DNA from: Candidatus Agathobaculum pullistercoris
GTDB taxonomy: Bacteria; Bacillota; Clostridia; Oscillospirales; Butyricicoccaceae
Reading direction: 5' to 3'
Assembly (NCBI GenBank): GCA_019114345.1
Contig: DXFS01000084.1
Span: 1 to 61,785 of the forward strand
Length of the DNA: 61,785 nucleotides
Part shown: positions 1 to 61,785 of the stretch, one piece after another
How positions within the stretch are numbered: position 1 is the stretch's first letter
Layout of the letters: every line of letters begins with the position of its first letter
The notes under the pieces: model-generated
What the model was told of the DNA's origin: nothing
Seen by the model: only the letters and a program-made list of their open reading frames with translations
Database searches by the model: none
Position numbers and translations under genes: made by a program

Positions 1-293
1 TTGCCATGTTTCGCCGCATGGTGACCGGCTTTACTACGCACTCTTTTACGGACGGCACGTTCCTGCAGCTGGGCATGGACAAGCATGATTTCTTTATCGT
101 GCTTGTCGCTGTGCTAGCGGTGCTGGCAGTCGGCGTGCTGCGGGAGCGCGGCATTCCCCTGCGGGAGGGGATTGCGCGGCGGCATATTGCCCTGCGCTGG
201 ACGGTGTATTATGCACTGATCCTGTTTATCGTTATTTTCGGGGCGTACGGTGTGGGCTATGTGCCGGTAGACCCGATCTATGCTGCATTCTGA
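1..293 (+). CDS. MBOAT family O-acyltransferase, C-terminal part
   Basis: This is the 3' end of a gene that begins before the window; the frame is open from base 3. The visible ~96 residues hold two hydrophobic helices (near VLVAVLAVLAVGVL and YYALILFIVIFGAYGVGY), matching the C-terminal membrane helices of AlgI/DltB-like MBOAT proteins. Such proteins move an acyl group across the membrane to a surface polymer. The catalytic His region lies upstream, outside the window. The SGNH-like gene starts 11 bp downstream, the usual partner of such an acyltransferase, and this supports the call. The target polymer is unknown. Confidence 0.7.
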   Translation, partial: AMFRRMVTGFTTHSFTDGTFLQLGMDKHDFFIVLVAVLAVLAVGVLRERGIPLREGIARRHIALRWTVYYALILFIVIFGAYGVGYVPVDPIYAAF

Positions 294-304
294 GGAGGTG
301 ACCG

Positions 305-1270
305 ATGAAAACACGCATCCTGTTTCCGGCAATCAAAGGAACCTGTTTCCTGTTCCTGCTCGGCGTACTGCTGCTGGCGGCCTCCTGGCTGTTCATGCCC
401 AAGAACAATCACAAGTCGTTCGGCTTTACCGATGAGGAAATGCTTGCGGGCGGTATCCTGGGCGAGCGGGATAATTCGATTGATGTGCTGGTCGTGGGAG
501 ACAGCGAGGCTTACAGCTCGATCTCGCCGATGCAGTTGTGGGAGCAGCACGGGTTTACCTCCTACCTGTGCAGCACCTCGGCGCAGCCGCTGTATGATTC
601 TTACCGTTACCTGCGGCAGGCGTTCGAACACCAGAGCCCGCGCGTGGTGATACTGGAAACCAATGCGATCTTCCGCACATATAAACTGAACGACTATTTG
701 CTGTCCCGGGCTAAGGTGCTGTTTTCCGTGCTGCGTTACCATGACCGCTGGAAGACGCTTTCCGTCAATGATTTCGGCGGCGAGGCGCGCTATACCTGGA
801 CGGATGACCTCAAGGGGTTCCGTTATAACACCAAGGTCGTCCCGGCGGATACACGGAAGTATATGCTTCCCACGGACGCCGAACAGGAGATCCCCCTGCT
901 CAACCGCGCCTGCCTTGCGGAAATGATGGCGCTTTGCGAAGAGAACGGAGCGCAGCTCATTCTGGTCAGCACGCCGAGCACACTCAACTGGAACTATGCG
1001 CGTCACAACAGCATTGCAGCTTTTGCGGCAGAACACGGGCTGACCTATCTGGACATGAATACCATGCCGGATGAGGTGCCGGTCAACTGGGAGACCGATA
1101 CCCGCGACAAGGGTGACCACCTCAATTACAGCGGCGCCGTCAAGGTGACGCGCTATCTCGGGCAGTATCTGACGCAGCGTTTCGAGCTGTCGGACAAGCG
1201 CGGCGCAGCGGATTTTTCCTCCTGGAATGATGCGCTGCAGCACTATCGCAATACCATCGCCGCCGGATGA
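305..1270 (+). CDS. Membrane-anchored SGNH/AlgX-DltD-like protein
   Basis: The 321-aa protein has an N-terminal membrane anchor (residues ~10-31) followed by an extracytoplasmic domain. The block I Gly-Asp-Ser is at 65-67 (VVGDSEAYSS) and a C-terminal Asp-His pair is in GDHLNYSG (~271-272), as in SGNH hydrolases that accept an acyl group from an MBOAT partner. The ATG follows GAGGAGGTG, and the gene is probably translationally coupled to the MBOAT gene. The likely role is acetylation of a cell-surface glycan or teichoic acid; the acceptor cannot be read from sequence. Fold assignment is from motifs only. Confidence 0.72.
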   Translation: MKTRILFPAIKGTCFLFLLGVLLLAASWLFMPKNNHKSFGFTDEEMLAGGILGERDNSIDVLVVGDSEAYSSISPMQLWEQHGFTSYLCSTSAQPLYDSYRYLRQAFEHQSPRVVILETNAIFRTYKLNDYLLSRAKVLFSVLRYHDRWKTLSVNDFGGEARYTWTDDLKGFRYNTKVVPADTRKYMLPTDAEQEIPLLNRACLAEMMALCEENGAQLILVSTPSTLNWNYARHNSIAAFAAEHGLTYLDMNTMPDEVPVNWETDTRDKGDHLNYSGAVKVTRYLGQYLTQRFELSDKRGAADFSSWNDALQHYRNTIAAG

Positions 1271-1291
1271 TGCGGTAAGACTGGTACAGGC

Positions 1292-1341
1292 TTGACAGAG
1301 AGCGTCTCTGCGTGGATAATATACATATACCCCTTATGGTA
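1292..1341 (+). promoter_or_regulatory. csoR promoter with overlapping CsoR-type operator
   Basis: TTGACA at 1292-1297 and GATAAT at 1315-1320 are 17 bp apart. Just downstream, 1326-1341 reads TATACCCCTTATGGTA, an imperfect inverted repeat of the TACCC/GGGTA type. The same motif occurs twice more before the ATPase gene, so the repressor probably controls its own gene as well. Confidence 0.7.
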
Positions 1342-1354
1342 CGGAGGTGTGCCA

Positions 1355-1630
1355 ATGAGACAGTGTATGGATGCGGACAACCTGCACCGACGCCTGAAAA
1401 AGATCATCGGGCAGGTACAGGCAATCGACCGCATGGTGGATGAGGACGTCCCCTGTGAGGACGTGCTGGCGCAGATCAACGCTGCAAAGTCCGCGCTGCA
1501 CAAGTGCGGGCAGGTCGTGCTCGAAGGACATATCAAGCATTGTGTGCGCGACGGCATCGAACACGGCGACGCAGACCAGACCATTGCAAATTTCACCAAG
1601 GCAGTGGAACGGTTTGCGAATATGAACTGA
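1355..1630 (+). CDS. csoR: CsoR/FrmR-family metal-sensing repressor
   Basis: The 91-aa all-helical protein matches the CsoR/RcnR/FrmR family (DUF156). It opens with a helix containing LHRRLKKIIGQVQAIDRMVDED, broken here for length, and has family ligand positions around Cys in EDVPCEDVL and His-Cys in EGHIKHCV. The ATG at 1355 sits 7 bp after GGAGG. An upstream GTG or TTG would add 21 unlikely residues. CsoR proteins bind DNA when apo and release on Cu(I) binding. The matching palindromes before this gene and before the ATPase indicate a two-promoter regulon. Cu(I) is likely but other metals are possible in this family. Confidence 0.88.
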   Translation: MRQCMDADNLHRRLKKIIGQVQAIDRMVDEDVPCEDVLAQINAAKSALHKCGQVVLEGHIKHCVRDGIEHGDADQTIANFTKAVERFANMN

Positions 1631-1663
1631 ACCCGGTCGGGACAACGGTCCCGGCCGGGCAGG

Positions 1664-1699
1664 ACAGCCCCGGCTGAAAACGGCCGGGGCTGTGTTTTA
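1664..1699 (+). terminator. Rho-independent terminator after csoR
   Basis: The stem ACAGCCCCGGC / GCCGGGGCTGT (11 bp) is followed by GTTTTAT. It separates csoR from the ATPase transcription unit. Confidence 0.7.
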
Positions 1700-1703
1700 T
1701 GCC

Positions 1704-1755
1704 TTGACAACCTATACCCCTATAGGTATAATATACATATACCCCATTGGGTATA
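1704..1755 (+). promoter_or_regulatory. Strong promoter with two CsoR-type operators
   Basis: TTGACA (1704-1709) and TATAAT (1727-1732) are separated by 17 bp, a consensus sigma-A promoter. Operator 1, TATACCCCTATAGGTATA (1713-1730), lies in the spacer and runs into the -10. Operator 2, TATACCCCATTGGGTATA (1738-1755), is a perfect 7-4-7 inverted repeat at the transcription start. Binding at either site would block RNA polymerase. The ribosome site AAGGAGG follows at once. Confidence 0.82.
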
Positions 1756-1770
1756 AGGAGGCTTTGCGAT

Positions 1771-3717
1771 ATGGAGAAGCTGGAAAAATTTCTGGAATGG
1801 GGCGGGACGAAAAAGGATGTCGCCTGTCTGGCGCTGGGCGGCATCGCGCTGCTGATCAGCATTTTCGACCTGCTGCCGCTCCCGTTTGATGCGGCGTGGG
1901 TCGCGATCATCCTGTGCGGTATCCCCATTATCCTCGAGGCGGTCATCGGGCTGGTGACCGCGTTCGACATCAAGGCGGATGTGCTGGTGTCCATCGCGCT
2001 GATCGCATCGGTCATCATCGGCGAGGACTTCGCCGCGGGCGAGGTCGCGTTCATCATGCAGCTCGGCGCGCTGCTCGAGGATTTGACCGTCGCGCGGGCG
2101 CGGGCGGGCATCGAAAAGCTCGTCCACCTGACCCCGCGCACCGCACGCGTACTGCGGGATGGTAAAGAGCAGGTCCTTCCTGCCGAGCAGGTGCAGGTCG
2201 GCGACCTGCTGCGCGTGCTGCCGGGTGAGACCGTTCCGGTGGACGGCGTGATCACGACCGGGCAGACCTCGATCAATCAGGCGGTCATGACCGGCGAATC
2301 CCTGCCCGTGGACAAGGGCGAGGGGGACGAGGTCTCGAGCGGCACGGTCAACCAGTTCGGCTCCTTCGATATGCGGGCGACCAGGGTCGGGGAGGACAGC
2401 TCGATCCAGCGCATGATCCGGCTGGTGCAGTCCGCGGACGCGGGCAAGGCCAGGATCGTCGGTATTGCCGACCGCTGGGCGACCTGGGTCGTGGTGGTTG
2501 CGCTGACCGCTGCGGTGCTGACCTGGCTGATCACCGGCGAGGTCATCCGCGCGGTAACCATTCTGGTCGTGTTCTGCCCGTGTGCGCTTGTGCTTGCCAC
2601 ACCGACCGCCATCATGGCCGCGATCGGCAACGCGACCCGGCATGGCTTCCTTGTACGCGAGGGTGATGCGCTCGAGCGGCTTGCAGCGGTATCCAAAATC
2701 ACCTTTGACAAGACCGGCACGCTGACCTATGGCATGCCGCGGGTGGTTGCGGTGCACAGCTTTTTGCAGGATGTGTCCGGGCAGGCAATGTATGCCTGGG
2801 CTGCAGCGGCTGAGCAGCGTTCCGAGCATCCGCTGGGCAAGGCGGTTGTGCGCTGCTTCCGGGAGAAGGGCGGTGGAGAAGCGCCGCCGTCCGAAGGCTT
2901 CCGCATGCTGCCCGGCCGCGGCGTGCAGGCCATGGTGGACGGCCGGGCCATCCTTGCGGGTAATCCGGCGCTTTTGGAGGAAGAACACATTGCGGTCGGC
3001 GAGCAGGCTGCTTCGTGCGCGGACCGGTATCTGGAGGAAGGCTGCACCGTGATCTGGCTGGCGGCGGACGGCGCACTCGCCGGGCTGATCGCCCTGTCTG
3101 ACACCCTGCGGCCGGATGCGGCGGACACGATCGCACAGGTCAGGCGCGCAGGCGTGCAGCCCGTGCTGCTCACGGGCGACCATGCAAATGCGGCCGGCCA
3201 TATTGCGTCCCAGCTCGGCATCACCGAAATGCGTGCCGCCTGCCTGCCCGAGGATAAGCTGGACTACATCGATGCATCGCAGGCGCAGGGACAGCAGGTG
3301 TGCATGATCGGCGATGGTATCAATGACGCCCCGGCGCTCAAAAAAGCGTATGTGGGTATCGCCATGGGCGGCGTAGGCAGCGACATTGCGGTCGATGCGG
3401 CGGATATCGCGCTGGTCAACGACGAGATAAGCGAGGTGCCGCATCTGCTCCGTCTGGCGCGGCACATGATGCTGGTCATCAAATGCAACCTGACCTTCTC
3501 CATGACGCTGAATTTTGTTGCGATCGTGCTCGCCATCACCGGTATCTTGAACCCGGTTGTCGGTGCGCTGGTCCATAATGCAGGCTCGGTCTTTGTCATC
3601 ATCAACTCCGCATTTTTACTGACCTGGAGGAAAAGGAATGGTCACGATCATCATTCTGCTGATCGGGGCTGCGATCCTGACCGCCGGCCTGTACTATCGC
3701 AGGCAGGCGGGGAATGA
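1771..3717 (+). CDS. Heavy-metal P1B-type ATPase
   Basis: The 648-aa protein has the P1B layout: N-terminal membrane helices, actuator loop TGES, the metal-site helix with Cys-Pro-Cys at 269-271, the phosphorylation site DKTGT at Asp313, and the hinge GDGINDAP. It lacks any N-terminal CxxC metal-binding domain. The promoter carries two CsoR-type operators, which points to Cu(I). The last membrane helix reads HNAGSVFVIINS rather than the usual CopA M8 pattern, so the metal is uncertain. The extreme C-terminus (GHDHHS...) is read through the start of the next gene, an 80-nt overlap. Start chosen at the ATG after AAGGAGG. Confidence 0.9.
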   Translation: MEKLEKFLEWGGTKKDVACLALGGIALLISIFDLLPLPFDAAWVAIILCGIPIILEAVIGLVTAFDIKADVLVSIALIASVIIGEDFAAGEVAFIMQLGALLEDLTVARARAGIEKLVHLTPRTARVLRDGKEQVLPAEQVQVGDLLRVLPGETVPVDGVITTGQTSINQAVMTGESLPVDKGEGDEVSSGTVNQFGSFDMRATRVGEDSSIQRMIRLVQSADAGKARIVGIADRWATWVVVVALTAAVLTWLITGEVIRAVTILVVFCPCALVLATPTAIMAAIGNATRHGFLVREGDALERLAAVSKITFDKTGTLTYGMPRVVAVHSFLQDVSGQAMYAWAAAAEQRSEHPLGKAVVRCFREKGGGEAPPSEGFRMLPGRGVQAMVDGRAILAGNPALLEEEHIAVGEQAASCADRYLEEGCTVIWLAADGALAGLIALSDTLRPDAADTIAQVRRAGVQPVLLTGDHANAAGHIASQLGITEMRAACLPEDKLDYIDASQAQGQQVCMIGDGINDAPALKKAYVGIAMGGVGSDIAVDAADIALVNDEISEVPHLLRLARHMMLVIKCNLTFSMTLNFVAIVLAITGILNPVVGALVHNAGSVFVIINSAFLLTWRKRNGHDHHSADRGCDPDRRPVLSQAGGE

Positions 3718-3811
3718 CCCGGAATCCCGCAAGATCTACGGGATCGCGGCTCTCATCGGCGCGGCTATACTGATCGCGGCGGCGGTCAAGGCGCTCACGT
3801 TCGGACTGTAG
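3638..3811 (+). CDS. Small two-helix membrane protein overlapping the ATPase gene
   Basis: This 57-residue reading frame starts with ATG eight bases after GGAGGAAAAGGA and overlaps the ATPase 3' end by 80 nt in another frame. It encodes two hydrophobic segments (VTIIILLIGAAILTAGLYY and IYGIAALIGAAILIAAAV) joined by a short charged loop. I do not recognise a family. The strong ribosome site and its place between ATPase and terminator suggest it is co-translated and may act with the pump. Confidence 0.6.
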   Translation: MVTIIILLIGAAILTAGLYYRRQAGNDPESRKIYGIAALIGAAILIAAAVKALTFGL

Positions 3812-3820
3812 GGCTGCCGA

Positions 3821-3853
3821 CGGCTGCACAGACTTCTGTGCAGCCGCCTTTTT
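3821..3853 (+). terminator. Rho-independent terminator of the CsoR-regulated operon
   Basis: The perfect stem CGGCTGCACAG / CTGTGCAGCCG with a 4-nt loop is followed by CCTTTTTG. Confidence 0.85.
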
Positions 3854-3955
3854 GTGTAGATTTGCGTAATAATGCAGTGCAGATGGAAATTTTGCTGGAT
3901 TATCCGCAGGTTTCGGGGTACAATAGACGCAGACCGCAAAAAAGGAGAACCTGAC

Positions 3956-4603
3956 ATGAAAAAACGTATTTTTCTGACTTTTACCCTGCTGGCAGCCCTG
4001 GTGCTGGGCGGGTGCAGCAGCACGGGCACGCAGACGGCCCAGGATACGGACGGCAGCGTGCAGCAGGATACCGCGCAGACCGAGACCCAAGCACAGGCTG
4101 AGGGGATCGGCACCCATCATGCCGAGATCACGATCGCGGGCAAAGGCACGATCTCGGTCGAGCTGGATGGGGACGCTGCGCCGATCACCGTGCAGAATTT
4201 CATGGACCTGGCCGAGAGCGGCTTTTACGACGGGCTGACCTTCCACCGCATCATCAACGGCTTTATGATGCAGGGGGGTGACCCGAACGGGGACGGTACC
4301 GGCGGCTCGGATCAGACCATCACAGGTGAGTTCAGCGGGAACGGCATTGAGAACGACCTGTCGCACACGCGCGGTGCGATCTCGATGGCGCGCTCGAACG
4401 ATCCGGACAGCGCATCCTCCCAGTTTTTCATCGTCCATGAGGACAGCACCTATCTGGACGGGCAGTATGCCTGCTTCGGCTATGTGACCAGCGGCATGGA
4501 CATTGTGGATGATATCTGCGAAAACACCCCGGTCGAGGATAATAACGGCACCGTATTGGCGGAAAACCAGCCGGTGATCGAGAGTATTCAAATCATTGAC
4601 TGA
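3956..4603 (+). CDS. Cyclophilin-type peptidyl-prolyl isomerase lipoprotein
   Basis: The 215-aa protein begins with a lipoprotein signal peptide whose lipobox ends LVLGGC. A Gln/Thr-rich linker precedes a cyclophilin domain. Diagnostic segments are FHRIINGFMMQGGDP (catalytic Arg and Gln side chains), ISMARSNDPDSASSQFFI and YACFGYVTSGMDIVD. It should be anchored outside the membrane and catalyse proline isomerisation in exported proteins. The ATG at 3956 follows AAGGAGAA; in-frame upstream sequence lacks a signal. It is a single-gene unit bounded by terminators. Confidence 0.92.
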   Translation: MKKRIFLTFTLLAALVLGGCSSTGTQTAQDTDGSVQQDTAQTETQAQAEGIGTHHAEITIAGKGTISVELDGDAAPITVQNFMDLAESGFYDGLTFHRIINGFMMQGGDPNGDGTGGSDQTITGEFSGNGIENDLSHTRGAISMARSNDPDSASSQFFIVHEDSTYLDGQYACFGYVTSGMDIVDDICENTPVEDNNGTVLAENQPVIESIQIID

Positions 4604-4623
4604 GCGGCATGGACCGGCCCTCA

Positions 4624-4650
4624 AACCGCCTCCCTTGGGGAGGCGGTTTT
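4624..4650 (+). terminator. Rho-independent terminator after the cyclophilin gene
   Basis: The stem AACCGCCTCCC / GGGAGGCGGTT has a 3-nt loop and runs into TTTTGC. Confidence 0.82.
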
Positions 4651-4800
4651 GCGCCTCCGGTAAAAGTGACAAAAAACGATGTTTTTATCCGCAATTCATC
4701 GGAGGACAGGGAGAAAATCGGCCGACATTTTGACAACTGCCGTGCCGCATGTTACAATGGGAACCTATCTGTGGATCTCGAAAAATGAGGGGGAATTCCT

Positions 4801-5994
4801 GTGAAAAAAATATGGGACAGCCTGCCTTTCCGGCTGCTGCTCGGCGTTGTGCTCGGCATTGTGCTGGGGCAGTTTGCGGGTACGGCAGTGATGAATGTGG
4901 TCGTGACGGCCAAATATATTATCGGCCAGCTGATCAACTTCTGCGTACCGCTGATCATCATTGGCTTTATCGCACCATCCATCACCAAAATGGGCAGCAA
5001 CGCCTCGCGTATGCTGGGCATTGCCATTCTGTGCGCTTACCTGTCCTCGATTTTTGCGGCGCTGCTGTCAATGGGGGCGGGGTATGCGCTGATCCCGCAT
5101 CTGTCCATCGTATCCGCAGCGGAGGGGCTGCGCGAACTGCCGGAGGCGGTTTTCCAGCTGGATATCCCGGTGATCATGAGCGTAATGAGCGCGCTGGTGC
5201 TGTCTATCCTGCTCGGTCTTACTGCCGCATGGACGCGTGCCAGGACCTTTGCCAGCCTGCTGGATGAGTTCCAGCGCATGGTCCTGCGCATGGTGACCAG
5301 TGTGGTCATCCCGCTGCTGCCGCTGTTTATCGCGCTGACCTTCTGCGAGCTGTCCTGGCAGGGTACGATCACACGGCAGCTGCCGGTGTTTATCAAGGTG
5401 GTGCTGATCGTGATGGCGGGCCATTATATCTGGCTGGCGGTACTGTATGCCGTAGGCGGGCTGTATGCGCGTGCCAACCCGCTGGATATCATCCGCCATT
5501 ACGGCCCGGCCTATTTGACGGCAGTGGGTACCATGTCCTCGGCGGCAACGCTTGCGGTTGCGCTGCGCTGCGCGAAAAAGTCCGTACCGCCCCTGCGTGA
5601 TGATATGGTGGATTTCGGCATCCCGCTGTTCGCGAACATCCACCTGTGCGGCTCGGTGCTGACCGAGGTATTCTTTGTTATGACCGTGTCGCAGATCCTG
5701 TACGGCTATATCCCGTCGCTGACATCCATGGTACTGTTCTGCCTGCTGCTCGGCGTGTTTGCGATCGGCGCCCCCGGCGTGCCGGGCGGCACGGTGGTGG
5801 CGTCGCTGGGCCTGATCTCGAGCGTGCTTGGGTTTGACGATACCGGCCTTGCGCTGATGCTGACGATCTTTGCCCTGCAGGACAGCTTCGGCACGGCCTG
5901 CAATGTGACCGGCGACGGCGCGCTCACCCTGATCCTGAGCGGCTACGCGAGAAAACATAACATTCCGGAGCAGAAAAGCAGCCTGGAACTTTGA
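4801..5994 (+). CDS. Dicarboxylate/amino acid:cation symporter (DAACS family)
   Basis: The 397-aa membrane protein matches the glutamate/dicarboxylate transporter fold. It has repeated hydrophobic segments, the serine-rich hairpin region (AVGTMSSAATLAVALRCAKK), a hairpin 2 region (GAPGVPGGTVVASLGL) and the conserved TM8 region (DSFGTACNVTGDGALTLI). The start is GTG at 4801 after GAGGGGGAATTCCT. It imports an anionic substrate with Na+ or H+. The hairpin motifs differ from the classic GltP pattern, so substrate cannot be assigned. Single gene; a shared terminator lies between it and the convergent AraC gene. Confidence 0.88.
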   Translation: MKKIWDSLPFRLLLGVVLGIVLGQFAGTAVMNVVVTAKYIIGQLINFCVPLIIIGFIAPSITKMGSNASRMLGIAILCAYLSSIFAALLSMGAGYALIPHLSIVSAAEGLRELPEAVFQLDIPVIMSVMSALVLSILLGLTAAWTRARTFASLLDEFQRMVLRMVTSVVIPLLPLFIALTFCELSWQGTITRQLPVFIKVVLIVMAGHYIWLAVLYAVGGLYARANPLDIIRHYGPAYLTAVGTMSSAATLAVALRCAKKSVPPLRDDMVDFGIPLFANIHLCGSVLTEVFFVMTVSQILYGYIPSLTSMVLFCLLLGVFAIGAPGVPGGTVVASLGLISSVLGFDDTGLALMLTIFALQDSFGTACNVTGDGALTLILSGYARKHNIPEQKSSLEL

Positions 5995-6005
5995 TCACAA
6001 TATAA

Positions 6006-6043
6006 AACCGTCCCGCATTGAAAACGATGCGGGACGGTTTTTT
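6006..6043. terminator. Bidirectional terminator between convergent genes
   Basis: A 13-bp stem (AACCGTCCCGCAT / ATGCGGGACGGTT) with an 8-nt loop has A-runs on the left and T-runs on the right, so it can stop transcription from both sides. Confidence 0.85.
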
Positions 6044-6055
6044 CATATGTAAGGT

Positions 6056-6919
6056 TTACGGCTCAGCTGGTGCGGAAACGCGGTTTTCCTTGCGGAACTG
6101 GGCGGGCGGACAGCCGACGCGCTTGGTGAAAAGGGTGATCAGGTTGCTGCTGTTCGGATAGCCGACCTCGCGCGAGATCTCGGCAATGGACAGGTCGGAG
6201 GTGAGAAGCAGCGCTTTTGCGCGGTCAATACGCGAATAGATGACAAATTCGTTCGGGGACTGGCCGGTCATCTCCTTGAACAGGTGCGAGAAATAATACA
6301 GGCTCAGCCCGGCGATGTCCGCCATTTCCTGCAGGGTGATGCGCTTGCCGACATGGCTGCGGATGTAGCTGACCACACGGCTCATGGAATCGTCGTTCTT
6401 CTTCAGCCGCGGCGACTGAATGGGATTGTTGAGCAGCATAAGCATCTGATAGATGCGCGCAGAGGTTTCAAACACGCTTTCGCTGCCGCCGTCCTGATAG
6501 AACATCACCATATCCTCCATCATGCGCAGGATGGCGCCGTTATTTTCGCCCTCGATAATCAGGCCGCTGGTCTGGTTGATATAGCGGCAGAGCTCGTGTG
6601 CCTGCGGGCCGTCGAAGTGGACAAAGTAAAACTCCAGATCGTCCGAGGCGTGGTAGTAATGCGGCTGCCGGCAGTCAAAAAACGCGATCTGTCCGGCATG
6701 TGCTTCATATGTGTCATCCTTCAGCTCAAGAAAGAACGTTCCGCGCGTGACGTAGACCAACAGCAGGGGAGGATAGGTCTCACGCTTGATGTAGTAATCC
6801 CGGCTGCAGTAAAAATGACCGCACATGGTGTGATAGTAGAACATTTTTTTGGTCTCTTCGGACGGGGAAAAGAAAAACCATTCGGACTCGGGCAGTACAC
6901 CGATCTCATACGTTTTCAT
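6056..6919 (-). CDS. AraC-family transcriptional regulator (cupin plus HTH)
   Basis: The 287-aa protein has an N-terminal cupin-like sensor domain (residues ~30-130, including FFDCRQPHYYHASDDLEFYFVHFDG) and a C-terminal double HTH. The latter contains ITLQEMADIAGLSLYYFSHLFKEMTG and REVGYPNSSNLITLFTKRVGCPP, split here by spacing in the protein. Its ATG lies within the last codons of the preceding AraC gene, a 14-nt overlap that implies translational coupling. It probably controls the divergent GPH transporter/UroD-like operon, sensing a small carbon substrate. Confidence 0.9.
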   Translation of the reverse strand: MKTYEIGVLPESEWFFFSPSEETKKMFYYHTMCGHFYCSRDYYIKRETYPPLLLVYVTRGTFFLELKDDTYEAHAGQIAFFDCRQPHYYHASDDLEFYFVHFDGPQAHELCRYINQTSGLIIEGENNGAILRMMEDMVMFYQDGGSESVFETSARIYQMLMLLNNPIQSPRLKKNDDSMSRVVSYIRSHVGKRITLQEMADIAGLSLYYFSHLFKEMTGQSPNEFVIYSRIDRAKALLLTSDLSIAEISREVGYPNSSNLITLFTKRVGCPPAQFRKENRVSAPAEP

Positions 6920-7919
6920 CTGTTACCTCCTGGGCGTGCGATTCGCCCTTTTGCGGGGATATCGCTTTGAAATAGCGCGGCGGATAGCCGGTGATCTTTT
7001 TGAACAGGCGGGAAAAATAGTTTGCATCATAAATGCCAACCTTGCGCCCGATCTCGGCGACCGGCGCGTCGCTGGTCTGCAGCAGTTCGAGCGCGTGCAG
7101 GATACGCACGCGGTTGAGATAATCGGTCGGCGGCATGCCGGTGATCTCCTTGAACAGGCTGCGGAAATACGTCAGCGTGATGCCACGGCTGTGGGCAATG
7201 GCTTCAAAGTCGATTTCCTGTGCCAGGTTCTGGTCGATGCGGGTGAGCACCTCGCCGATCATCGCTTCCTTCCAGGAGGATTCGCGGCTGACCAGCTCAA
7301 ACTGGCTGAGCTGGATGCGGCGGATAAAGACCAGCAGCGCCTGCAGCTGCAGCAGTTTCATCTGCTCAAATCCGAAATGCCGCTCTTCCTGTTCCCGGCC
7401 GATGCTCTGCAGGATGGGATACAGGCTGTCCAGCTCGGCGTATGAGAGATGGAGCAGGCCCTGCATGCTGGCAGCACTCATGTGCAGCAGCACAGGCCCG
7501 CCTGCGGCGCGCGCCTCTGTTTCAAAGGCGCGCAGTTCGCGCAGCCGTTTTTCCGCAGCATTTCCTTGCGGCATGTTCCAGTATACCATATCCTGCAGGG
7601 AGGCGGAAGGGACGCCGGAAAAGACATCCGGTTCGAACTGGCAGCGGCAGGCCTGCGCGCCGTTTTGCAGATAATAAGTATGCGGCCGGTCGGGCGGCAG
7701 CAAAAGCAGATCGCCGGGAATGAGCGACATCCGGCCCTGGCCGGAGAAAAATTCGCAGCTGCCACGCAGCACCAGAACAAGCTCATAAAAACGGTGGCGG
7801 TGCAGAGGAGGGCGGGATGCCGGGCCGGGAATGCTGCCGTCGGTCATTTTTTCGTGCAGCAGTGTGATGCCTGAGTTGTCCGGGGCATCACGGTCGATGT
7901 AGTTTGCCTGAGCGGACAT
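6906..7919 (-). CDS. AraC-family transcriptional regulator (cupin plus HTH)
   Basis: The start is set at the ATG at 7919 (MSAQANYIDR), 8 nt after GGAAGGAGA; longer forms lack a ribosome site. The 337-aa product has an N-terminal cupin (RHRFYELVLVLRGSCEFFSG...PGDLLLLPPDRPHTY) and a C-terminal AraC HTH pair ending IGIYDANYFSRLFKKITGYPPRYF. It is the first gene of a two-regulator unit and diverges from the transporter gene across a 432-bp AT-rich gap. Two tandem AraC paralogues are unusual; they may act as a pair or answer to different ligands. Confidence 0.9.
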   Translation of the reverse strand: MSAQANYIDRDAPDNSGITLLHEKMTDGSIPGPASRPPLHRHRFYELVLVLRGSCEFFSGQGRMSLIPGDLLLLPPDRPHTYYLQNGAQACRCQFEPDVFSGVPSASLQDMVYWNMPQGNAAEKRLRELRAFETEARAAGGPVLLHMSAASMQGLLHLSYAELDSLYPILQSIGREQEERHFGFEQMKLLQLQALLVFIRRIQLSQFELVSRESSWKEAMIGEVLTRIDQNLAQEIDFEAIAHSRGITLTYFRSLFKEITGMPPTDYLNRVRILHALELLQTSDAPVAEIGRKVGIYDANYFSRLFKKITGYPPRYFKAISPQKGESHAQEVTDENV

Positions 7920-8351
7920 GGGCGCTTCTCCTTCCAGCATTTTCTCTGCTTTTATTGTATCGCAGATCCACTCGAATGAAAAGCAAAATCGACAAAACAA
8001 GAATAGTGAATTATAACAAGCGACAGAGGGGCGGTTTGGCAGTATTATATAAAGCAAGATAAATAAGTTTTGTTTTGTGCTAATTTTTAAAGCATTTCAT
8101 TCTAACGGGTTTATTGCAAAAATGATAAACTTAAACCATGATAAAGGATAAGAAACAGCGAATTACAATCAAGCAATTCGAGAGAACGAGAAAGATTATT
8201 GGAAGTTAAAGAACAAGATTAATAAATAAATAAGATAAATAGAAAAAGCAAAATAAAGATATTTTTCCGTCGCAGATGTGTGCGCGCGACGCAAATGCAG
8301 CGGGTGAAATATAGGAGAAAAAGAGAAGCTTTGGAAGAAAGGATGGAAAAC
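7920..8351. promoter_or_regulatory. AT-rich divergent control region between AraC and transporter genes
   Basis: This 432-bp gap has no credible gene and is far richer in A+T than its surroundings, especially 8050-8270. On the plus strand TTGCAA (8114-8119) and CATGAT (8137-8142) are 17 bp apart; the poor -10 fits an activated promoter. ATGATAAA occurs twice, at 8122-8129 and 8138-8145 (16-bp period), and may be an activator site. On the minus strand TATAAT occurs at 8015-8010 and 8049-8044 without a good -35. These sites are inferred by eye. Confidence 0.5.
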
Positions 8352-9749
8352 ATGAATCAAACCACCTTGAAATCCCCACCGGAAGCCAGCGGCAAGCTGG
8401 GCTGGGGCGTACGATTTGCCTATGGCTGCGGCGATACCGCGTGCAACCTGGTATTCGGCATGATGAGCACGATCCTCACCCTGTTCTATACGGACTATGC
8501 CGGCATCCCGGCGGCTACCGTCGGCCTTGTCATGCTGCTCAGCCGCGTATTTGACGGCGTATCCGATATGATCATGGGCGTGGTTGTCGAGCACACCCAC
8601 TCCAAATGGGGCAAATCCCGTCCCTGGCTGCTGTGGATGAGTGTCCCGTTTGCGATCAGCGCAGTGCTGCTGTTCACCGTCCCGCACACCACTGCGTTTT
8701 TGCAGTTCCTGTACATCTTTGTGACCTATAATTTCTGCACCACGGTCTGCTACACCGCGATCAACCTGCCGTACGGCTCGCTGTCCGCCATGATGACCCG
8801 AGACTCGGACGAGCGCGCTTACCTGAGCATCGTGCGCATGGGCCTGTCCCCGTTCGGCCGCATCCTCGCGGTTACCGTGTCGCTGCCGCTTATTCAGATC
8901 TTCGGCAACGACCAGATGGCTTGGGTCAAGACAATGAGCATCTGGGGCGTGCTGGCCGTCATTCTGCTGGTCATCAACTTTGCGTTCTGCAAGGAGACCG
9001 TGCAGATCGAGGCGGTCCAGAATCAGGCCAAGATCCCGCTCGGTAGATCGCTCAAGGCGCTGGCCACCAACCGTTACTTCTGGGCGATCCTGATCCTGTG
9101 GGCGATGCAGAACTCGATCTTTACCTTTACCGGCACCATTCTCCCGTATTACTGCCGCTATATCTTCGACAATGACACCTGGCTGTACTCCACCCTGTAT
9201 CTGGTCGAGACGCTGGTCCTCGTTGCAGGCACCTTCTGCAGCCCGATGCTGCTCAAGCGGTTCGGCAAGCGCAATATGTCCCTTGCCGGCGCGATCCTCG
9301 CCTTTGTCGGCCAGCTCGTGTTCTTCCTCAATCCGTACAGCGTCCAGTGGCTGTTCTTCAGCTGCATCGTGCGTGCCATCGGCCTGGCGCCGTTCAACTC
9401 TGTGGTATTCGGCATGCTGGGCGACGCGGTCGAATACGGCCAGTGGAAGACCCACGTCCGTCAGGAGAGCATGGTATTCGCAGGCGGTTCGGTCGGCGCA
9501 AAGGTTGGCGCAGGCCTGACCTCGTTCGCAATCACCTCCCTCCTCGGCCTTGCCGGGTTCATCAGCTCGACTACCGGCGGCACGGCTCAGCCGGACAGCG
9601 CGCTGAACATGATCGTCAATGTTTACAAGATCGGCCCGCTGGTGATCTGGGCGGTCATCATCATCGTACTGGCGCTGTATCAGCTGGATAAGAAGTACGA
9701 TCAGATCATGCAGGATCTGGCTGAGCGCGAAGCGCGCGGCGAAGTATAA
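8352..9749 (+). CDS. GPH-family (glycoside-pentoside-hexuronide) cation symporter
   Basis: The protein (~465 aa from ATG 8352, with AAAGGA 9 nt upstream; ATG 8343 is an alternative) has about 12 membrane helices of the MFS/MelB type. Family marks are YGCGDTACNLVF near the N-terminus, LLSRVFDGVSDMIMGVVVEHT with the cation-site Asp residues, and KWGKSRPWLLW in the first cytoplasmic loop. It takes up a sugar or glycoside with Na+ or H+. The next gene is the UroD-like enzyme, 121 bp downstream, and the pair is probably regulated by the divergent AraC proteins. Confidence 0.9.
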   Translation: MNQTTLKSPPEASGKLGWGVRFAYGCGDTACNLVFGMMSTILTLFYTDYAGIPAATVGLVMLLSRVFDGVSDMIMGVVVEHTHSKWGKSRPWLLWMSVPFAISAVLLFTVPHTTAFLQFLYIFVTYNFCTTVCYTAINLPYGSLSAMMTRDSDERAYLSIVRMGLSPFGRILAVTVSLPLIQIFGNDQMAWVKTMSIWGVLAVILLVINFAFCKETVQIEAVQNQAKIPLGRSLKALATNRYFWAILILWAMQNSIFTFTGTILPYYCRYIFDNDTWLYSTLYLVETLVLVAGTFCSPMLLKRFGKRNMSLAGAILAFVGQLVFFLNPYSVQWLFFSCIVRAIGLAPFNSVVFGMLGDAVEYGQWKTHVRQESMVFAGGSVGAKVGAGLTSFAITSLLGLAGFISSTTGGTAQPDSALNMIVNVYKIGPLVIWAVIIIVLALYQLDKKYDQIMQDLAEREARGEV

Positions 9750-9870
9750 CGCATATTTCCTCTCTCTCTGTCAAGCGTGCCTGCGCGGTGCTGCCCCATG
9801 GGGGTACGGCGCCGCGGCGGGGACGCGGAAACACCCCATACCCGCCATCATGCATAAGGAGACATGACAT

Positions 9871-11184
9871 ATGATTACTGCAAACGAACGCGAAGTCATC
9901 CGCGATCTGGCCAAACGTCTGGCCGAGCTGGCAAACCAGCCCATCATGGAAGAGCGCCGCAAGCTGTGGTATGCGCACAACGACCTCAAAACCGATCAGC
10001 CGGTGATCGACTGCTCGCCTGAGGGGGCATGGCGCGAGATCGTCACCCCGGAGAGCCTTGTGTGCGAGGATCCGGTCGCCCGCGAGATCGAGTGGACGCT
10101 GCGCGCGCGCATCTACCGCGCCGAGGTTATCAACGACGACGTGCCGGCAGAGATGCGCTGGGACTGCCGCAAGCGCATTTCGGATACCGGATGGTCGATT
10201 GAGGGCCGTCAGGCGCACAATGCGTTTACCAACGAGTCCGTGCATGTGCCGACCATTTCGACCATTAACCCGTTCTGGCGCAAGGATTACAAGTTCGACG
10301 AGACCGCGGCCGAGTTCGACCCGCTGATCTCGGACGACGAGATGGAAGAGGGCGGCATCGAAGAGCTGCTCGTTGCTCCCAAGGTGATTTACGACGAGGA
10401 AGGCTCCAAGCGCGACCTCGAGATCCATCAGGACCTGCTGGGCGACATTCTGGATGTGCACTGGTGCGGCAATACCTACATCGCCTTCTCGTGGATGGAG
10501 ACCTACACCAAGATCCGCGGCTATGAGAGCGCGCTGTATGACCTGTATGACTATCCGGATCAGATGCACGCCATTCTGCGTGTGCTCGAGAAGGGCTACC
10601 TCAATCTCTACCAGCAGCAGCTCGACATGGGCCTGCTCGAAATGAACAACGGCTGCCAGTACAACGGCACGGGTGGCTACGGCTACACCCATGACCTGCC
10701 CGACCTCAAGCCGGGCGACGAACTCACCTTCAAGAACCTGTGGGCGTATGCCGAGTCTCAGGAGTTTGTTTCGGTATCGCCCGAGATGACCAAGGAGTTT
10801 GCGATCGACTACGAGAGCCGCCTGCTGTCCAACTTCGGCCTGTCGGCGTACGGCTGCTGCGACAACCTCGAAAAGAAGCTGCCGGACGTGCTCAAGATCC
10901 CGAACATCCGCCGCATTTCGGTATCGCCGTGGGCGGACGTGGCATCCATGCGCGACCAGATCGGCATGAAGGCGATCTTCTCGTGCAAGCCCAACCCGTC
11001 GCTGATCACGAACGGCTGGGATGAGGATCTGATGCGCAAGAACACCATGCAGCTCATGACCGACGGCAAGGGCACGGCGTTCGAGATCATCCTCAAGGAC
11101 ACCCATACCATCGGCCACGATCCGATGCGGTTCCGCAAGTGGACCGACATGTGCCGCGAGTGCATCTCCAAGATTTACGGCTGA
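9871..11184 (+). CDS. Uroporphyrinogen decarboxylase-like (URO-D superfamily) protein
   Basis: The 437-aa protein resembles the URO-D/corrinoid methyltransferase TIM-barrel superfamily. The C-terminal half carries AYGCCDNLEKKLPDVLKIPNIRRISVSPWADV, listed here as separate segments YGCCDNL and RRISVSPWADV. There is a metal-type Cys-Cys pair, and a closing KWTDMCREC segment. It is not the haem enzyme: it stands alone, without hem genes, next to a sugar-type transporter. No corrinoid protein gene is in the window. A role in breakdown or demethylation of the imported compound is plausible but unproven. ATG at 9871 follows AAGGAGA. Confidence 0.72.
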   Translation: MITANEREVIRDLAKRLAELANQPIMEERRKLWYAHNDLKTDQPVIDCSPEGAWREIVTPESLVCEDPVAREIEWTLRARIYRAEVINDDVPAEMRWDCRKRISDTGWSIEGRQAHNAFTNESVHVPTISTINPFWRKDYKFDETAAEFDPLISDDEMEEGGIEELLVAPKVIYDEEGSKRDLEIHQDLLGDILDVHWCGNTYIAFSWMETYTKIRGYESALYDLYDYPDQMHAILRVLEKGYLNLYQQQLDMGLLEMNNGCQYNGTGGYGYTHDLPDLKPGDELTFKNLWAYAESQEFVSVSPEMTKEFAIDYESRLLSNFGLSAYGCCDNLEKKLPDVLKIPNIRRISVSPWADVASMRDQIGMKAIFSCKPNPSLITNGWDEDLMRKNTMQLMTDGKGTAFEIILKDTHTIGHDPMRFRKWTDMCRECISKIYG

Positions 11185-11314
11185 GCATCACACATTACAT
11201 ATCATATATCACAGCAAGGGGACGGCTGCTGCGGCAGCCGTTCCTTTGTTTGTTTCGCGGGGCAGAACGTGGTATACTGGAAGCAACAGTATGGGCAGAG
11301 AAAGGATGATCAGG

Positions 11315-12076
11315 ATGCTGGACAGAATCACAGCAGTATACTTCAGTCCTACGGGCGGTACGCGCCGGGCAGCGCTGCTGCTGGCGGGAAACATTGCGCG
11401 TACGGTGCAGGAGGCCGACCTTTGCCGGCCGGACGCGCAGGTACATTCGTTTGGGAAGGACGATGTGGTGCTCATTGCAGGGCCGGTTTACGGAGGACGG
11501 CTTCCGGCGCTGATGGCAGAAAGGCTGCGGGCGTGCCAGGGCGGCGGGGCGCGTGTGATCGCCGCGGCGGTTTACGGCGGCCGCGCGTATGAGGATGCGC
11601 TCGTCGAGCTGGATGACCTGCTGGCAGCACAGGGGTTCCGTGTGATCGCTTCCGCCGCTTTGCTGGCGGAGCACTCGATCGTGCGTCCGCTTGCAGCCGG
11701 CCGCCCGGACGCACAGGATGCGGCGCAGCTGGCGGATTTCGGCGCACGTATCGCGGCCAAGATTGAGCAGGGAGGGACGGATGCACCGCATGCGCCGGGT
11801 AACCGTCCCTATAAGAAATGGGCGGGCATGCCTACTGCTCCGCAGGTAACGGAAGCCTGCAATGCATGCGGCACCTGCGCGCGGGAGTGCCCGGCAGGTG
11901 CGATTTCGCCTGAAAATCCGGCGCAGACAGATGCGGCGAAATGCATCACTTGCATGCGATGCGTGGCGGTGTGTCCGCAGAAGGCACGTTCCCTGCCCGC
12001 GCCGGTTTTGCAAATGCTTTCGCAGAAGCTCGCCCCGTTTATGGAAAAACGGCAGGAAAACGAACTGTACTTATAA
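11315..12076 (+). CDS. EFR1-type flavodoxin-ferredoxin fusion
   Basis: The 253-aa protein has an N-terminal flavodoxin-like domain (AVYFSPTGGTRRAA is the FMN phosphate loop; PVYGGRLP follows) and a C-terminal bacterial ferredoxin domain with two CxxCxxCxxxC clusters (CNACGTCARECP and CITCMRCVAVCP). It should shuttle electrons between low-potential donors and an unknown acceptor in the cytoplasm. ATG at 11315 follows AAAGGA at an 8-nt gap; ATG 11306 is in frame but too close to the ribosome site. It is monocistronic, ending at a terminator shared with the convergent ATPase gene. Confidence 0.88.
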   Translation: MLDRITAVYFSPTGGTRRAALLLAGNIARTVQEADLCRPDAQVHSFGKDDVVLIAGPVYGGRLPALMAERLRACQGGGARVIAAAVYGGRAYEDALVELDDLLAAQGFRVIASAALLAEHSIVRPLAAGRPDAQDAAQLADFGARIAAKIEQGGTDAPHAPGNRPYKKWAGMPTAPQVTEACNACGTCARECPAGAISPENPAQTDAAKCITCMRCVAVCPQKARSLPAPVLQMLSQKLAPFMEKRQENELYL

Positions 12077-12082
12077 AAGAGA

Positions 12083-12120
12083 GGGGCTGCGGACCTGATC
12101 AGGTTCGCAGCCCCTTTGCA
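12083..12120. terminator. Long bidirectional terminator hairpin
   Basis: The stem GGGGCTGCG / CGCAGCCCC extends through a G-T pair into ACCTGATCAGGT, giving a 32-nt hairpin, followed by TTTGCATTT on plus and by TCTCTTTTAT on minus. It lies between the EFR1 and ATPase stop codons. Confidence 0.75.
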
Positions 12121-12130
12121 TTTGCTGTAT

Positions 12131-14227
12131 TTACGTCTGCTCCGCCGCCGCGGGTGGGAGCAGGTTTGTCATGCTGCGCAGGCTGATGCCCAGCGTGGAC
12201 AGGTTGTGCAGCATGGCGGAGGAGGCCGGGGCGAGCACGCCTGCAACGCCCAGCCCGATCAGCGTGCTGTTGAAGCCGATCACAAAGCGGTAGTTACTGT
12301 GGATGCGGCGCATCAGGCGCTGCGCGATGCACCGCAGTGTGACCAGCTCGAACAGGCTGTCCGCCGCGATAGTGATGTCCGCGATCTCGCGGGCAATGGC
12401 CGCTCCGTCGCTGATGGCGATGCCGACATCCGCCGCGGACAGGGCAGGAGAGTCGTTGATGCCGTCGCCGATCATGATGACCGTGCGCCCCGCTGCACGC
12501 TCGGCTTCGACAAAACGCGCCTTGTCCTCAGGCAATACCTCGGCGCGGTAATCGTCCACACCGACCTCAGCCGCAATGGCCGCTGCGGTGCGTGCGCTGT
12601 CACCGGTCAGCATGACCGTGCGTTTGATGCCTAGGCTGCGCAGCGCCTGCATGGCAGCGCGGGCCTCCTCACGCAGCGGGTCGGAGATGCAGATGACTGC
12701 CGCAAGCTCGCCGCCGATGGCAAGGTACAGATGCGAGTATGCGGGCGGCAGTGCGTCGAACGCGTCCTGCTCCCCGGCGGGGATGGCGCATTTTTCGTCC
12801 TCAAAGACGAAATGCGCGCTGCCGATGATGACCTTTTCGCCGTCTACCGTGCTGGAAATACCGTGTGCGACCAGGTATTCCACCTGCGAGTGCATCTCTT
12901 CGTGTGCGAGATTGCGCTCTTTGGCTGCACGCACGACCGCATTTGCCATCGAGTGCGGGAAGTGTTCTTCCAGACAGGCGGCAACGCGCAGCATCTCGCG
13001 CTCGCTGCGCCCGCCGAACGGGATGACCTGCGCCACCCGCGGGCAGGCGTGGGTCAGCGTGCCGGTTTTGTCAAAGATGACGGTATCCGCTTCGGCCACG
13101 GCCTCCAGGAATTTGCCGCCCTTGACCGTGATGTGCCGTTCGCCGGCCTCGCGCATGGCGGACAGCACTGCCAGCGGCATGGCGAGCTTGAGCGCGCATG
13201 AGAAATCCACCATCAGCACGGACAGCGCGCGGGTGACATTGCGTGTGAGTCCGAGGCTGAGCACGCTGCCCGCAAGCGTATAGGGTACGAGTTTGTCCGC
13301 CAGATGGGAAGCGCGGCTCTCCGCTGCGCTCTTGAGTTGCTCGGACTGCTCGATCATCCGGACGATCTTGTCATACCGACTGTCGCCTGCGTGCTGGGTG
13401 ACCTCGATCACGCAGTCCCCTTCTTCCACGACCGTCCCCGCGTAGACATGGGTGCCCGGCCGCTTGGCGACCGGCAGGGACTCGCCGGTGAGCGAGGCCT
13501 GGTTGACCATGACCTCGCCCTCGGCCACGCGGCCGTCCAGCGGGATGACGCCGCCCATGCGTACCGCGATGCGGTCGCCCTCTGCGATCTGTGCAATGGG
13601 GACGAGCACATCGCCGCCCTCGGCCTTAAGCCATACGCGGTCGACGTTCAGCGACATGCAGCGCGCAAGGTCGTCCACCGACTTTTTATGCGTCCACTCT
13701 TCGAGCAGCTCGCCCAGTTCGAGCAGGAACATGACCGAGCCCGCGGTGCCGAAGTCGCGCCGCGCCATGGACAGGCCGATCGATAGCGCATCGAGCAGTT
13801 CGACCCGGAGCTGTCCGCGCAGCAGGCGGCGCAGGCCGCGCCGCAGGAATGGAACGGACAGCCAGCACACGCGCGCGATCTGCAGCGGCGCAGGCAGGAA
13901 GAGCGCGCAGGCAGCCTTGGCGAGCACCTTGCCGACCAGCTTTTCCTGATACTGGCGGTTGAGCGCGCGGCTGCTGTACAGTGGAGCGAGCGCCAAGACC
14001 TGCGGCGCGTCATAGCGGAAGCGGGCGACGGCCTCCAGCACCGCGGCGCGGCTGCCGGTGTAGCGGATGACCGCGCAGCAGGTGCGCTCGTGTACGGCGG
14101 CCTGCGTCACGCCTGCCTGCGTTTGCAGGTACGCTTCGAGCAGGTCGGCCTGCTCGAGCGTCATGCGGCGCTGGGCGAGCCGGATGCGCAGCCGTCCGCG
14201 GCTTTCGTGAACAATGGTTGCTTTCAT
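12131..14227 (-). CDS. P-type metal ATPase with FSC instead of CPC motif
   Basis: The 698-aa protein has an N-terminal HMA_2-like domain without CxxC (residues 1-70, SRGRLRIRL), a TGES actuator motif, phosphorylation site Asp386 in DKTGT and hinge GDGINDSPAL. The metal-site helix reads DFSCALKLAMP, so Phe342-Ser343-Cys344 replaces the Cys-Pro-Cys of typical P1B pumps. The last helix has LHNLSTLGISL. These traits define a separate Firmicute subgroup of unknown metal. It follows the DUF6110 gene; the ATG is after GGAGG. A terminator-like hairpin lies just upstream and may lower its expression. Confidence 0.88.
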   Translation of the reverse strand: MKATIVHESRGRLRIRLAQRRMTLEQADLLEAYLQTQAGVTQAAVHERTCCAVIRYTGSRAAVLEAVARFRYDAPQVLALAPLYSSRALNRQYQEKLVGKVLAKAACALFLPAPLQIARVCWLSVPFLRRGLRRLLRGQLRVELLDALSIGLSMARRDFGTAGSVMFLLELGELLEEWTHKKSVDDLARCMSLNVDRVWLKAEGGDVLVPIAQIAEGDRIAVRMGGVIPLDGRVAEGEVMVNQASLTGESLPVAKRPGTHVYAGTVVEEGDCVIEVTQHAGDSRYDKIVRMIEQSEQLKSAAESRASHLADKLVPYTLAGSVLSLGLTRNVTRALSVLMVDFSCALKLAMPLAVLSAMREAGERHITVKGGKFLEAVAEADTVIFDKTGTLTHACPRVAQVIPFGGRSEREMLRVAACLEEHFPHSMANAVVRAAKERNLAHEEMHSQVEYLVAHGISSTVDGEKVIIGSAHFVFEDEKCAIPAGEQDAFDALPPAYSHLYLAIGGELAAVICISDPLREEARAAMQALRSLGIKRTVMLTGDSARTAAAIAAEVGVDDYRAEVLPEDKARFVEAERAAGRTVIMIGDGINDSPALSAADVGIAISDGAAIAREIADITIAADSLFELVTLRCIAQRLMRRIHSNYRFVIGFNSTLIGLGVAGVLAPASSAMLHNLSTLGISLRSMTNLLPPAAAEQT

Positions 14228-14242
14228 GTGTTACCTCCAAAC

Positions 14243-14279
14243 GGGAAAAAAGAGGGCCGTCCGTACGTCCCTCTTCCCG
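14243..14279 (-). terminator. Intra-operon terminator/attenuator hairpin
   Basis: On the minus strand GGGAAGAGGG pairs with CCCTCTTTTTTCCC around a 12-nt loop containing GTAC, and the 3' arm itself carries six T. It sits between DUF6110 and ATPase genes, so it probably gives partial termination. Confidence 0.55.
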
Positions 14280-14295
14280 ACAAAACCAATATTGC

Positions 14296-14574
14296 TTATT
14301 CCTCGGAGACGGCCTTCTCTGCGCAGTCCTCGATGGCAGCAGACTCTTCCTGCGCCGCACGGGCCTCGTTGATATCCTGCGCGGAAGCGAGGATATCCGC
14401 CGCGTTTTCCTGTACGCTGGTCACGGTACCCATGACCGAGTCCTTCATGCGCAGCGCAGCTGCAGCCGCATGGGTATAGACCTTTTTCGCGTCCTTGCTG
14501 GACAGCAGCTTGATGCCGGCCGAACCGAACAATACGCCGCCGGCAAATACCGCCAGATTCTTATAAATGTTCAT
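14296..14574 (-). CDS. DUF6110 family protein
   Basis: The 92-aa protein has an N-terminal hydrophobic segment (FAGGVLFGSAGIKLL), a Lys-rich stretch SSKDAKKVYTHAAAAALRMKD, split in the protein by a helix turn, and an acidic helical tail rich in Glu and Ala. This matches the DUF6110 pattern seen beside HMA_2/P-type ATPase genes in Firmicutes. Function is unknown. Its constant link to the pump suggests an accessory membrane subunit. It follows a 26-aa membrane peptide gene by 19 bp. Confidence 0.8.
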   Translation of the reverse strand: MNIYKNLAVFAGGVLFGSAGIKLLSSKDAKKVYTHAAAAALRMKDSVMGTVTSVQENAADILASAQDINEARAAQEESAAIEDCAEKAVSEE

Positions 14575-14593
14575 GATGATTCCTCCCAGTATG

Positions 14594-14674
14594 TCATTTG
14601 CGCTTGTATCCCGTGATCATGACCATGATCATGCAGATCACCGCGCCCCAGGCCCAAAAACGATGCTGTTTCAA
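14594..14674 (-). CDS. 26-residue single-helix membrane miniprotein
   Basis: A TTG codon at 14674 lies 7 nt after GGGAGG on the minus strand and opens a 26-codon frame. It reads basic residues, then Trp-Ala-Trp, then a hydrophobic core (GAVICMIMVMITG), then a basic end (YKRK). That is a textbook single-pass miniprotein. It lies between the AraC regulator and DUF6110 genes in the same orientation, so it is probably part of the FSC-ATPase operon, as a small regulator or subunit of the pump. It is below the usual gene-caller cut-off. Confidence 0.6.
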   Translation of the reverse strand: MKQHRFWAWGAVICMIMVMITGYKRK

Positions 14675-14689
14675 GGCAAACACCTCCCG

Positions 14690-14705
14690 GATCGTTTGGA
14701 CGATC
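14690..14705. promoter_or_regulatory. Short inverted repeat upstream of the miniprotein gene
   Basis: GATCG-N6-CGATC lies 16 bp before the TTG start of the miniprotein, with CGTTCG following. It could be an operator for the upstream AraC-type regulator or a leader hairpin; no clear promoter is visible. Confidence 0.3.
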
Positions 14706-14743
14706 GTTCGTTCCTTTAAGGATAGCATGGGCTGGGAAATCAT

Positions 14744-15700
14744 TCACTCGGATTTGGACAGAAACACGCGGTTTTGGTTTTTTTCCTCGCGAGACAGGCG
14801 CCGGAACTGTGACGGCGTCAAATGGAACCGCCGCTTGAAGGCCACGCCGAACTGGCTGGCGCTGGTGTAGCCGACCGCCGCGGCGACCTCCGTCACCGGC
14901 AGGCGGCCTTCGCGCAGCAGCGCAGCTGCTTTTTGCACGCGGCATTCCAGCAGGTACTGGTGCAGCGGGCGGCCGTACAGCTGCCGGAAACAGTCTTTCA
15001 GCGCCGTAGGGGAGGTGTGGAAACGCGCGGCGAGCTGCGCGATGGTCATGGGCTCGGACAGGTGGGCCACCATGTACTCCTGCACCTGCTGTGCGATACC
15101 GGCTTGGTAGCGGTCGTGATAAGGCGGCGCGGACGACGGAGCAGGCAGCAGCGCATTGTCGCTGCACAGCAGATAGAGCAGTTCGGTTGCCTTGAGCACG
15201 CTGTATCGCGCGCGGTCTTCTGCGGGAAGCGGCCGCAATGCGGCGGACACTGCATCCGTCCAGGCGGAATCGCGGATCACAGCCGAGCCGCCATGCGCCT
15301 GCATCAGGCTGCGGACCTGCGCAGTATCCAACTGCAGCCCGCCAAGCAGCGCGCACAGCCGGGCGAGGCTCTCCCGCGCAGCTGCTGCATCCACAGTGAC
15401 CAGTTCGCCGCCCAGCCGCCCCTTGGGAAAGGACAGACGGTGGATATTGCTGCTGTCCGATACCAGCAGGATGCTGCCCTCCTGCAGACTGAGTACGCGC
15501 CTGTCCCGCCTTTCCAGCCGCAGGCTGCCGGACAGGCAGAACAGCAGTTCGAAATGCAGCCGATCCAGCACAGGTATGGCTGCCGGATCGGATAACGCGC
15601 AGTCAAAGCTGCACGCACGCACGCCTTCCATCACCTCGTCCCAGCGGATGCGGCCGGACAGTGCGCCTCCAGCGTCCGGTGTCAACAGCGTTTCCAACAA
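14744..15700 (-). CDS. AraC-family regulator of the FSC-ATPase locus
   Basis: The protein is ~318 aa from a TTG at 15700, six bases after GGGAGGA; another TTG at 15715 has no ribosome site. The N-terminal ~150 residues look like a ligand-sensing domain. The C-terminus has two HTH motifs (MTIAQLAARFHTSPTALKDCF and AAAVGYTSASQFGVAFKRRF, given with the first Met as anchor). It resembles the PchR/YbtA-like group that answers to metals or siderophores, which fits the metal-pump context; that link is inference. It is co-oriented with the downstream miniprotein, DUF6110 and ATPase genes. Confidence 0.82.
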   Translation of the reverse strand: MLETLLTPDAGGALSGRIRWDEVMEGVRACSFDCALSDPAAIPVLDRLHFELLFCLSGSLRLERRDRRVLSLQEGSILLVSDSSNIHRLSFPKGRLGGELVTVDAAAARESLARLCALLGGLQLDTAQVRSLMQAHGGSAVIRDSAWTDAVSAALRPLPAEDRARYSVLKATELLYLLCSDNALLPAPSSAPPYHDRYQAGIAQQVQEYMVAHLSEPMTIAQLAARFHTSPTALKDCFRQLYGRPLHQYLLECRVQKAAALLREGRLPVTEVAAAVGYTSASQFGVAFKRRFHLTPSQFRRLSREEKNQNRVFLSKSE

Positions 15701-15754
15701 AATGAGTCCTCCCAAATAGTAAAATCGCGCAGAGTGAGTCCGTGCATGGCAGAA

Positions 15755-15772
15755 GGTTAGACAAAACTAACC
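15755..15772. promoter_or_regulatory. Operator-like inverted repeat GGTTAG-N6-CTAACC
   Basis: GGTTAG ACAAAA CTAACC lies 54 bp before the AraC start. On the minus strand TTGCCG (15783-15778) and TAACCT (15759-15754) are 18 bp apart, so the repeat could cover the -10. The same six-base arms with the same 6-bp gap occur at the HMA promoter. Confidence 0.6.
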
Positions 15773-15811
15773 GATAGCGGCAAAACGAGCTGTCTGCCGG
15801 GCTGCCCGGCC

Positions 15812-16066
15812 TTAATGGAACAGGCCGAACAGCCCCTTTTTCTCATAGGGCCCGCTGGTAAATGAGGTCATCTCGTAGCCGGCTTGGCGGATCACGTCCC
15901 GCAGTGCCTGCTCGCCGACCGGCTGCTCAGACAGGATAACGGTCTGGTTTTTGGTGTGTGACGAGGTCACCTTTTTCACCGGAAACGCCTTGCGCACAGC
16001 GTCATTGACATGCGCCTCGCACATCCCGCACTGCATTCCCTCGACCCCGACGGTGATTTTAACCAT
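15812..16066 (-). CDS. Small HMA-domain metal-binding protein
   Basis: The 84-aa protein is a single heavy-metal-associated ferredoxin-like fold: MVKITVGVEGMQCGMCEAHV with the Cys-Gly-Met-Cys metal site, then VRKAFPVKKVTSSHTKNQTVIL and a Phe/Gly-rich end. CopZ-like chaperones carry a similar MxCxxC loop. It is the first gene of the minus-strand metal locus. The ATG at 16066 is 9 nt after AGGAG. It may deliver metal to, or sequester metal for, the FSC-type pump. Its promoter carries the GGTTAG operator, tying it to the AraC/ATPase group. Confidence 0.85.
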   Translation of the reverse strand: MVKITVGVEGMQCGMCEAHVNDAVRKAFPVKKVTSSHTKNQTVILSEQPVGEQALRDVIRQAGYEMTSFTSGPYEKKGLFGLFH

Positions 16067-16105
16067 ATCGATGCACTCCTTTTCGGCTCCCTGCGTTTCC
16101 GGACA

Positions 16106-16156
16106 GAGGTTAGTGATTGCTAACCTCAATATAGCACGAAACGCGGCGGGATGCAA
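16106..16156 (-). promoter_or_regulatory. HMA gene promoter with abutting operator
   Basis: On the minus strand TTGCAT (16156-16151) and TATATT (16133-16128) are 17 bp apart. Directly after the -10, GAGGTTAG-N6-CTAACCTC (16106-16127) is a perfect 8-6-8 inverted repeat covering the start site, as expected for a repressor. The core equals the repeat at 15755-15772. Confidence 0.75.
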
Positions 16157-16180
16157 GAGGAAAATCCGGCGGATTTGCGA

Positions 16181-16209
16181 TTGACTTTGCCGGGGCAGAG
16201 GACTAATAT
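16181..16209 (+). promoter_or_regulatory. Promoter of the MATE gene
   Basis: TTGACT (16181-16186) and TAATAT (16204-16209) are 17 bp apart. The promoter starts only 25 bp from the divergent HMA -35, so the two share upstream DNA. Confidence 0.7.
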
Positions 16210-16247
16210 TATATGGCATTTGGAAATGGTACGGGGGCATATGGGAA

Positions 16248-17603
16248 ATGAGGAAATCTTACGAAATCGACATGTGCAGCGGGCCGCTGCTCAGCCGGAT
16301 CCTGCTGTTCGCGATCCCGCTGATCTGTTCGGGCGTGCTGCAGCTGGTATTCAACGCAACGGATATCATTGTGGTCGGCCGGTTTGTCAGCAGCAACGCG
16401 ATGGCGGCGGTCGGCTCGACCAGCTCGCTGATCAACCTGCTGGTCAACTTTTTCATCGGTATTTCCGTGGGTGCGAACGTGCTTGTGGCGCGTTTCCGCG
16501 GCGCGAACGACTTTGACGACGCGCAGGAGACCGTGCAGACCGCACTGATCACCGCAGTGGCCGGAGGCTTTGTGTTAATTGCGCTGGGTATCCTGCTCGC
16601 GCGGCCTATGCTGGTGTGGATGGCCACGCCGGACGAGGTGATCGGCCAGGCGGTGCTGTATATGCGCGTGTACTTCATCGGCATGCCGGCGACCATGCTG
16701 TATAACTTCGGCGCGGCGATCCTGCGCGCGGTCGGGGATACGCGGCGGCCGCTGTACTTCCTGACGCTGGCGGGCCTGGTAAACGTTGCAGGCGACCTGC
16801 TGTTCGTGCTGGTGCTGGATATGGGCGTTGCGGGTGTTGCCGTGGCGACAGTGATCTCACAGATCATTTCCGCTACGCTGATCGTGCTGTGCCTGATGCG
16901 GCAGGACGGCATGTGCAACGTCAACCTTAGGCGCATGAGGTTCCACCGGGACAAATTCCTGCGCATTATGCAGGTCGGCCTGCCGGCGGGCCTGCAGAGC
17001 GTGATCTTCAATATCTCGAATGTGCTGATCCAGTCGTCGATCAACTCGTTCGGCGCGACCGTGGTCGCGGGCAACACCGCAGCAAGCAACATCGAGGGCT
17101 TTGTCTATACCTCGATGAACGCGCTTTACCAGACTTCGCTGAGCTTTACCAGCCAGAACCTCGGGGCCAGACAGTTCGGCCGCATCGATAAGATCCTGGT
17201 ACGGTGTTTGGCGCTGGTATTCGTTATCGGCCTGGTGCTGGGCAACGGCGCGCATCTGTTGGGGCAAACACTGCTCGGCATTTATACGGGCGAACCCGAG
17301 GTCATTGCCTACGGTATGATGCGTCTGGGTGTGGTCAGCGTAACCTATTGCTTGTGCGGCATGATGGACGTTGTCGCAGGCAGCGTGCGTGGGCTGGGCT
17401 ACTCCATCCTGCCCATGCTGGTGTCGCTTGTGGGCGCGTGCGTGTTCCGTATTATCTGGATCTTCACGGTTTTCCAGTGGCAGCACACGCTGTTCAGCCT
17501 GTACATTTCCTATCCGATCTCATGGGCGCTGACCATCTGCGCGCATCTGGTATGCTATTTTGCAGTGCGGCGGCGCGTGTTCCCGCGGACGGCAGAGAAG
17601 TAA
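16248..17603 (+). CDS. MATE family efflux transporter
   Basis: The 451-aa protein has 12 predicted helices in two homologous halves. It shows MATE (DinF/NorM branch) marks: an N-terminal FAIPLICSGVLQLVFNATDIIVVGRF, split across helix 1, and GAAILRAVGDTRRPLYF. The second half has MQVGLPAGLQSVIFNISNVLIQ, again across a helix. It exports organic cations or toxic metabolites using an ion gradient; the substrate is unknown. ATG at 16248 lies 10 nt after GGGGG; ATG 16241 is out of frame. Monocistronic with its own promoter and terminator. Confidence 0.92.
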   Translation: MRKSYEIDMCSGPLLSRILLFAIPLICSGVLQLVFNATDIIVVGRFVSSNAMAAVGSTSSLINLLVNFFIGISVGANVLVARFRGANDFDDAQETVQTALITAVAGGFVLIALGILLARPMLVWMATPDEVIGQAVLYMRVYFIGMPATMLYNFGAAILRAVGDTRRPLYFLTLAGLVNVAGDLLFVLVLDMGVAGVAVATVISQIISATLIVLCLMRQDGMCNVNLRRMRFHRDKFLRIMQVGLPAGLQSVIFNISNVLIQSSINSFGATVVAGNTAASNIEGFVYTSMNALYQTSLSFTSQNLGARQFGRIDKILVRCLALVFVIGLVLGNGAHLLGQTLLGIYTGEPEVIAYGMMRLGVVSVTYCLCGMMDVVAGSVRGLGYSILPMLVSLVGACVFRIIWIFTVFQWQHTLFSLYISYPISWALTICAHLVCYFAVRRRVFPRTAEK

Positions 17604-17609
17604 CTGCAA

Positions 17610-17643
17610 AAAACAGGACACCTTCCGTGCCCTGTTTTTTTTG
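17610..17643 (+). terminator. Rho-independent terminator after the MATE gene
   Basis: ACAGGACAC / GTGCCCTGT (one mismatch) with a CTTCC loop is followed by eight T. Confidence 0.8.
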
Positions 17644-17708
17644 TATTATGCATCATTTGGAGCAGACAACGGCTGTCTGCCAATGCTATCCTTTTATATA
17701 AGGACGCG

Positions 17709-18371
17709 CTACCGTGTTTCCAGCGAGCAGTGTTGCGCGAGTGCGGACAGGTTAGTGATCTCGACCCGGCCGCGGTGCGTGCGGATGATCCCCTGCCCGC
17801 GCAGCGCAGAGAGGGCGCGCGTCAGCTGCACGCGGCTGACGCCGAGCAGGTCAGCCAGATCGTCCTGCGTCATGCCAAGCACGGTTCCCGGCTGGTGCGC
17901 CGCGAGCAGGTAGAGCAGGTTGCACAGCTTGAGAAAGGTGCTGTTATACTCCTGATGTGCAGTCTCATACAGCAGCAGGTTGACATACATGGCGTACCAC
18001 TCCACCACCTGCGCGGCGAGCGGTGCGTTCTCCTCGAACATGCGGCCAAACTGCGTCTTGGTGAACGCCAGCGTCTGCATATCAGTCAGGGCGACCGTAG
18101 CGATCGCGCTTTCGATGCGGAAATCCTGCAGGTGGTAGCCCGGAAACACCGTGCCGCTGCCATGGAAGGATGTGATCTTGCGCCGCCCGGTTTCGTGGGC
18201 GGTGGAGGTCTGCGCCACGCCGGAGAGGATATAATGCAGCTCCCGGAACGGCTCGCCCGGCGCCCAGAGATAGTCCCCCTTGCGGAACGTGCGTACCTGA
18301 TGGAGCTGGGTGCGGAAATACGGTTCAAATGCGGCAAAGTCGCCGGTGAACAGATAGCGCGGCGTGAGCAT
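17709..18371 (-). CDS. Crp/Fnr-family transcriptional regulator
   Basis: The 220-aa protein has a cyclic-nucleotide-type beta-barrel (FRKGDYLWAPGEPFRELHYILSGVAQ) and a C-terminal winged HTH (MTQDDLADLLGVSRVQLTRALSALRGQGII, in two parts). No Fnr-type Cys cluster is visible, so it does not look like an oxygen sensor. The ATG at 18371 lies 8 nt after GGAAGGAGG; upstream in-frame codons lack a site. It diverges from a TIGR04076 gene, its probable target, with a palindrome between them. Confidence 0.9.
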   Translation of the reverse strand: MLTPRYLFTGDFAAFEPYFRTQLHQVRTFRKGDYLWAPGEPFRELHYILSGVAQTSTAHETGRRKITSFHGSGTVFPGYHLQDFRIESAIATVALTDMQTLAFTKTQFGRMFEENAPLAAQVVEWYAMYVNLLLYETAHQEYNSTFLKLCNLLYLLAAHQPGTVLGMTQDDLADLLGVSRVQLTRALSALRGQGIIRTHRGRVEITNLSALAQHCSLETR

Positions 18372-18463
18372 GGGCGGCTTCCTCCTTCCGGATGGGATGT
18401 TTTTTTTCAGTATAGCAGAAAAGCGGCGCGCCGGGAAGCAGTACCGCAAAACAAAGCATTTTT

Positions 18464-18478
18464 GCTGCCCATGGCAGC
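18464..18478. promoter_or_regulatory. Palindrome between Crp/Fnr and TIGR04076 genes
   Basis: GCTGCC-CAT-GGCAGC is a 6-3-6 inverted repeat, 25 bp before the TIGR04076 start. It may be a site for the divergent Crp/Fnr protein, though it does not match the Crp or Fnr consensus. Confidence 0.35.
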
Positions 18479-18502
18479 GGAACAAAGAAGGGATGGTACA
18501 GC

Positions 18503-18847
18503 ATGAAAAAAGTAAAGATCACAGTGCTCAAGGCCACGCTCGATAAGGAGTTGGCGGCGGAATACGGCGTCGAGGGACTGACCGCCTGCCCGATGCTGCG
18601 CGAGGGACAGGTGTTTTACGCGGACTATGCCAAGCCGGACGGCCTGTGCGACGAGGCGTGGAAGGCGATTTATCAATATGTATTCGCTCTGGCGCACGGC
18701 GCGGGCGACGGGCTGTTCTATTACGGCGACTGGATCCGCAAGCCGGGCGTTGCGATCTGCAGCTGCAACGACGGCCTGCGTCCGGTCATTTTCAAACTTG
18801 AAGCGACAGATGAGGAGGCAGAAATCGATTATACCCCCGTTCGTTGA
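18503..18847 (+). CDS. TIGR04076 family protein
   Basis: The 114-aa protein fits TIGR04076 by its start (KKVKITVLKATLD), a conserved ACPMLREGQVF segment, a central aromatic helix (AIYQYVFALAHG) and ICSCNDGLRPVIFKLEA near the end. Conserved Cys residues in ACPML and CSC suggest metal or redox chemistry, but no function is established. The ATG follows AAGAAGG at ~12 nt. The divergent Crp/Fnr gene is its likely regulator. Confidence 0.82.
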   Translation: MKKVKITVLKATLDKELAAEYGVEGLTACPMLREGQVFYADYAKPDGLCDEAWKAIYQYVFALAHGAGDGLFYYGDWIRKPGVAICSCNDGLRPVIFKLEATDEEAEIDYTPVR

Positions 18848-18929
18848 CGGACAGCAGGGAAAACAACAGGACACGCAGGGGATGACCACGCTGCACGGCC
18901 TGCTGTTTCTGTATTCTGCCAAAATCCCT

Positions 18930-19018
18930 TTGTATCCCGGCAGGGCTTGTGCTATAATAGCGGCAGGGCTGTCTTTACAGTAAAACAGACAGCTGTCCGC
19001 GAAAAGCATACGGACAGC
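18930..19018 (+). promoter_or_regulatory. Promoter and leader hairpin of the IIC-ribokinase operon
   Basis: TTGTAT (18930-18935) and TATAAT (18953-18958) are 17 bp apart. The leader contains an 8-bp stem, GCTGTCCG (18992-18999) with CGGACAGC (19011-19018), ending right at the ribosome site AGGGGGAAGGG. It could affect translation of the transporter gene. No riboswitch class is recognised. Confidence 0.65.
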
Positions 19019-19034
19019 AGGGGGAAGGGACAAT

Positions 19035-20126
19035 ATGGACAAGGTAAAAGCGTTTCTTAAACGCAAAAACATTGAGATTTCAGTCAGGCGCTACGGTATC
19101 GACGCGCTCGGCGCGATGGCGCAGGGCCTGTTCTGCTCACTGCTCATCGGCACGATCATCGACTCTGTGGGCACGCAGTTCGGCATCCCGTTTTTGACTA
19201 TGCCGGTCGCGACCGTGAGCGGCATCGAATATACGGTTGGTGGGCTCGCCTCTGCGATGAGCGGCCCGGCGATGGCGGTGGCGATCGGCTATGCACTCAA
19301 ATGCCCGCCGCTCGTGCTGTTCTCGCTCATTACAGTCGGTTTTGCCTCCAACGCACTGGGCGGCGCAGGCGGCCCGCTGGCGGTGCTGTTTGTGGCGATC
19401 ATCGCCGCAGAGATCGGCAAGGCGGTCGCGGGTGAGACCAAGGTGGATATCCTGGTCACGCCGCTCGTGACAATCGGCGTGGGCGTGGGCCTGTCCGCAT
19501 GGTGGGCGCCCGCGCTCGGCGCGGCGGCGATGCAGGTCGGCAGCCTGATCATGTGGGCGACCAATCTCCAGCCGTTCCTGATGGGCATTGCGGTGTCCGT
19601 GCTCGTGGGCATTGCGCTGACGCTGCCCATCTCCTCTGCAGCGATCTGCGCGGCGCTCGGCCTGACCGGGCTTGCCGGCGGCGCGGCGGTTGCGGGCTGC
19701 TGCGCGCAGATGGTCGGCTTCGCCGTCATGTCCTTCCCGGAAAACCGCTGGGGCGGGCTGGTGTCGCAGGGTATCGGCACTTCGATGCTGCAAATGGGGA
19801 ATATCGTCAAAAACCCGCGCATCTGGATCGCTCCCATTATCACCTCGGCCATCACCGGGCCGATCGCGACCTGCCTGTTCCATCTGGAGATGAACGGCGC
19901 GGCCGTTTCCTCGGGCATGGGCACCTGCGGGCTGGTCGGGCAGATCGGGGTCTATACCGGCTGGATGAATGATATCGCGGCGGGCGCGAAAGCAGCGGTT
20001 ACCGCGCAGGACTGGATCGGCCTGATCCTGATCTCGTTCATCCTGCCTGCGGTGCTGTGTCCGCTGATCAATCTGGTCTTGCGCCGCATCGGCTGGGTCA
20101 AGGACGGGGATATGACGCTGTCGTAA
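19035..20126 (+). CDS. PTS-type IIC membrane protein (PTS_EIIC_2 family)
   Basis: The 363-aa protein has about ten membrane helices and matches the PTS_EIIC_2 family, with Gly-rich segments such as GGLASAMSGPAMAVAIGYAL and EMNGAAVSSGMGTCGLVGQIG in the C-terminal half. No IIA or IIB domain is fused, and none is encoded nearby. The next gene, 21 bp downstream, is a ribokinase. It may therefore carry a sugar without PTS phosphorylation, which the kinase then phosphorylates, or use IIA/IIB from elsewhere. Substrate unknown. Confidence 0.82.
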   Translation: MDKVKAFLKRKNIEISVRRYGIDALGAMAQGLFCSLLIGTIIDSVGTQFGIPFLTMPVATVSGIEYTVGGLASAMSGPAMAVAIGYALKCPPLVLFSLITVGFASNALGGAGGPLAVLFVAIIAAEIGKAVAGETKVDILVTPLVTIGVGVGLSAWWAPALGAAAMQVGSLIMWATNLQPFLMGIAVSVLVGIALTLPISSAAICAALGLTGLAGGAAVAGCCAQMVGFAVMSFPENRWGGLVSQGIGTSMLQMGNIVKNPRIWIAPIITSAITGPIATCLFHLEMNGAAVSSGMGTCGLVGQIGVYTGWMNDIAAGAKAAVTAQDWIGLILISFILPAVLCPLINLVLRRIGWVKDGDMTLS

Positions 20127-20147
20127 GACGGAAAACGGAGGAGACCG

Positions 20148-21038
20148 ATGAAAATACTTTGCTTTGGCTCGCTGAACATCGACTACACCTACCGGGTGGA
20201 TCATTTTGTGCAGCCGGGCGAGACGCTCGCGGCGGAATCTTTGCAGGTGTTCAGCGGCGGCAAGGGGCTCAATCAGGCGATCGCGCTGGCGCGTGCGGGC
20301 GCGGAGACCTGCATGGCGGGCGCAGTCGGCGAGGACGGCCGCTTCCTGCTGGAGGAATTGACGGCCGCAGGCGTGCACACTGACCATGTCAGCATATTGC
20401 AGCAGGTGCGCACGGGCAACGCGATCATCCAGAACGATAAAACAGGCGACAACTGCATCCTGCTGTACGGCGGCGCGAACCGCGCGGTCACTGAGGCACA
20501 GGCGGACGAAGTGCTGCGGCATTTCAGCGCGGGCGACTGGCTGCTGCTGCAAAATGAGATCAACAATCTGCCGTACATCATGCGGCGGGCGCACGAGCGA
20601 GGGCTGCGCATTGCGTTCAACCCCTCGCCGATGGAGCAGCGCGTGCTGGATTTCCCGCTGGAATATGTCGATCTGTTCCTGCTCAACCGGGTGGAGGCGG
20701 CGCAGCTTGCGGGAACGGACGGAGCGGCGGACGGCCTGCTGAGCGGCCTGCGGGAGAAATTCCCCGGCGCGGCGGTAGTGCTGACGCTGGGCGCGCAGGG
20801 CGCGGTCTATGCGGACAGCGAACAGACCATCCGGCAGGCGGCGTATCCGGCCGAGGCCGTGGATACAACCGCGGCGGGCGACACCTTTACCGGCTTTTTC
20901 CTCGCTTCGCTGCTGCGCGGCGAGGGCGTGCCGCAGGCGATGGCGCTGGCTGCGCGGGCGGCGGCAATCGCGGTCACCCGGCGGGGCGCGGCGCCGTCCA
21001 TCCCGACGCGGGAGCAGGCCGCGGCGTTCGGCAGATGA
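20148..21038 (+). CDS. rbsK: Ribokinase-like PfkB sugar kinase
   Basis: The 296-aa protein has both PfkB signatures: an N-terminal substrate region (GSLNIDYTYRVDHFVQPGET and FSGGKGLNQAIALARAG) and the C-terminal ATP site DTTAAGDTFTGFF, whose Asp before the final Thr-Phe is the catalytic base. Ribose is the usual substrate of close relatives, but other pentoses, nucleosides or sugar alcohols are possible. It forms an operon with the IIC gene. The ATG follows GGAGGAGA. Confidence 0.85.
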   Translation: MKILCFGSLNIDYTYRVDHFVQPGETLAAESLQVFSGGKGLNQAIALARAGAETCMAGAVGEDGRFLLEELTAAGVHTDHVSILQQVRTGNAIIQNDKTGDNCILLYGGANRAVTEAQADEVLRHFSAGDWLLLQNEINNLPYIMRRAHERGLRIAFNPSPMEQRVLDFPLEYVDLFLLNRVEAAQLAGTDGAADGLLSGLREKFPGAAVVLTLGAQGAVYADSEQTIRQAAYPAEAVDTTAAGDTFTGFFLASLLRGEGVPQAMALAARAAAIAVTRRGAAPSIPTREQAAAFGR

Positions 21039-21183
21039 AAATACAGCAAAACAGGGGGCAGGCTCCGGCGGGGCCTGCCCCTGCTGCAATCTGCCTGGCA
21101 GGGAAAACGACGGGAATTACCCTCGTGCTTTGGTGGAAATATATAAATATAACTGCTGCGCATAGCGATATATCTGTAAGTAA

Positions 21184-21213
21184 TTGACAGAGCTGCGCGC
21201 CGGGTGCTATGCT
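21184..21213 (+). promoter_or_regulatory. Promoter of the frameshifted FtsX gene
   Basis: TTGACA (21184-21189) and TATGCT (21208-21213) are 18 bp apart, 70 bp before the ATG at 21283. Confidence 0.6.
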
Positions 21214-21282
21214 GTAAAAAAAGCAGGGCAACGCCAATAAAGGCCAGGGAACCGGGAAGAGGACGGAAGGAAGGGAAAAGCG

Positions 21283-22781
21283 ATGCTCAAACGGGCCACA
21301 TTATATCTGCCAGGAAGTACAGGCGCACGATCCTGCTGCTGGTACTGCTGTTTGTGATCTCGTTCAGCCTCGCGGCAGGGCTGACCGTGTGGAACAGCAT
21401 CGGCGCGGTGACGCGCGGGATCCGGCAGGAGCTGGGGACCAGCTTTGTGATGCGGGTGCCGTCCTATGTCAAAAACGACCCGGCGCAGTATGAGGACGTC
21501 AAGGATGCGGACGGCAATACACAGAAATACTATGTCGGCCCGCGGCTGAACGACGATATCATTGCGCAGATCGTCAGCCAGGTGGACGAGATCAGCGCCT
21601 ATAATGCAGATATGTGGCATATAGTCTGGATGGAGGATACGACGCTGATCCTGGGCGCGTTCAGTGATACCGAACGGGGTACATGGAGCGACCCGCTTGT
21701 TGATGAAAGCCAATATATGGCGAAGTTTAAGACGGATATCTATGGAAATACGGAAACCGCATTGTACAGCGAGTTCCGCACCGGCTCCTTTGAACTGGCG
21801 CAGGGGCGCCACATCGTGGAGGGGGACCGGAACAAGGTGCTTGTCTCGGAGCAGTTTGCCGAGCGCAACGGCCTTGCGGTCGGGGACAGCATCACGGTCA
21901 CAACGCGCGGCCTGCAGGATGTGAGGGAGATCTGGGGCGGCCCGTTGGCGCTGGAGATCGTCGGCATCTTCCACGTCAACGGTTATCAGCCGACCGGGTC
22001 GCGGGTGTATGAGCATGACATGACCTATAACTGGCTGCTTGCGGATGCAGAAACTGTAAAGGATCTGCATGAAGCCAGCGACGCCATGCTGTATACCGGC
22101 CGTTCGCCGGAAGCGCAGTACGACAACGTGACCTTCTTTGTGGATGACCCGGCGCAGCTGGACACGGTGATGGACGAGTTGGAAACGCTGGACGGCCTCA
22201 ATATCCTGGATTATGAGGTCGCGGTGGACGACACGATGTACCGGACAACGGTCGACCCGCTCCTGTCCATCCGCAACCTGGTGGCGGTCGTGGTCGCGGC
22301 GGTTGCGGCAGGCTGCTTTGTCGTGCTGTGCATCGTATTCACAATGTGGGTGCGCAGCCGTCGGCGGGAGGTTGCGATCTACCTGTCGCTCGGGTTCCGC
22401 AAGGGGAAGATCATCGGGCAGTTTGTGCTGGAGGCGGCGGCCGTCGCGCTGGCGGCGCTTATCCTGACTGCGGCCGTGTGCGGGCCGGTGGCCGGCCGGA
22501 TCGGAAACGGACTGCTGTCCAGCGCGGTCGAGGCGGCGCAGCCGGAGGAACAGCAGTTCTCCGAGGATGAACTCTGGCAGGCAGCGCTGGCAGGGGAGAC
22601 GCTGTACCACTATGACAGCGGCTCCTACGCCGGGCCGGAACAGATCGATTTTACGTTTGGACTGGTGGAGGTGCTCCTCCTTGCTGCGCTGGAATTGCTG
22701 ATCATCACAGCGGCGGTCTGCAAGGGCGGCTCATTCATCTTCACCATGCAGCCGCGGCAGATCATGACAACGCTCAGCTGA
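21283..22781 (+). pseudogene. FtsX-like ABC permease with a 5' frameshift
   Basis: The well-placed ATG (after GGAAGGGAAAA) opens a frame reading MLKRATLYLPGST that stops after ~24 codons. From about 21318 another frame continues with ARKYRRTILLLVLLF, the expected next segment of this family. Adding one base in CTGCCAGG would join them as LYL-ARKYRR. The rest is intact: one N-terminal helix, a ~280-residue outer domain of MacB type, and three C-terminal helices, ending QPRQIMTTLS. No ATPase partner gene is adjacent. Either a real inactivating deletion or a sequence error. Translation from the upstream GTG at 21204 would bypass it but lacks a ribosome site. Confidence 0.7.
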
Positions 22782-22802
22782 AGAGCTGGTAAGCATAAAA
22801 AC

Positions 22803-22835
22803 GCCGCAGCGCGCATCACTGGATGGCGCTGCGGC
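22803..22835 (+). terminator. Stem-loop after the FtsX gene
   Basis: GCCGCAGCGC / GCGCTGCGGC with a 13-nt loop follows the stop codon; the T-run is poor (ATTGTTATG). Confidence 0.5.
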
Positions 22836-22867
22836 ATTGTTATGCGCTGTGGAAACCGTACGGGAGA

Positions 22868-22900
22868 AAAGGGCGGAGCCTGTATGCACAGGCTCCGTCC
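22868..22900 (-). terminator. Terminator of the ABC/two-component gene cluster
   Basis: On the minus strand CGGAGCCTGT / ACAGGCTCCG with a 4-nt loop is followed by CCCTTTTCTCC. Confidence 0.75.
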
Positions 22901-22940
22901 CGGCGAAAAAGAAGAGAGGAAAAGATAGAACAGGCATTGC

Positions 22941-24374
22941 CTATTCGTTGATATAGTGCAGCCGCTGCAGAAATTCGCGGTTTTCGGTTTTTTCGCAGAT
23001 TGCGTCAATGCCCGAGGAGACCACCCACACGGCCATCCCACGCCGGGCACAGACGACCAGCATGTCAATGATCATTTCGTGGTAAGCGGACTCCTGACCG
23101 GTAAAGGGGAAAAAACAGATCAGCAGCTGCGGGTTGAGGAAATACCATTTGAAATAGGAAAAACGCAGCCGTTCGGGCAGCGGCCATGCACTGAGCGGGC
23201 GCAGCAGCGCCTCTCGGCTGAACCACTGGGAGGCTTCGCTTAGAATGTTTTCCGTGAGATTGCGGCGGACGATGTGCCGTCCGGCCTTGGGAAGCAGGCA
23301 GGTGCTCAAATTGTCCAGTGCGGTCAGGTTGTCGAACAGCACGCCGCCGGGACGGTCCGGACGTTCGATCTGCACGCCGATCTTTGTGCCGATCACTTTG
23401 GCCAGTTCCGCGTGCTCATACACCCGGCCGTCCAGGCAGAAGATACCGCTTAGCCAGCGTTGTTCGCCCAGAAAACAGTCGCGGATGCGAGAAACCGTGT
23501 TGTAGTTTTCATCCCGCAGGAAGGCGATTTCACCGCTTCGGATCTGAAAGCTCAGCGGCGGCATGGCAGGAAAGGTCAGCCCGGTCACGGTAAGCATGAC
23601 CTTGTCCCCATAATGCTGGGGAGTGGGGCGCGCTGCGCTGTTGTTGCGCCGTTCCCAGCCAAGGATCTCGTATAGGCGGCCGTCGTATTCCTCGGGACAG
23701 AGCCGGTAAAAGGTCTTGCGGTTTTTGACAACATCCACCCGGTTGGCATACCGGTACAGGAATTCCTCATCCATATCAAACAGGAAAGCGGCGGTTCCCT
23801 GGCCCAGCAGCAGCTGGACACAGTGCATCAACTGGTCCATATCCCGGCGGCGCAGGGTCTCAGTAAGCCGGTCAAGCACAACAAGCTGGCATGACCAGAA
23901 CCAAGCGCGGAAGACAGCAAGGCGGAAATAATCCAGCATGGACAGCGCCGACAGCTTGCGCTCGCGCGGAAAGGTCAGGCCCATCTGCTCGGCCATTTGT
24001 ATGGTTTCCGGCGCATGCAGCCGCTGCACTGCCTGCTTCTTCTGGAGTCGTCCCATAGGCCGGGCGAGCGCGAGTAAAAAATCCTGCGCAGTAAGCTCCT
24101 TGGAATCAAACCGGTTTTTATCCACGATCATGCTGTTCTGCAAGATCCAGCGCTTCAATTCTACCGCTCCGACGCGATCGCCGCAACAGAAGGCTGCGCC
24201 GCCTGCCATGCTGGAATAGCCTTTGAAAATATCCAGATAAGCAGTGCCGGAGGTGAGATGCTCGTCCACATAGATTCCGATGCATTCCCCGCGGGCAATG
24301 AAAATATCGAATTGGTAATCCGATCCTTCGCTCAGGAAATGCCCGTTGTCGACACGGATCAGTTCCTCTTTCAT
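22941..24374 (-). CDS. Degenerate RbsA-like protein without Walker motifs
   Basis: The 477-aa protein has the length and two-domain order of RbsA/MglA sugar-importer ATPases. In the first half RGECIGIYVDEHLTSGTAYL replaces the Walker A loop (no GxxGxGKS), LSALSM stands for the signature, and LVVLDRLTETL keeps Asp168 but has Arg in place of the catalytic Glu. In the second half RSGEIAFLRDENYNTVSR replaces Walker A, LSAWPLPER stands for LSGGNQQK, and LLICFFPFTGQ stands for LILDEPTRG. Both halves should be unable to hydrolyse ATP. It follows the histidine kinase gene by 5 bp (ATG after GGAGGG). Probable role: protein docking or signalling, not transport energy. Confidence 0.8.
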   Translation of the reverse strand: MKEELIRVDNGHFLSEGSDYQFDIFIARGECIGIYVDEHLTSGTAYLDIFKGYSSMAGGAAFCCGDRVGAVELKRWILQNSMIVDKNRFDSKELTAQDFLLALARPMGRLQKKQAVQRLHAPETIQMAEQMGLTFPRERKLSALSMLDYFRLAVFRAWFWSCQLVVLDRLTETLRRRDMDQLMHCVQLLLGQGTAAFLFDMDEEFLYRYANRVDVVKNRKTFYRLCPEEYDGRLYEILGWERRNNSAARPTPQHYGDKVMLTVTGLTFPAMPPLSFQIRSGEIAFLRDENYNTVSRIRDCFLGEQRWLSGIFCLDGRVYEHAELAKVIGTKIGVQIERPDRPGGVLFDNLTALDNLSTCLLPKAGRHIVRRNLTENILSEASQWFSREALLRPLSAWPLPERLRFSYFKWYFLNPQLLICFFPFTGQESAYHEMIIDMLVVCARRGMAVWVVSSGIDAICEKTENREFLQRLHYINE

Positions 24375-24379
24375 TGGTA

Positions 24380-25201
24380 TCAGCCCTCCTGAAGCAGCAG
24401 CGGCAGCGTAACGCAGCATTCCGTGCCAACCCCTGCTGCGCTGAATATGTGGAGGCCATAGTTCTCCCCAAACATCAGCCGGATCCGGCTGTTGACATTG
24501 CGCAGTGCAATGCCGCCCCGCTGCTGCGTGCTCGCGGCGGCGGTATCACCGGAAGCAAACTGTGTATTGAGACGGTTTACCTGGTCTTCCGGCATGCCGA
24601 TGCCGTTATCCCGCACGCGCAGGAACAAGGTCTGCGCGCTGTTTTCCACAATGATACGGACCGTGCCCTGCTCGATCTTTCCCTCGAGGCCGTGTGAAAC
24701 CGCATTTTCCACCAGCGGCTGCAGGATCAGCTTGGGCATGCGCGCTTCCAGCAGCGCCTCGTTTTCCATTTCCAGCTCCATGGAGAGCTTGTCGCCGAAG
24801 CGGCAGCGCTGAATGGTAAAATAGTTTTCTGCATTGTCCAATTCATCGGAAAAAGTGACATATTCCTGTACGTTGGAGATCGTATAACGGAAAAAAGTGG
24901 CGAGTGCTTCTGTGGTTTCGGCAATTTCGGTGCAGTCCGCCAGCAATGCGTCCGACCGGATCGCCTCAAGCGCATTGTAAAGGAAATGGGGGTTGATCTG
25001 GTTCTGCAGAGCGAGGTATTCCGCCTGCTTCTGCTGCAGACGGGTGATCTCCTCCCCGTGCAGGCGCTTTTCAATATCATCGAAGAATCTCTGCAGATCG
25101 GGAGCACGGCGCCAGTCTGCATGCAGGACGGTTTCCAGGCTCTTATCGGTTCGATAGCGCCGGAGCGCCTGGCGCAGTCTGCGCGCTGTATTGAGCCACA
25201 T
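24380..25201 (-). CDS. Soluble LytS/YesM-type histidine kinase without sensor domain
   Basis: The 273-aa protein has a His_kinase (HisKA_5-like) box NQINPHFLYNALEA with phosphoacceptor His72, and a C-terminal HATPase domain (N box LVENAVSHGLEG, G box DNGIGMP and GGIALRNVNSRI). The first ~60 residues are a basic, probably coiled-coil helix. There is no membrane helix, HAMP or extracellular domain, unlike normal YesM kinases. Input must come from a protein partner. The next gene is the Walker-less RbsA homologue, a natural candidate. The ATG follows AGGTGG, 8 bp after the response regulator stop. Confidence 0.87.
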   Translation of the reverse strand: MWLNTARRLRQALRRYRTDKSLETVLHADWRRAPDLQRFFDDIEKRLHGEEITRLQQKQAEYLALQNQINPHFLYNALEAIRSDALLADCTEIAETTEALATFFRYTISNVQEYVTFSDELDNAENYFTIQRCRFGDKLSMELEMENEALLEARMPKLILQPLVENAVSHGLEGKIEQGTVRIIVENSAQTLFLRVRDNGIGMPEDQVNRLNTQFASGDTAAASTQQRGGIALRNVNSRIRLMFGENYGLHIFSAAGVGTECCVTLPLLLQEG

Positions 25202-25209
25202 AGCACCAC

Positions 25210-26793
25210 CTACCTGTAAAGCTTTTTATAGTCCGACGGGCTGACCCCGGTGATCTTTTTGAACAGCCGGGAAAAATATTTCAAATCGCGGTATCCCACC
25301 AGTTCCGCCACATCCTGGACGGAAAGGTCGTCCCGGCAAAGCAGTTCTTTGGATTTGTTGACACGAAGCTCGGTCAGATAATCCATGAAGTTTTGACCGG
25401 TTTCTTTTTTGAATAATGCAGAAAAGTACGTGGCGTTGAAACCGACTGCGCTGCTGACGTCCTCCAGCCGCAGCGCTTCCTGATAGTGCTGCTGGATATA
25501 GCGCTTGGCCTCGGTAATCGGACGTGTTTCGCGCAGGGCCTTTTCACCTTCCAGACGGAGGATTTCCTGCCGGATGTTCTGCCGAAGCAGGAGGAATATA
25601 TCCTGTGCATTGGTGCAGCGCCAGAAATCCTCTATCATGGTCCGGGCAAACCGGTCTGCCACACTGCCGTTCTGCTGCATGCCGTAAAGGCTGGCTTCCA
25701 AAACCTGGCGGAACCAATCCTCAAGCATCTGCCCGGTCAGGGGCTGCCTGCGGGAGATGTACCGATAGCTGCTTTCCAGTTCCTGTGCAAAACGGTTGGC
25801 ATCCAGATATTCCGCTGCATCCTGGAAACGCTTTTTCTGCGCTGCATCCATGAGATAGTGCCCGGAGCATACAGGTTCTTCGATTTCTGCATCCCGCCAT
25901 GGCTGTACATGGCAGAGACGGTCCCGGCAGAGCCAAAGCGCCTCCCGCATGGAAACGCCGGCCTGCTCCAGGCGATCTTTTCGGCTGCCGATGCAGACGG
26001 TGCTGCGGATATCCCAGAACAGGTCGCGTTGCTTCTCAATTTCCTTGCGGATCTTGGTAAAGCACTGCTTGACCTCTACCGGCTGATATTCCCTCATGTA
26101 CAGCAGGATGGCTACGCCTTCTTTCAGCAGTGCAGCGGCATATTCATCTGCCAAAGTCTGCACGCCCTGCCGGACGATCTCCAAAGTATGCTGCATCATC
26201 AACTGGTAACCGTTCAGATGTTGCGCGGCGTTTGAGATATCGGGCTTGACAAACGCGGCAAAATAGCATCCATCTGCAAAGTGCAGCCCGAATTCGGTGT
26301 CTGCCTGTGCAGCATTTATAAACGGTTGGTCATGATCTGCGGCGTTTTTAAGGGTATCGATAAAACGCTCCTGCTGCCGCTCGCTGTTCTGCTTCAGCTG
26401 AAATTCCACCGCAGCCTCTTCCCCCAGCTTATCCTTGATGCGCAGCAGGATGCTGCTGAGTTCTTCCTGTTTGAGCGGTTTGAGCAGATAATCTTCTACG
26501 CCGTATTTTAGCGCGCTTTGTGCGTACTCGAACTGGCGGTATCCGCTGATGACAATAAAGTGCAGCTGTGGCTGCAATTCCTTTGCGCGGCGGATCAGTT
26601 CGATGCCGTCGCAGCCCGGCATGCGGATATCAGTGATAAGCAGCTGCGGCTGCTGCGTCTGCACCAATTCTAATGCATGAGGGCCGTCGTTTGCCACCCC
26701 GACAACCTCATAGCCCAGCGCTTCCCAGTCGATCAGCTTGCGCATCAGCAAAATGACCTTATTTTCGTCGTCTGCAAGAACTACCTTTAACAT
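25210..26793 (-). CDS. YesN-type response regulator with AraC HTH
   Basis: The 527-aa protein has a receiver domain (acceptor Asp55 in LLITDIRMPG, Lys in PLKQEE), a ~280-residue middle region typical of YesN proteins, and a C-terminal AraC DNA-binding domain (RLEDVSSAVGFNATYFSALF and VAELVGYRDLKYFSRLFKK). It probably activates the sugar ABC operon upstream. Gene order is regulator, soluble kinase, pseudo-ATPase, all within 13 bp of each other, so all three should be made together. Confidence 0.9.
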   Translation of the reverse strand: MLKVVLADDENKVILLMRKLIDWEALGYEVVGVANDGPHALELVQTQQPQLLITDIRMPGCDGIELIRRAKELQPQLHFIVISGYRQFEYAQSALKYGVEDYLLKPLKQEELSSILLRIKDKLGEEAAVEFQLKQNSERQQERFIDTLKNAADHDQPFINAAQADTEFGLHFADGCYFAAFVKPDISNAAQHLNGYQLMMQHTLEIVRQGVQTLADEYAAALLKEGVAILLYMREYQPVEVKQCFTKIRKEIEKQRDLFWDIRSTVCIGSRKDRLEQAGVSMREALWLCRDRLCHVQPWRDAEIEEPVCSGHYLMDAAQKKRFQDAAEYLDANRFAQELESSYRYISRRQPLTGQMLEDWFRQVLEASLYGMQQNGSVADRFARTMIEDFWRCTNAQDIFLLLRQNIRQEILRLEGEKALRETRPITEAKRYIQQHYQEALRLEDVSSAVGFNATYFSALFKKETGQNFMDYLTELRVNKSKELLCRDDLSVQDVAELVGYRDLKYFSRLFKKITGVSPSDYKKLYR

Positions 26794-26827
26794 AATCAGC
26801 CCCCTGAAATCGTGCAGACCGGATGAG

Positions 26828-26896
26828 AAAGGGGAAACGCATCCGTTTCCCCTTTCTTCCTGTATTTATCATAACACTTTGGCAGGATTTTGCCAA
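26828..26896 (-). promoter_or_regulatory. Promoter, operator-like repeat and leader hairpin before the response regulator
   Basis: On the minus strand TTGGCA (26896-26891) and TATGAT (26873-26868) are 17 bp apart. The -35 is part of a perfect inverted repeat, TTGGCA-N6-TGCCAA (26879-26896). Downstream, AAAGGGGAAACG / CGTTTCCCCTTT (26828-26855) forms a 12-bp stem followed by CTCATCC. It may end the ABC operon transcript or act as an attenuator. The arrangement allows separate expression of the three signalling genes. Confidence 0.65.
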
Positions 26897-26919
26897 GACA
26901 TTGCCTGGAAACGATCTGC

Positions 26920-27891
26920 TTATTCGTAGTCCGCTACGTTGGAAGCATCGATCCAGGTGCTGTCGGTGATGATCTCGTTGGTTTCCAGCGTGCCGCCGTC
27001 GAGGAGCGTCACCGCAGCTTCGAGTGCATTCTCAGCCATTGCGCCGCCATTCTGGGACACAGTGCCGGTAATGCGGCCGTCGTTGATCGCTTCAAAGCCG
27101 TCCGGGGTACCGTCAACACCGGTGATGATGATGCCGCTGTTCGCGCCTGCCGCATTGCCTGCGCCGACTGCCATGCCGTCGTTCTGGCAGACGATCGCAT
27201 CCAGATCATATGCAGACAGCCAGCTTTCTACCGTAGCCTGTGCCTGGGCGGTATCCCACTGGCAGTCAGCCGGGGAAACAACCTGAACCATGTCCGGATA
27301 GTTTGCGAGAATGTTTTCATAACCTTCCATGCGCTGCAGGCCGCCGGAGTCGCCGGAGGGGCCGGTCAGGATCGCGATGTTGCCCTTGCCGCCCAGCAGG
27401 TCGGCAACATGCTGCATTTCAACCTCGCCAGCGGTTACGTTATCGCCATAAGAAACCGCGGAGATGCCGTTGTTCTCCCAGTCGGTGCATGCGGAAACGA
27501 TATTGATCACAACAACGCCGGCATCCGCTGCACTCTTGGCCGCATCGACCAGGCCGTCCGGATCGACAGGCTCAAACAGGATTGCGTCAAAGCCCTCGGA
27601 GACGCACTGTTCAATCTGGCTGATCTGGGTTGCGGCATCCTGATCTGCGCTGAGGATGGTCAGATCCACGCCCATTTCCTGTGCTTTGGCTTCTGCGGCC
27701 TCCGCGATGGCGATCTGGAACGCGTTTGTCTGATGCTGCGCGATCAGCGCGATCTTGTATGCGCCGCCCTCGCCGCTGTCACCGCTGTCGCTTGCAGCCG
27801 GGTCGCTGCCCGTGTCGGTGCTGCAGGCGGTCATGCCGACCGCCATTGCGCCTGCCATCAGCATAGCCAGCAATCTCTTCTTCATACTCAT
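26920..27891 (-). CDS. Sugar ABC transporter substrate-binding lipoprotein (RbsB/MglB type)
   Basis: The 323-aa protein has a lipoprotein signal (MLMAGAMAVGMTAC) and an acidic Ser-Gly linker, then a periplasmic-binding fold of the RbsB type. Marks include KIALIAQHQTNAFQIAIAEA, QIEQCVSEGFDAILFEPVDP and GVDGTPDGFEAINDGRITGTV. It binds a sugar or polyol outside the cell and delivers it to the RbsC-like permease. The ATG follows GGAGGAGG. Myo-inositol is one candidate because of the iolH gene at 31.7 kb, but this is inference from context. Confidence 0.92.
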   Translation of the reverse strand: MSMKKRLLAMLMAGAMAVGMTACSTDTGSDPAASDSGDSGEGGAYKIALIAQHQTNAFQIAIAEAAEAKAQEMGVDLTILSADQDAATQISQIEQCVSEGFDAILFEPVDPDGLVDAAKSAADAGVVVINIVSACTDWENNGISAVSYGDNVTAGEVEMQHVADLLGGKGNIAILTGPSGDSGGLQRMEGYENILANYPDMVQVVSPADCQWDTAQAQATVESWLSAYDLDAIVCQNDGMAVGAGNAAGANSGIIITGVDGTPDGFEAINDGRITGTVSQNGGAMAENALEAAVTLLDGGTLETNEIITDSTWIDASNVADYE

Positions 27892-27961
27892 TTTTCTTCC
27901 TCCTCCAGAAATATCTATGATAAGCGAGGGGCGGGCGTGCCGCCTGTGCTTAACATCCTGC

Positions 27962-28909
27962 TTAGTTTTTCTTGCGCTTGCCCTTTACATCGATCAGAAC
28001 CGCCAGGACGATGATCACGCCCTTGACGATTTTCTGCCAGTGGGACGACACGCCCAGAATATCCAGGCCGTTAGTGATAACCGTGATCAGCAGGCAGCCG
28101 ACCACAACGCCCCACGGCTTGCCGACGCCGCCCGACATGGACACGCCGCCGACAACGCATGCCGTGATGGCATCCATCTCATAACTCTCTGCTGCGGTCG
28201 GCTGGCCGATGGTGACACGGGAGGTCATCAGGAAGCCGCTCAGACCGGCAAGCAGGCCAGCGATGGCAAAGGTGGAAATACGGATCATGGTGGTGTTGAT
28301 GCCGGAGACGCGCGCCGCCTGCAGGTTGCCGCCGCAGGCATAAACCCGGCGGCCATACACGGTTTTCGCCAGCACAAAGGAACAAATCAGAATGACAATT
28401 ACAAGGAAGATAGCAAGCATCGGGATGCCGGCAACCGAAGTTGCGGCTACCGCCTTGTATGACTCGCTGATGCCGGTAACAGGTTTGCCGTCCGAAGTCA
28501 GCAGCGCAAGGCCGCGGACAGCGGTCATGGTACCCAGCGTCATAATGAACGGCGGCAGGTCACCGACTGCAACGCCGACGCCGTTGACAATACCGACGGC
28601 AAGGCCGGCGAGCATGGCGACGACCAGCGGGACGATCAGCGGGAACTGGCCCTGGCCCAGCAGCGCCGCGACAATGCCGGCGAATGCAACCGTAGAGCCG
28701 ACCGACATATCAAAGCCGCCGGCAATGATGACGAACATCATACCGAAGGACAGGATGCCGTTGATAGAGGCCTGCTTGAGAATGTTGACCAGGTTGCTCG
28801 GCTGGATAAAGCTCGGTTTGAGACAGGTCAGAATAATGACCAGCGCAATAAAAATTACAAAAATAAAGTATTCGCTCAGAAGCGCTTTTGCATTTTTTGT
28901 CTTTTTCAT
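27962..28909 (-). CDS. Sugar ABC transporter permease (RbsC type)
   Basis: The 315-aa membrane protein has 8-10 helices and RbsC-family marks: GGFDMSVGSTVAFAGIVAA, YGRRVYACGGNLQAARVSGI and the long C-terminal VVGGVSMSGGVGKPWGVVVG. It sits between the RbsA gene (15 bp upstream) and the binding protein gene (70 bp downstream). The RbsA-type ATPase docks on its cytoplasmic loop. The same loop could in principle bind the degenerate RbsA homologue encoded downstream. Confidence 0.92.
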   Translation of the reverse strand: MKKTKNAKALLSEYFIFVIFIALVIILTCLKPSFIQPSNLVNILKQASINGILSFGMMFVIIAGGFDMSVGSTVAFAGIVAALLGQGQFPLIVPLVVAMLAGLAVGIVNGVGVAVGDLPPFIMTLGTMTAVRGLALLTSDGKPVTGISESYKAVAATSVAGIPMLAIFLVIVILICSFVLAKTVYGRRVYACGGNLQAARVSGINTTMIRISTFAIAGLLAGLSGFLMTSRVTIGQPTAAESYEMDAITACVVGGVSMSGGVGKPWGVVVGCLLITVITNGLDILGVSSHWQKIVKGVIIVLAVLIDVKGKRKKN

Positions 28910-28924
28910 GTTTACCCCTTCCTT

Positions 28925-30418
28925 TTACACCTCGATAGCGGAGGCGAGCGTCATGATGCGCTCCTGGGAGAATTCATCCCGTGTGACCTCGCCGGAAAAA
29001 TTGCCCTCGCACATGACCATGATCCGGTCACAGACACCCATCAGTTCCGGAATTTCGGACGATATCATAATAACCGCCTTTCCCTGCTGCACCAGCTTGC
29101 CGAGCAGCAGGTAAATATCCCGCTTTGCGCCGACGTCGATGCCGCGGGTCGGCTCGTCCAGAATAATGATATCCGGTTCGTTGAGCAGCCATTTGGCAAT
29201 AACGACCTTCTGCTGGTTGCCGCCGGACAGGTTGCCGACGATCTGGTCGCCGGAAGGAGTTTTGATATTCAGTTTTTCAATGTACTCCTGCGATGCGCTG
29301 CGCGCCTTGCTTTTGTTGTAAAGGCCGTGGGTCAGCAGCTTGTCGATCGCAACCATTGCGATATTGTCATTGACTGTGCCGGTCAGGTTCAGGCCGGTGC
29401 CTTTGCGGTCCTCAGTAATGAGGGCAACGCCTTCCCTGATGATATCATGCGGCGAATGCACCTTGACCTGTTTCCCCTTGACGAAGATCTCGCCGCCGGA
29501 CAGCTCGTGCATGCCGAAGATACCTTCGACCAGCTCGCTGCGTCCTGCGCCGACCAGGCCGCCAATTCCCAGGATTTCGCCCCGCCGGACGGAAAAGCTG
29601 ACGTTTTTGACTTTGTTGTCCGCGCGGACAATATTCTTTGCCTCAAAGATCACTTCGCCGATCTCGGCGTCGAGCTTGGGGAATACATCCGTGATCTCGC
29701 GGCCGACCATCATTTTAATCAGCTGCGCTTCGCTCAGGTCTTTCGTATCGCCCGATCCGATGTACTGTCCGTCACGATATACACTGACACGGTCGCAGAT
29801 AGAAAAGATCTCATCCATGCGGTGCGAGATGTAAATAATCGCGACACCCTTCCGGGTCAGCCTGCGGATATGCCCGAACAGCAGTTCGACCTCGCGGTCG
29901 GTGATTGCTGCGGTCGGCTCGTCCATGATGATGACCTTTGCGTTGATCGAGATCGCTTTGATGATTTCGATCAGCTGGCACTGCGCAACCGTCAGGTTCC
30001 GCAGCGTTTCCTTGGGGGATACATGCAGGCCGCATTCCTCAATCAGCCGCTGGGCCTCTTCGATCTCGGCTTTTTTGTCCACCAGACCGTTTTTGCGCAG
30101 TTCGCGGCCGACAAAAATGTTTTCATACACGGTCATATCCAGAATCGGGTTCAGCTCCTGATGGATCATGGCAACGCCGGTATCCATGGCTTCTTTTGGG
30201 GTGGACGCATGATAGGGCTGTCCGTTGAATAAAATCTCGCCGCCCTCATCCTTGGTGTAGATACCCATCAGGATCTTCATCAGCGTGGATTTGCCTGCGC
30301 CGTTTTCGCCCATCAGCGCATGCACTTCGCCGGGCCGTACCTGCAGCTGTACATGATCAAGCGCTTTTACGCCCGGGAAGGTTTTGCTGATATCCTTCAT
30401 CTCCAGTATATATTCCAT
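28925..30418 (-). CDS. Sugar ABC transporter ATPase (RbsA type, two domains)
   Basis: The 497-aa protein starts at ATG 30418 after GGAGG. Domain 1 has Walker A GENGAGKST and Walker B VIIMDEPTAAI. Domain 2 has the usual modified Walker A GLVGAGRSEL, signature LSGGNQQK and Walker B IIILDEPTRGI. Unlike the RbsA-like protein at 22.9-24.4 kb, all active-site motifs are present, so this is the working motor of the importer. It is the first gene of the ABC operon, probably induced by the YesN regulator. Confidence 0.94.
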   Translation of the reverse strand: MEYILEMKDISKTFPGVKALDHVQLQVRPGEVHALMGENGAGKSTLMKILMGIYTKDEGGEILFNGQPYHASTPKEAMDTGVAMIHQELNPILDMTVYENIFVGRELRKNGLVDKKAEIEEAQRLIEECGLHVSPKETLRNLTVAQCQLIEIIKAISINAKVIIMDEPTAAITDREVELLFGHIRRLTRKGVAIIYISHRMDEIFSICDRVSVYRDGQYIGSGDTKDLSEAQLIKMMVGREITDVFPKLDAEIGEVIFEAKNIVRADNKVKNVSFSVRRGEILGIGGLVGAGRSELVEGIFGMHELSGGEIFVKGKQVKVHSPHDIIREGVALITEDRKGTGLNLTGTVNDNIAMVAIDKLLTHGLYNKSKARSASQEYIEKLNIKTPSGDQIVGNLSGGNQQKVVIAKWLLNEPDIIILDEPTRGIDVGAKRDIYLLLGKLVQQGKAVIMISSEIPELMGVCDRIMVMCEGNFSGEVTRDEFSQERIMTLASAIEV

Positions 30419-30530
30419 GCATTTCTTCCCTCCCTGCTTTTCATTTCTTTGTGAGTATCTTATCAAACTCCGGGTAGGACGAAAACGTCTATTCTTCACA
30501 TGAGGGGGGTGGATTTTTGGGTATTTGACA

Positions 30531-30567
30531 AAAATGTCACTTTCTCCAAAAACAGAAGTGACATTTT
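30531..30567 (-). terminator. Terminator-like inverted repeat between AraC and rbsA-type genes
   Basis: AAAATGTCACTT and AAGTGACATTTT are perfect 12-bp arms around a 13-nt loop. On the minus strand the 3' arm runs into TTTTTG, so it can end the AraC transcript. It may also serve as a regulator site for the ABC promoter, for which I see only a weak TTTTCG-17-TAAGAT candidate. Confidence 0.6.
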
Positions 30568-30634
30568 ATGTAATTTGCATATAAAATGGAAACGGGAGTG
30601 GATCAGCCAGCGCTGAAACTGTAAAATAACAGGA

Positions 30635-31504
30635 TCAAACCGGATATTTGCGGAACAGTCCGGGCGGAATGCCAACGTGTTTCTGAAAGCTGTGAATAAA
30701 ATTTTCCTCGCTGTTGTAGCCGGTGGCGAAGGCAACTTCTCCCACTGTCTGCCGCGTGGAGGTGAGCAGATATTTCGCCTTGTCAATGCGGCGCAGCACA
30801 ATATATTCATAGGGAGAGTAGCCGGTGCGCGCTTTAAACTGGCGTGAAAAGTGCGAGGCGCTCAGGTTGACGGCAGCAGCGATATCCTGTACGCTGAGCG
30901 GCTCGGACAGGTGCCGGTGCATATAGCGGATTGCCTGTGCAATGCGGTCGCTGCCGTCTTGTGCGGCGCTTCTCTCGTCGAGCAGCAGCAGGCAGAGCAG
31001 ACGGTGTATCAGTTGGGAGCAGGCGGCCTCGCTCAGGCGTTCATCCGCCGCACAGCCGCTCAGCAGGCTGTCAAGCAGGCGGGCGATTTCGGAAACAGAG
31101 GGCGGCGCGAACGCATGCCGCCCGCCGCGCGCCTGCAGGATGCGGCGGTAAAAATCCCGCGTGTTCAGGCCGTTGAACAGCAGCCAGGTGAATTCCAGTC
31201 CGTCCGCGCCTTGGTAACAGTAAGGTTCGCGGCAGTCGAATATCACAGTCTGTCCGGCGGCTGCCAGCAGGGGAGTGTTGGATAGTTCGAGTTCCATGGC
31301 GCCGGACTGGATCAGGAACAGCATGATGTTCTGGTTGTGGTCACCCTGCCGTGCGATCTCCGACTGGTGGCTGAATGAATACAAATGGCTGCAAAAGTAG
31401 TGGCCGCAGCGTGTCGGATAATAAAATAGCTCGCGTGCAAGCGAAGATGGTGTGAAAAAATACCGCTCTGAGGTTTGGTGTACACCGCTTTCCGAAATCA
31501 GCAT
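30635..31504 (-). CDS. AraC-family regulator upstream of the ABC operon
   Basis: The 289-aa protein starts at ATG 31504, 10 nt after AGGAG. It has an N-terminal cupin region (AAAGQTVIFDCREPYCYQG) and a C-terminal AraC domain (LSVQDIAAAVNLSASHFSRQF and EVAFATGYNSEENFIHSFQKHVG, given in parts). It diverges from iolH (195 bp gap) and is co-oriented with the ABC operon, so it may control both. It resembles the AraC protein at 6056-6919 in layout. Confidence 0.9.
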   Translation of the reverse strand: MLISESGVHQTSERYFFTPSSLARELFYYPTRCGHYFCSHLYSFSHQSEIARQGDHNQNIMLFLIQSGAMELELSNTPLLAAAGQTVIFDCREPYCYQGADGLEFTWLLFNGLNTRDFYRRILQARGGRHAFAPPSVSEIARLLDSLLSGCAADERLSEAACSQLIHRLLCLLLLDERSAAQDGSDRIAQAIRYMHRHLSEPLSVQDIAAAVNLSASHFSRQFKARTGYSPYEYIVLRRIDKAKYLLTSTRQTVGEVAFATGYNSEENFIHSFQKHVGIPPGLFRKYPV

Positions 31505-31599
31505 AGCATTCACACTCCTTTCGTTCCATGGTAGCAGACTTCCTGGAAAAACACAAGTGAAGAAAGCAGGATTTCGCAGATTTTGGGTGCTTTGTATCA

Positions 31600-31628
31600 T
31601 TGGAAAAGGGAGGGAGCAGCGATATAAT
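31600..31628 (+). promoter_or_regulatory. Promoter of iolH
   Basis: TTGGAA (31600-31605) and TATAAT (31623-31628) are 17 bp apart, 71 bp before the ATG. Confidence 0.65.
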
Positions 31629-31699
31629 AGGGCCATCAAAAAGAAAATATCTCGTATGAATTGAAAATGAACAAGACTGGACAAGGAGGAATTCACCAA

Positions 31700-32614
31700 A
31701 TGAAAATTGCATTTGACGTTGATGTACTGGCAAAGCAGATGTCGATCAACGACTATGTGCACAAGGTAGCCGACTGGGGCTACAAGTACATCGAGCAGTC
31801 CCCGCATCCGCGCATCAACCCGTTTTATAAGCATCCGCTATTCTCCAAGGAATGCCAGGCGGAGTACAAGCAGGCCCTGAAGGAGACCGGCGTGGAAATC
31901 TCCTCCTTCATCGTGGTTTACCGCTGGTCCGGCCCGACCGAGGAACAGCGCCAGCACGCGGTCGCCAACTGGAAGCGCATCATTGAGATTGCGGTCGACA
32001 TGGGCGTGCCGGTCATCAACACCGAGTTTTCAGGCGACCCCAACCAGCAGGAGATCTGCAACGGTATGTTCTACAAGTCGATGGAAGAGCTGCTGCCAAT
32101 CATCGAGCGCGAGGGTCTGCGCGTCGAGCTGCAGTCCCATCCGTATGACTTCGTCGAGCTCAACGACGAGGCCTGCGACATCGTCAAGTCCTTCCGCTCC
32201 AAGAATCTGGGCTATGTGTACTCTGCCTCCCACGGCTTCTTCTACGACCAGGGCAAGGGCGACGTGCGCCACATGCTCAAATACGCGGGTGAGGACCTGA
32301 CCCACGTCCTGCTCGCGGACACCTGGAACCAGACCAGGGACTGCCGCTACATCCTTAATCCGCCCTGGCTCAACAGCCGCGGCCGCGCAGACGTCACCAT
32401 CCACCAGCACACCGCGATGGGCGAGGGCGAAGTGGATTTTGACGGCATCTTTGAGACCCTGCGCGAAATGGATTTCACAAACAAGCAGCTGAAACCCGAC
32501 GCCCCCAAGGTCGGCGGCGACAATATCATCTGCGTGTCCTACTTCGGCTTCCCGGAGAAGATGGACCAGCAGGCGCCCGAGGCGCTCGAGCGCATCAAGA
32601 AAGAGCTGCTCTAA
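31700..32614 (+). CDS. iolH: IolH-type sugar phosphate isomerase/epimerase
   Basis: The 304-aa protein closely matches remembered Bacillus IolH: MKIAFDVDVLA at the start, HKVADWGYKYIEQSPHPRIN, ISSFIVVYRWSGP, VINTEFSGDPNQ and ILNPPW with conserved His-Gln-His (TIHQHTAMGEGEVDFD). It is a xylose-isomerase-like TIM barrel with metal-binding Glu/His residues. IolH is part of myo-inositol catabolism clusters; its exact reaction is unsettled. No other iol gene is in the window. The ATG follows AAGGAGG. The AraC gene diverges from it. Confidence 0.88.
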   Translation: MKIAFDVDVLAKQMSINDYVHKVADWGYKYIEQSPHPRINPFYKHPLFSKECQAEYKQALKETGVEISSFIVVYRWSGPTEEQRQHAVANWKRIIEIAVDMGVPVINTEFSGDPNQQEICNGMFYKSMEELLPIIEREGLRVELQSHPYDFVELNDEACDIVKSFRSKNLGYVYSASHGFFYDQGKGDVRHMLKYAGEDLTHVLLADTWNQTRDCRYILNPPWLNSRGRADVTIHQHTAMGEGEVDFDGIFETLREMDFTNKQLKPDAPKVGGDNIICVSYFGFPEKMDQQAPEALERIKKELL

Positions 32615-32645
32615 GGATTTGCTTTCATACTTTCTCTCTCTATAT

Positions 32646-32685
32646 AAATACCGCGCCGGAACATCGTTTCGGCGCGGTATTTTGC
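32646..32685 (+). terminator. Rho-independent terminator after iolH
   Basis: AATACCGCGCCG / CGGCGCGGTATT with a short loop is followed by TTGCTTTG. Confidence 0.82.
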
Positions 32686-32829
32686 TTTGCACCTGAAAGG
32701 CCGGCAGCAGATCGGACGGATGGCGGGAGGCTTGTGCAGTCCTGCCGTTCCGGGACGGATCCATGCAGGATACAGCGGCAGAAGCCACCGTGCCGGCCGT
32801 TTTCTGTTTACCTGCCGGGGAGTTTGTGC

Positions 32830-32835
32830 TATACT
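32830..32835 (+). promoter_or_regulatory. Probable -10 element of the GH13 gene
   Basis: TATACT preceded by TTTACC at 32808-32813 with a 16-bp gap; a moderate promoter match upstream of the GH13-Nudix-wal direction. Confidence 0.4.
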
Positions 32836-32911
32836 ATATAAAGCAGTACTGCGCCGCGGCGGACAACAGGCTGCGATATTCTGCAATGATTGCATGTCTG
32901 GGGGAAATTGT

Positions 32912-34816
32912 TTGAAATCTATTCCCAAATGTATCTATCACTCTCGGGAGCTGGCGTGCAAATCGCCGTATGGCGCGGTTCCGGCGGGACAAACCGTGGT
33001 GTTTTCCACCTATCCCAAGCGGGAGCACGGCACCGAGCATATCACGCTCTGGGTGGAGGAGGACGGCTGTGAGCCGCAGGCCTATCCCATGCGCTGGTAT
33101 GGGCTGGCCGGTGCGCGCGACCGGTACAGCACAACCTTCACTCCGGATCATCCCGGCCTGTATTGGTATTACTTCACGCTCGATACTGCGGACGGCCCGC
33201 GCTATTGCGCGCGCGGCTACGGCGGGCGCGGAGAGGTCATCGACGCACTGGGTGATAAGTACCAGTTGACCGTATACGACCCGCATTACCAGCCGCCGCG
33301 CTGGTTCGGCGAGGGCATTTCATATAATATTTTTCCCGACCGCTTCTGCCGGGACGGAGCGCCTGTCCAGCCCGAGGGGGAGGGCGTCGCCCCGCGTGTG
33401 CTGCACGAAAACTGGGACGACATCCCGGCCTACCAGCCGGACGAAAACGGCGAGATACTAAACAACGATTTTTTCGGGGGCACGCTGCGCGGGGTCATCC
33501 AGAAGCTGGACTATCTGGAAAGCCTGCGCGTGACCACGATCTACTTTAACCCGATCTTCCAGGCGTATTCCAACCACCGCTATGATACGGGCGATTACAA
33601 GACCATTGACCCGATGCTCGGCACGGAGGAGGATTTCCGCGAGCTGTGCAGAGAGGCGGCGGGGCGCGGCATGCGCGTGGTGCTGGACGGCGTGTTCAAC
33701 CACACGGGCTTTGACAGCCGCTATTTCAACGGCGCGGGCCGGTATCACAGCGTCGGCGCGCACCAGTCGCAGGATTCACCCTGGTATCGCTGGTACGATT
33801 TCCAGAAGTGGCCGGATCAATATGGTTCTTGGTGGGGGATCTATACCCTGCCGCAGGTGCGCGAGATGGACGAAAGCTATCAGGACTATATTTTCGGAGC
33901 GGCGGACAGCGTCGTGCGGCACTGGCTGCGGCTGGGCGCCTCCGGCTGGCGGCTGGATGTGGCCGACGAGCTGCCGGACGAATTTATCCGCCGGCTGAAC
34001 GCCGCGGCAAAGCAGGAGAAACCGGATGCGCTGATCATCGGCGAGGTCTGGGAGGACGCGTCCAACAAGATATCCTATTCCGAGCGCCGCACCTATTTCC
34101 AGGGCGGCGAGCTGGACTCGGTGATGAACTACCCGCTGCGGGACGCGATCATTGCGTTCCTGAACGGCGGCACGGCCGAGCATTTCGCGGAAACCATGGA
34201 GTGCATCCGCGAAAACTATCCGCGTGATGTATTTTATAACCTGATGAATGTGATTGGCACGCACGATACCGCGCGTGCGCTCACCCTGCTCGGCGTGTCC
34301 GAGCAGGAATGGAAGATGGACCGCGAGAGCCGCGCGCATTATACGCTGCCTCTGGAACGGCTGGAGAATGCGCGGCGCAAGCTCAGGCTGGCTGCGGTCA
34401 TCCAGTTCACCATGCCCGGGTCACCGACGATTTATTACGGGGACGAGGCCGGGCGGCAGGGCTTCGAAGATCCCTTCAACCGGCGCACTTACCCGTGGGG
34501 CGCAGAGGACCGAGAGCTGCTCGCGTTTTACCGCCGCCTGTGCACGCTGCGCGCAGACAGCGATACGCTGGCGCGCGGCGAGCTGCGCTTTGTGGAAAGT
34601 GAGGGCGCGCTGCTGCATTACGAGCGCATGAGCGACCATGCGCATCTGCATATCCTGGTCAACCGCGGCCACAACGCCGTGCCGGTACGCGTGTATGCCG
34701 TGTATGCGGTGGATATGCTGAGCAACAGCGAGTTTGACCAGGCAGACAGCCAAGGCGTGCACATTACTGTGCCGCCCGAAACCGCGTACATCCTGCGGTG
34801 CTTCGGCACGCCGTAA
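32912..34816 (+). CDS. GH13 alpha-glycosidase (neopullulanase/maltogenic amylase-like)
   Basis: The ~634-aa protein has an N-terminal beta domain of CBM34 type and a GH13 catalytic barrel with all four conserved regions: DGVFNH, GWRLDVADE (nucleophile Asp), GEVWED (acid/base Glu) and NVIGTHD. No signal peptide is present, so it should act on maltodextrins inside the cell. The start is set at TTG 32912, after GGGGGAA; the in-frame ATG at 32894 has no ribosome site but cannot be excluded. The Nudix gene follows by 12 bp. Confidence 0.9.
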   Translation: MKSIPKCIYHSRELACKSPYGAVPAGQTVVFSTYPKREHGTEHITLWVEEDGCEPQAYPMRWYGLAGARDRYSTTFTPDHPGLYWYYFTLDTADGPRYCARGYGGRGEVIDALGDKYQLTVYDPHYQPPRWFGEGISYNIFPDRFCRDGAPVQPEGEGVAPRVLHENWDDIPAYQPDENGEILNNDFFGGTLRGVIQKLDYLESLRVTTIYFNPIFQAYSNHRYDTGDYKTIDPMLGTEEDFRELCREAAGRGMRVVLDGVFNHTGFDSRYFNGAGRYHSVGAHQSQDSPWYRWYDFQKWPDQYGSWWGIYTLPQVREMDESYQDYIFGAADSVVRHWLRLGASGWRLDVADELPDEFIRRLNAAAKQEKPDALIIGEVWEDASNKISYSERRTYFQGGELDSVMNYPLRDAIIAFLNGGTAEHFAETMECIRENYPRDVFYNLMNVIGTHDTARALTLLGVSEQEWKMDRESRAHYTLPLERLENARRKLRLAAVIQFTMPGSPTIYYGDEAGRQGFEDPFNRRTYPWGAEDRELLAFYRRLCTLRADSDTLARGELRFVESEGALLHYERMSDHAHLHILVNRGHNAVPVRVYAVYAVDMLSNSEFDQADSQGVHITVPPETAYILRCFGTP

Positions 34817-34828
34817 AAGGAGGAAAAC

Positions 34829-35374
34829 ATGATGGATATGCGGGAAAAACAGCTTTCTTATGAATATTTTTTTGAGGGACATATTATGAAGGCCCGGCTC
34901 GACCAGGCTCTTCTGCCGAACGGGAAAACCGCGCCGCGCGAGGTATGCGAGCATGTTGGCGGCGTGGGCGTGCTGCCCATCGACCGGGACGGCAACATCA
35001 TCCTGGTGCGCCAGTTCCGCTACCCGTACGCTGAAGAGATCCTGGAGATCCCGGCAGGCAAGCTGGACCACGGCGAGGGGGAGAGCATTGCGGACTGCGG
35101 TGCGCGCGAACTGAAGGAAGAAACCGGCTGTACGGCCGGGCGCATCGTGCCGCTGGGGAGTGTCTATCCTTCGCCGGGTTTCCTGACCGATGTCGTGCAC
35201 CTGTTCGCTGCGCTTGACTTGGCCGAGGGCGAAATGCAGCCGGATGAGGATGAGTTTGTCGAGGTTGTGCGCCTGCCCATCGCAGAGGTGGAGCAGATGA
35301 TTGTGCGCGATGAGATCCGGGATGCGAAAACCATGGCCGCCCTGTACCGCGCAAAGCTGAAGGGCCTTTATTGA
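34829..35374 (+). CDS. Nudix hydrolase, ADP-ribose pyrophosphatase type
   Basis: The 181-aa protein has a complete Nudix box: GKLDHGEGESIADCGARELK followed by EETG. The preceding EILEIPAG and following YPSPGFLTDVVHLF match the NudF/ADP-ribose pyrophosphatase group. It cleaves ADP-ribose or related nucleotides to AMP. ATG at 34829 lies 6 nt after AAGGAGG. Position before walR, with a 41-bp gap, suggests read-through into the wal cluster. Confidence 0.92.
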   Translation: MMDMREKQLSYEYFFEGHIMKARLDQALLPNGKTAPREVCEHVGGVGVLPIDRDGNIILVRQFRYPYAEEILEIPAGKLDHGEGESIADCGARELKEETGCTAGRIVPLGSVYPSPGFLTDVVHLFAALDLAEGEMQPDEDEFVEVVRLPIAEVEQMIVRDEIRDAKTMAALYRAKLKGLY

Positions 35375-35415
35375 TAAACGGTTTCCGGTCATCCACCTTT
35401 GAGAAGGAGGAAACT

Positions 35416-36111
35416 ATGGATAAGAAAAAGATCCTTGTGATAGAGGATGAGAAAGCGATCGCGGATATTCTGGTGTTCAACCTGCAGCGCGAGGGCTACG
35501 ATACGCTCGTCGCCTACGACGGCACGGAGGGCCTGCGCTGTGCGCTGGAGGAAGCGCCCGACCTGATTCTGCTGGACGTCATGCTGCCCGGCATGGACGG
35601 GTTTGAGGTGCTGGGGCACATCCGCGAGAAACATGACACCCCGATCATTATGCTGACCGCCCGCGAGGAGGAGACGGACAAGGTGCTCGGCCTTGAGCTT
35701 GGAGCAGATGACTATATCACCAAACCGTTCTCCATGCGTGAACTGATGGCCCGTGTCAAAGCCAACATGCGGCGCACTCTTTCGGGAGAGGAGCGGGCAA
35801 AGCCTGCGGTGCCGTCCGGCGGCGGGCTGCGCATCTCGCGGGATAACGGTATGGTATATAAAAACGGACGCGCGCTCGAACTGTCTGCCCGTGAGTTTGA
35901 TATCTTGTGCTACCTGTCCGCCTCGCCCGGACATGTATTTTCGCGCGAGGAACTGATGGAGCATGTCTGGGGATATGAGTATTACGGGGATCTGCGCGCA
36001 GTGGATGTTGCGATCCGGCGCTTGCGCGAAAAGGTCGAGGACCAGCCGGCCAGCCCGCGTTACATCATGACAAAGCGGGGAATGGGATACTACTTTGCCA
36101 GCGAGGGCTGA
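35416..36111 (+). CDS. walR: OmpR-family response regulator WalR/PhoB-like
   Basis: The 231-aa protein has a receiver domain with acidic pocket EDE, acceptor Asp54 (LLDVMLPGMDG) and the switch Lys in KPFS. A winged HTH follows (YLSASPGHVFSREELMEHVW, RAVDVAIRRLREKVED). Context defines it as WalR: downstream are a WalK-like kinase, YycH- and YycI-like proteins, WalJ and RlmH. WalR controls cell-wall hydrolase genes. ATG at 35416 follows AAGGAGG. A 357-bp hairpin array separates it from walK. Confidence 0.88.
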   Translation: MDKKKILVIEDEKAIADILVFNLQREGYDTLVAYDGTEGLRCALEEAPDLILLDVMLPGMDGFEVLGHIREKHDTPIIMLTAREEETDKVLGLELGADDYITKPFSMRELMARVKANMRRTLSGEERAKPAVPSGGGLRISRDNGMVYKNGRALELSAREFDILCYLSASPGHVFSREELMEHVWGYEYYGDLRAVDVAIRRLREKVEDQPASPRYIMTKRGMGYYFASEG

Positions 36112-36460
36112 CGCCCTGCGCCGGCCTATAGGGGGAATCCGATTCCCCCTATATACGCGGACAAGTTCCGTAGAAACTTGCCCGCGATATCCCCTGGACG
36201 CGGCCCAGGGCCGCTGGGTCGGGGTATGCCAAAACCCGGCAAAGCCGGGCTTTGGCATGAAAATCGCAGGGCGATTTTCCGAACTAATCCGCGCATCGCG
36301 CGCAATTTCATCAAAACCCGCGGCGTGCACGTAGGTTTTGATACGGGGAAGCGGTTTTGTGTCCGCTCGCGGCGCGTAAAAAGCGCGCCCTGGCTTTGTT
36401 CGCGTGCCATGCGGCAAAGCCTCCTGTTTGAAACCGCGGTTTCAAACAAAGCCTTTTGGA
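36112..36460. repeat. Intergenic hairpin array A between walR and walK
   Basis: This gap holds no gene but at least ten successive inverted repeats. Clear ones: TATAGGGGGAATC with its mirror (36127-36153, 13-bp arms); GCGGACAAGTT with a near match (36157-36185); GCGGCC/GGCCGC; ATGCCAAAA around CCCGGCAAAGCCGGG (36226-36258); GAAAATCGC/GCGATTTTC (36259-36279); TCAAAACC/GGTTTTGA (36311-36341); GGCGCG/GCGCGCC; GGCTTTG/CAAAGCC; and an 11-bp-arm perfect palindrome at 36426-36447. The first ~150 bp match array B at 41857. The array ends at the walK ribosome site TTTGGAGG. Confidence 0.88.
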
Positions 36461-36468
36461 GGTGTCAA

Positions 36469-38244
36469 ATGTTTCGGTCCTTGCACATGAAGCTGGTGCT
36501 GATCCTGGTGCTTATGATCATTTCGGTCATGGCCGTGGTCGGCACGTTCCTGATCAACAGTGTAAGCACGTTCTACCTGGATAGTTTTTATGAGCAGATG
36601 CAGAGCGTGTTCACAACGGATACCATCCTTTCCATGGAGGAGGCTGCTGCGGAGAACGGCGCGGACGGCCTGCTGACGATTATCGACGCGCATCGCAGCC
36701 GGCTGGGTATTGATGATTACCGCAACTATTATATCCTGGACGGCCAGGGCCGTTTTCTGGATGGCTCAAACCCGAATATTACGCTGACACGGACAAGCAA
36801 TATCGTCTCGGCTATGGCCGGGGAAGCCGGTATGCGCTCCTCTGTGTCGGACAGTATGATGGATGTCGCGGTGCCGGTCGATATGGACGGGAACGATGTG
36901 GTGGACTATATTGTGTACATTGCAGATGACAAGCAGGAGATTTCCGACCTGTCGTGGCGCTTTTTCCAGATTGTCATGCAGGCCATGATGTTCGGGCTTC
37001 TTGCGGCGATCCTGCTGTCCTTCCTGCTGTCCAAGACCATTACTACGCCTATTGAGCGCATTACCGAGGGCGCCAAGTCGATTGCGGAAGGCAATTTTGA
37101 CCAGGATCTCGGCGTGCAGTCATCGGACGAGATCGGCGAATTGACACGTTCCTTTAATTATATGGCGCGGCGGCTCAAGAGTACGGTCGGTGAAGTGCAG
37201 GGCGAAAGGGACAAGTTGAATACGCTCTTCCTGCACATGACGGATGGTGTAGCCGCATTTACGACCGAAGGCAAGCTGATCCATATGAACCCTGCGACCG
37301 AGAACCTGCTTGGTGTACGCATGGAGGACGGACTGTCCTTTGACGAGATGTTTGCCGATCTGGACATGCCGAATTCGGATGAGACTGCTATGCGTACTTT
37401 CCTGACCAGCGAAATCACGCGTTTCGGGCGCGTGCTGTCGGTCACGCTGGCGCCGTACGGTGCGCTGGATGGCGAAGGCGGCGTGATTGCGGTTATCCAC
37501 GATATCACCGAACAGCGCCGCCTGGATGACGCGCGCCGTGAATTCGTGGCCAATGTGTCGCATGAGCTGCGTACGCCGCTGACCAATATCCGTTCCTATA
37601 CCGAAACACTGCTGGATGCGGCGGGCGATATCCCGCTCGATACCGAAAAGCAGTTCCTCGGCGTCATTTCAAGCGAGTCCGAGCGCATGGCGCGCATCGT
37701 GACCGACCTGCTCACGCTTTCCAAGCTGGATTACGGCCGCATGGAACTGCGTATGACGCGTTTCTCGCTGGCCGATATGCTGCGCAATGTCGCCAATGCC
37801 ATGAAGCTGACTGCGCAGGACAGCGGGCATGAACTCCAGGTCGATACACCGGATGACCTGCCCGCGATTGTGGGCGACCGGGAACGGATTGAACAGGTTG
37901 TGGTCAACATCCTGTCCAACGCGGTCAAATATACCCCGGCGGGCGGCCACATCCGTCTGGCTGCATGCACCGTGCCGAACAACCGTGTGCGCATTACAGT
38001 GGAGGACGACGGCGTCGGCATCCCGGCGTCCGACGTGCCGCGCCTGTTTGAACGCTTCTACCGTGTGGACAAGGCCAGAAGCCGCGCTGCAGGCGGCACG
38101 GGACTCGGCCTTGCGATCGCCAAAGAGATCGTTGAGCAGCATGAGGGCAAGATCGCCCTTGCCAGTGAGTACGGCAAGGGGACGACGGTCACCATCACCC
38201 TGCCGACCGACCTGACCCCGAACCGTGAGGAGGGGCTGGCATGA
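36469..38244 (+). CDS. walK: WalK-like sensor histidine kinase
   Basis: The 591-aa protein has membrane helix 1 (residues ~8-28), an extracellular domain of ~140 residues, helix 2 (~168-188), HAMP (SKTITTPIERITEGAKSIAEGN), PAS (~250-355), HisKA with His365 (FVANVSHELRTPLTN) and HATPase (NILSNAVKYTPAGG, DDGVGIP, GGTGLGLAIAKEI). This is the WalK domain order. ATG at 36469 is 6 nt after TTTTGGAGG; the frame stays open upstream through the hairpin array, but that is chance. The stop codon overlaps the next start (ATGA). Confidence 0.92.
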   Translation: MFRSLHMKLVLILVLMIISVMAVVGTFLINSVSTFYLDSFYEQMQSVFTTDTILSMEEAAAENGADGLLTIIDAHRSRLGIDDYRNYYILDGQGRFLDGSNPNITLTRTSNIVSAMAGEAGMRSSVSDSMMDVAVPVDMDGNDVVDYIVYIADDKQEISDLSWRFFQIVMQAMMFGLLAAILLSFLLSKTITTPIERITEGAKSIAEGNFDQDLGVQSSDEIGELTRSFNYMARRLKSTVGEVQGERDKLNTLFLHMTDGVAAFTTEGKLIHMNPATENLLGVRMEDGLSFDEMFADLDMPNSDETAMRTFLTSEITRFGRVLSVTLAPYGALDGEGGVIAVIHDITEQRRLDDARREFVANVSHELRTPLTNIRSYTETLLDAAGDIPLDTEKQFLGVISSESERMARIVTDLLTLSKLDYGRMELRMTRFSLADMLRNVANAMKLTAQDSGHELQVDTPDDLPAIVGDRERIEQVVVNILSNAVKYTPAGGHIRLAACTVPNNRVRITVEDDGVGIPASDVPRLFERFYRVDKARSRAAGGTGLGLAIAKEIVEQHEGKIALASEYGKGTTVTITLPTDLTPNREEGLA

Positions 38245-39557
38245 AGGGTGCACAGCGCTCGGTAAAAAATACCGCAAAAAACATATCGCTGGTTACACTG
38301 GTGCTGCTGCTGGCCGTCCTGTGCGCAGCGAACTGGCTGATTGGTATGAACATAGCGCAGATGCCGGCAGACAATTTGCTGCGGCGGGTATACGACCAGC
38401 TGTTTGGCGGCGCAGTGGGCTATGAACTGCGCTCATCGGGCGTAGCGGCGGCGGAGCCGTCGCAGCTTGCCCTGACCGTAGATGGGCAGCTTTACGGTGT
38501 GCAGTATAATCTGACTGATGTGGAGGCTGGGCTGGCTGCGGTGCAGCCCGTCTGGTCGCAGGCGCTGGCGGGCGGTGCGCTGGAAGAAGCCGGGGAGGAG
38601 GAGCTGGAGGCAGCGCTCTCGTCTGGCGACTGCGCGCTGCTGCGCTATCATGGAAGAATCCCGCTGAGCGTGATAGCGGGCTGGATGGGCGGCAGCTGGG
38701 AAAACGGCGGCAGCCTGGGAGTGAAAAACCTGGTTTACAGTGCGGGGGCAGGGCGCCTGTTTGTTCGCGCATCGGACGGCAATCTTTATGCTGCACCGGC
38801 CCAGGTCGGGGAAAATACGCTTGCCGCTGCGCAGGAAAGCTTCCGCGGCATGCTGTGCGCTTTTGCGGGCGGCGATTACGCGGTTTATCCCGAAACCCTG
38901 CTGTTTGACAGCGAACGGCTCAGCCTGCCGCTGCTTGAGGAAGGCGCGGTGGATCTGTTCGGCACGCAGGGCAGTGCAGGCTTGGAAGGGCTGCTGCAGG
39001 CTTTCGGCTTTACAGCGTATACGGATTTTTACACGGAACAAAATGGTGAGATCCGTGTGTTTGTGGATAACTCCAGCACCTTACGCGTGGGGGCGGGCGG
39101 ACTGCTGCAGTATGCTTCGGCCGGCGGCGACAGTTCGGTGCGCGCCTACGAAGAAGGGGAAGTGCGCGGCCAGTCCGCGCTGGAAGCACAGCTGGACTGT
39201 GCCCGCCTGATCCTGGATGAGGCGCTGCGCGCGGGTGAGACAGACACGCATGCCGCGTTGTATGCTGTGCAGCAGGACGGTGAGGAAACGACGTTGGTTT
39301 TCATGCAGCTTTACGGCGGCGTGCCGGTGCTGGGGGACAGCGACTTCGCTACCTTCCGCTTTGCAGATAACGGCACCCTGACCTCCGCTACCATCCGTCT
39401 GCAGCGCTTTGTGGCAAGCGAAACACGGCGGACCGTCCTGCCTGCAAGGCAGGCAGCTGCCAGCGCCATGGCGGAAGAGCGCAGCATGATGGTGGCTTAC
39501 CGCGCAGAGGACGGAACTTATATACCCGCGCGGTTCTATCTGCAGCAAGAAAGCTGA
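38241..39557 (+). CDS. yycH: YycH-like WalK accessory protein
   Basis: The 438-aa protein has one N-terminal membrane helix (residues ~14-35) and a long extracytoplasmic part. Its sequence is weakly conserved. It is named by position (overlapping walK by 4 nt, before a YycI-like gene) and by topology, which match YycH. In Bacillus, YycH and YycI bind WalK in the membrane and limit its activity. The C-terminal ~200 residues contain a repeat-like domain (FMQLYGGVPVLGDSDFATF) similar in style to the YycI fold. Confidence 0.7.
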   Translation: MKGAQRSVKNTAKNISLVTLVLLLAVLCAANWLIGMNIAQMPADNLLRRVYDQLFGGAVGYELRSSGVAAAEPSQLALTVDGQLYGVQYNLTDVEAGLAAVQPVWSQALAGGALEEAGEEELEAALSSGDCALLRYHGRIPLSVIAGWMGGSWENGGSLGVKNLVYSAGAGRLFVRASDGNLYAAPAQVGENTLAAAQESFRGMLCAFAGGDYAVYPETLLFDSERLSLPLLEEGAVDLFGTQGSAGLEGLLQAFGFTAYTDFYTEQNGEIRVFVDNSSTLRVGAGGLLQYASAGGDSSVRAYEEGEVRGQSALEAQLDCARLILDEALRAGETDTHAALYAVQQDGEETTLVFMQLYGGVPVLGDSDFATFRFADNGTLTSATIRLQRFVASETRRTVLPARQAAASAMAEERSMMVAYRAEDGTYIPARFYLQQES

Positions 39558-39573
39558 TGGGAGGTGAGTCCGC

Positions 39574-40398
39574 ATGCAGTGGGATAAGGTTAAAAATGTG
39601 CTGATCGTGATTTTGGCAGCGGTCAACCTGTTTTTGCTGGGCAATCTGGGAGCGCGCCTCTGGCAGAATATGCAGCGGGAGGCCGAACTGGACAGCAGCC
39701 TGCGCACGCTGGCACAGGGATACGGCCTGACACTGGATGAGGATTTTAAACTGCCGGACGACAAGGAACTGCCTGAGCTTTCGGTGGACCGGAGCCGGCA
39801 GGATGAGGAAGCGGTCGCTGCTGCTGCTTTGGGAGACGAAATGGAGCGGGCCGAACGGGAAGACGGAACGGTGATTTTTGAAAGCAGCCGCGGGAGCATA
39901 GAGTGGTATGCAGACGGGCGCGTGCAGGGTAGCTTTACAACCGAAGAGGGGATGCCGGAGAATGAGGAAGCTGCTTTGCGGGTGGCGCGCAGGCTGTTTG
40001 CAGACTGGCGACTGCAGACCGATGATGCACGGACAGCGGCGGACGGCATGACGGTGACGTTGTCCGGAACGGTTGCCGGCCTGCCGGTGTTCAACCGTAC
40101 GATATCTGTCCGGTTTGACGCGGAAAACCATGTGGCGCTGTCTGGCCTGTGGAGCTTCGGCATACCGTATACAACAGTCAGCGGGAGCGGGGTTTCCTGC
40201 AATGCGGCGGATGCGCTGCTGGAATTTATCTCAAGACGTTCGGCGGCGGAAACCGTGTTGTCCATGGAGGTGGGATACCGTATGCAGCTGGACAGCAGCC
40301 GGCGCCTGCAACTTACACCAACTTGGAAGATCGTCACCGATTCGGGTGAATATTTGGTGGATTGTGACAAAAAGACGATCATAGACCAGGAAAATTGA
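39574..40398 (+). CDS. yycI: YycI-like two-component regulatory protein
   Basis: The 274-aa protein begins MQWDKVKNVLIVILAAVNLFLL, given here as the cytoplasmic MQWDKVKN plus helix, the hallmark of YycI. The extracellular part ends in a domain with DSSRRLQLTPTWKIVTDSGE and YLVDCDKKTI, as in the YycI domain. It should sit with YycH and WalK in one membrane complex. ATG follows GGGAGGTGAG, 16 bp after the previous stop. Confidence 0.82.
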   Translation: MQWDKVKNVLIVILAAVNLFLLGNLGARLWQNMQREAELDSSLRTLAQGYGLTLDEDFKLPDDKELPELSVDRSRQDEEAVAAAALGDEMERAEREDGTVIFESSRGSIEWYADGRVQGSFTTEEGMPENEEAALRVARRLFADWRLQTDDARTAADGMTVTLSGTVAGLPVFNRTISVRFDAENHVALSGLWSFGIPYTTVSGSGVSCNAADALLEFISRRSAAETVLSMEVGYRMQLDSSRRLQLTPTWKIVTDSGEYLVDCDKKTIIDQEN

Positions 40399-40555
40399 AA
40401 AATTGCTTTCCTTTATCAGAAATTGTGGTAAAATATATTGGTGAGAATTTTTGCGGATGCACCTTGCGGCATTCCTGTTCATACATTTATATTGTGTTGG
40501 ATTGTCAAACAGGGCGCGGTCGGCCGCGCAGAATAATAGTGAGGAGTAGGTAGGT

Positions 40556-41851
40556 TTGACCAAGTATGTCATAAACGGCGGTAAGACGCTCAACGGCGAG
40601 GTTACGATTTCAGGGGCGAAAAACGCAGCGGTCGCCATCGTCCCGGCAGCCTTGCTGGCGGACGGCCCGGTCCGCATCGAGAATGTACCCAAGATTATCG
40701 ATGTGACCCTCCAGCTTGAGATCATGCGCGAGCTGGGCGCGCAGATCCGCCTCGTCAATGCGACGACGGTCGAGATCCAGAATGCAAGCCATCCGAGCCT
40801 GAAGCCGCACGAGCTGGAGCGCAAGCTGCGCGCCTCCTATTATCTGCTCGGCGTGCTGCTCGGCAAATACGGCTTTGCCGAGGTCGCCATGCCCGGCGGC
40901 TGCAACTTCGGCGGCGTGCGCCCGATCGACCAGCACATCAAGGGCTTTGAGGCGCTCGGGGCAACCGTTACCCTGCCCAAGGGCGGTTATATCCGCGCGG
41001 AGGCGCCCGAGGACGGGCTGCACGGCGCGCATATCTACTTTGACGTGGTATCGGTCGGCGCGACCATGAACATCATGCTCGCCGCGGTGCTCGCCAAGGG
41101 CCAGACCATTATGGAAAACTGCGCCAAGGAGCCGCATATCGTGGACCTGGCGAACTTCTTGAACGCGATGGGGGCAAACGTTAAGGGAGCGGGCACGGAT
41201 GTAATCAAGATCCGCGGCGTCGAGCGCCTGCACGGCGGCAGCTACTCCATCATTCCGGACCAGATTGAGGCGGGCACCTTTATGGCTGCGGTCGCAGCCT
41301 GCGGCGGCTCGGTGCTGGTTAAGAACGTCATCCCCAAACATCTGGAGTGCATCACGGCAAAGCTCAAGGAGATGAACGTCGAGGTGACCGAGTTTGATGA
41401 CTCGGTGCTGGTGCGCCGCGAGGGGCGGCTGACCCGGACCAATATCAAGACCATGCCGTATCCCGGCTTCCCGACCGACATGCAGCCCCAGATGACGACC
41501 GCGCTCTGCCTGGCAGAGGGTACGAGCATCGTCACCGAGGGCGTGTGGGACAGCCGTTACCGCTATACCGAGGAGCTGGCGCGCATGGGTGCGAATATCC
41601 ATGTGGACGGCAAGATCGCCATCATCGAGGGCGTGGAGGAATTCAAGGGCGCGCCGGTGCGTGCGCACGACCTGCGCGCAGGCGCGGCGATGGTCATTGC
41701 GGGCCTGGCCGCCAAGGGTGTGACCGAGGTCGAGCAGGTGCAGAACATCGAGCGCGGATATGAGACGCTGGTCGAGAAATTCGTGGCGCTTGGAGCGGAT
41801 ATGTACCGTTCGGAGATCCCGGACTCGATGGGGATGGCACAGCGCGCGTAA
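40556..41851 (+). CDS. murA: UDP-N-acetylglucosamine 1-carboxyvinyltransferase
   Basis: The 431-aa protein is MurA, which transfers enolpyruvate to UDP-GlcNAc in the first committed step of peptidoglycan synthesis. Marks: INGGKTLNGEVTISGAKNAA at the start, the fosfomycin-target Cys116 in PGGCNFGGVRPIDQHIKGFE, and PYPGFPTDMQPQM. The loop reads C-x-x-G-x-x-R-P, one residue longer than the usual C-x-x-G-x-R-P. The start is TTG at 40556, fixed by the conserved N-terminus and GAGGAG upstream. Its presence inside the wal cluster is unusual compared with Bacillus. Confidence 0.95.
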   Translation: MTKYVINGGKTLNGEVTISGAKNAAVAIVPAALLADGPVRIENVPKIIDVTLQLEIMRELGAQIRLVNATTVEIQNASHPSLKPHELERKLRASYYLLGVLLGKYGFAEVAMPGGCNFGGVRPIDQHIKGFEALGATVTLPKGGYIRAEAPEDGLHGAHIYFDVVSVGATMNIMLAAVLAKGQTIMENCAKEPHIVDLANFLNAMGANVKGAGTDVIKIRGVERLHGGSYSIIPDQIEAGTFMAAVAACGGSVLVKNVIPKHLECITAKLKEMNVEVTEFDDSVLVRREGRLTRTNIKTMPYPGFPTDMQPQMTTALCLAEGTSIVTEGVWDSRYRYTEELARMGANIHVDGKIAIIEGVEEFKGAPVRAHDLRAGAAMVIAGLAAKGVTEVEQVQNIERGYETLVEKFVALGADMYRSEIPDSMGMAQRA

Positions 41852-41856
41852 ACAGG

Positions 41857-42148
41857 TATAGGGGGAATCTGATTCCCCCTATATACGCGGACAAGTTCCG
41901 AAGAAACTTGTCCGCGATACCCCCTGGACGCCGCCCAGGGCGGCTGGGTCGGGGTATCCAAAAGCCCGGCAAAGCGGGGCTTTTGGATGCAAACGGCAGG
42001 GCCGTTTGCGGATTTGACGATCGCGCGAAGCGCGATCCGCTGCGGCGGGCCGAAAGCTCGCCGTCTGTACGACGGCTGCTTTGCGGATTGCCGCTGCAGG
42101 CAGCGGCGTATTTGCATGGCCGCGAACATGGTTCGCGGCTTTTTTTCT
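41857..42148. repeat. Intergenic hairpin array B between murA and walJ
   Basis: Consecutive inverted repeats fill the gap: TATAGGGGGAATC with its mirror (41857-41883), GCGGACAAGTT/AACTTGTCCGC (perfect), GCCGCC/GGGCGGC, ATCCAAAAG around CCCGGCAAAGCGGGG, GCAAACG around GCAGGGC, GATCGCGC/GCGCGATC, CGGCGGGC/GCTCGCCG, CCGTC/GACGG, GCCGCTGC/GCAGCGGC and finally GCCGCGAAC/GTTCGCGGC followed by seven T. The first ~150 bp align without gaps to array A (offset 5730). The last hairpin is a terminator in form, placed before the walJ ribosome site. Confidence 0.88.
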
Positions 42149-42165
42149 GTTATGGAGGTTAAACA

Positions 42166-42978
42166 GTGGCGGAACGGTTTTATTACAGCATTGCAAGCGG
42201 CTCGTCGGGTAACTGCGGCCTGTATATGGCGGAGGGTACTGCGATTTTGATTGATCTCGGCGTCTCCCTGCGCAAGATCACGACTGCATTGACCGCGCTC
42301 GGCCTCGGGCTGGACGACCTTTCCGCTGTACTGCTCACGCATGAGCATATCGACCACGTCAAAGGGTTGCCGATGTTTCTCAAAAAAAGCCGCGTGCCGG
42401 TGTTCGCCTCGCGCGGCACGGCGGAGGCGCTCGAGGAGAAGGAGCCGCTCTGCGCGGACCGCTTGAATGTGTTTGACAGCGGTGAGCGCTTCTGGGTGCG
42501 CGACGTGGATGTGACCTCGTTTGCCACGCCGCACGATGCAGCCGAGAGCGTAGGCTACATACTCGAACAGGGCGGCAGCCGGTTCGGCTTTGCGACCGAC
42601 CTCGGCTTTGTGCCGCGCGACGCGGCGGAGTGCCTGCGCGGCTGCGAGGCGGTCGTGCTCGAGAGCAACCACGACCCGCACATGCTGCAGGTGGGGCCGT
42701 ACCCCTACCCGCTCAAGATGCGTGTGGCGGGGCCGGCGGGACATCTGTCCAACCCGGACTGTGCGGTGTTTGCGGCGGATCTGGTCAAAAACGGCGCGCG
42801 CACGATCATTCTGGCGCATCTGAGCGAAAAGAACAACATCCCGGTGCTGGCACTCCAGCAGACCAAGGCTGCGCTGCGCGGCCTGCCTGCGTGCGAGGTG
42901 ATCGTCGCCCCGCGTGAGCGTATGGAGCAGCCGGTGGCTTTCGGCGAGGAGGCGGTTTCGTGCTCTCTGTCCGGCTGA
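42166..42978 (+). CDS. walJ: WalJ/YycJ-type metallo-beta-lactamase-fold hydrolase
   Basis: The 270-aa protein has the metal motif THEHIDH and downstream ligands in GFATDLG and AHLSEKNN, as in the YycJ/WalJ group. WalJ is linked to the wal operon and to coordination of cell division with DNA replication in Firmicutes; its chemical substrate is not settled. The start is GTG at 42166 after ATGGAGG. It overlaps rlmH by 19 nt. Confidence 0.9.
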   Translation: MAERFYYSIASGSSGNCGLYMAEGTAILIDLGVSLRKITTALTALGLGLDDLSAVLLTHEHIDHVKGLPMFLKKSRVPVFASRGTAEALEEKEPLCADRLNVFDSGERFWVRDVDVTSFATPHDAAESVGYILEQGGSRFGFATDLGFVPRDAAECLRGCEAVVLESNHDPHMLQVGPYPYPLKMRVAGPAGHLSNPDCAVFAADLVKNGARTIILAHLSEKNNIPVLALQQTKAALRGLPACEVIVAPRERMEQPVAFGEEAVSCSLSG

Positions 42979-43442
42979 TCTGCGTGGGTAAGCTCGGCGA
43001 AAAATTCTGGGCCGAGGCGGTGAAGGAATATACCAAGCGCCTTGCTGCATATTGTAAATTGGAGATCATCGAGCTGCCCGAGCAGCGCCTGCCGCAGTCG
43101 CCCTCGCAGGGCGAGATCGGGCAGGCGCTGGACAAAGAGGCGGCGATGATCGAGGCCAAAATTCCGCAGGGAGCAGCGGTGATTGCGCTGTGCGTCGAGG
43201 GCAGGCTGCTGTCCTCCGAGCAGCTTGCGGATTATCTCGGCAAGCTGACTGTTTCCGGGACGAGCAGGGTCTGCCTGCTGATCGGCGGCTCGTGCGGCAT
43301 GGCGGAGCGCATCAAGCAGCGCGCGGCGCTGCGCCTGTCCATGTCGCCCATGACCTTCCCGCACCATCTTGCGCGGGTCATGGTGCTCGAACAGCTGTAC
43401 CGCGCGATGAACATTGCCGCGGGCGGCAGGTATCACAAGTAA
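42960..43442 (+). CDS. rlmH: 23S rRNA (pseudouridine1915-N3)-methyltransferase
   Basis: The 160-aa protein is RlmH of the SPOUT family: VRLICVGKLGEKFWAEAVKEY at the start (shown from VRLICVGKL), the SAM-binding knot LLIGGSCGM, and the C-terminal MTFPHHLARVMVLEQLYRA plus YHK end. It methylates pseudouridine 1915 in helix 69 of 23S rRNA. It starts at GTG 42960 inside walJ, as is common for this gene pair. Confidence 0.95.
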   Translation: MLSVRLICVGKLGEKFWAEAVKEYTKRLAAYCKLEIIELPEQRLPQSPSQGEIGQALDKEAAMIEAKIPQGAAVIALCVEGRLLSSEQLADYLGKLTVSGTSRVCLLIGGSCGMAERIKQRAALRLSMSPMTFPHHLARVMVLEQLYRAMNIAAGGRYHK

Positions 43443-43443
43443 T

Positions 43444-44226
43444 ATGAAGGATTGCAGGACAAAATACCCGGTTATCTTGGCACACGGGCTGGGCGTGACC
43501 GACACGGGCGGCCTGTATGTGCCGTGGGGGCGTATCCCGGATACGCTGCGCGCGCATGGCGCGGCGGTCTATCTGGGCGGGCAGGACGCCTGGGGCAGCA
43601 TCGAAACGGGTGCAGCGCAGTTGGCCCGCACGGTGCGCCGTGCACAGCAGGAAACAGGCTGCGCGCGGGTCAACATCATCGCGCATTCCAAGGGCGGCCT
43701 GGAGGCGCGCTACCTGATCTCCAGCATGGGCTGGGGCCGCCATGTGGCGTCGCTCTCCATGCTGTCCACACCCAACCGCGGCTCGCGCGTGGCAGAGCTG
43801 CTGCTGTACGCCCGGCCGGGCGTGGCGGCCTGGGCGCGCGGCAACGATGCATACTGGGCAAGGCACGGGGACGGGAAGCCCGACTCGCTGCGCGCGGGCG
43901 AACAGCTGACGCCAAAGTACCTTGAGCAGTTTAACCGGGACAACCCGGATGCGAACTGCGTGTATTACCAGAGCTGGGGAGCGCGGCTGGGCAAATCGCG
44001 CTCGGATGCCGCCATGCTGCTGACGCATGGCCTGTTCTATCCCGCCCATGGGGACAGCGACGGTCTCGTTACACCGGATTCCGCCCGCTGGGGGCGCTGG
44101 CGCGGCGTGCTGGAGGGCGTTTCCCATCAGGAACTGGTGGACGTTTCCGGCCGCGATACGCCGTATTTCCGCGCGTGCGGGTTTTATGTCCGCCTGGTGC
44201 AGGAACTGGTACGGATGGGGTTTTGA
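43444..44226 (+). CDS. Lipase-like alpha/beta hydrolase
   Basis: The 260-aa protein has the oxyanion loop HGLGVTDTGG, nucleophile motif AHSKGG (Ser in the elbow), a likely acid Asp in HGDSDGLVTPDSARWG and catalytic His in VSHQELVD. It resembles triacylglycerol lipases of the class with SHSxGG motifs. No signal peptide is seen, so it is probably cytoplasmic. The ATG at 43444 lies 1 bp after the rlmH stop and has no clear ribosome site, suggesting coupling. Substrate unknown. Confidence 0.82.
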   Translation: MKDCRTKYPVILAHGLGVTDTGGLYVPWGRIPDTLRAHGAAVYLGGQDAWGSIETGAAQLARTVRRAQQETGCARVNIIAHSKGGLEARYLISSMGWGRHVASLSMLSTPNRGSRVAELLLYARPGVAAWARGNDAYWARHGDGKPDSLRAGEQLTPKYLEQFNRDNPDANCVYYQSWGARLGKSRSDAAMLLTHGLFYPAHGDSDGLVTPDSARWGRWRGVLEGVSHQELVDVSGRDTPYFRACGFYVRLVQELVRMGF

Positions 44227-44269
44227 GACGGAGGCGTACAGCTTTTTCGCTTTAAAATCACAAAAGGGA

Positions 44270-44298
44270 TTTACATTGTCCGTTCGATTAGGTAAAAT
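44270..44298 (+). promoter_or_regulatory. Promoter of the PfkB gene
   Basis: TTTACA (44270-44275) and TAAAAT (44293-44298) are 17 bp apart, followed by AGGAGG before the ATG. Confidence 0.65.
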
Positions 44299-44332
44299 AA
44301 TAGGAAAGAAAAAACTTCAGGAGGGGCGTCCC

Positions 44333-45274
44333 ATGATTATCACGATAACGCTCAATCCCGCGCTTGACCGTACGCAGCGCATTGAGCATCCGCTGGTGGT
44401 CGGCAAGCTCAACCGTGCGACATCCAGCCATCTGGAGCCGGGCGGCAAGGGAATCAATGTTTCCCGCGCGGTCAAGGCGCTGGGCGGCAACAGCATTGCG
44501 CTGGGCTTTTGCGCCGGTACCAATGGCCGTATCATGAAGGATATGCTGACCGCTGCAGACATCCACCATGACTTTGTCGATGTTGCGGGGCAGACGCGTA
44601 TCAATACGCAGATTATTGATGTGCAGGGCGGGCATACCGAGGTCAATGAACCGGGCAACAAGCTGGATGACGCGGATTTCCTCCGCCTGCTCGACCGGAT
44701 GGAAAACTATCTGAACGCGGGGAATATTTTTGTTTTGACCGGCTCCATGCCGCCTGAGTTCCCGCTGAAGAATTACCAGAAGCTGTGCCGGCTGATCAAA
44801 AAGCATGGCTGCAAGCTGATCATCGACGCGCAGGGCGAGCTGCTGCTCGAGGCACTGAAGCTTGAGCCGGACTTTGTCAAGCCGAACATCTTCGAGCTGG
44901 CCGAGGCCGTGGGCGACAAACCCTCTGCCGATCCCGAGGTAGTCGTGGTATCCGCGCGCAAGATGCTGGATATGGGCGCGCGCGCCGTGTGCGTTTCCAT
45001 GAGCCAGGAGGGCGCGGTGCTGGTTTCCAAGGACGAGCCTGAGGCGCTGTATGTCAACACCAACCCCAAGATCTACGACGAAGGCGCAGTTGGCACGGGC
45101 GACGCCATGGTCGGTGCGATCGCCAATTCGATGAACAACGGGTTGAAATTCGATGAGATGGCGCGTTACGCGGTCGCGACCGCGCGTGCCTGCAGCCGTC
45201 TGCCGGGTACCGAGATGGCCTCGCTCAAGCGGGTCTACGAGGTGTATGAGACGACCGAGGTATACATACTGTAA
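44333..45274 (+). CDS. PfkB-family hexose-phosphate kinase (1-phosphofructokinase/tagatose-6-phosphate kinase type)
   Basis: The 313-aa protein opens with ITITLNPALDRTQRI and has GGKGINVSRAVKALGG, the pattern of FruK/LacC kinases rather than ribokinase. The ATP site GAVGTGDAMVGAIANSM contains the catalytic Asp. It phosphorylates fructose 1-phosphate or tagatose 6-phosphate. No fruA/fruR or lac genes are adjacent, so the exact substrate is open. ATG at 44333 lies after CAGGAGGGG. Monocistronic with own promoter and terminator. Confidence 0.88.
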   Translation: MIITITLNPALDRTQRIEHPLVVGKLNRATSSHLEPGGKGINVSRAVKALGGNSIALGFCAGTNGRIMKDMLTAADIHHDFVDVAGQTRINTQIIDVQGGHTEVNEPGNKLDDADFLRLLDRMENYLNAGNIFVLTGSMPPEFPLKNYQKLCRLIKKHGCKLIIDAQGELLLEALKLEPDFVKPNIFELAEAVGDKPSADPEVVVVSARKMLDMGARAVCVSMSQEGAVLVSKDEPEALYVNTNPKIYDEGAVGTGDAMVGAIANSMNNGLKFDEMARYAVATARACSRLPGTEMASLKRVYEVYETTEVYIL

Positions 45275-45284
45275 GCGACGATGG

Positions 45285-45313
45285 AAAAAGAGGGCCGGAA
45301 GGCCCTCTTTTTT
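45285..45313 (+). terminator. Rho-independent terminator after the PfkB gene
   Basis: AAAAGAGGGCC / GGCCCTCTTTT with a GGAA loop, followed by TT. Confidence 0.88.
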
Positions 45314-45440
45314 GCCCGGTACAGGCAGGGCGGGCGTTGTGCCGGAAAAACAGCGGATAGAAGATTTTTGTGATATTTCCGCTCCGCGCAGGGTATTGTC
45401 TATGAAGGGCCTTTCAAAACCACAGCAGACGGGGTGAACC

Positions 45441-45920
45441 ATGGACGAGGCACAATTTGAGGAAATCGCGGAACGGTACCGGGACAACCTGTTCGCCATC
45501 GCGTTCCAATATACAAAAAACGCGGCCGACGCGGACGATATGGTGCAGATCGCGCTGCTCAAATGCTATCAGGCGAAAAAGCCGTTTGAAAACGAGCAGC
45601 ATATCCGGCACTGGCTGATCCGCGTGACCGTCAACGAGTGCAAGCGGTATCTGGTGTCCCCATGGCGGCGGTATACCGCGCCGATCGGGGACTACGCCGA
45701 AACGCTCGGCTTTGAAAATCCTGAGCAGTCCGCGTTGTTTTTCGCGGTGATGGAGCTGCCGCAGAAGTACCGTGTGCCCGTGCACCTGTATTATTACGAG
45801 GACTATTCGGTGCGCGAGATTGCCGAGGCGCTCGGCCTGCGCGAGAGCGCTGTGCAGACCCGCCTGCTGCGGGCCAGACAAAAACTGAGACAAAAGCTGG
45901 AGGGCTGGAACGATGACTGA
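45441..45920 (+). CDS. ECF-type RNA polymerase sigma factor
   Basis: The 159-aa protein has sigma region 2 (YTKNAADADDMVQIALLKCY) and region 4 (LPQKYRVPVHLYYYEDYSVR then EIAEALGLRESAVQTRLLRARQ). It directs polymerase to stress or envelope promoters. The stop overlaps the next start by 8 nt, and that gene encodes a membrane protein that may hold the sigma factor. The stretch upstream (45360-45400) includes TGATATTTC and GTCTA, which could be an autoregulated promoter but is not clear. Confidence 0.9.
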   Translation: MDEAQFEEIAERYRDNLFAIAFQYTKNAADADDMVQIALLKCYQAKKPFENEQHIRHWLIRVTVNECKRYLVSPWRRYTAPIGDYAETLGFENPEQSALFFAVMELPQKYRVPVHLYYYEDYSVREIAEALGLRESAVQTRLLRARQKLRQKLEGWNDD

Positions 45921-46377
45921 CAAAGAGCTGTATAAGGCGACATTCGCCCATCTGCGTGCCTCCGGCAGCGGAACCAGGCAGGAGGAAAGACGCATGAAGC
46001 ATGGACATATCCGCAAGGGCGCAGTGGTAGCCGCGGCAGCGGCGGCGCTGACCGTGACAGCCGCGGGCGCGGCGAACGTGGCGACCGACGGCGCACTGCT
46101 CGAGAACATCCGCGTGATGTTCACCGGCGAGGTAACCGATACCCAGTTAAACCCGGACGGCTCGACCACCTACTCGATCAAGGGCGACGACGGCAGCGAT
46201 ATCGAGGTAACGCTGCCGCAGGAGGGTGAGGACGGCTCAACCGGTATGCAGTTCAGCGTAGAGGGGGAAGCCGGCACGGCTTCCTATGATATCACGGTGG
46301 ACGAGGCCAATCATGCGGCCGTCGCCAACCGTGCGGGCGTGTCTGCCGGCACGCCGGAGAGCAGCACCGGAAATTAA
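45913..46377 (+). CDS. Single-pass membrane protein, probable anti-sigma partner
   Basis: The 154-aa protein has a short basic cytoplasmic part (~35 residues), a hydrophobic Ala-rich segment (AVVAAAAAALTVTAAGAA) and an acidic extracytoplasmic domain. The fused start with the ECF sigma gene and this topology suggest an anti-sigma or sigma-associated protein. No ZAS zinc motif is present, so the evidence is positional. ATG at 45913 lies inside the sigma gene. Confidence 0.65.
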   Translation: MTDKELYKATFAHLRASGSGTRQEERRMKHGHIRKGAVVAAAAAALTVTAAGAANVATDGALLENIRVMFTGEVTDTQLNPDGSTTYSIKGDDGSDIEVTLPQEGEDGSTGMQFSVEGEAGTASYDITVDEANHAAVANRAGVSAGTPESSTGN

Positions 46378-46401
46378 GCCAGGATACGCGAAACTATATA
46401 C

Positions 46402-46429
46402 AAAGAGGAGGCCGTTAGGCCTCCTCTTT
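46402..46429. terminator. Bidirectional terminator between convergent genes
   Basis: AAAGAGGAGGCC / GGCCTCCTCTTT with a GTTA loop: perfect 12-bp stem with A and T runs on both sides. Confidence 0.87.
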
Positions 46430-46434
46430 GTGTA

Positions 46435-47181
46435 TTACAGTGCTGCAAGCCCGGGGAAAAACCGCGACAGAAAGAAAAACACCACAGGCAGGAAGATCGC
46501 AGGCAGCAGGTTGCCGACCTTGACCTTTTTGTCGAACATCAGGTTAAAGCCGATGGCGAAGATCAGCACCGAGCCGATGCAGGAGAGCTGGCTGATCAGC
46601 GCATCGGTCAGCCAGGGGCGGATGAACCGCGCGAGCAGCGTGATGCCGCCCTGATATACGAACAGCGGCAGCACGGACAGGTATACGCCCTTGCCGAGCG
46701 AGGCCGCGAACACGATGGCGGCCACGCCGTCCAGCACGGCTTTTGCGATCAGGATGGATGGATTTCCGTTTAACCCGTCCTCGAGCGAGCCGACGATCGC
46801 CATCGCGCCCACGCAGAACAGCAGGGAGGAGGCCACAAAGCCCTCGACGAACTTGCCGTCCTCGCCGCCGCCCGCAAAACGGGTCTGGCACCATGTCCCG
46901 AAGTCGTTGAGGCGGGTCTCGATATCGAGCGCCTCGCCGATCAGCGCGCCGATGACCAGACTGAGCACCAGCAGCATGGTGTGCTGGGTGGAGAGTGCGC
47001 CGTCCTCGATGGTCACCAGCCCGGCGACCGCGCCGCCGATGCCGATGAAGAACGTGCACAGGCCGAGCGCCTGCATGATGGTGGTTTCAAAACGCCGCGG
47101 CAGCCCGCCCTTGAGGAAAACGCCGAGCGTAGTGCCCGCGATGACGGTGCCGCAGTTGACAATGGTTCCCAGTCCGATCAT
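46435..47181 (-). CDS. DUF554 family membrane protein (YdfK-like)
   Basis: The 248-aa protein has seven or so hydrophobic helices and DUF554 marks: GTIVNCGTVIAGTTLGVFLK at the N-terminus, QALGLCTFFIGIGGA and GSLEDGLNGNPSILIAKAVLDG, in parts. The family is thought to be a small-molecule transporter but has no proven role. Monocistronic, minus strand, with its stop against the shared terminator. Confidence 0.87.
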   Translation of the reverse strand: MIGLGTIVNCGTVIAGTTLGVFLKGGLPRRFETTIMQALGLCTFFIGIGGAVAGLVTIEDGALSTQHTMLLVLSLVIGALIGEALDIETRLNDFGTWCQTRFAGGGEDGKFVEGFVASSLLFCVGAMAIVGSLEDGLNGNPSILIAKAVLDGVAAIVFAASLGKGVYLSVLPLFVYQGGITLLARFIRPWLTDALISQLSCIGSVLIFAIGFNLMFDKKVKVGNLLPAIFLPVVFFFLSRFFPGLAAL

Positions 47182-47248
47182 AAAAGAAAATCCCTCTTTG
47201 CTTTACTGTGCTAAACTGTATTGTAAAGCAAAAGAGGGAAAAAGTCAA

Positions 47249-47950
47249 TTATTGCTGCTGACGGAAACATTCGATTCCTGCGATGACGGCGGTCAGCGCA
47301 CCGCAGACTACAAAAATCAGCCAGCCGGGATGCCACAGATCCCACAGAACGCCGATGCACAGGTATATCACAGCGGCGATTGGGAACGCAATGGAGGAAA
47401 ACAATGTGGCCACGCGGTAGTTTGCGTCTTCTGCTCCGTCTCCCTCATCGTCTTCATCCTTGCCCAGAGAGAATAGCTCGGCATAATAGTCGTCCCGCCG
47501 TCCGGAGAGGATGCACAGCGCTACGCCCGCCGCGATCATGGAGAAAAACAGGAAGTTTCCGAATGCTTCCAAGTAAAAGAGTTTTTCAAACAAATTCTGT
47601 GCAAAAGGCGACAGGATGAACAATGCGACCGCGACCGCAATCAGCACATGCTTCCGCTCCTGATACTGCCGGTACTCCTCTGCCAGCGCAGGATCGACAG
47701 TCTTGGATGCAGGTTCGGACGGGATTTCCGCAGAATCGGCATCCAGACCGAGCTCGCTGCGCAGTTCCTGTGCGGAACCGATGCTTGCAATGACCAGCCC
47801 GGTCGCTTCAGCCTCGTTTTTGCCCTCGTCCAGCAGGGCGTTGAACTTATCCTCCAGATTCGCCAGCATATCGGCCTTGACCCGCAGGACATCCTCGCGC
47901 TGCGGCAAGGCGGCGAACAATGCCTCCACATAGTTACGAATCGCTTCCAT
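47249..47950 (-). CDS. HAAS/permease-prefix-domain membrane protein
   Basis: The 233-aa protein begins with a helical domain of ~75 residues (IRNYVEALFAALPQREDVLR, KADMLANLEDKFNALLDEGK, GSAQELRSEL), typical of permease prefix domain 1 and HAAS modules. Four membrane helices follow. It overlaps the PadR gene by 17 nt, the usual PadR/HAAS pairing in Firmicutes. Such proteins are thought to work in membrane or envelope stress, but their activity is unknown. Confidence 0.82.
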   Translation of the reverse strand: MEAIRNYVEALFAALPQREDVLRVKADMLANLEDKFNALLDEGKNEAEATGLVIASIGSAQELRSELGLDADSAEIPSEPASKTVDPALAEEYRQYQERKHVLIAVAVALFILSPFAQNLFEKLFYLEAFGNFLFFSMIAAGVALCILSGRRDDYYAELFSLGKDEDDEGDGAEDANYRVATLFSSIAFPIAAVIYLCIGVLWDLWHPGWLIFVVCGALTAVIAGIECFRQQQ

Positions 47951-48281
47951 CTGTCATATCCTCCTTTGCAAATCGGTCGACCACGGCCTTGAGCACCCGC
48001 CACTCCGCGCATTTGGCGGCGTAGGCTTTGCGGCCCTCGTTCGTGATGGTGTAATAGGTGCGCGGCCTGCCCTGCGTCTCGCTGCCCTGATAGGGGACGA
48101 TATACCCCTGCTTTTCCAGCCGCCCGAACGCGGAATACAGCGTTGTCTCCTTGATCGGGTACTCGCCGCCGCTGCGCCGCTCGATCTCGCGCGAGATCGC
48201 ATAGCCATAGGAGTCGCCCGCCAGCAGCAGGCACAGGATGAGCATGTCGTTATAGCCGCGCATCACGTCGCTTCCCAGCAT
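47934..48281 (-). CDS. PadR-family transcriptional regulator
   Basis: The 115-aa protein has the PadR winged helix: ILCLLLAGDSYGYAISREIE, the wing region IKETTLYSAFGRLEKQGYIV and GRPRTYYTITNEGRKAY. ATG at 48281 follows GAGGTG. The promoter contains a perfect 13-bp inverted repeat, so it very likely represses its own operon with the HAAS gene. The inducer is unknown. Confidence 0.92.
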   Translation of the reverse strand: MLGSDVMRGYNDMLILCLLLAGDSYGYAISREIERRSGGEYPIKETTLYSAFGRLEKQGYIVPYQGSETQGRPRTYYTITNEGRKAYAAKCAEWRVLKAVVDRFAKEDMTDGSDS

Positions 48282-48302
48282 GCCATCACCTCGCTACTTG
48301 AT

Positions 48303-48342
48303 CTGTCGTAGTAATCATAACAGAATTACTACGACAGGTAAA
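48303..48342 (-). promoter_or_regulatory. PadR promoter with perfect operator
   Basis: On the minus strand TTTACC (48342-48337) and TATGAT (48319-48314) are 17 bp apart. CTGTCGTAGTAAT (48303-48315) and ATTACTACGACAG (48325-48337) form a perfect inverted repeat with a 9-bp gap that covers the whole spacer and -10. This fits PadR autoregulation. Confidence 0.82.
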
Positions 48343-48386
48343 GTAGTTTGCGTAAAAAATTTCCCGCCGGAGGAAATGGCGGGAGA

Positions 48387-49592
48387 TCAGCCGTCCGTCA
48401 GGCAGAACGGCGTTTTGCGGAAGTGCCCGCCGCCGACGCGCAGGCCGGGCGCGGGATAGGCGAGGGTGTACAGGTCGTCCGCAAGCGCATCGCGCGCAAG
48501 GGCGGACTGCAAGTTTTCAGGAAGGCTGCGCTCGGTGACCGGCTTGATGATGACCGGCAGGGCGCAGGTATCTTTCATGCGGCGCAGGAGCCCCCGTCCC
48601 TGCCTGCCGATGGCGAGCACGCGGATATACTGCGGCTCGGGCGGCACGGACTGCGGCAGGCCGAGCCACGCGCGCAGCAGCACGCGCCGCACGCGCGCGA
48701 GCGGGTAGCGCCGGGTCTGTGCGGCGGTGCAGATGGAGGAAAAGCTGGTATTGTCGCGGATCGCGTCCGCCAGTCGGTGCGCCAGCCCCTCGTCCCCGCT
48801 GCAAAAGGGGAGCAGGGTGGCCGCGTCCAGCCGCCGCAGGTGCGCGAGAACCGCCAGATCGACCGCGCTTCGTGTGACCGGCGCCGCGCCAGACTGTATT
48901 TCCCGCTCGAGCACCGCAAAAGAGGCTTCCGGCATGAGCGGGCGGCAGGCTGCGGCGTCCCCGTCCGCCAGCAGGCCGCGCAGGTAGGAGGCTGAGGGCA
49001 GGCCGTCCGCCGGGGTGTCGCTGTCGTGCGCGCCGCCTTTCCGCTCGATGGCGAGCGGCTGTATCCGGTTGCCGCGCGCGGCCAGCGCGCGCAGGTATTC
49101 GATACCAAGCGTGTTGTTCGGAGAGGCGAGCAGCGCGCCCGCCGCCGGATCGGCAGCGCTGACCGCCTGCTGCATGGCCGCGGCATAGGGAAGCCCGGCG
49201 GCAAGGCCATGCCGAAGCGCTTCGCTCTGGCGGAGGGATAGGTCTGCCGCCTGCTGCAAAAGCGCGAGGTCAGCCTGCTCTGCGCCGAAGGAAAGGTGGC
49301 TCACGCTCCCGAGCGCGTCCAGCAGCGCGGCCGCGCCGCGCGCGAACCCCTCCGCCGAGGACAGGCAGGCTGCGAGCGGCGTTTCCAGCACAAGGTCTGC
49401 GCCGCAGCGCACCGCAGCCTCGGCGCGGGCGTATTTCTCCATCACCGCAAGGTCGCCGCGCTGGACAAAATTGCCGCTCATCGCGCATACAATTGCGGTA
49501 TCCGCGCCCAGAGCGCGGCGCGTTTGCACAATATGGTGCGCATGGCCCGCGTGGAACGGGTTGTATTCGGCGACGATACCGCAGACGGTCAT
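48387..49592 (-). CDS. tmcAL: tRNA(Met) cytidine acetate ligase
   Basis: The 401-aa protein starts VCGIVAEYNPFHAGHAHHI, the HxGH nucleotidyltransferase motif of TmcAL (formerly YlbM). It continues with MSGNFVQRGDLAVMEKYARA and LPSASYLRGLL. TmcAL activates acetate with ATP and forms N4-acetylcytidine at the wobble base of elongator tRNA-Met. Acetate kinase lies divergently next to it, with 159 bp between, a pairing seen in other Firmicutes. Confidence 0.92.
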   Translation of the reverse strand: MTVCGIVAEYNPFHAGHAHHIVQTRRALGADTAIVCAMSGNFVQRGDLAVMEKYARAEAAVRCGADLVLETPLAACLSSAEGFARGAAALLDALGSVSHLSFGAEQADLALLQQAADLSLRQSEALRHGLAAGLPYAAAMQQAVSAADPAAGALLASPNNTLGIEYLRALAARGNRIQPLAIERKGGAHDSDTPADGLPSASYLRGLLADGDAAACRPLMPEASFAVLEREIQSGAAPVTRSAVDLAVLAHLRRLDAATLLPFCSGDEGLAHRLADAIRDNTSFSSICTAAQTRRYPLARVRRVLLRAWLGLPQSVPPEPQYIRVLAIGRQGRGLLRRMKDTCALPVIIKPVTERSLPENLQSALARDALADDLYTLAYPAPGLRVGGGHFRKTPFCLTDG

Positions 49593-49647
49593 GGTGAATT
49601 CTCCTTAAAAGCGGTGGAATTTTGGTGAGTTACGGGTAAATTATGGC

Positions 49648-49676
49648 TTGTACATTCCGGACAAATCGTGTAAAAT
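49648..49676 (+). promoter_or_regulatory. Promoter of ackA
   Basis: TTGTAC (49648-49653) and TAAAAT (49671-49676) are 17 bp apart; the leader is ~70 nt. Confidence 0.68.
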
Positions 49677-49751
49677 AAAGATACAGCATTATTATATAGG
49701 CTTCCGCGGCTTGACGCAAGCCGCCAAATACGGCATGAGGGAGTTTTGCAA

Positions 49752-50957
49752 ATGAAAGTTCTGGTTATCAACGCTGGCAGCTCTTCGCTGAAGTACCAGC
49801 TGCTCGACACCGAGTCGGGCGAGGTAATGGCCAAGGGCCTGTGCGAGCGCATCGGCATCGACGGCGTACTGACCCACACCGGCAACAAGTCGGATGAGAA
49901 GTTCAAGTTCGACATCGCGATGCCGACCCATAAGGAAGCGATCCAGTCGGTCATCAACGTGCTGCTCGACCCGGAAAAGGGCGTCATCTCCTCGATGAGC
50001 GAGATCGATGCAGTCGGCCACCGCGTCGTACACGGCGGCGAGTTCTTCACCGACAGCGTAATCATCACCGAGAAGGTGCTCAAGGCGATCGAGGACTGCG
50101 TGCCGCTCGCGCCGCTGCACAACCCGCCCAACCTGATCGGTATTCAGGCTTGCCGTGAGGTCATGGGCCCGGATGTTCCGATGGTCGCCGTGTTTGATAC
50201 CGCGTTCCACCAGACCATGCCGCAGTCGCACTACATGTATGCGATTCCGTATGAGTATTATGAGAAGTACAAGATCCGCCGCTACGGCTTCCACGGCACC
50301 AGCCATAAGTATGTTTCCCAGCAGGCTGCGGAAATGCTCGGCCGTCCGCTCGAGGAGCTGCGCCTGATCACCTGCCACCTCGGCAACGGTTCTTCGATCT
50401 GCGCGATCAACCGCGGCAAGAGCTTTGATACTTCGATGGGCTTCACCCCGCTCGACGGCCTGCCGATGGGCACCCGTTCGGGCAATATCGACCCGGCGAT
50501 CATTGAATTCCTGTCCGAGCACGAGAACATCTCTGCAGAGCAGGTCATCAATATCCTGAACAAAAAGTCCGGTATGCTGGGTATCTCGGGCGTTTCGTCC
50601 GACTTCCGCGATCTGGACACGGCGATCCTCGACGGCAATGCGCGCGCGGCGCTGGCCAAGGATATGTTCAATATCTCGGTCAAGAAGATCATCGGCTCGT
50701 ACATCGCGGAGATGGGCGGCGTGGACGCCATCATCTTTACCGCGGGCGTCGGCGAGAACGACCGTTCGGTCCGCTGGGACGTTTGCGAACACATGGAATA
50801 TCTGGGCATTAAGATCGATCCCGAGAAGAACAAGTACCGCGGCAAGCAGATGGATATTTCCATCGACTGGGCGCGCGTCCGCGTACTGGTCATCCCGACC
50901 AATGAGGAACTGATGATTGCAAAGGATACCGAGCGTCTGGTAAACGAAGCCAAGTAA
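49752..50957 (+). CDS. ackA: Acetate kinase
   Basis: The 401-aa protein opens [19 protein letters not shown] and contains family signatures [20 protein letters not shown] and [11 protein letters not shown], plus the C-terminal FTAGVGEN. It makes ATP from acetyl phosphate in fermentation. No pta gene is in the window. ATG at 49752 has a weak ribosome site (GAGGGAG). High use of C-ending codons suggests high expression. Confidence 0.97.
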
Positions 50958-50974
50958 TTTACAGGGGACAGCAA

Positions 50975-51010
50975 AAAACGGGGCAGGGGGTAAGGCTCTG
51001 CCCTGTTTTT
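50975..51010 (+). terminator. Terminator after ackA
   Basis: GGGCAG / CTGCCC stem with flanking AAAAACG and TGTTTTTG. Confidence 0.7.
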
Positions 51011-51029
51011 GTGTGCATCAGGGGGTTGT

Positions 51030-51920
51030 ATGGACCAGGTAGAGCTCTGGCAGGAGAAAACATATTGTTCGCTGATGGGCTGGGCGCTGGCGATAGCTGT
51101 GCTGTGCTCATTGGTCTGGCAGGGAGTGCTCGTGTTGGCGGCCTATATCAGGCTGCTGCCGGCAAATCCGACGCTGTATTATCTGTTGGCGCTGGTCGGC
51201 TATTATATCGCAGCGTTGCCGCTGGGATTCCGGCTGTGCCGGCCGGTACCCGCACCGCCGATGGATAGGCGCCGCCTGACGCCGCGCCTGCTGGGACGCT
51301 GGCTTGTGATCGGCATTGCGCTGATGTGGGTCGGCTCGCTGGCGGGTTCCTGGGTGAATGAGCTGGTTTACCGCATCGCGGGCCTGCAGCCGGTCGATAC
51401 GGTGACCGAAACCTTTACCATGCTGCCTGCGGCGGTTACGGTGCTGGGAGCGTGCGTATTCGGTCCGGTGTGTGAGGAACTGCTGTTCCGCGGCCTGCTC
51501 GCGCGGCGGCTCGCGCGTTACGGGCAGCGGCCCGCGGCGCTTGTGAGCGCGCTGCTGTTCGCGCTGTACCATGCCAACCTGAGCCAGTTTTTCTATGCGT
51601 TTGCGCTCGGCCTGCTGCTGGCCTATGCGTATTTTTACACCGGCACGATCAAAACGCCCATCCTGCTGCACATGCTGTTTAATGCGTACGGGTCGTTTGT
51701 CGTGCTTTTGCTGCCCGAAAGTGGTTTGCTGCCTGTGCTGTATGTGCTCAGCTGGCCGGTATGCACCATTGCAGGGATGATCCTGCTGGCGCGCGGCTGG
51801 AAACGGCAGGTATGGGCGCACGGCTCGGGCACGCCATCCATCCAGACAATTTTTTGCAATATCGGAATGACAGCAGCGGTTGTGGTCTGTTTTGTGGAGA
51901 CCGCATTGCAGTTCCTTTGA
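51030..51920 (+). CDS. CPBP family intramembrane metalloprotease
   Basis: The 296-aa membrane protein has the CPBP (Abi/Rce1) motifs: motif 1 CEELLFRGLLARRL with the Glu-Glu pair, a second block FALYHANLSQF with conserved His, and a third with HMLFNAYG. It is thought to cut membrane-embedded proteins or peptides; in Firmicutes some relatives give bacteriocin self-immunity. No bacteriocin gene is adjacent. ATG at 51030 lies after GGGGG. The PHP gene follows by 16 bp. Confidence 0.87.
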   Translation: MDQVELWQEKTYCSLMGWALAIAVLCSLVWQGVLVLAAYIRLLPANPTLYYLLALVGYYIAALPLGFRLCRPVPAPPMDRRRLTPRLLGRWLVIGIALMWVGSLAGSWVNELVYRIAGLQPVDTVTETFTMLPAAVTVLGACVFGPVCEELLFRGLLARRLARYGQRPAALVSALLFALYHANLSQFFYAFALGLLLAYAYFYTGTIKTPILLHMLFNAYGSFVVLLLPESGLLPVLYVLSWPVCTIAGMILLARGWKRQVWAHGSGTPSIQTIFCNIGMTAAVVVCFVETALQFL

Positions 51921-51936
51921 GAAAGGCGGATAAAAT

Positions 51937-52737
51937 ATGCGAGTGGATCTGCACATGCATACAGGCTATTCAGTAGATGCCGCCAGCCCCCAGTCCGTAG
52001 AGGACAAGGTGCGCGCCTGTGTGGGTGCGGGGCTGGACATTATTGGCATTACCGACCACTGGGATTATTTCCGCACGCGCGGCCCGTCCGAAAACCGCGA
52101 TGTGGAGGCCTGCCTGCGCGATATCCGGGCGGCAAAGCAGGCGTTTGCCGGCGAAATCGAGGTGCTTACCGGTATCGAAATCGGCGAGCCGCATGTGGAC
52201 CCGGCTGCGGATGAATTTATCCGTGCGCATGAGCTGGACATGGTGATCGGTTCACTGCACGTCATGCCAGACGATGTGGATATCTACTTTCATGATTATA
52301 CGAAACTGGATTGCGATGCCTTCCTGCATGAATATTTCGACCAGCTACTCGAAATGGAGGAGCACGGGGGATTCGATGTGCTGGCGCACATTGATTACCC
52401 GCTGCGCGTGATGAAGCACGGCGACTATGTGCCGTCGTTCGACCAGTATATGGATCGCGTCGAGCAGGTGCTGCGCGCGTGCATCGACCATGGCTATGCG
52501 CTGGAACTGAACGCTGCAGGGCTCGGCGGCTGGATGAAAAAGGTCGGCCCGCCGCAGAATATCCTGTATGAATACCGCCGCATGGGCGGTGAGCGCATTT
52601 CGATCGGCTCGGATTCGCATACGCTGGACACGGTCGGGCGCGGCCTGGACGACTGTATCCGCAACGCGCGCGCGGCGGGCTTTACCAGCGTGACCGTGTT
52701 CCGGAACCGCAGGCCCGAGCAGATCGGACTGGGCTGA
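51937..52737 (+). CDS. PHP-domain phosphoesterase, histidinol-phosphatase type
   Basis: The 266-aa protein has PHP metal motifs: VDLHMHTGYSVDA, ITDHWDYF, GIEIGEPH, GSLHVMP, LAHIDYP and SDSHTLDTVG. This set fits the HisK histidinol phosphatases, but PHP proteins also act on other phosphate esters and no his genes are near. ATG follows GAAAGGCGG. Likely co-transcribed with the CPBP gene and perhaps ispE, 43 bp downstream. Confidence 0.87.
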   Translation: MRVDLHMHTGYSVDAASPQSVEDKVRACVGAGLDIIGITDHWDYFRTRGPSENRDVEACLRDIRAAKQAFAGEIEVLTGIEIGEPHVDPAADEFIRAHELDMVIGSLHVMPDDVDIYFHDYTKLDCDAFLHEYFDQLLEMEEHGGFDVLAHIDYPLRVMKHGDYVPSFDQYMDRVEQVLRACIDHGYALELNAAGLGGWMKKVGPPQNILYEYRRMGGERISIGSDSHTLDTVGRGLDDCIRNARAAGFTSVTVFRNRRPEQIGLG

Positions 52738-52780
52738 ATACCGGCGCTGCGCTGCAGCGCTGTTACAGAAGTGAGGACCT

Positions 52781-53680
52781 ATGTTTTTTGGCAAAAAGCA
52801 AGAGATTACGCACGCGGAGACCACGGTTTGCGCGCGCGCAAAGATCAATTTGACGCTGGATGTGACCGGCCGCCGGGCCGATGGGTACCATACCGTCCGC
52901 ATGGTGATGCAGTCGGTCGCCCTACACGACGAGGTCAGGGTGGTGGTGACGCAGGGCGAGAAAAAGCCGCGCGGCATCATCCTGACCTGCAACCTGCCCT
53001 ATCTGCCGGTGGACGAACGCAACCTCGCCTTCCGCGCGGCAGAGCTGTTTTATAAAGAGACCGGTGTGCTGATGGGGACGTGCGAGATCCATATTGAAAA
53101 ACGCATCCCGATCGCAGCGGGACTCGCCGGCGGCTCGTCCGACGCGGCGGCAGTGTTGCGCGCGCTGGCCGCGCTGCATGCCACCGGGCTGACTGACGAC
53201 GAGTTGTGCTCCATCGGCCTGAAGCTGGGGGCGGATGTGCCCTATTGCCTGCGCGGCGGCACCATGCTGGCCGAGGGCATCGGCGAGGAGCTGACCGCGC
53301 TCGCTCCCATGCCGCACTGCTGGGTGGTGCTGTGCAAACCGCCGTTTGCCGTATCGACTAAGGACGTCTACCGCGAGATGGATGCGGTCGACATCAAAAA
53401 ACGGCCGGATACCGCGGGCATGGTCAAAGCGCTGGAGAAGGGCGATTACAACGGGGTTTGCAAGCGCCTGTCCAATGTAATGGAACTGGTGACCGCCACC
53501 AAGCGCCGCCAGATTGGCGAGATCAAGGCATTCCTGGCTGAGAACGGGGCGGATGGAACGCTGATGAGCGGCTCCGGGCCGACCGTATTCGGCCTGTTTT
53601 CCGACGAAGGGCGCGCCCGGACTGCGGCAAAAATGCTGTCCCGCCGCTTTGCGGATACCTTCCTGACCGAAACCGTATAA
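52781..53680 (+). CDS. ispE: 4-diphosphocytidyl-2-C-methyl-D-erythritol kinase
   Basis: The 299-aa GHMP kinase has ARAKINLTLDVTGRRADGYH at the N-terminus, the ATP loop IPIAAGLAGGSSDAAAVLRA, split here as PIAAGLAGGSSDAA, and the C-terminal MSGSGPTVFGLF. It is the kinase of the MEP isoprenoid pathway. The first ~15 residues (FFGKKQEITHAE) precede the usual start, but ATG 52781 after GAAGTGAGG is the best site. Confidence 0.95.
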   Translation: MFFGKKQEITHAETTVCARAKINLTLDVTGRRADGYHTVRMVMQSVALHDEVRVVVTQGEKKPRGIILTCNLPYLPVDERNLAFRAAELFYKETGVLMGTCEIHIEKRIPIAAGLAGGSSDAAAVLRALAALHATGLTDDELCSIGLKLGADVPYCLRGGTMLAEGIGEELTALAPMPHCWVVLCKPPFAVSTKDVYREMDAVDIKKRPDTAGMVKALEKGDYNGVCKRLSNVMELVTATKRRQIGEIKAFLAENGADGTLMSGSGPTVFGLFSDEGRARTAAKMLSRRFADTFLTETV

Positions 53681-53685
53681 TCCTT

Positions 53686-53735
53686 CCGCCTTCCGGGCAT
53701 ACTGGGAACACCAGATGACGGAAGGCGGTTTTTTT
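53686..53735 (+). terminator. Rho-independent terminator after ispE
   Basis: CCGCCTTCCG / CGGAAGGCGG (10 bp) around a 23-nt loop, followed by seven T. The T-run abuts the ATG of the next small reading frame. Confidence 0.8.
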
Positions 53736-53951
53736 ATGAAAAAGGACAGAAAACAGGCGGCTGCGGCACTCATTGCCGCAGCCTGGGTGATGGCAGCGGG
53801 CGCGTTTGCGCCCGTGCAGCCGCGCGCGGCGTGGTGGTGCACAGCGTTCTCTGTCGCTCCGGCGGAGGCAGTGGACAGCCGGACGGCAGAGCACGACGGC
53901 GTGGAATATCGTTTCTGGCTGGCGGACTGGCTGCGCGCGTTCTGGAGATAA
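53736..53951 (+). CDS. Small secreted protein, hypothetical
   Basis: The 71-aa frame starts with ATG right after the ispE terminator T-run; GGAAGG in the terminator's 3' arm is 10 nt upstream. It encodes KKDRKQ, a signal-like hydrophobic stretch (AAAALIAAAWVMAAGAFA), then an exported tail with Trp-Trp-Cys and an aromatic end (RFWLADWLRAFWR). I do not know a family. A longer form from ATG 53715 would run through the hairpin. Confidence is moderate because the start overlaps a terminator. Confidence 0.45.
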   Translation: MKKDRKQAAAALIAAAWVMAAGAFAPVQPRAAWWCTAFSVAPAEAVDSRTAEHDGVEYRFWLADWLRAFWR

Positions 53952-53980
53952 CAGCTGCCGCAGGCGGCGCTGCAAAGACT

Positions 53981-54014
53981 GCCTTCCCGTCTGCTGGCGG
54001 GGAGGCTTTTTAAG
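53981..54014 (+). terminator. Terminator-like hairpin after the small secreted protein
   Basis: GCCTTCCCG / CGGGGAGGC (one mismatch) with a short loop, followed by TTTTT. The rest of the gap to 54156 shows no gene. Confidence 0.65.
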
Positions 54015-54156
54015 GAAAGCAAGGCAAGCGGGATCTGGAAACCCGTTATGCGAAAGGATCATGAGGGGCGTTTCGAAGTCCGGGGCTGCTGTTTAGCGAA
54101 ACCGGTGGAGGCTGGCCCAGCATGATCAATCTGAAAAGGAGGTATGCGGTTTAGGC

Positions 54157-54185
54157 TTTGCAAAACTCTGCTGCTGTGATATAAT
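54157..54185 (+). promoter_or_regulatory. Promoter of the DUF4330/O-antigen ligase-like operon
   Basis: TTTGCA (54157-54162) and TATAAT (54180-54185) are 17 bp apart. Confidence 0.65.
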
Positions 54186-54228
54186 GGCATGGTAAATTCC
54201 AGAACTATTTCCAAACCGGAGGAATACC

Positions 54229-54735
54229 ATGAAAATTATCAATGAAAAAGGCAAGCTGTTTGGCGTGATCAATATCGTTGACCTGCTGGTTGTGCTTGCA
54301 GTGATCGCGGTTGCGGCCGGCATAGGCTACAAGCTGTTCGCAACCCAGATCGCGGATGCAACTGCGGAGCAGGTGGCAATGACCGTGACCGTCCGTGTAC
54401 GCGGCGCCACACCGTTCCTGGTTGAAGAAGTGCAGCGCAACAGCCAGGTGGGTAAGCAGATGGTCAGCGGCAACTCGTATGTCAATGCGACGATTACCGA
54501 TATGAAGATCGAGGATTATGTCCAGCAGGTGACCACGGCGGACGGCAGTATTGTCAATGCGACCGATCCGAGCAAAAAGGACCTGGTCTTTACCATCGAG
54601 ACCACGGTAGCCAAGGGCACGGCAACCCCGACGATCGGCACGCAGGAGGTTCGTGCGGGCCGTACGCTGATCGTCAAAACCAACGATTTTGAGACAACTG
54701 GAAACATCGACAGCGTTGTAATTGCGGACGAATAA
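54229..54735 (+). CDS. DUF4330 domain protein
   Basis: The 168-aa protein has a short N-terminal segment (IINEKGKLFGVINIVDLLVV), one membrane helix and an extracytoplasmic beta-rich domain with FETTGNIDSVVI near the end, matching DUF4330. The family is common beside surface polysaccharide genes. The O-antigen ligase-like gene follows by 4 bp, so the two are co-translated and may work in polymer assembly. Function unproven. ATG follows CCGGAGGAA. Confidence 0.85.
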   Translation: MKIINEKGKLFGVINIVDLLVVLAVIAVAAGIGYKLFATQIADATAEQVAMTVTVRVRGATPFLVEEVQRNSQVGKQMVSGNSYVNATITDMKIEDYVQQVTTADGSIVNATDPSKKDLVFTIETTVAKGTATPTIGTQEVRAGRTLIVKTNDFETTGNIDSVVIADE

Positions 54736-54739
54736 GCCT

Positions 54740-56329
54740 ATGAAAGCGATTTTTTTCAACAGTTTGCTCGTCCGGGCGATCCTGCGCCTGCGCGAGTGGT
54801 ATCATGAGGGTGCGATCGCAGGATTTTTCCGCTGTATTGCAGGCGCTTACCCGGATTCCCGCTTCCGGCAGTTCTGGGAGCGCTTCTGTGCGGCGCCGAT
54901 CTGCACCGCGGCGAACAGCCGCTATGCGCGTTTCATGGCGGCGTTGCGCCGCTTTGTTGAGCGGCTCGGGGATGTGGCGGCAAACAGCCTGATTTACCGC
55001 ATCTGTCTGGCTGTCTGGAAGCCGGTCTCCACATTCCTGGGCGGCGGCCTGATCGGCCGGGCCTGCCGGTTTGTCGGCGTGCGCGGCCTGCTGCTGATCT
55101 GTCTGGCGCTGTATCTGCCGCTGGACTATGCGATCCGGAACTACTTTCCGATTGCAGCGGTGGCCTCTATCTGGGACGAATGCATGATGCTCGCGGCCAT
55201 TGCCTACATCCTGTGGCACACGGCCATGCGGCGCGCTCCCGTCCAGTCGCGCGCGACCCCGGTGGACTCCTATCTGGCGCTGTTTATCGGCGTCGGGTTC
55301 TTCCTGATGTGTGCGGTTTCACCCAACATGGGTATTGCGGTCGACGGCTACCGTGCGGTCGTGCAGTATCTGCTCTGGTTCTTCCTTGCCACCCGCCTGA
55401 TCGAGGACGACCGCGATTTCGCGATCTTTTACGGTACGCTGGTGCTGATGGCGCTTGTCGTCGCGGCACACGGCATTTACCAGTATATCATCGCGGCGCC
55501 GATCCCGGACAGCTGGGTGTCGGACACTGAGGCGAGTGTGCGTACGCGCGTGTATTCGATCACCGGCAGCCCCAATATCATGGGCAGCCTGCTGGTGCTG
55601 TTTGCTCCCATGGTGGCAGGCATTGCGTATTACAGCAAAAAGATGTGGGTCAAGGTTCTGGCCATCTGCGCAACCGGCATGATGTGCCTGTGCTGCATCT
55701 TTACCTTCTCCAAGGGCGCATGGGGCGGACTGGTGGTAGCGGTTGTCGTGTTTGCGATTTTCCTGGACCGCCGCCTAATCGCGCTGATGGGTGTGGCGGG
55801 CGCAGGGGCGCTGCTGGCGATCCCGTCGATCGCGACGCGCATCACCTATTTGTTCACCGCCGACTATGCGGAGGCCAGCGCGCGCGCGGGCCGTACGGTG
55901 CGGTGGGCGACTGGGCTGGACCTGCTGCACAGCGGCAATTCATGGCTGGGGTTTGGCCTGGGCCGTTTCGGCGGCGCAGTTGCAATGCAGAACCAGGTGA
56001 TTGAGGAGACGGAGACATTTGAATATTTCTATATGGATAACTACTACCTCAAAACGCTGGTGGAGATGGGCTATATCGGCCTGATTTTCTTTATCATCCT
56101 GCTGATCGGCCTGGTTTTGTGGTGCCTGCGTTCCATTGGGCGCACGGGTTACAACCAGACGGACCGGACGCGCGTGCTGGCGGTATCCATGTTCGCGGGC
56201 ATGTGCGGTGTGCTGGTGCACTGTTATTTTGAGAACATCTTCGAGGTGCCGTATATGATGGCATACTTTTGGAGTATGGCGGCGGCGATCCTCTATCTGG
56301 GTTATTTCCGCAAACGGCGGAGGACATGA
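54740..56329 (+). CDS. O-antigen ligase/polymerase-like membrane protein
   Basis: The 529-aa protein has ~100 N-terminal residues of amphipathic helices, then about ten membrane helices and a Wzy_C/O-antigen ligase region (FSKGAWGGLVVAVVVFAI; GNSWLGFGLGRFGGAV; VHCYFENIFEVPYMMAYFW). Such proteins join or polymerise glycan units on the outer face of the membrane. Here it likely builds a capsule or exopolysaccharide together with the DUF4330 protein. Start ATG 54740 overlaps the end of the DUF4330 operon. Confidence 0.82.
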   Translation: MKAIFFNSLLVRAILRLREWYHEGAIAGFFRCIAGAYPDSRFRQFWERFCAAPICTAANSRYARFMAALRRFVERLGDVAANSLIYRICLAVWKPVSTFLGGGLIGRACRFVGVRGLLLICLALYLPLDYAIRNYFPIAAVASIWDECMMLAAIAYILWHTAMRRAPVQSRATPVDSYLALFIGVGFFLMCAVSPNMGIAVDGYRAVVQYLLWFFLATRLIEDDRDFAIFYGTLVLMALVVAAHGIYQYIIAAPIPDSWVSDTEASVRTRVYSITGSPNIMGSLLVLFAPMVAGIAYYSKKMWVKVLAICATGMMCLCCIFTFSKGAWGGLVVAVVVFAIFLDRRLIALMGVAGAGALLAIPSIATRITYLFTADYAEASARAGRTVRWATGLDLLHSGNSWLGFGLGRFGGAVAMQNQVIEETETFEYFYMDNYYLKTLVEMGYIGLIFFIILLIGLVLWCLRSIGRTGYNQTDRTRVLAVSMFAGMCGVLVHCYFENIFEVPYMMAYFWSMAAAILYLGYFRKRRRT

Positions 56330-56342
56330 CCGGAAAAATAAT

Positions 56343-56373
56343 AAAACGGACTGCTGTAAAGCGGTCCGTTTTT
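56343..56373 (+). terminator. Terminator after the O-antigen ligase-like gene
   Basis: AAAACGGAC / GTCCGTTTT with a 12-nt loop and extra T. Confidence 0.85.
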
Positions 56374-56387
56374 ACGTTCTTTGATGC

Positions 56388-56985
56388 CGTAGGGGCGCGC
56401 ATTGTGCGCCCGGGGGATTTCGCCTTAAAAAGGCGGACGGGAAGTGCCCGTGCCTCACGGGCAGGGTTTCGCCGCCTGCGGGCGGCGGGGACGGTGCGCC
56501 TACGCGGCGCGGGCGGGCAAGAGGGGGCCTTGCCCCCTCTTGCGGGTCACTCCCGCCGGGGGATGTACGCGGCTGCCCGCGACCGCAAACAAATTTTATC
56601 CACATTCTGTGGAAAAATTTGATTTGCGATAATGTCGCGACAGTTTCGTTTTTGCGCCTGACCCGGGAGGCGGGAGTGCTGGCGATGTAAGGCTTATGTT
56701 TATCGTTCGCGTGAAGGCAACGCTCCGGCCGGGTGCTGTGCGGGTGCGGGGTGTGCGCCGCACCCCTCTGGGGTGGCAGCCAATCCCCTGCCTGTCGCAA
56801 TAGCAGGTGGGTGGCAGACGGAAGGCGTCACTTACCTTTACGCGCGCAGCGCGTCCTGAAGGAAGAGGGGTGATTGACAAGAGGGGAGAAACCATGGTTT
56901 CTCCCCTCTTGCCCGCAGTGTGGCCGCGCAGGCCACAATTTCAGCCCGTGATGCGCGGGCACACAGGCGCGCCGTAGTCGTCGCG
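56388..56985. repeat. Intergenic hairpin array C (about 600 bp, no gene)
   Basis: No convincing gene lies here. The stretch is a string of inverted repeats: GGGCGC/GCGCCC (56393-56411), GCCTT/AAGGC, TGCCCGTG/CACGGGCA, CGCCGCC/GGCGGCG, GCGCC/GGCGC, CAAGAGGGGGC/GCCCCCTCTTG (56518-56542), CAAATTTT...AAATTTG with TTATCCACA and TGTGGAAAA inside (56590-56622), GGTGCGG/CCGCACC, CGCGC/GCGCG, a perfect palindrome with 17-bp arms (56878-56911), GTGGCC/GGCCAC and GGCGCG/CGCGCC. It differs in sequence from arrays A and B but shares the string-of-hairpins style and AAACC..GGTTT cores. Confidence 0.82.
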
Positions 56986-56987
56986 CC

Positions 56988-57203
56988 CTATGCCACGGGT
57001 GGTGCAGAATCATCCGTCCGGCCAAGCAGATAATCTACGCTCGTATGATAAAAATCTGCAAGGTCGCACAATAAAGCGTTGGGAATGTTTCGCCTGCCGT
57101 TTTCATAATTACAATAGGTAGCGCGGGGAATGCCCAGAGCCTGCGCAACGGTTTCCTGACTCAGGTCATGGTCCTCGCGTAAATCTTTGATGCGAAGCCT
57201 CAC
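56988..57203 (-). CDS. XRE-family helix-turn-helix regulator
   Basis: The 71-aa protein is a single HTH_3 domain: RLRIKDLREDHDLSQETVAQ, GIPRATYCNYENGRRNIPN, LADFYHTSVDYLLGRTDD. The start is GTG at 57203, after GAGGTGAT; a GTG at 57212 would overlap the ribosome site. It diverges from a 63-aa protein gene with a TTGTGTCA palindrome in between, its likely operator. Role in a small regulatory module. Confidence 0.88.
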   Translation of the reverse strand: MRLRIKDLREDHDLSQETVAQALGIPRATYCNYENGRRNIPNALLCDLADFYHTSVDYLLGRTDDSAPPVA

Positions 57204-57254
57204 AGAGATCACCTCGCAGTCAATTTTAATGTGTCAAAACGAAACACTTGACTT

Positions 57255-57273
57255 TTGTGTCAATATGACACAA
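57255..57273. promoter_or_regulatory. XRE-type operator overlapping a promoter
   Basis: TTGTGTCA-ATA-TGACACAA is a perfect 8-3-8 inverted repeat inside the spacer of TTGACT (57248-57253) and AATATA (57272-57277). A further TGTGTCA half site is at 57229-57235. Binding would silence the 63-aa protein gene. Confidence 0.65.
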
Positions 57274-57294
57274 TATAAACATGAGGTGATTTAC

Positions 57295-57486
57295 ATGAGC
57301 ATGAATCATAAGACATATGAACCGGAGGAAGAACTCAACTACCGGGCGGCGTATCTCCGGCTGTTCGGGGATATCGCCGCGCTGACCGAACGCATGGAGG
57401 CTGCGGGCGCCCGGATCAGCATTGGCGAGGTGCATGACAGCCTTGCACAGGCGCTCGCCCGCGCGGAGGACGCCGCCTGCGGCTGA
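57295..57486 (+). CDS. Small helical protein beside the XRE regulator
   Basis: The 63-aa frame begins at ATG 57295, 5 nt after GAGGTGAT. It predicts two amphipathic helices (NYRAAYLRLFGDIAALTERM and IGEVHDSLAQALARAEDAA). There is no signal peptide or membrane segment. I do not recognise a family. It is expressed from the promoter carrying the XRE palindrome; the pair may be a conserved small regulatory unit. Its stop abuts the convergent deacetylase stop. Confidence 0.65.
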   Translation: MSMNHKTYEPEEELNYRAAYLRLFGDIAALTERMEAAGARISIGEVHDSLAQALARAEDAACG

Positions 57487-58317
57487 TCACCCGGCCAGCT
57501 CGGTCAGGCTGCCGAAGGTATAGCCCTCTTCCACCCATTTGGTGAGCAGCTCGTCGAGAATGCGGGCGTTGGTCTCGCTCGTCGAGTGCAGCAGCACGAT
57601 CGCTCCGTTGTGGATGCGCGGGAGCAGCTTGGAAAACGCCTGCTCGTCGGTCGGCTGGTTATCGGTGTACCAGTCCACATAAGCGAGCGACCAGAATACG
57701 GTCGTGTACCCCAGCTCCTGCGCCTGCTTGAGGTTCTCTTCGCTGAACTTGCCCTGCGGCGGGCGGTAGAACTTCTGCATGGGCTGGCCGGTCAGGGCGG
57801 TGAATTTCTCCTCCAGCCCGGTCAGCTCGACGGCAAAGGCATCCTTGTCCGTGATGCTGGACATATCCGGATGGTGCAGCGTGTGGTTGCCTACAATGTG
57901 CCCCTCGGACACCATGCGCTGGACCAGCTCGGGTGCGGTATCAATATAATTGCCCACCACAAAGAAGCATGCGGGTGCATTGTGCTTTTTGAGCGCGTCC
58001 AGGATATCGGCCGTGCAGCCGTTTTCATAGCCCGCATCAAAGGTCAGGTAGATGGTCTTTTCGCTCGTATCGCCTACATAATACGCGTCCCACTGCCGCA
58101 GCGTGTCCGCGGGCACGTTGCCCACAGGCGGCTGGCCGTTTGTCTGGAAGGACAGGCCCCAGTCGCTGATCAAGGCGGCGGACTGCGCTTCGGCGGCGGT
58201 CTGCGCGGCGTCCTGCCCGTCCTGTGGGAGCAGGAAAAACAGCGCCGCGAGCAGCGCACATACGCCTGCGCCCGCGCCGATGCGGCAAAGGGTATCGCGG
58301 GTGATGGTGATGAACAT
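57487..58317 (-). CDS. Polysaccharide deacetylase (PdaA-like)
   Basis: The 276-aa protein has an N-terminal membrane/signal helix and a NodB domain: TFDAGYENG (catalytic Asp and first metal ligand), GNHTLHHPDM (metal His pair), FYRPPQGKF and WSLAYVDW, LLHSTSETN at the end. Gene length and the QWDAYYVGDTSEKTIYLTFD lead-in match PdaA-type peptidoglycan N-acetylmuramic acid deacetylases, which act in spore cortex formation. Start ATG 58317 follows AAGGGGG. A sporulation role fits the BofC-like neighbour. Confidence 0.88.
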   Translation of the reverse strand: MFITITRDTLCRIGAGAGVCALLAALFFLLPQDGQDAAQTAAEAQSAALISDWGLSFQTNGQPPVGNVPADTLRQWDAYYVGDTSEKTIYLTFDAGYENGCTADILDALKKHNAPACFFVVGNYIDTAPELVQRMVSEGHIVGNHTLHHPDMSSITDKDAFAVELTGLEEKFTALTGQPMQKFYRPPQGKFSEENLKQAQELGYTTVFWSLAYVDWYTDNQPTDEQAFSKLLPRIHNGAIVLLHSTSETNARILDELLTKWVEEGYTFGSLTELAG

Positions 58318-58410
58318 GGTAAACGCCCCCTTGCTGATACGGTATGCACCGGGAGCGCGGGATATGACCATGCGGGGCTGGCGCGTGTAAAATGGAAACA
58401 GTTTTAGGTG

Positions 58411-58746
58411 CTACGATCCGTAGTCCTCCAGCAGCCGCGCCAGCGCTTCCGCGTCCGCCAGGACGATGCCGTCCGCAAGCGCTTCGCGGTCGGCGGCGGG
58501 CAGGGTGCGCACATCAATCGCAGTGCGCAGTACGGTTTCTCCCCCGCGGGAGACGATCAGGCGGCCATCCTCGCTCTGTGCAACATAGGGCTCCTCAGCC
58601 AATGCGCCCGCAGGCACGGCCTCGGGAGCGAAGTAAGCGCGTGCTGCAAAAAGTGCGCTTACAAGCGCGGCTGCGCAGAACAGCAGCGCGATGCGCCGCT
58701 GCCGGCGCGCCCGCTGCAGAGCAAGCATGTAAAAACCCTGTAACAT
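58411..58746 (-). CDS. Membrane protein with BofC-C-like domain
   Basis: The 111-aa protein has a basic start, one membrane helix (LLFCAAALVSALFAARAYF) and an exported domain. The domain has the pattern of the BofC C-terminal domain: VAQSEDGRLIVSRGG, TAIDVRTLPAADREALADGI and LARLLEDYGS. BofC-type domains occur in sporulation signalling and in many short clostridial proteins of unknown role. ATG 58746 follows GGGAGG. It is 93 bp upstream of and co-oriented with the deacetylase gene. Confidence 0.68.
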   Translation of the reverse strand: MLQGFYMLALQRARRQRRIALLFCAAALVSALFAARAYFAPEAVPAGALAEEPYVAQSEDGRLIVSRGGETVLRTAIDVRTLPAADREALADGIVLADAEALARLLEDYGS

Positions 58747-59049
58747 GACGACACGGCCTCCCAGGAGTGAAATGGATTTGTCCTGAGTATGTCCGGAAAA
58801 ATTGTAAACTATTCGCATACGCATGTAAAATTTGTTTGGAATTTGCGGTATGATGTGTTATAATAGCCGAAGGGTATAAATAATAATATGATATTTTCGT
58901 TATGGCAATAAAAGCAACGGCATCAGGATGGCGGCGATAATCTTAAAAAATCGCTGCATCACGGTATGTTGGGAACAAATCGGCCGCCGCCTGCGTCCGA
59001 TTAGATAAGACCCGCGGCACGGCCGCCGCCGGGCAAGGAGGAAACCGAA
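58747..59049 (+). promoter_or_regulatory. Intergenic region with the PBP1A promoter
   Basis: This 303-bp gap has no gene. TTGGAA (58836-58841) and TATAAT (58859-58864) are 17 bp apart, giving a ~180-nt leader before PBP1A. The leader is AT-rich at first and GC-rich later (GGCCGCCGCC near 58981 and GGCCGCCGCC near 59023, a direct repeat). The ribosome site is AAGGAGG. Confidence 0.65.
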
Positions 59050-61521
59050 TTGGCAACTGGCAAGAAAAAGAGGACGGGCGTTTGGCATGCGATCTCCCGC
59101 ATATTGCTGACGCTGCTGCTTATCGGTGTGCTTTGCGCCTGCTTCTGCGGCATTGCGTTTGCGTATTATGTCCATGCCTATATCAACCCCTCCGCACAGG
59201 AGACGGCAAATGAGCTCAACAGCGGACTGGGCCTGAACCTGAACAGCTTTATTTATGCTAAGGATCCCACAAGCGGGGAATATGTTGTATACGAGACCCT
59301 GAGCGGCAATGAAAGCCGCGAATGGGTGGACAGCGAGCAGATCCCGCAGTACCTAAAGGATGCTGCGGTCGCGATCGAGGACGAGCGTTTTTATTCGCAC
59401 AACGGTGTGGACTGGAAACGCACGCTTGGCGCGGTGAAAAACTGGCTGTTCGGCGGTACGCAGTACGGCGGCTCGACCATTACCCAGCAGCTCATTAAGA
59501 ACGCAACAGATGAGGACGACTATTCGGTCAAGCGCAAGATCAATGAGATTTTCCGCGCGCTCGCACTTGAGGATGTGGTAAACGATAAGGACCGCATCCT
59601 GACCATGTATCTGAATACGATCTATCTTGGCTACCGTTGCTACGGCGTGCAGACTGCAGCAGACCGCTATTTCGGCAAGGATGTGTCCGAGCTGACGCTT
59701 GCGGAATGCGCCGTGCTCGCCGGATTGACCAACAACCCTTCGGTTTATGATGTGTACAACCATCCGGAGAAGGTCAAGGAGCGCCAGGAGCTGATCCTGG
59801 CACAGATGCTCGAGCAGGGCATGATTGACCAGGCGACACATGACGCGGCCGTGGCGGAGGAACTCAACTACCGCCCGTATGAGGACTATGTGGAGGATGT
59901 AGGCGAGCCCTACACCTATTTCACCGACGCGGTGATCAAGGACGTAGTCAACGACCTGATGGAGCAGAAGGGCTATTCCGAGACCGTGGCCTATAACATG
60001 GTCAACTCGGGCGGCCTGTCGATCTATGCGACGATCGACACCAGCATCCAGAGTATTCTGGATCAGGTGTGGGCGGACGATTCGGTATTCCCGAACACGG
60101 AGAAATACGGCGAGCGTCCGCAGAGCGCCATGGTAATTACAGACAAAGTAGGCAATATTGTGGGCATCGCAGGCGGACGCGGGGAAAAGACCGGTAAGCT
60201 GGACTTCTCCTATGCGACGGATGCGAAGCGTCAGCCCGGTTCATCCTTCAAGCCGCTGTCCACCTATGGCCCGGCGATGGATCAGGGTGTCATTGTGCCC
60301 AGCAGCACGGTGTATGACAAGGCGCTGTCTACGGACGATAACGGCAGGCCCTGGCCGATGAATGACGGCAAGATGCCGACCGGCCGCGCGATGTCGGTGG
60401 AGAGCGGTATCGCGAGCTCGGTCAATACGATCGCGGTGCAGGTGCTCAATGCCCTGACCCCGCAGAAATCCTTTGACTTTTTGACCCAGCGGCTGGGCTT
60501 TGCAGATTCGCTGGTCAGCAGCCGGACAGAGGCGGACGGCCGCGTTTCGACGGATATCGCGCTGGCGCCGCTGGCGCTCGGCGGCCTGACCGACGGCGTG
60601 ACTGTGCGCGACATGGCGGGCGGCTTTGCCACCTTCATCAATGAGGGTGTGTACGGCGGCACCCGCACCTATACGCAGGTGACGGATTCCGAGGGCAATG
60701 TTGTGCTTGAAAACACCCCGTCGACCGACCTTGGCTTTGAAAATGTGCGCACGGCCTACTATATGCTGGACTGCCTGCAGAACGTTACCGCATACGGCAC
60801 CGCATCCGGCACGCAGATTTCGGGCGTGGAGACGGCCGGTAAGACCGGTACGACTACCTCGAACACGGATATCTGGTTCTGCGGCGTGACCCCCACCTAT
60901 TCTGCGGCGGTTTGGGTCGGCTATGAGCACAACTACACGCTCAATGGCCTTTATGGACGAAATGCGGCGAGCATTTGGCTGGAGGTCATGGAGAAAGTGC
61001 ATGAGGGCGACTCGGGCCTGGTGTTCGATTCGCATCCCGAGGATTTTACCACAGTCCAGTACTGCATGGATACCGGCCTGCTGGCTTCGGGCGCATGCCG
61101 CGCTGCCGGCCGTGCAGCGTCCGGCCGCTTCTGGAACGACCAGGTGCCGACCGAGACGTGCAGCCATCAGGGCATCACAACCTCGTACGATCTGGGCCGC
61201 AACACCGGCATTGAAGTAGAGGAAGAAGAGGAAGAGCCGGAGGAGACCACGGAAACGCCGGAGACCCCGACGACACCGGAAAACGATCCGACGATTGATC
61301 CAGAGACTGGGGAACCGGCAACTCCAACTGATCCGGAGAATCCCGGCGGCAGCACCGATCCAGGTGGATCTACGGATCCCGGCGGCTCTACCGATCCGGG
61401 CGGCAGCACCGATCCCGGCGGCTCTACCGATCCGGGCGGTACGACTGATCCCGGCGGAACGACCGATCCGGGCGGCACGACTGAGCCGGAAACCCCGCCG
61501 CCGGATGATCCGGAGGCATAA
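59050..61521 (+). CDS. Class A penicillin-binding protein (PBP1A type)
   Basis: The 823-aa protein has a cytoplasmic basic tail, membrane helix (~16-40), a GT51 transglycosylase with catalytic Glu110 in EDERFYSHNG and GGSTITQQLIKN, and a transpeptidase domain with S398-S-F-K401, S457-V-N459 and K598-T-G-T. It polymerises and cross-links peptidoglycan outside the membrane. From residue ~719 a Glu/Pro/Thr region leads into eight DPGG(S/T)T repeats. The start is TTG at 59050, 8 nt after AAGGAGG. Confidence 0.95.
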   Translation: MATGKKKRTGVWHAISRILLTLLLIGVLCACFCGIAFAYYVHAYINPSAQETANELNSGLGLNLNSFIYAKDPTSGEYVVYETLSGNESREWVDSEQIPQYLKDAAVAIEDERFYSHNGVDWKRTLGAVKNWLFGGTQYGGSTITQQLIKNATDEDDYSVKRKINEIFRALALEDVVNDKDRILTMYLNTIYLGYRCYGVQTAADRYFGKDVSELTLAECAVLAGLTNNPSVYDVYNHPEKVKERQELILAQMLEQGMIDQATHDAAVAEELNYRPYEDYVEDVGEPYTYFTDAVIKDVVNDLMEQKGYSETVAYNMVNSGGLSIYATIDTSIQSILDQVWADDSVFPNTEKYGERPQSAMVITDKVGNIVGIAGGRGEKTGKLDFSYATDAKRQPGSSFKPLSTYGPAMDQGVIVPSSTVYDKALSTDDNGRPWPMNDGKMPTGRAMSVESGIASSVNTIAVQVLNALTPQKSFDFLTQRLGFADSLVSSRTEADGRVSTDIALAPLALGGLTDGVTVRDMAGGFATFINEGVYGGTRTYTQVTDSEGNVVLENTPSTDLGFENVRTAYYMLDCLQNVTAYGTASGTQISGVETAGKTGTTTSNTDIWFCGVTPTYSAAVWVGYEHNYTLNGLYGRNAASIWLEVMEKVHEGDSGLVFDSHPEDFTTVQYCMDTGLLASGACRAAGRAASGRFWNDQVPTETCSHQGITTSYDLGRNTGIEVEEEEEEPEETTETPETPTTPENDPTIDPETGEPATPTDPENPGGSTDPGGSTDPGGSTDPGGSTDPGGSTDPGGTTDPGGTTDPGGTTEPETPPPDDPEA
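61343..61489 (+). repeat. 18-bp tandem repeats encoding DPGG(S/T)T
   Basis: Eight copies of an 18-bp unit encode the Pro/Gly/Ser tail of PBP1A. Synonymous differences (CCCGGCGGC, CCAGGTGGA, CCGGGCGGT) show that the array is not freshly duplicated. It is a protein repeat, not a CRISPR. Confidence 0.85.
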
Positions 61522-61571
61522 AGCGCGGCAAAGCCGTGCAAACTAACAAACGAATACCGTTCAGCGCCGCA

Positions 61572-61785
61572 CAAGGCCGCACACATCGGGGCGTTAGCGG
61601 TGCCCTGCACCCGCAATCCGCTGCAGCGGGGATGATGCGGGCAAGGAGGGACGCACGCGCGGCGAGGCAGCCGCCCACAGGGCGATGAGAGACCGGTACT
61701 GCGCAACGGAGGACTGTGAACCATGTCAGGCGGGGAACCGAGCAGCATTAAGCAGAAACCATCGTGTGCCGCAGAGCTGCCGATT
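61572..61785 (+). ncRNA. ffs: Signal recognition particle RNA (large Firmicute type), cut by the window end
   Basis: The stretch matches the Bacillus scRNA in order: Alu domain TAGCGGTGCCCTGCACC then CGCAATCCGCT (near 61595-61623), later CTGCGCAACGG, GAACCATGTCAGG and the SRP-core tetraloop GGGGAACCGAGCAGC, then GTGCCGCAGAGCTGCC. The GGAA tetraloop and the GAGCAG bulge are the Ffh-binding elements. The 5' end is approximate and the 3' part continues past the window. Bacillus-type Alu domain supports a Firmicute origin. Confidence 0.88.

Follow-up and report, generated by a model that had tools for sequence, protein, structure and literature searches.

The window, a stretch of 61,785 nucleotides from a draft genome of Candidatus Agathobaculum pullistercoris, contains two arrays of hairpins, A and B, whose loops are shared and whose stems differ on both sides. 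These arrays raise the question of whether such paired changes reflect a selected RNA fold or a process acting on the DNA itself. BLASTN aligns array A (from 36127) with array B (from 41857) at 90% identity over 146 nt, at an offset of 5730, in agreement with the gapless correspondence of ~150 bp claimed in the original prediction. The two-sided arm changes between A and B in H4 and H5 were found as it described them, at the same hairpin coordinates (Table 1). Its description of the first three hairpins as nearly identical holds except for H3, in which both sides are changed (GCGGCC..GGCCGC in A, GCCGCC..GGCGGC in B).

Table 1. Hairpin arrays A and B and the genes that flank them (positions in the window).
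Feature	Position	Strand	Description
Response regulator gene, upstream of array A	35371..36111	+	Response_reg and Trans_reg_C; from gene order, presumably of the WalR/YycF kind
Array A, H1	36127..36153	+	Inverted repeat; palindrome TATAGGGGG..CCCCCTATA; 15 nt past the stop codon of the walR-like gene
Array A, R1 model match	36127-36258		139.9 bits
Array A, H2	36156..36186	+	Inverted repeat; variable arms, conserved GTTCC..GAAAC loop; a single uncompensated A·C mismatch
Array A, H3	36200..36214	+	GCGGCCCAGGGCCGC, within the linker ATATCCCC..GGGGTAT
Array A, H4	36226..36258	+	Core CCCGGCAAAGC
Array A, H5	36259..36279	+	Core GCAGGGC
Array A, right half	36311..36452	-	Probably type II modules, diverged and in antisense; matched by R2 at 29.8 bits (E 6e-8)
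Array A, H1 palindrome of right half	36425-36448		Directly 5' of the walK-like gene's ribosome-binding region
Sensor kinase gene, downstream of array A	36469..38244	+	HAMP, HisKA and HATPase_c on ORF 36178-38241; presumably of the WalK/YycG kind
MurA-like gene, upstream of array B	40556..41851	+	EPSP_synthase; presumed MurA-like from gene order
Array B, H1	41857..41883	+	5 nt past the murA stop codon
Array B, R1 model match	41857-41988		146.4 bits
Array B, H2	41886..41916	+	Perfect 12-bp arms
Array B, H3	41930..41944	+	GCCGCCCAGGGCGGC, between ATACCCC..GGGGTAT
Array B, H4	41956..41988	+	
Array B, H5	41989..42009	+	
Array B, H6	42019..42037	+	GATCGCGC..GCGCGATC
Array B, right half	42038..42146		Third module set: GCGGGCC..GCTCGCC and two further hairpins
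Array B, closing hairpin	42119-42139		Followed by a T run; terminator-like
Metallo-beta-lactamase fold protein gene, downstream of array B	42166..42978	+	Lactamase_B_2; presumably of the YycJ kind

Beyond ~150 nt, where the arrays were said to diverge while keeping a string of hairpins, the string is indeed kept, but the right halves are not unrelated sequence. That of array A resembles an antisense type II module set, an assignment based on the R2 score and on hairpins compared by eye, with R2 itself cross-matching type I copies via the common H4, with scores of up to 52.5 bits. That of array B resembles a third module set, and among the 56 of 112 family copies viewed by eye, a similar stretch occurs in L252, L254, L273, L278, L286, L287, L289 and L293; many of these 56 also carry an H6-like hairpin 3' of H5. 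Both array regions are predicted to fold much more stably than shuffled sequence (z of -7.4 and -11.0), none of 100 shuffles being equally stable.

A search of the genome and its relatives, proposed together with the original prediction, revealed many more copies. The draft genome itself, which is 77% complete, holds 10 near-full-length copies, A and B included, and four altered ones. Among the matches listed, the family is present in each of the 25 genus genomes sampled (Agathobaculum-like) and in one of 12 other genera of the same taxonomic family, and no carrier appears among 23 genomes of other families. The set used below contains at least 112 distinct copies of ~85 bits or more, deduplicated from lists of 84 and 68 matches that included duplicates and reverse-strand matches; weaker copies are under-represented, and eight of the 112 fall outside the H1 subtypes. 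Copies measure 130-300 nt and consist of 4-10 hairpins, in some cases with nested hairpin repeats inside loops. The predicted modular element with fixed loops and interchangeable stems is thus well founded: the linkers are fixed too, the stems are nearly always complementary and further copies abound. At the gathering score, the only Rfam family in the window is the SRP RNA, and none matches the arrays; a relaxed threshold gave three matches, all far below gathering score (the best on an array with 24 bits against 45). A phage or plasmid origin was rejected, as distant BLASTN found no match in phage or plasmid collections; a 26-base core pattern is likewise absent from viral contigs, in collections that may leave out records near the genome of the window.

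The position of the copies relative to genes is highly regular. Where an upstream gene was called, the array is sense to it in 105 of 107 copies (two via hand correction). Among all 112, both called neighbours run in the same direction as the array in 97, the sole called neighbour does so in 11, and two copies are antisense to both; the remaining two were called '<E>>', and a reading of the sequence puts them in sense behind rpmH. An impression from the first copies, that the element occurs in either orientation to genes, is therefore wrong for type I. The start lies at most 15 nt from the stop codon in 86 of 103 copies with a called sense upstream gene, and 11 overlap the stop codon. Most copies accordingly follow a stop codon directly, and others an RNA gene or a terminator. 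All eight copies above 75 bits in the near-complete genome G012 lie in sense behind a gene or RNA end. Replication direction was discarded as the cause of the orientation there, since two of these eight oppose the fork (by GC skew in 20 sampled stretches), yet are sense to their gene. Some arrays sit between the SRP RNA and its conserved terminator, and one position lies between rpsJ and rplC; judging from this context, the arrays at both places are probably transcribed through. Names at the other loci (rpsJ, rplC, rpmJ, rpmH, rplI, ilvC, pheS and others) were given by reading translations and are not search results.

Orthologous sites may be filled or empty, as with MITEs of the YPAL, ERIC and Correia kind. 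An array is found at six of 20 rpsJ|rplC sites (10 of the 20 have a short spacer), at two of 17 murA|yycJ sites and at three of 18 walR|walK sites, and it is missing from four of 21 SRP 3' ends. Sites recur, 94 of the 112 copies falling in 29 clusters, which also fits old, useful elements kept vertically. What one site carries can vary between species, in its hairpin modules or in having a type I or a type II 5' half. By eye, no target duplication is visible at rpsJ|rplC, where the flanks have diverged. H1-type palindromes occupy both outer ends, in opposite orientation, in some arrays (array A, L249), and one end only in many copies. The filled and empty orthologous sites and the wide family make a replicating palindrome family the best fit of the three functions originally suggested. 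A resident RAYT was ruled out as the mobiliser: at E 1e-3, 19 of 23 genomes of the genus, the draft genome and G012 among them, gave no match to Y1_Tnp (PF01797).

Two-sided stem changes are abundant. In the 10 copies of the draft genome, scored on a 50-pair structure drawn by hand from array B, they affect 21 of 50 pairs against a shuffled mean of 12.5 (none of 500 shuffles reaches 21), and 66 cells against 20 in shuffles. Arms that change without compensating partners, the outcome named in advance as contrary to the original prediction, are the minority in orthologous H2 comparisons (345 two-sided vs. 23 one-sided), so this refutation does not apply; when just one pair has changed, 15 of 16 comparisons are two-sided. 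Type II arrays at the SRP site behave differently, with 38 one-sided and 28 two-sided changes. For comparison, differences in the SRP RNA of this genus are 1077 two-sided vs. 1261 one-sided (20 of 21 full-length matches; L318, near-identical to L317, was omitted).

H2 contains 1062 Watson-Crick, 14 A·C, two G·T and two other pairs in 108 of the 112 copies (L031, L072, L034 and L294 were not parsed), with a parser that required at least eight of 10 Watson-Crick pairs but gave A·C no advantage over G·T. A smaller count of 99 copies, two rows of which were misparsed, gave 966, 13, 2 and 9, respectively. The SRP RNA control has 1493 Watson-Crick, 229 G·T, two A·C and 15 other pairs (1739 in total). 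The comparison is not even-handed, since RNAalifold, used to select the SRP structure, allows G·U, and since the H2 parser demanded mostly Watson-Crick pairs. Over the H1-H4 arms as a whole, 15 G·T stand against 53 A·C, compared to 229 against two in the SRP RNA. The bias is uneven: G·T and A·C number 17 and four in H5, 16 and eight in the GAC/GTC stem, and 54 and 29 in the H4 core, and over all 50 model pairs in the 112 copies, 89 and 113. H5 and the loosely paired parts are without the DNA-level mismatch signature. An alternative fold, in which the 5' arm of H1 pairs with the linker that follows H2, was rejected as a general mechanism; by eye, it is perfect in the TAT subtype, has one mismatch in AAT and is absent from CTT.

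Furthermore, some loops are inverted. For two H3 hairpins, the exact reverse complement is a common form; a third pair, GCCGCCCCGGGCGGC / GCCGCCCGGGGCGGC, has a one-base difference and carries little weight. Among the H2 loops of the 100 copies (of 112) that could be parsed, four are more similar to other loops in reverse complement than to any in forward orientation; the other 96 comprise 95 nearer to a forward loop and one tie. In L223, one of these four, the H2 loop is inverted between the same arms as in its ortholog L220. Template switching is a published source of both two-sided changes and loop inversions (PMC8794818, consulted in part).

The shortage of G·T relative to A·C in the H1-H4 arms, together with the inverted loops, points to template switching at the DNA level. 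The arrays are probably a composite intergenic repeat of the YPAL/ERIC type, placed behind genes, whose stems are kept perfect largely by template switching in DNA and whose modules are exchanged between copies; the probability of this reading is put at roughly 60%. During DNA synthesis, one arm of each palindrome would serve as the template for the other, as happens in template switching at quasi-palindromes, so that a change in one arm would soon be copied into the other. Recombination through the common linkers and loops may carry modules from copy to copy, and the family presumably spreads as a non-autonomous repeat dependent on a helper enzyme, its insertions surviving where coding sequence, ribosome-binding sites and terminators are spared. 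As the arrays sit in sense behind genes, a side effect at the RNA level is possible: by analogy with YPAL and ERIC, the hairpin chain in the transcript may alter the decay, stability or processing of upstream RNA. Conservation is higher in loops and linkers than in arms; hence, sequence is also under selection, and template switching alone is not enough.

The observation that the fold rather than the arm sequence is conserved could also describe a cis-acting structured RNA, located in 3'-UTRs or between cistrons and kept vertically behind particular genes, where its selected fold would, for example, stabilise the mRNA, mark a site of processing or insulate translation. An RNA of this kind would account for the strictly sense position of type I at gene ends, the conserved loops and linkers, the arrays behind the SRP RNA ahead of its terminator, the presence of an array behind the same genes in several species and the excess of G·T over A·C in H5 (17 to 4). 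It does not account for 15 G·T against 53 A·C in H1-H4, where the SRP RNA has 229 against 2, nor for the inverted loops, and it is at odds with the many orthologous genes that lack an array and with the missing Rfam match at gathering score. Read as conservation of an RNA fold, the original proposal is therefore not supported by the H1-H4 arms, and this explanation is considered unlikely.

Loops or linkers might also be bound by a protein. In a rather improbable reading, the arrays would be landing sites or bodies of an unknown mobile system that recognizes the loops and linkers of folded single-stranded DNA, ignores the arms and inserts in sense at transcript ends, the stems being re-perfected by template switching. 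Somewhat more doubtful still is an element whose folded single strand, possibly the template strand, is read through loops and linkers by a REP/RAYT- or attC-like recombinase or transposase and integrated at transcript ends. Fixed loops with free arms, arms that are mostly Watson-Crick only, nested hairpin repeats within loops, and the sense-strand A·C excess in H1-H4 (53 vs. 15), which equals G·T on the opposite strand, all suit such an element; the reversed bias in H5, the phage and plasmid collections without a match and the unmatched Y1_Tnp, the sole enzyme searched (19 of 23 genus genomes, the draft genome and G012 included), do not.

Intrinsic terminators or attenuators in series are very unlikely. 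In several hairpins, the 5' arm is A-rich and the 3' arm T-rich, and array B closes with a terminator-like hairpin and a T run, but arrays precede the conserved terminator that the SRP RNA already possesses and lie between rpsJ and rplC, so transcription is expected to pass. Chance inverted repeats, for which nothing speaks beyond the GC content of the genome, are already refuted by the folding z of -7.4 and -11.0 and by at least 112 distinct copies that strongly match one model.

Among known repeats, YPAL resembles the arrays in position: according to De Gregorio (2006), it reportedly inserts just downstream of stop codons, and 86 of 103 arrays start at most 15 nt from one, with co-transcription here inferred from context. 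YPAL/RU-2 are described, in the part of the source consulted, as short, hairpin-forming intergenic repeats that are not A+T-rich, are empty or filled at orthologous sites, as the arrays are, and go with upstream transcripts, perhaps affecting their stability (PMC2229807). According to the same excerpts, YPAL is one unit of ~168 bp with target duplications of 3-26 bp (PMC2229807), whereas the arrays are chains of 5-10 interchangeable hairpins with variable arms, and show no duplication by eye at rpsJ|rplC. ERIC/IRU, as far as covered there, is likewise a palindromic repeat co-transcribed with its neighbours, the orientation-dependent effect on upstream RNA being that of ERIC; it differs as a single 127-bp enterobacterial unit with TIR, target duplication and TA ends, and stem swapping is not mentioned in these passages (PMC2229807). 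The BOX element of Streptococcus pneumoniae is modular (boxA, boxB, boxC), transcribed and structured, but the sections consulted give one sequence model per module and do not mention fixed loops with free arms (PMC3049150). REP/BIME, from partial sources, are likewise intergenic mosaics of strung palindromes, in which units face opposite ways (PMC2817692); REP units, however, have 20-40 bp and a GTAG or CGTC tag (PMC3733652), against arrays of 130-300 nt with 4-10 hairpins, and the RAYT connection is contradicted by the absence of a Y1_Tnp match in 19 of 23 genomes of the genus. Template-switch mutation predicts the one-step two-sided changes and inverted loops; it is described, in the portion consulted, in RNA genes such as rRNA (PMC8794818), whereas the arrays form a family of dispersed intergenic repeats in which the same site shows many states of the arms.

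Two-sided stem changes are usually taken as proof of a selected RNA fold. The arrays have such changes in abundance, yet their main stems are poor in wobble pairs, which is wrong for RNA, and some loops are inverted, with an RNA of the same genus as control. The share of template switching in apparent covariation thereby becomes measurable, and caution is needed before every covarying repeat is called an RNA. The sense placement at gene ends, even amid ribosomal protein genes and behind the SRP RNA, raises the question of how repeats choose transcript ends or survive there. If a mobile system that reads single-stranded DNA should prove true, the family would be a natural, long-running record of template switching in a bacterial genus.

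Arrays A and B, the two hairpin strings of the window, correspond to each other as stated in the original prediction: at an offset of 5730, they are 90% identical across 146 nt, and the claimed hairpins are present, as are the two-sided arm changes in the fourth and fifth (H4 and H5). The first three hairpins (H1 to H3) had been called nearly identical; in H3, too, both sides differ. Folding of the two array regions is far more stable than that of shuffled sequence (100 shuffles each). Array A appears to consist of a type I array in sense and a type II array in antisense, judging from inspection by eye and a match to R2, the type II covariance model; the types differ in their 5' half. The remainder of an SRP RNA lies on another contig end (C85) and is followed there by a type II array (L376).

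Features of the window and loci with nested repeats
Feature	Position or locus	Strand	Remark
Array A	from 36127		
Array B	from 41857		
Weak match to type II model	1630-1699	+	22-23 bits; chance hairpin possible
Weak match to type II model	46586-46710	+	22-23 bits; chance hairpin possible
Large SRP RNA gene	61577-61785		begins at window end
Nested small hairpin repeats	L006		
Nested small hairpin repeats	L009		in H3
Nested small hairpin repeats	L333		in H1 and H3
Nested small hairpin repeats	L332		in H4
Nested small hairpin repeats	L011		

Used as a DNA query, array B retrieved array A and 12 other loci (E 1.6e-7 or better) in the draft genome that holds the window (2.06 Mb, completeness 77%). 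R1, the type I covariance model (132 positions, from 10 own copies), identified 10 copies there at 125 bits or more and four altered ones at 85-96 bits, plus weaker matches. Further copies, which the original prediction called for, are hence present both in this genome and in the genus. In a search of 60 genomes at E 1e-3, run with the stricter filters of large searches, R1 matched all 25 genus genomes, this one included (3 to 30 matches each), and one of the 12 from other genera of the family (seven matches); none was found in the 23 genomes of other families. The one copy from another genus that was inspected by eye (L073) has an identical plan and starts 5 nt past a stop codon. The closest named MurA relative among the matches listed is that of Agathobaculum sp. 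SUG777 (90% identity), and the genus is Agathobaculum-like.

The order of an array is the H1 palindrome TATAGGGG..CCCCTATA, TA, H2, a linker with H3, H4, H5 and, often, H6 and more. The H2 loop is conserved (GTTCC..GAAAC), and H3 (GCCGCCCAAGGCGGC and variants) is enclosed by the linker ATACCC..GGGGTAT. Conservation lies in loops and linkers, whereas variation is concentrated in the arms, with 60 distinct 10-nt strings among the H2 arms of 99 parsed copies. For 112 distinct type I copies (about 85 bits or more against R1, weaker copies being under-represented), the H1 subtype goes with the linker past H2 (AAT 13/13, TAT 18/18, CTT 69/73; eight unclassed); hence, subfamilies exist. No pairing was found in these copies to account for all three subtypes. 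The inner sequence of H1 is tied to that linker despite the variable H2 arms in between. Some array loops hold nested repeats (AAGGTGAATTG-hairpin-CAAGAGAGGG and GCCCGTAGGCC.., recognized by eye), whose arms differ in each copy.

Genes around these 112 copies were called from codon usage; 97 copies are sense to both called neighbours, 11 to the only called neighbour and two antisense to both. The remaining two were called '<E>>', and reading of the sequence places rpmH immediately upstream, in sense. Among the 103 copies for which a sense gene was called upstream, 86 start at most 15 nt past its stop codon, and in 11 that codon overlaps H1. Among the 17 farther copies, inspected by eye, are some that follow SRP RNA, rpmJ (a gene that the caller overlooked), a T-box terminator or another terminator, as well as one whose H1 is disrupted. 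All eight copies above 75 bits in the near-complete genome G012 obey the position rule; because two of them run against the inferred replication direction, orientation in this genome tracks transcription and not replication. It is near certain that the arrays are a real family obeying this rule. Many of the upstream host genes seem, by eye, to be translation and other housekeeping genes.

Most copies (94 of 112) fall in 29 site clusters, each common to at least two genomes and often holding different modules from genome to genome. At the murA site, genomes G000 and G007 have H1-H2 in common, and H4-H5 of G007 resemble those of G013. The murA|yycJ site is filled in 2 of 17 readable cases, G007 and G020 adding two from the copy list, and walR|walK in 3 of 18, including a rearranged one. 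Between rpsJ and rplC, 6 of 20 genomes carry type I hairpins (one H1-H2 only, one degenerate), 10 a short spacer and four other sequence. An unrelated AT-rich repeat, AATTAGGAATTAG..TTACTAATT, takes the place of the array at this site in L308 and L309 (G024 and G011). The stretch from the array site to rplC (GTCAACAGG..GCCGTCAACCAATAACC, L297-L315) is strongly conserved genus-wide and could serve the L3 gene as a structured leader. The SRP RNA 3' end, compared in 21 genomes, is followed by type I in eight (one with nested inserts), type II in seven, a diverged type-II-like array in two and none in four, so one site can hold either 5' half on the same H4-H6. In the stretches inspected there (one incomplete), the GC-rich terminator GAGGCGGGC.. 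comes after the array; arrays are therefore expected to be transcribed through.

R2, built from six SRP-site sequences, scores at least 75 bits in at least 21 of the 25 genus genomes, among the matches listed. It also matches type I copies via the shared H4 (up to 52.5 bits), so its tally of 23/25 at E 1e-10 does not represent type II alone. Among 21 R2 matches inspected by eye, 13 share the strand of the gene or RNA upstream, five are antisense to it and three are unclear.

The paired arm change extends to the other copies. Across 108 parsed H2 hairpins (1080 pairs), 1062 pairs are Watson-Crick, 14 A·C, two G·T and two others; 137 orthologous comparisons, non-independent within a site, give 345 two-sided vs. 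23 one-sided differences, and comparisons with one changed pair are two-sided in 15 of 16. An alignment of 20 SRP RNAs from this genus was folded as a control. They contain 1493 Watson-Crick, 229 G·T, two A·C and 15 other pairs, the A·C count being biased low because RNAalifold, which accepts G·U, picked the structure; of the differences, 1077 are two-sided and 1261 one-sided. Wobble pairs and one-sided steps thus occur in a real RNA from these genomes, whereas they are scarcely seen in H2. Over the 112 copies, H1, H2, H3 and the outer H4 arms together hold 53 A·C and 15 G·T. However, the polarity reverses in H5 (4 A·C, 17 G·T), and the GAC/GTC stem (8 and 16) and H4 core (29 and 54) share this opposite bias; these G·T-rich parts, and the one-sided excess among aligned type II sequences from the SRP site (28 two-sided vs. 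38 one-sided), count against the H1-H4 pattern.

In two cases, an H3 hairpin is the exact reverse complement of a common form. For the H2 loops of four copies (L210, L061, L223 and L273), the reverse complement of some other copy's loop is closer than any forward loop, at 0, 1, 1 and 2 bases against 2, 3, 3 and 4; for the other 96 parsed loops, a forward loop is nearer in 95, with one tie. L223, with its inverted loop, has arms identical to those of its ortholog L220. According to the part consulted of PMC8794818, both loop inversions and several two-sided changes are expected where template switching acts on hairpins. We estimate a probability of about 0.65 that DNA-level copying maintains most stems.

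No match to Y1 transposases was found in 19 of 23 genus genomes, none to the arrays in phage and plasmid collections, and none to their core pattern in viral contigs. The open-licence papers searched yielded no report of such repeats in this genus. The nearest kinds, as described in the portions consulted of PMC2229807, PMC3049150, PMC2267715, PMC3733652 and PMC2817692, are YPAL, ERIC, BOX and REP. The array family is filed as a new form of composite intergenic palindromic repeat, outside these four. By likeness to YPAL and ERIC, it is a reasonable guess that the arrays would affect the upstream RNA.
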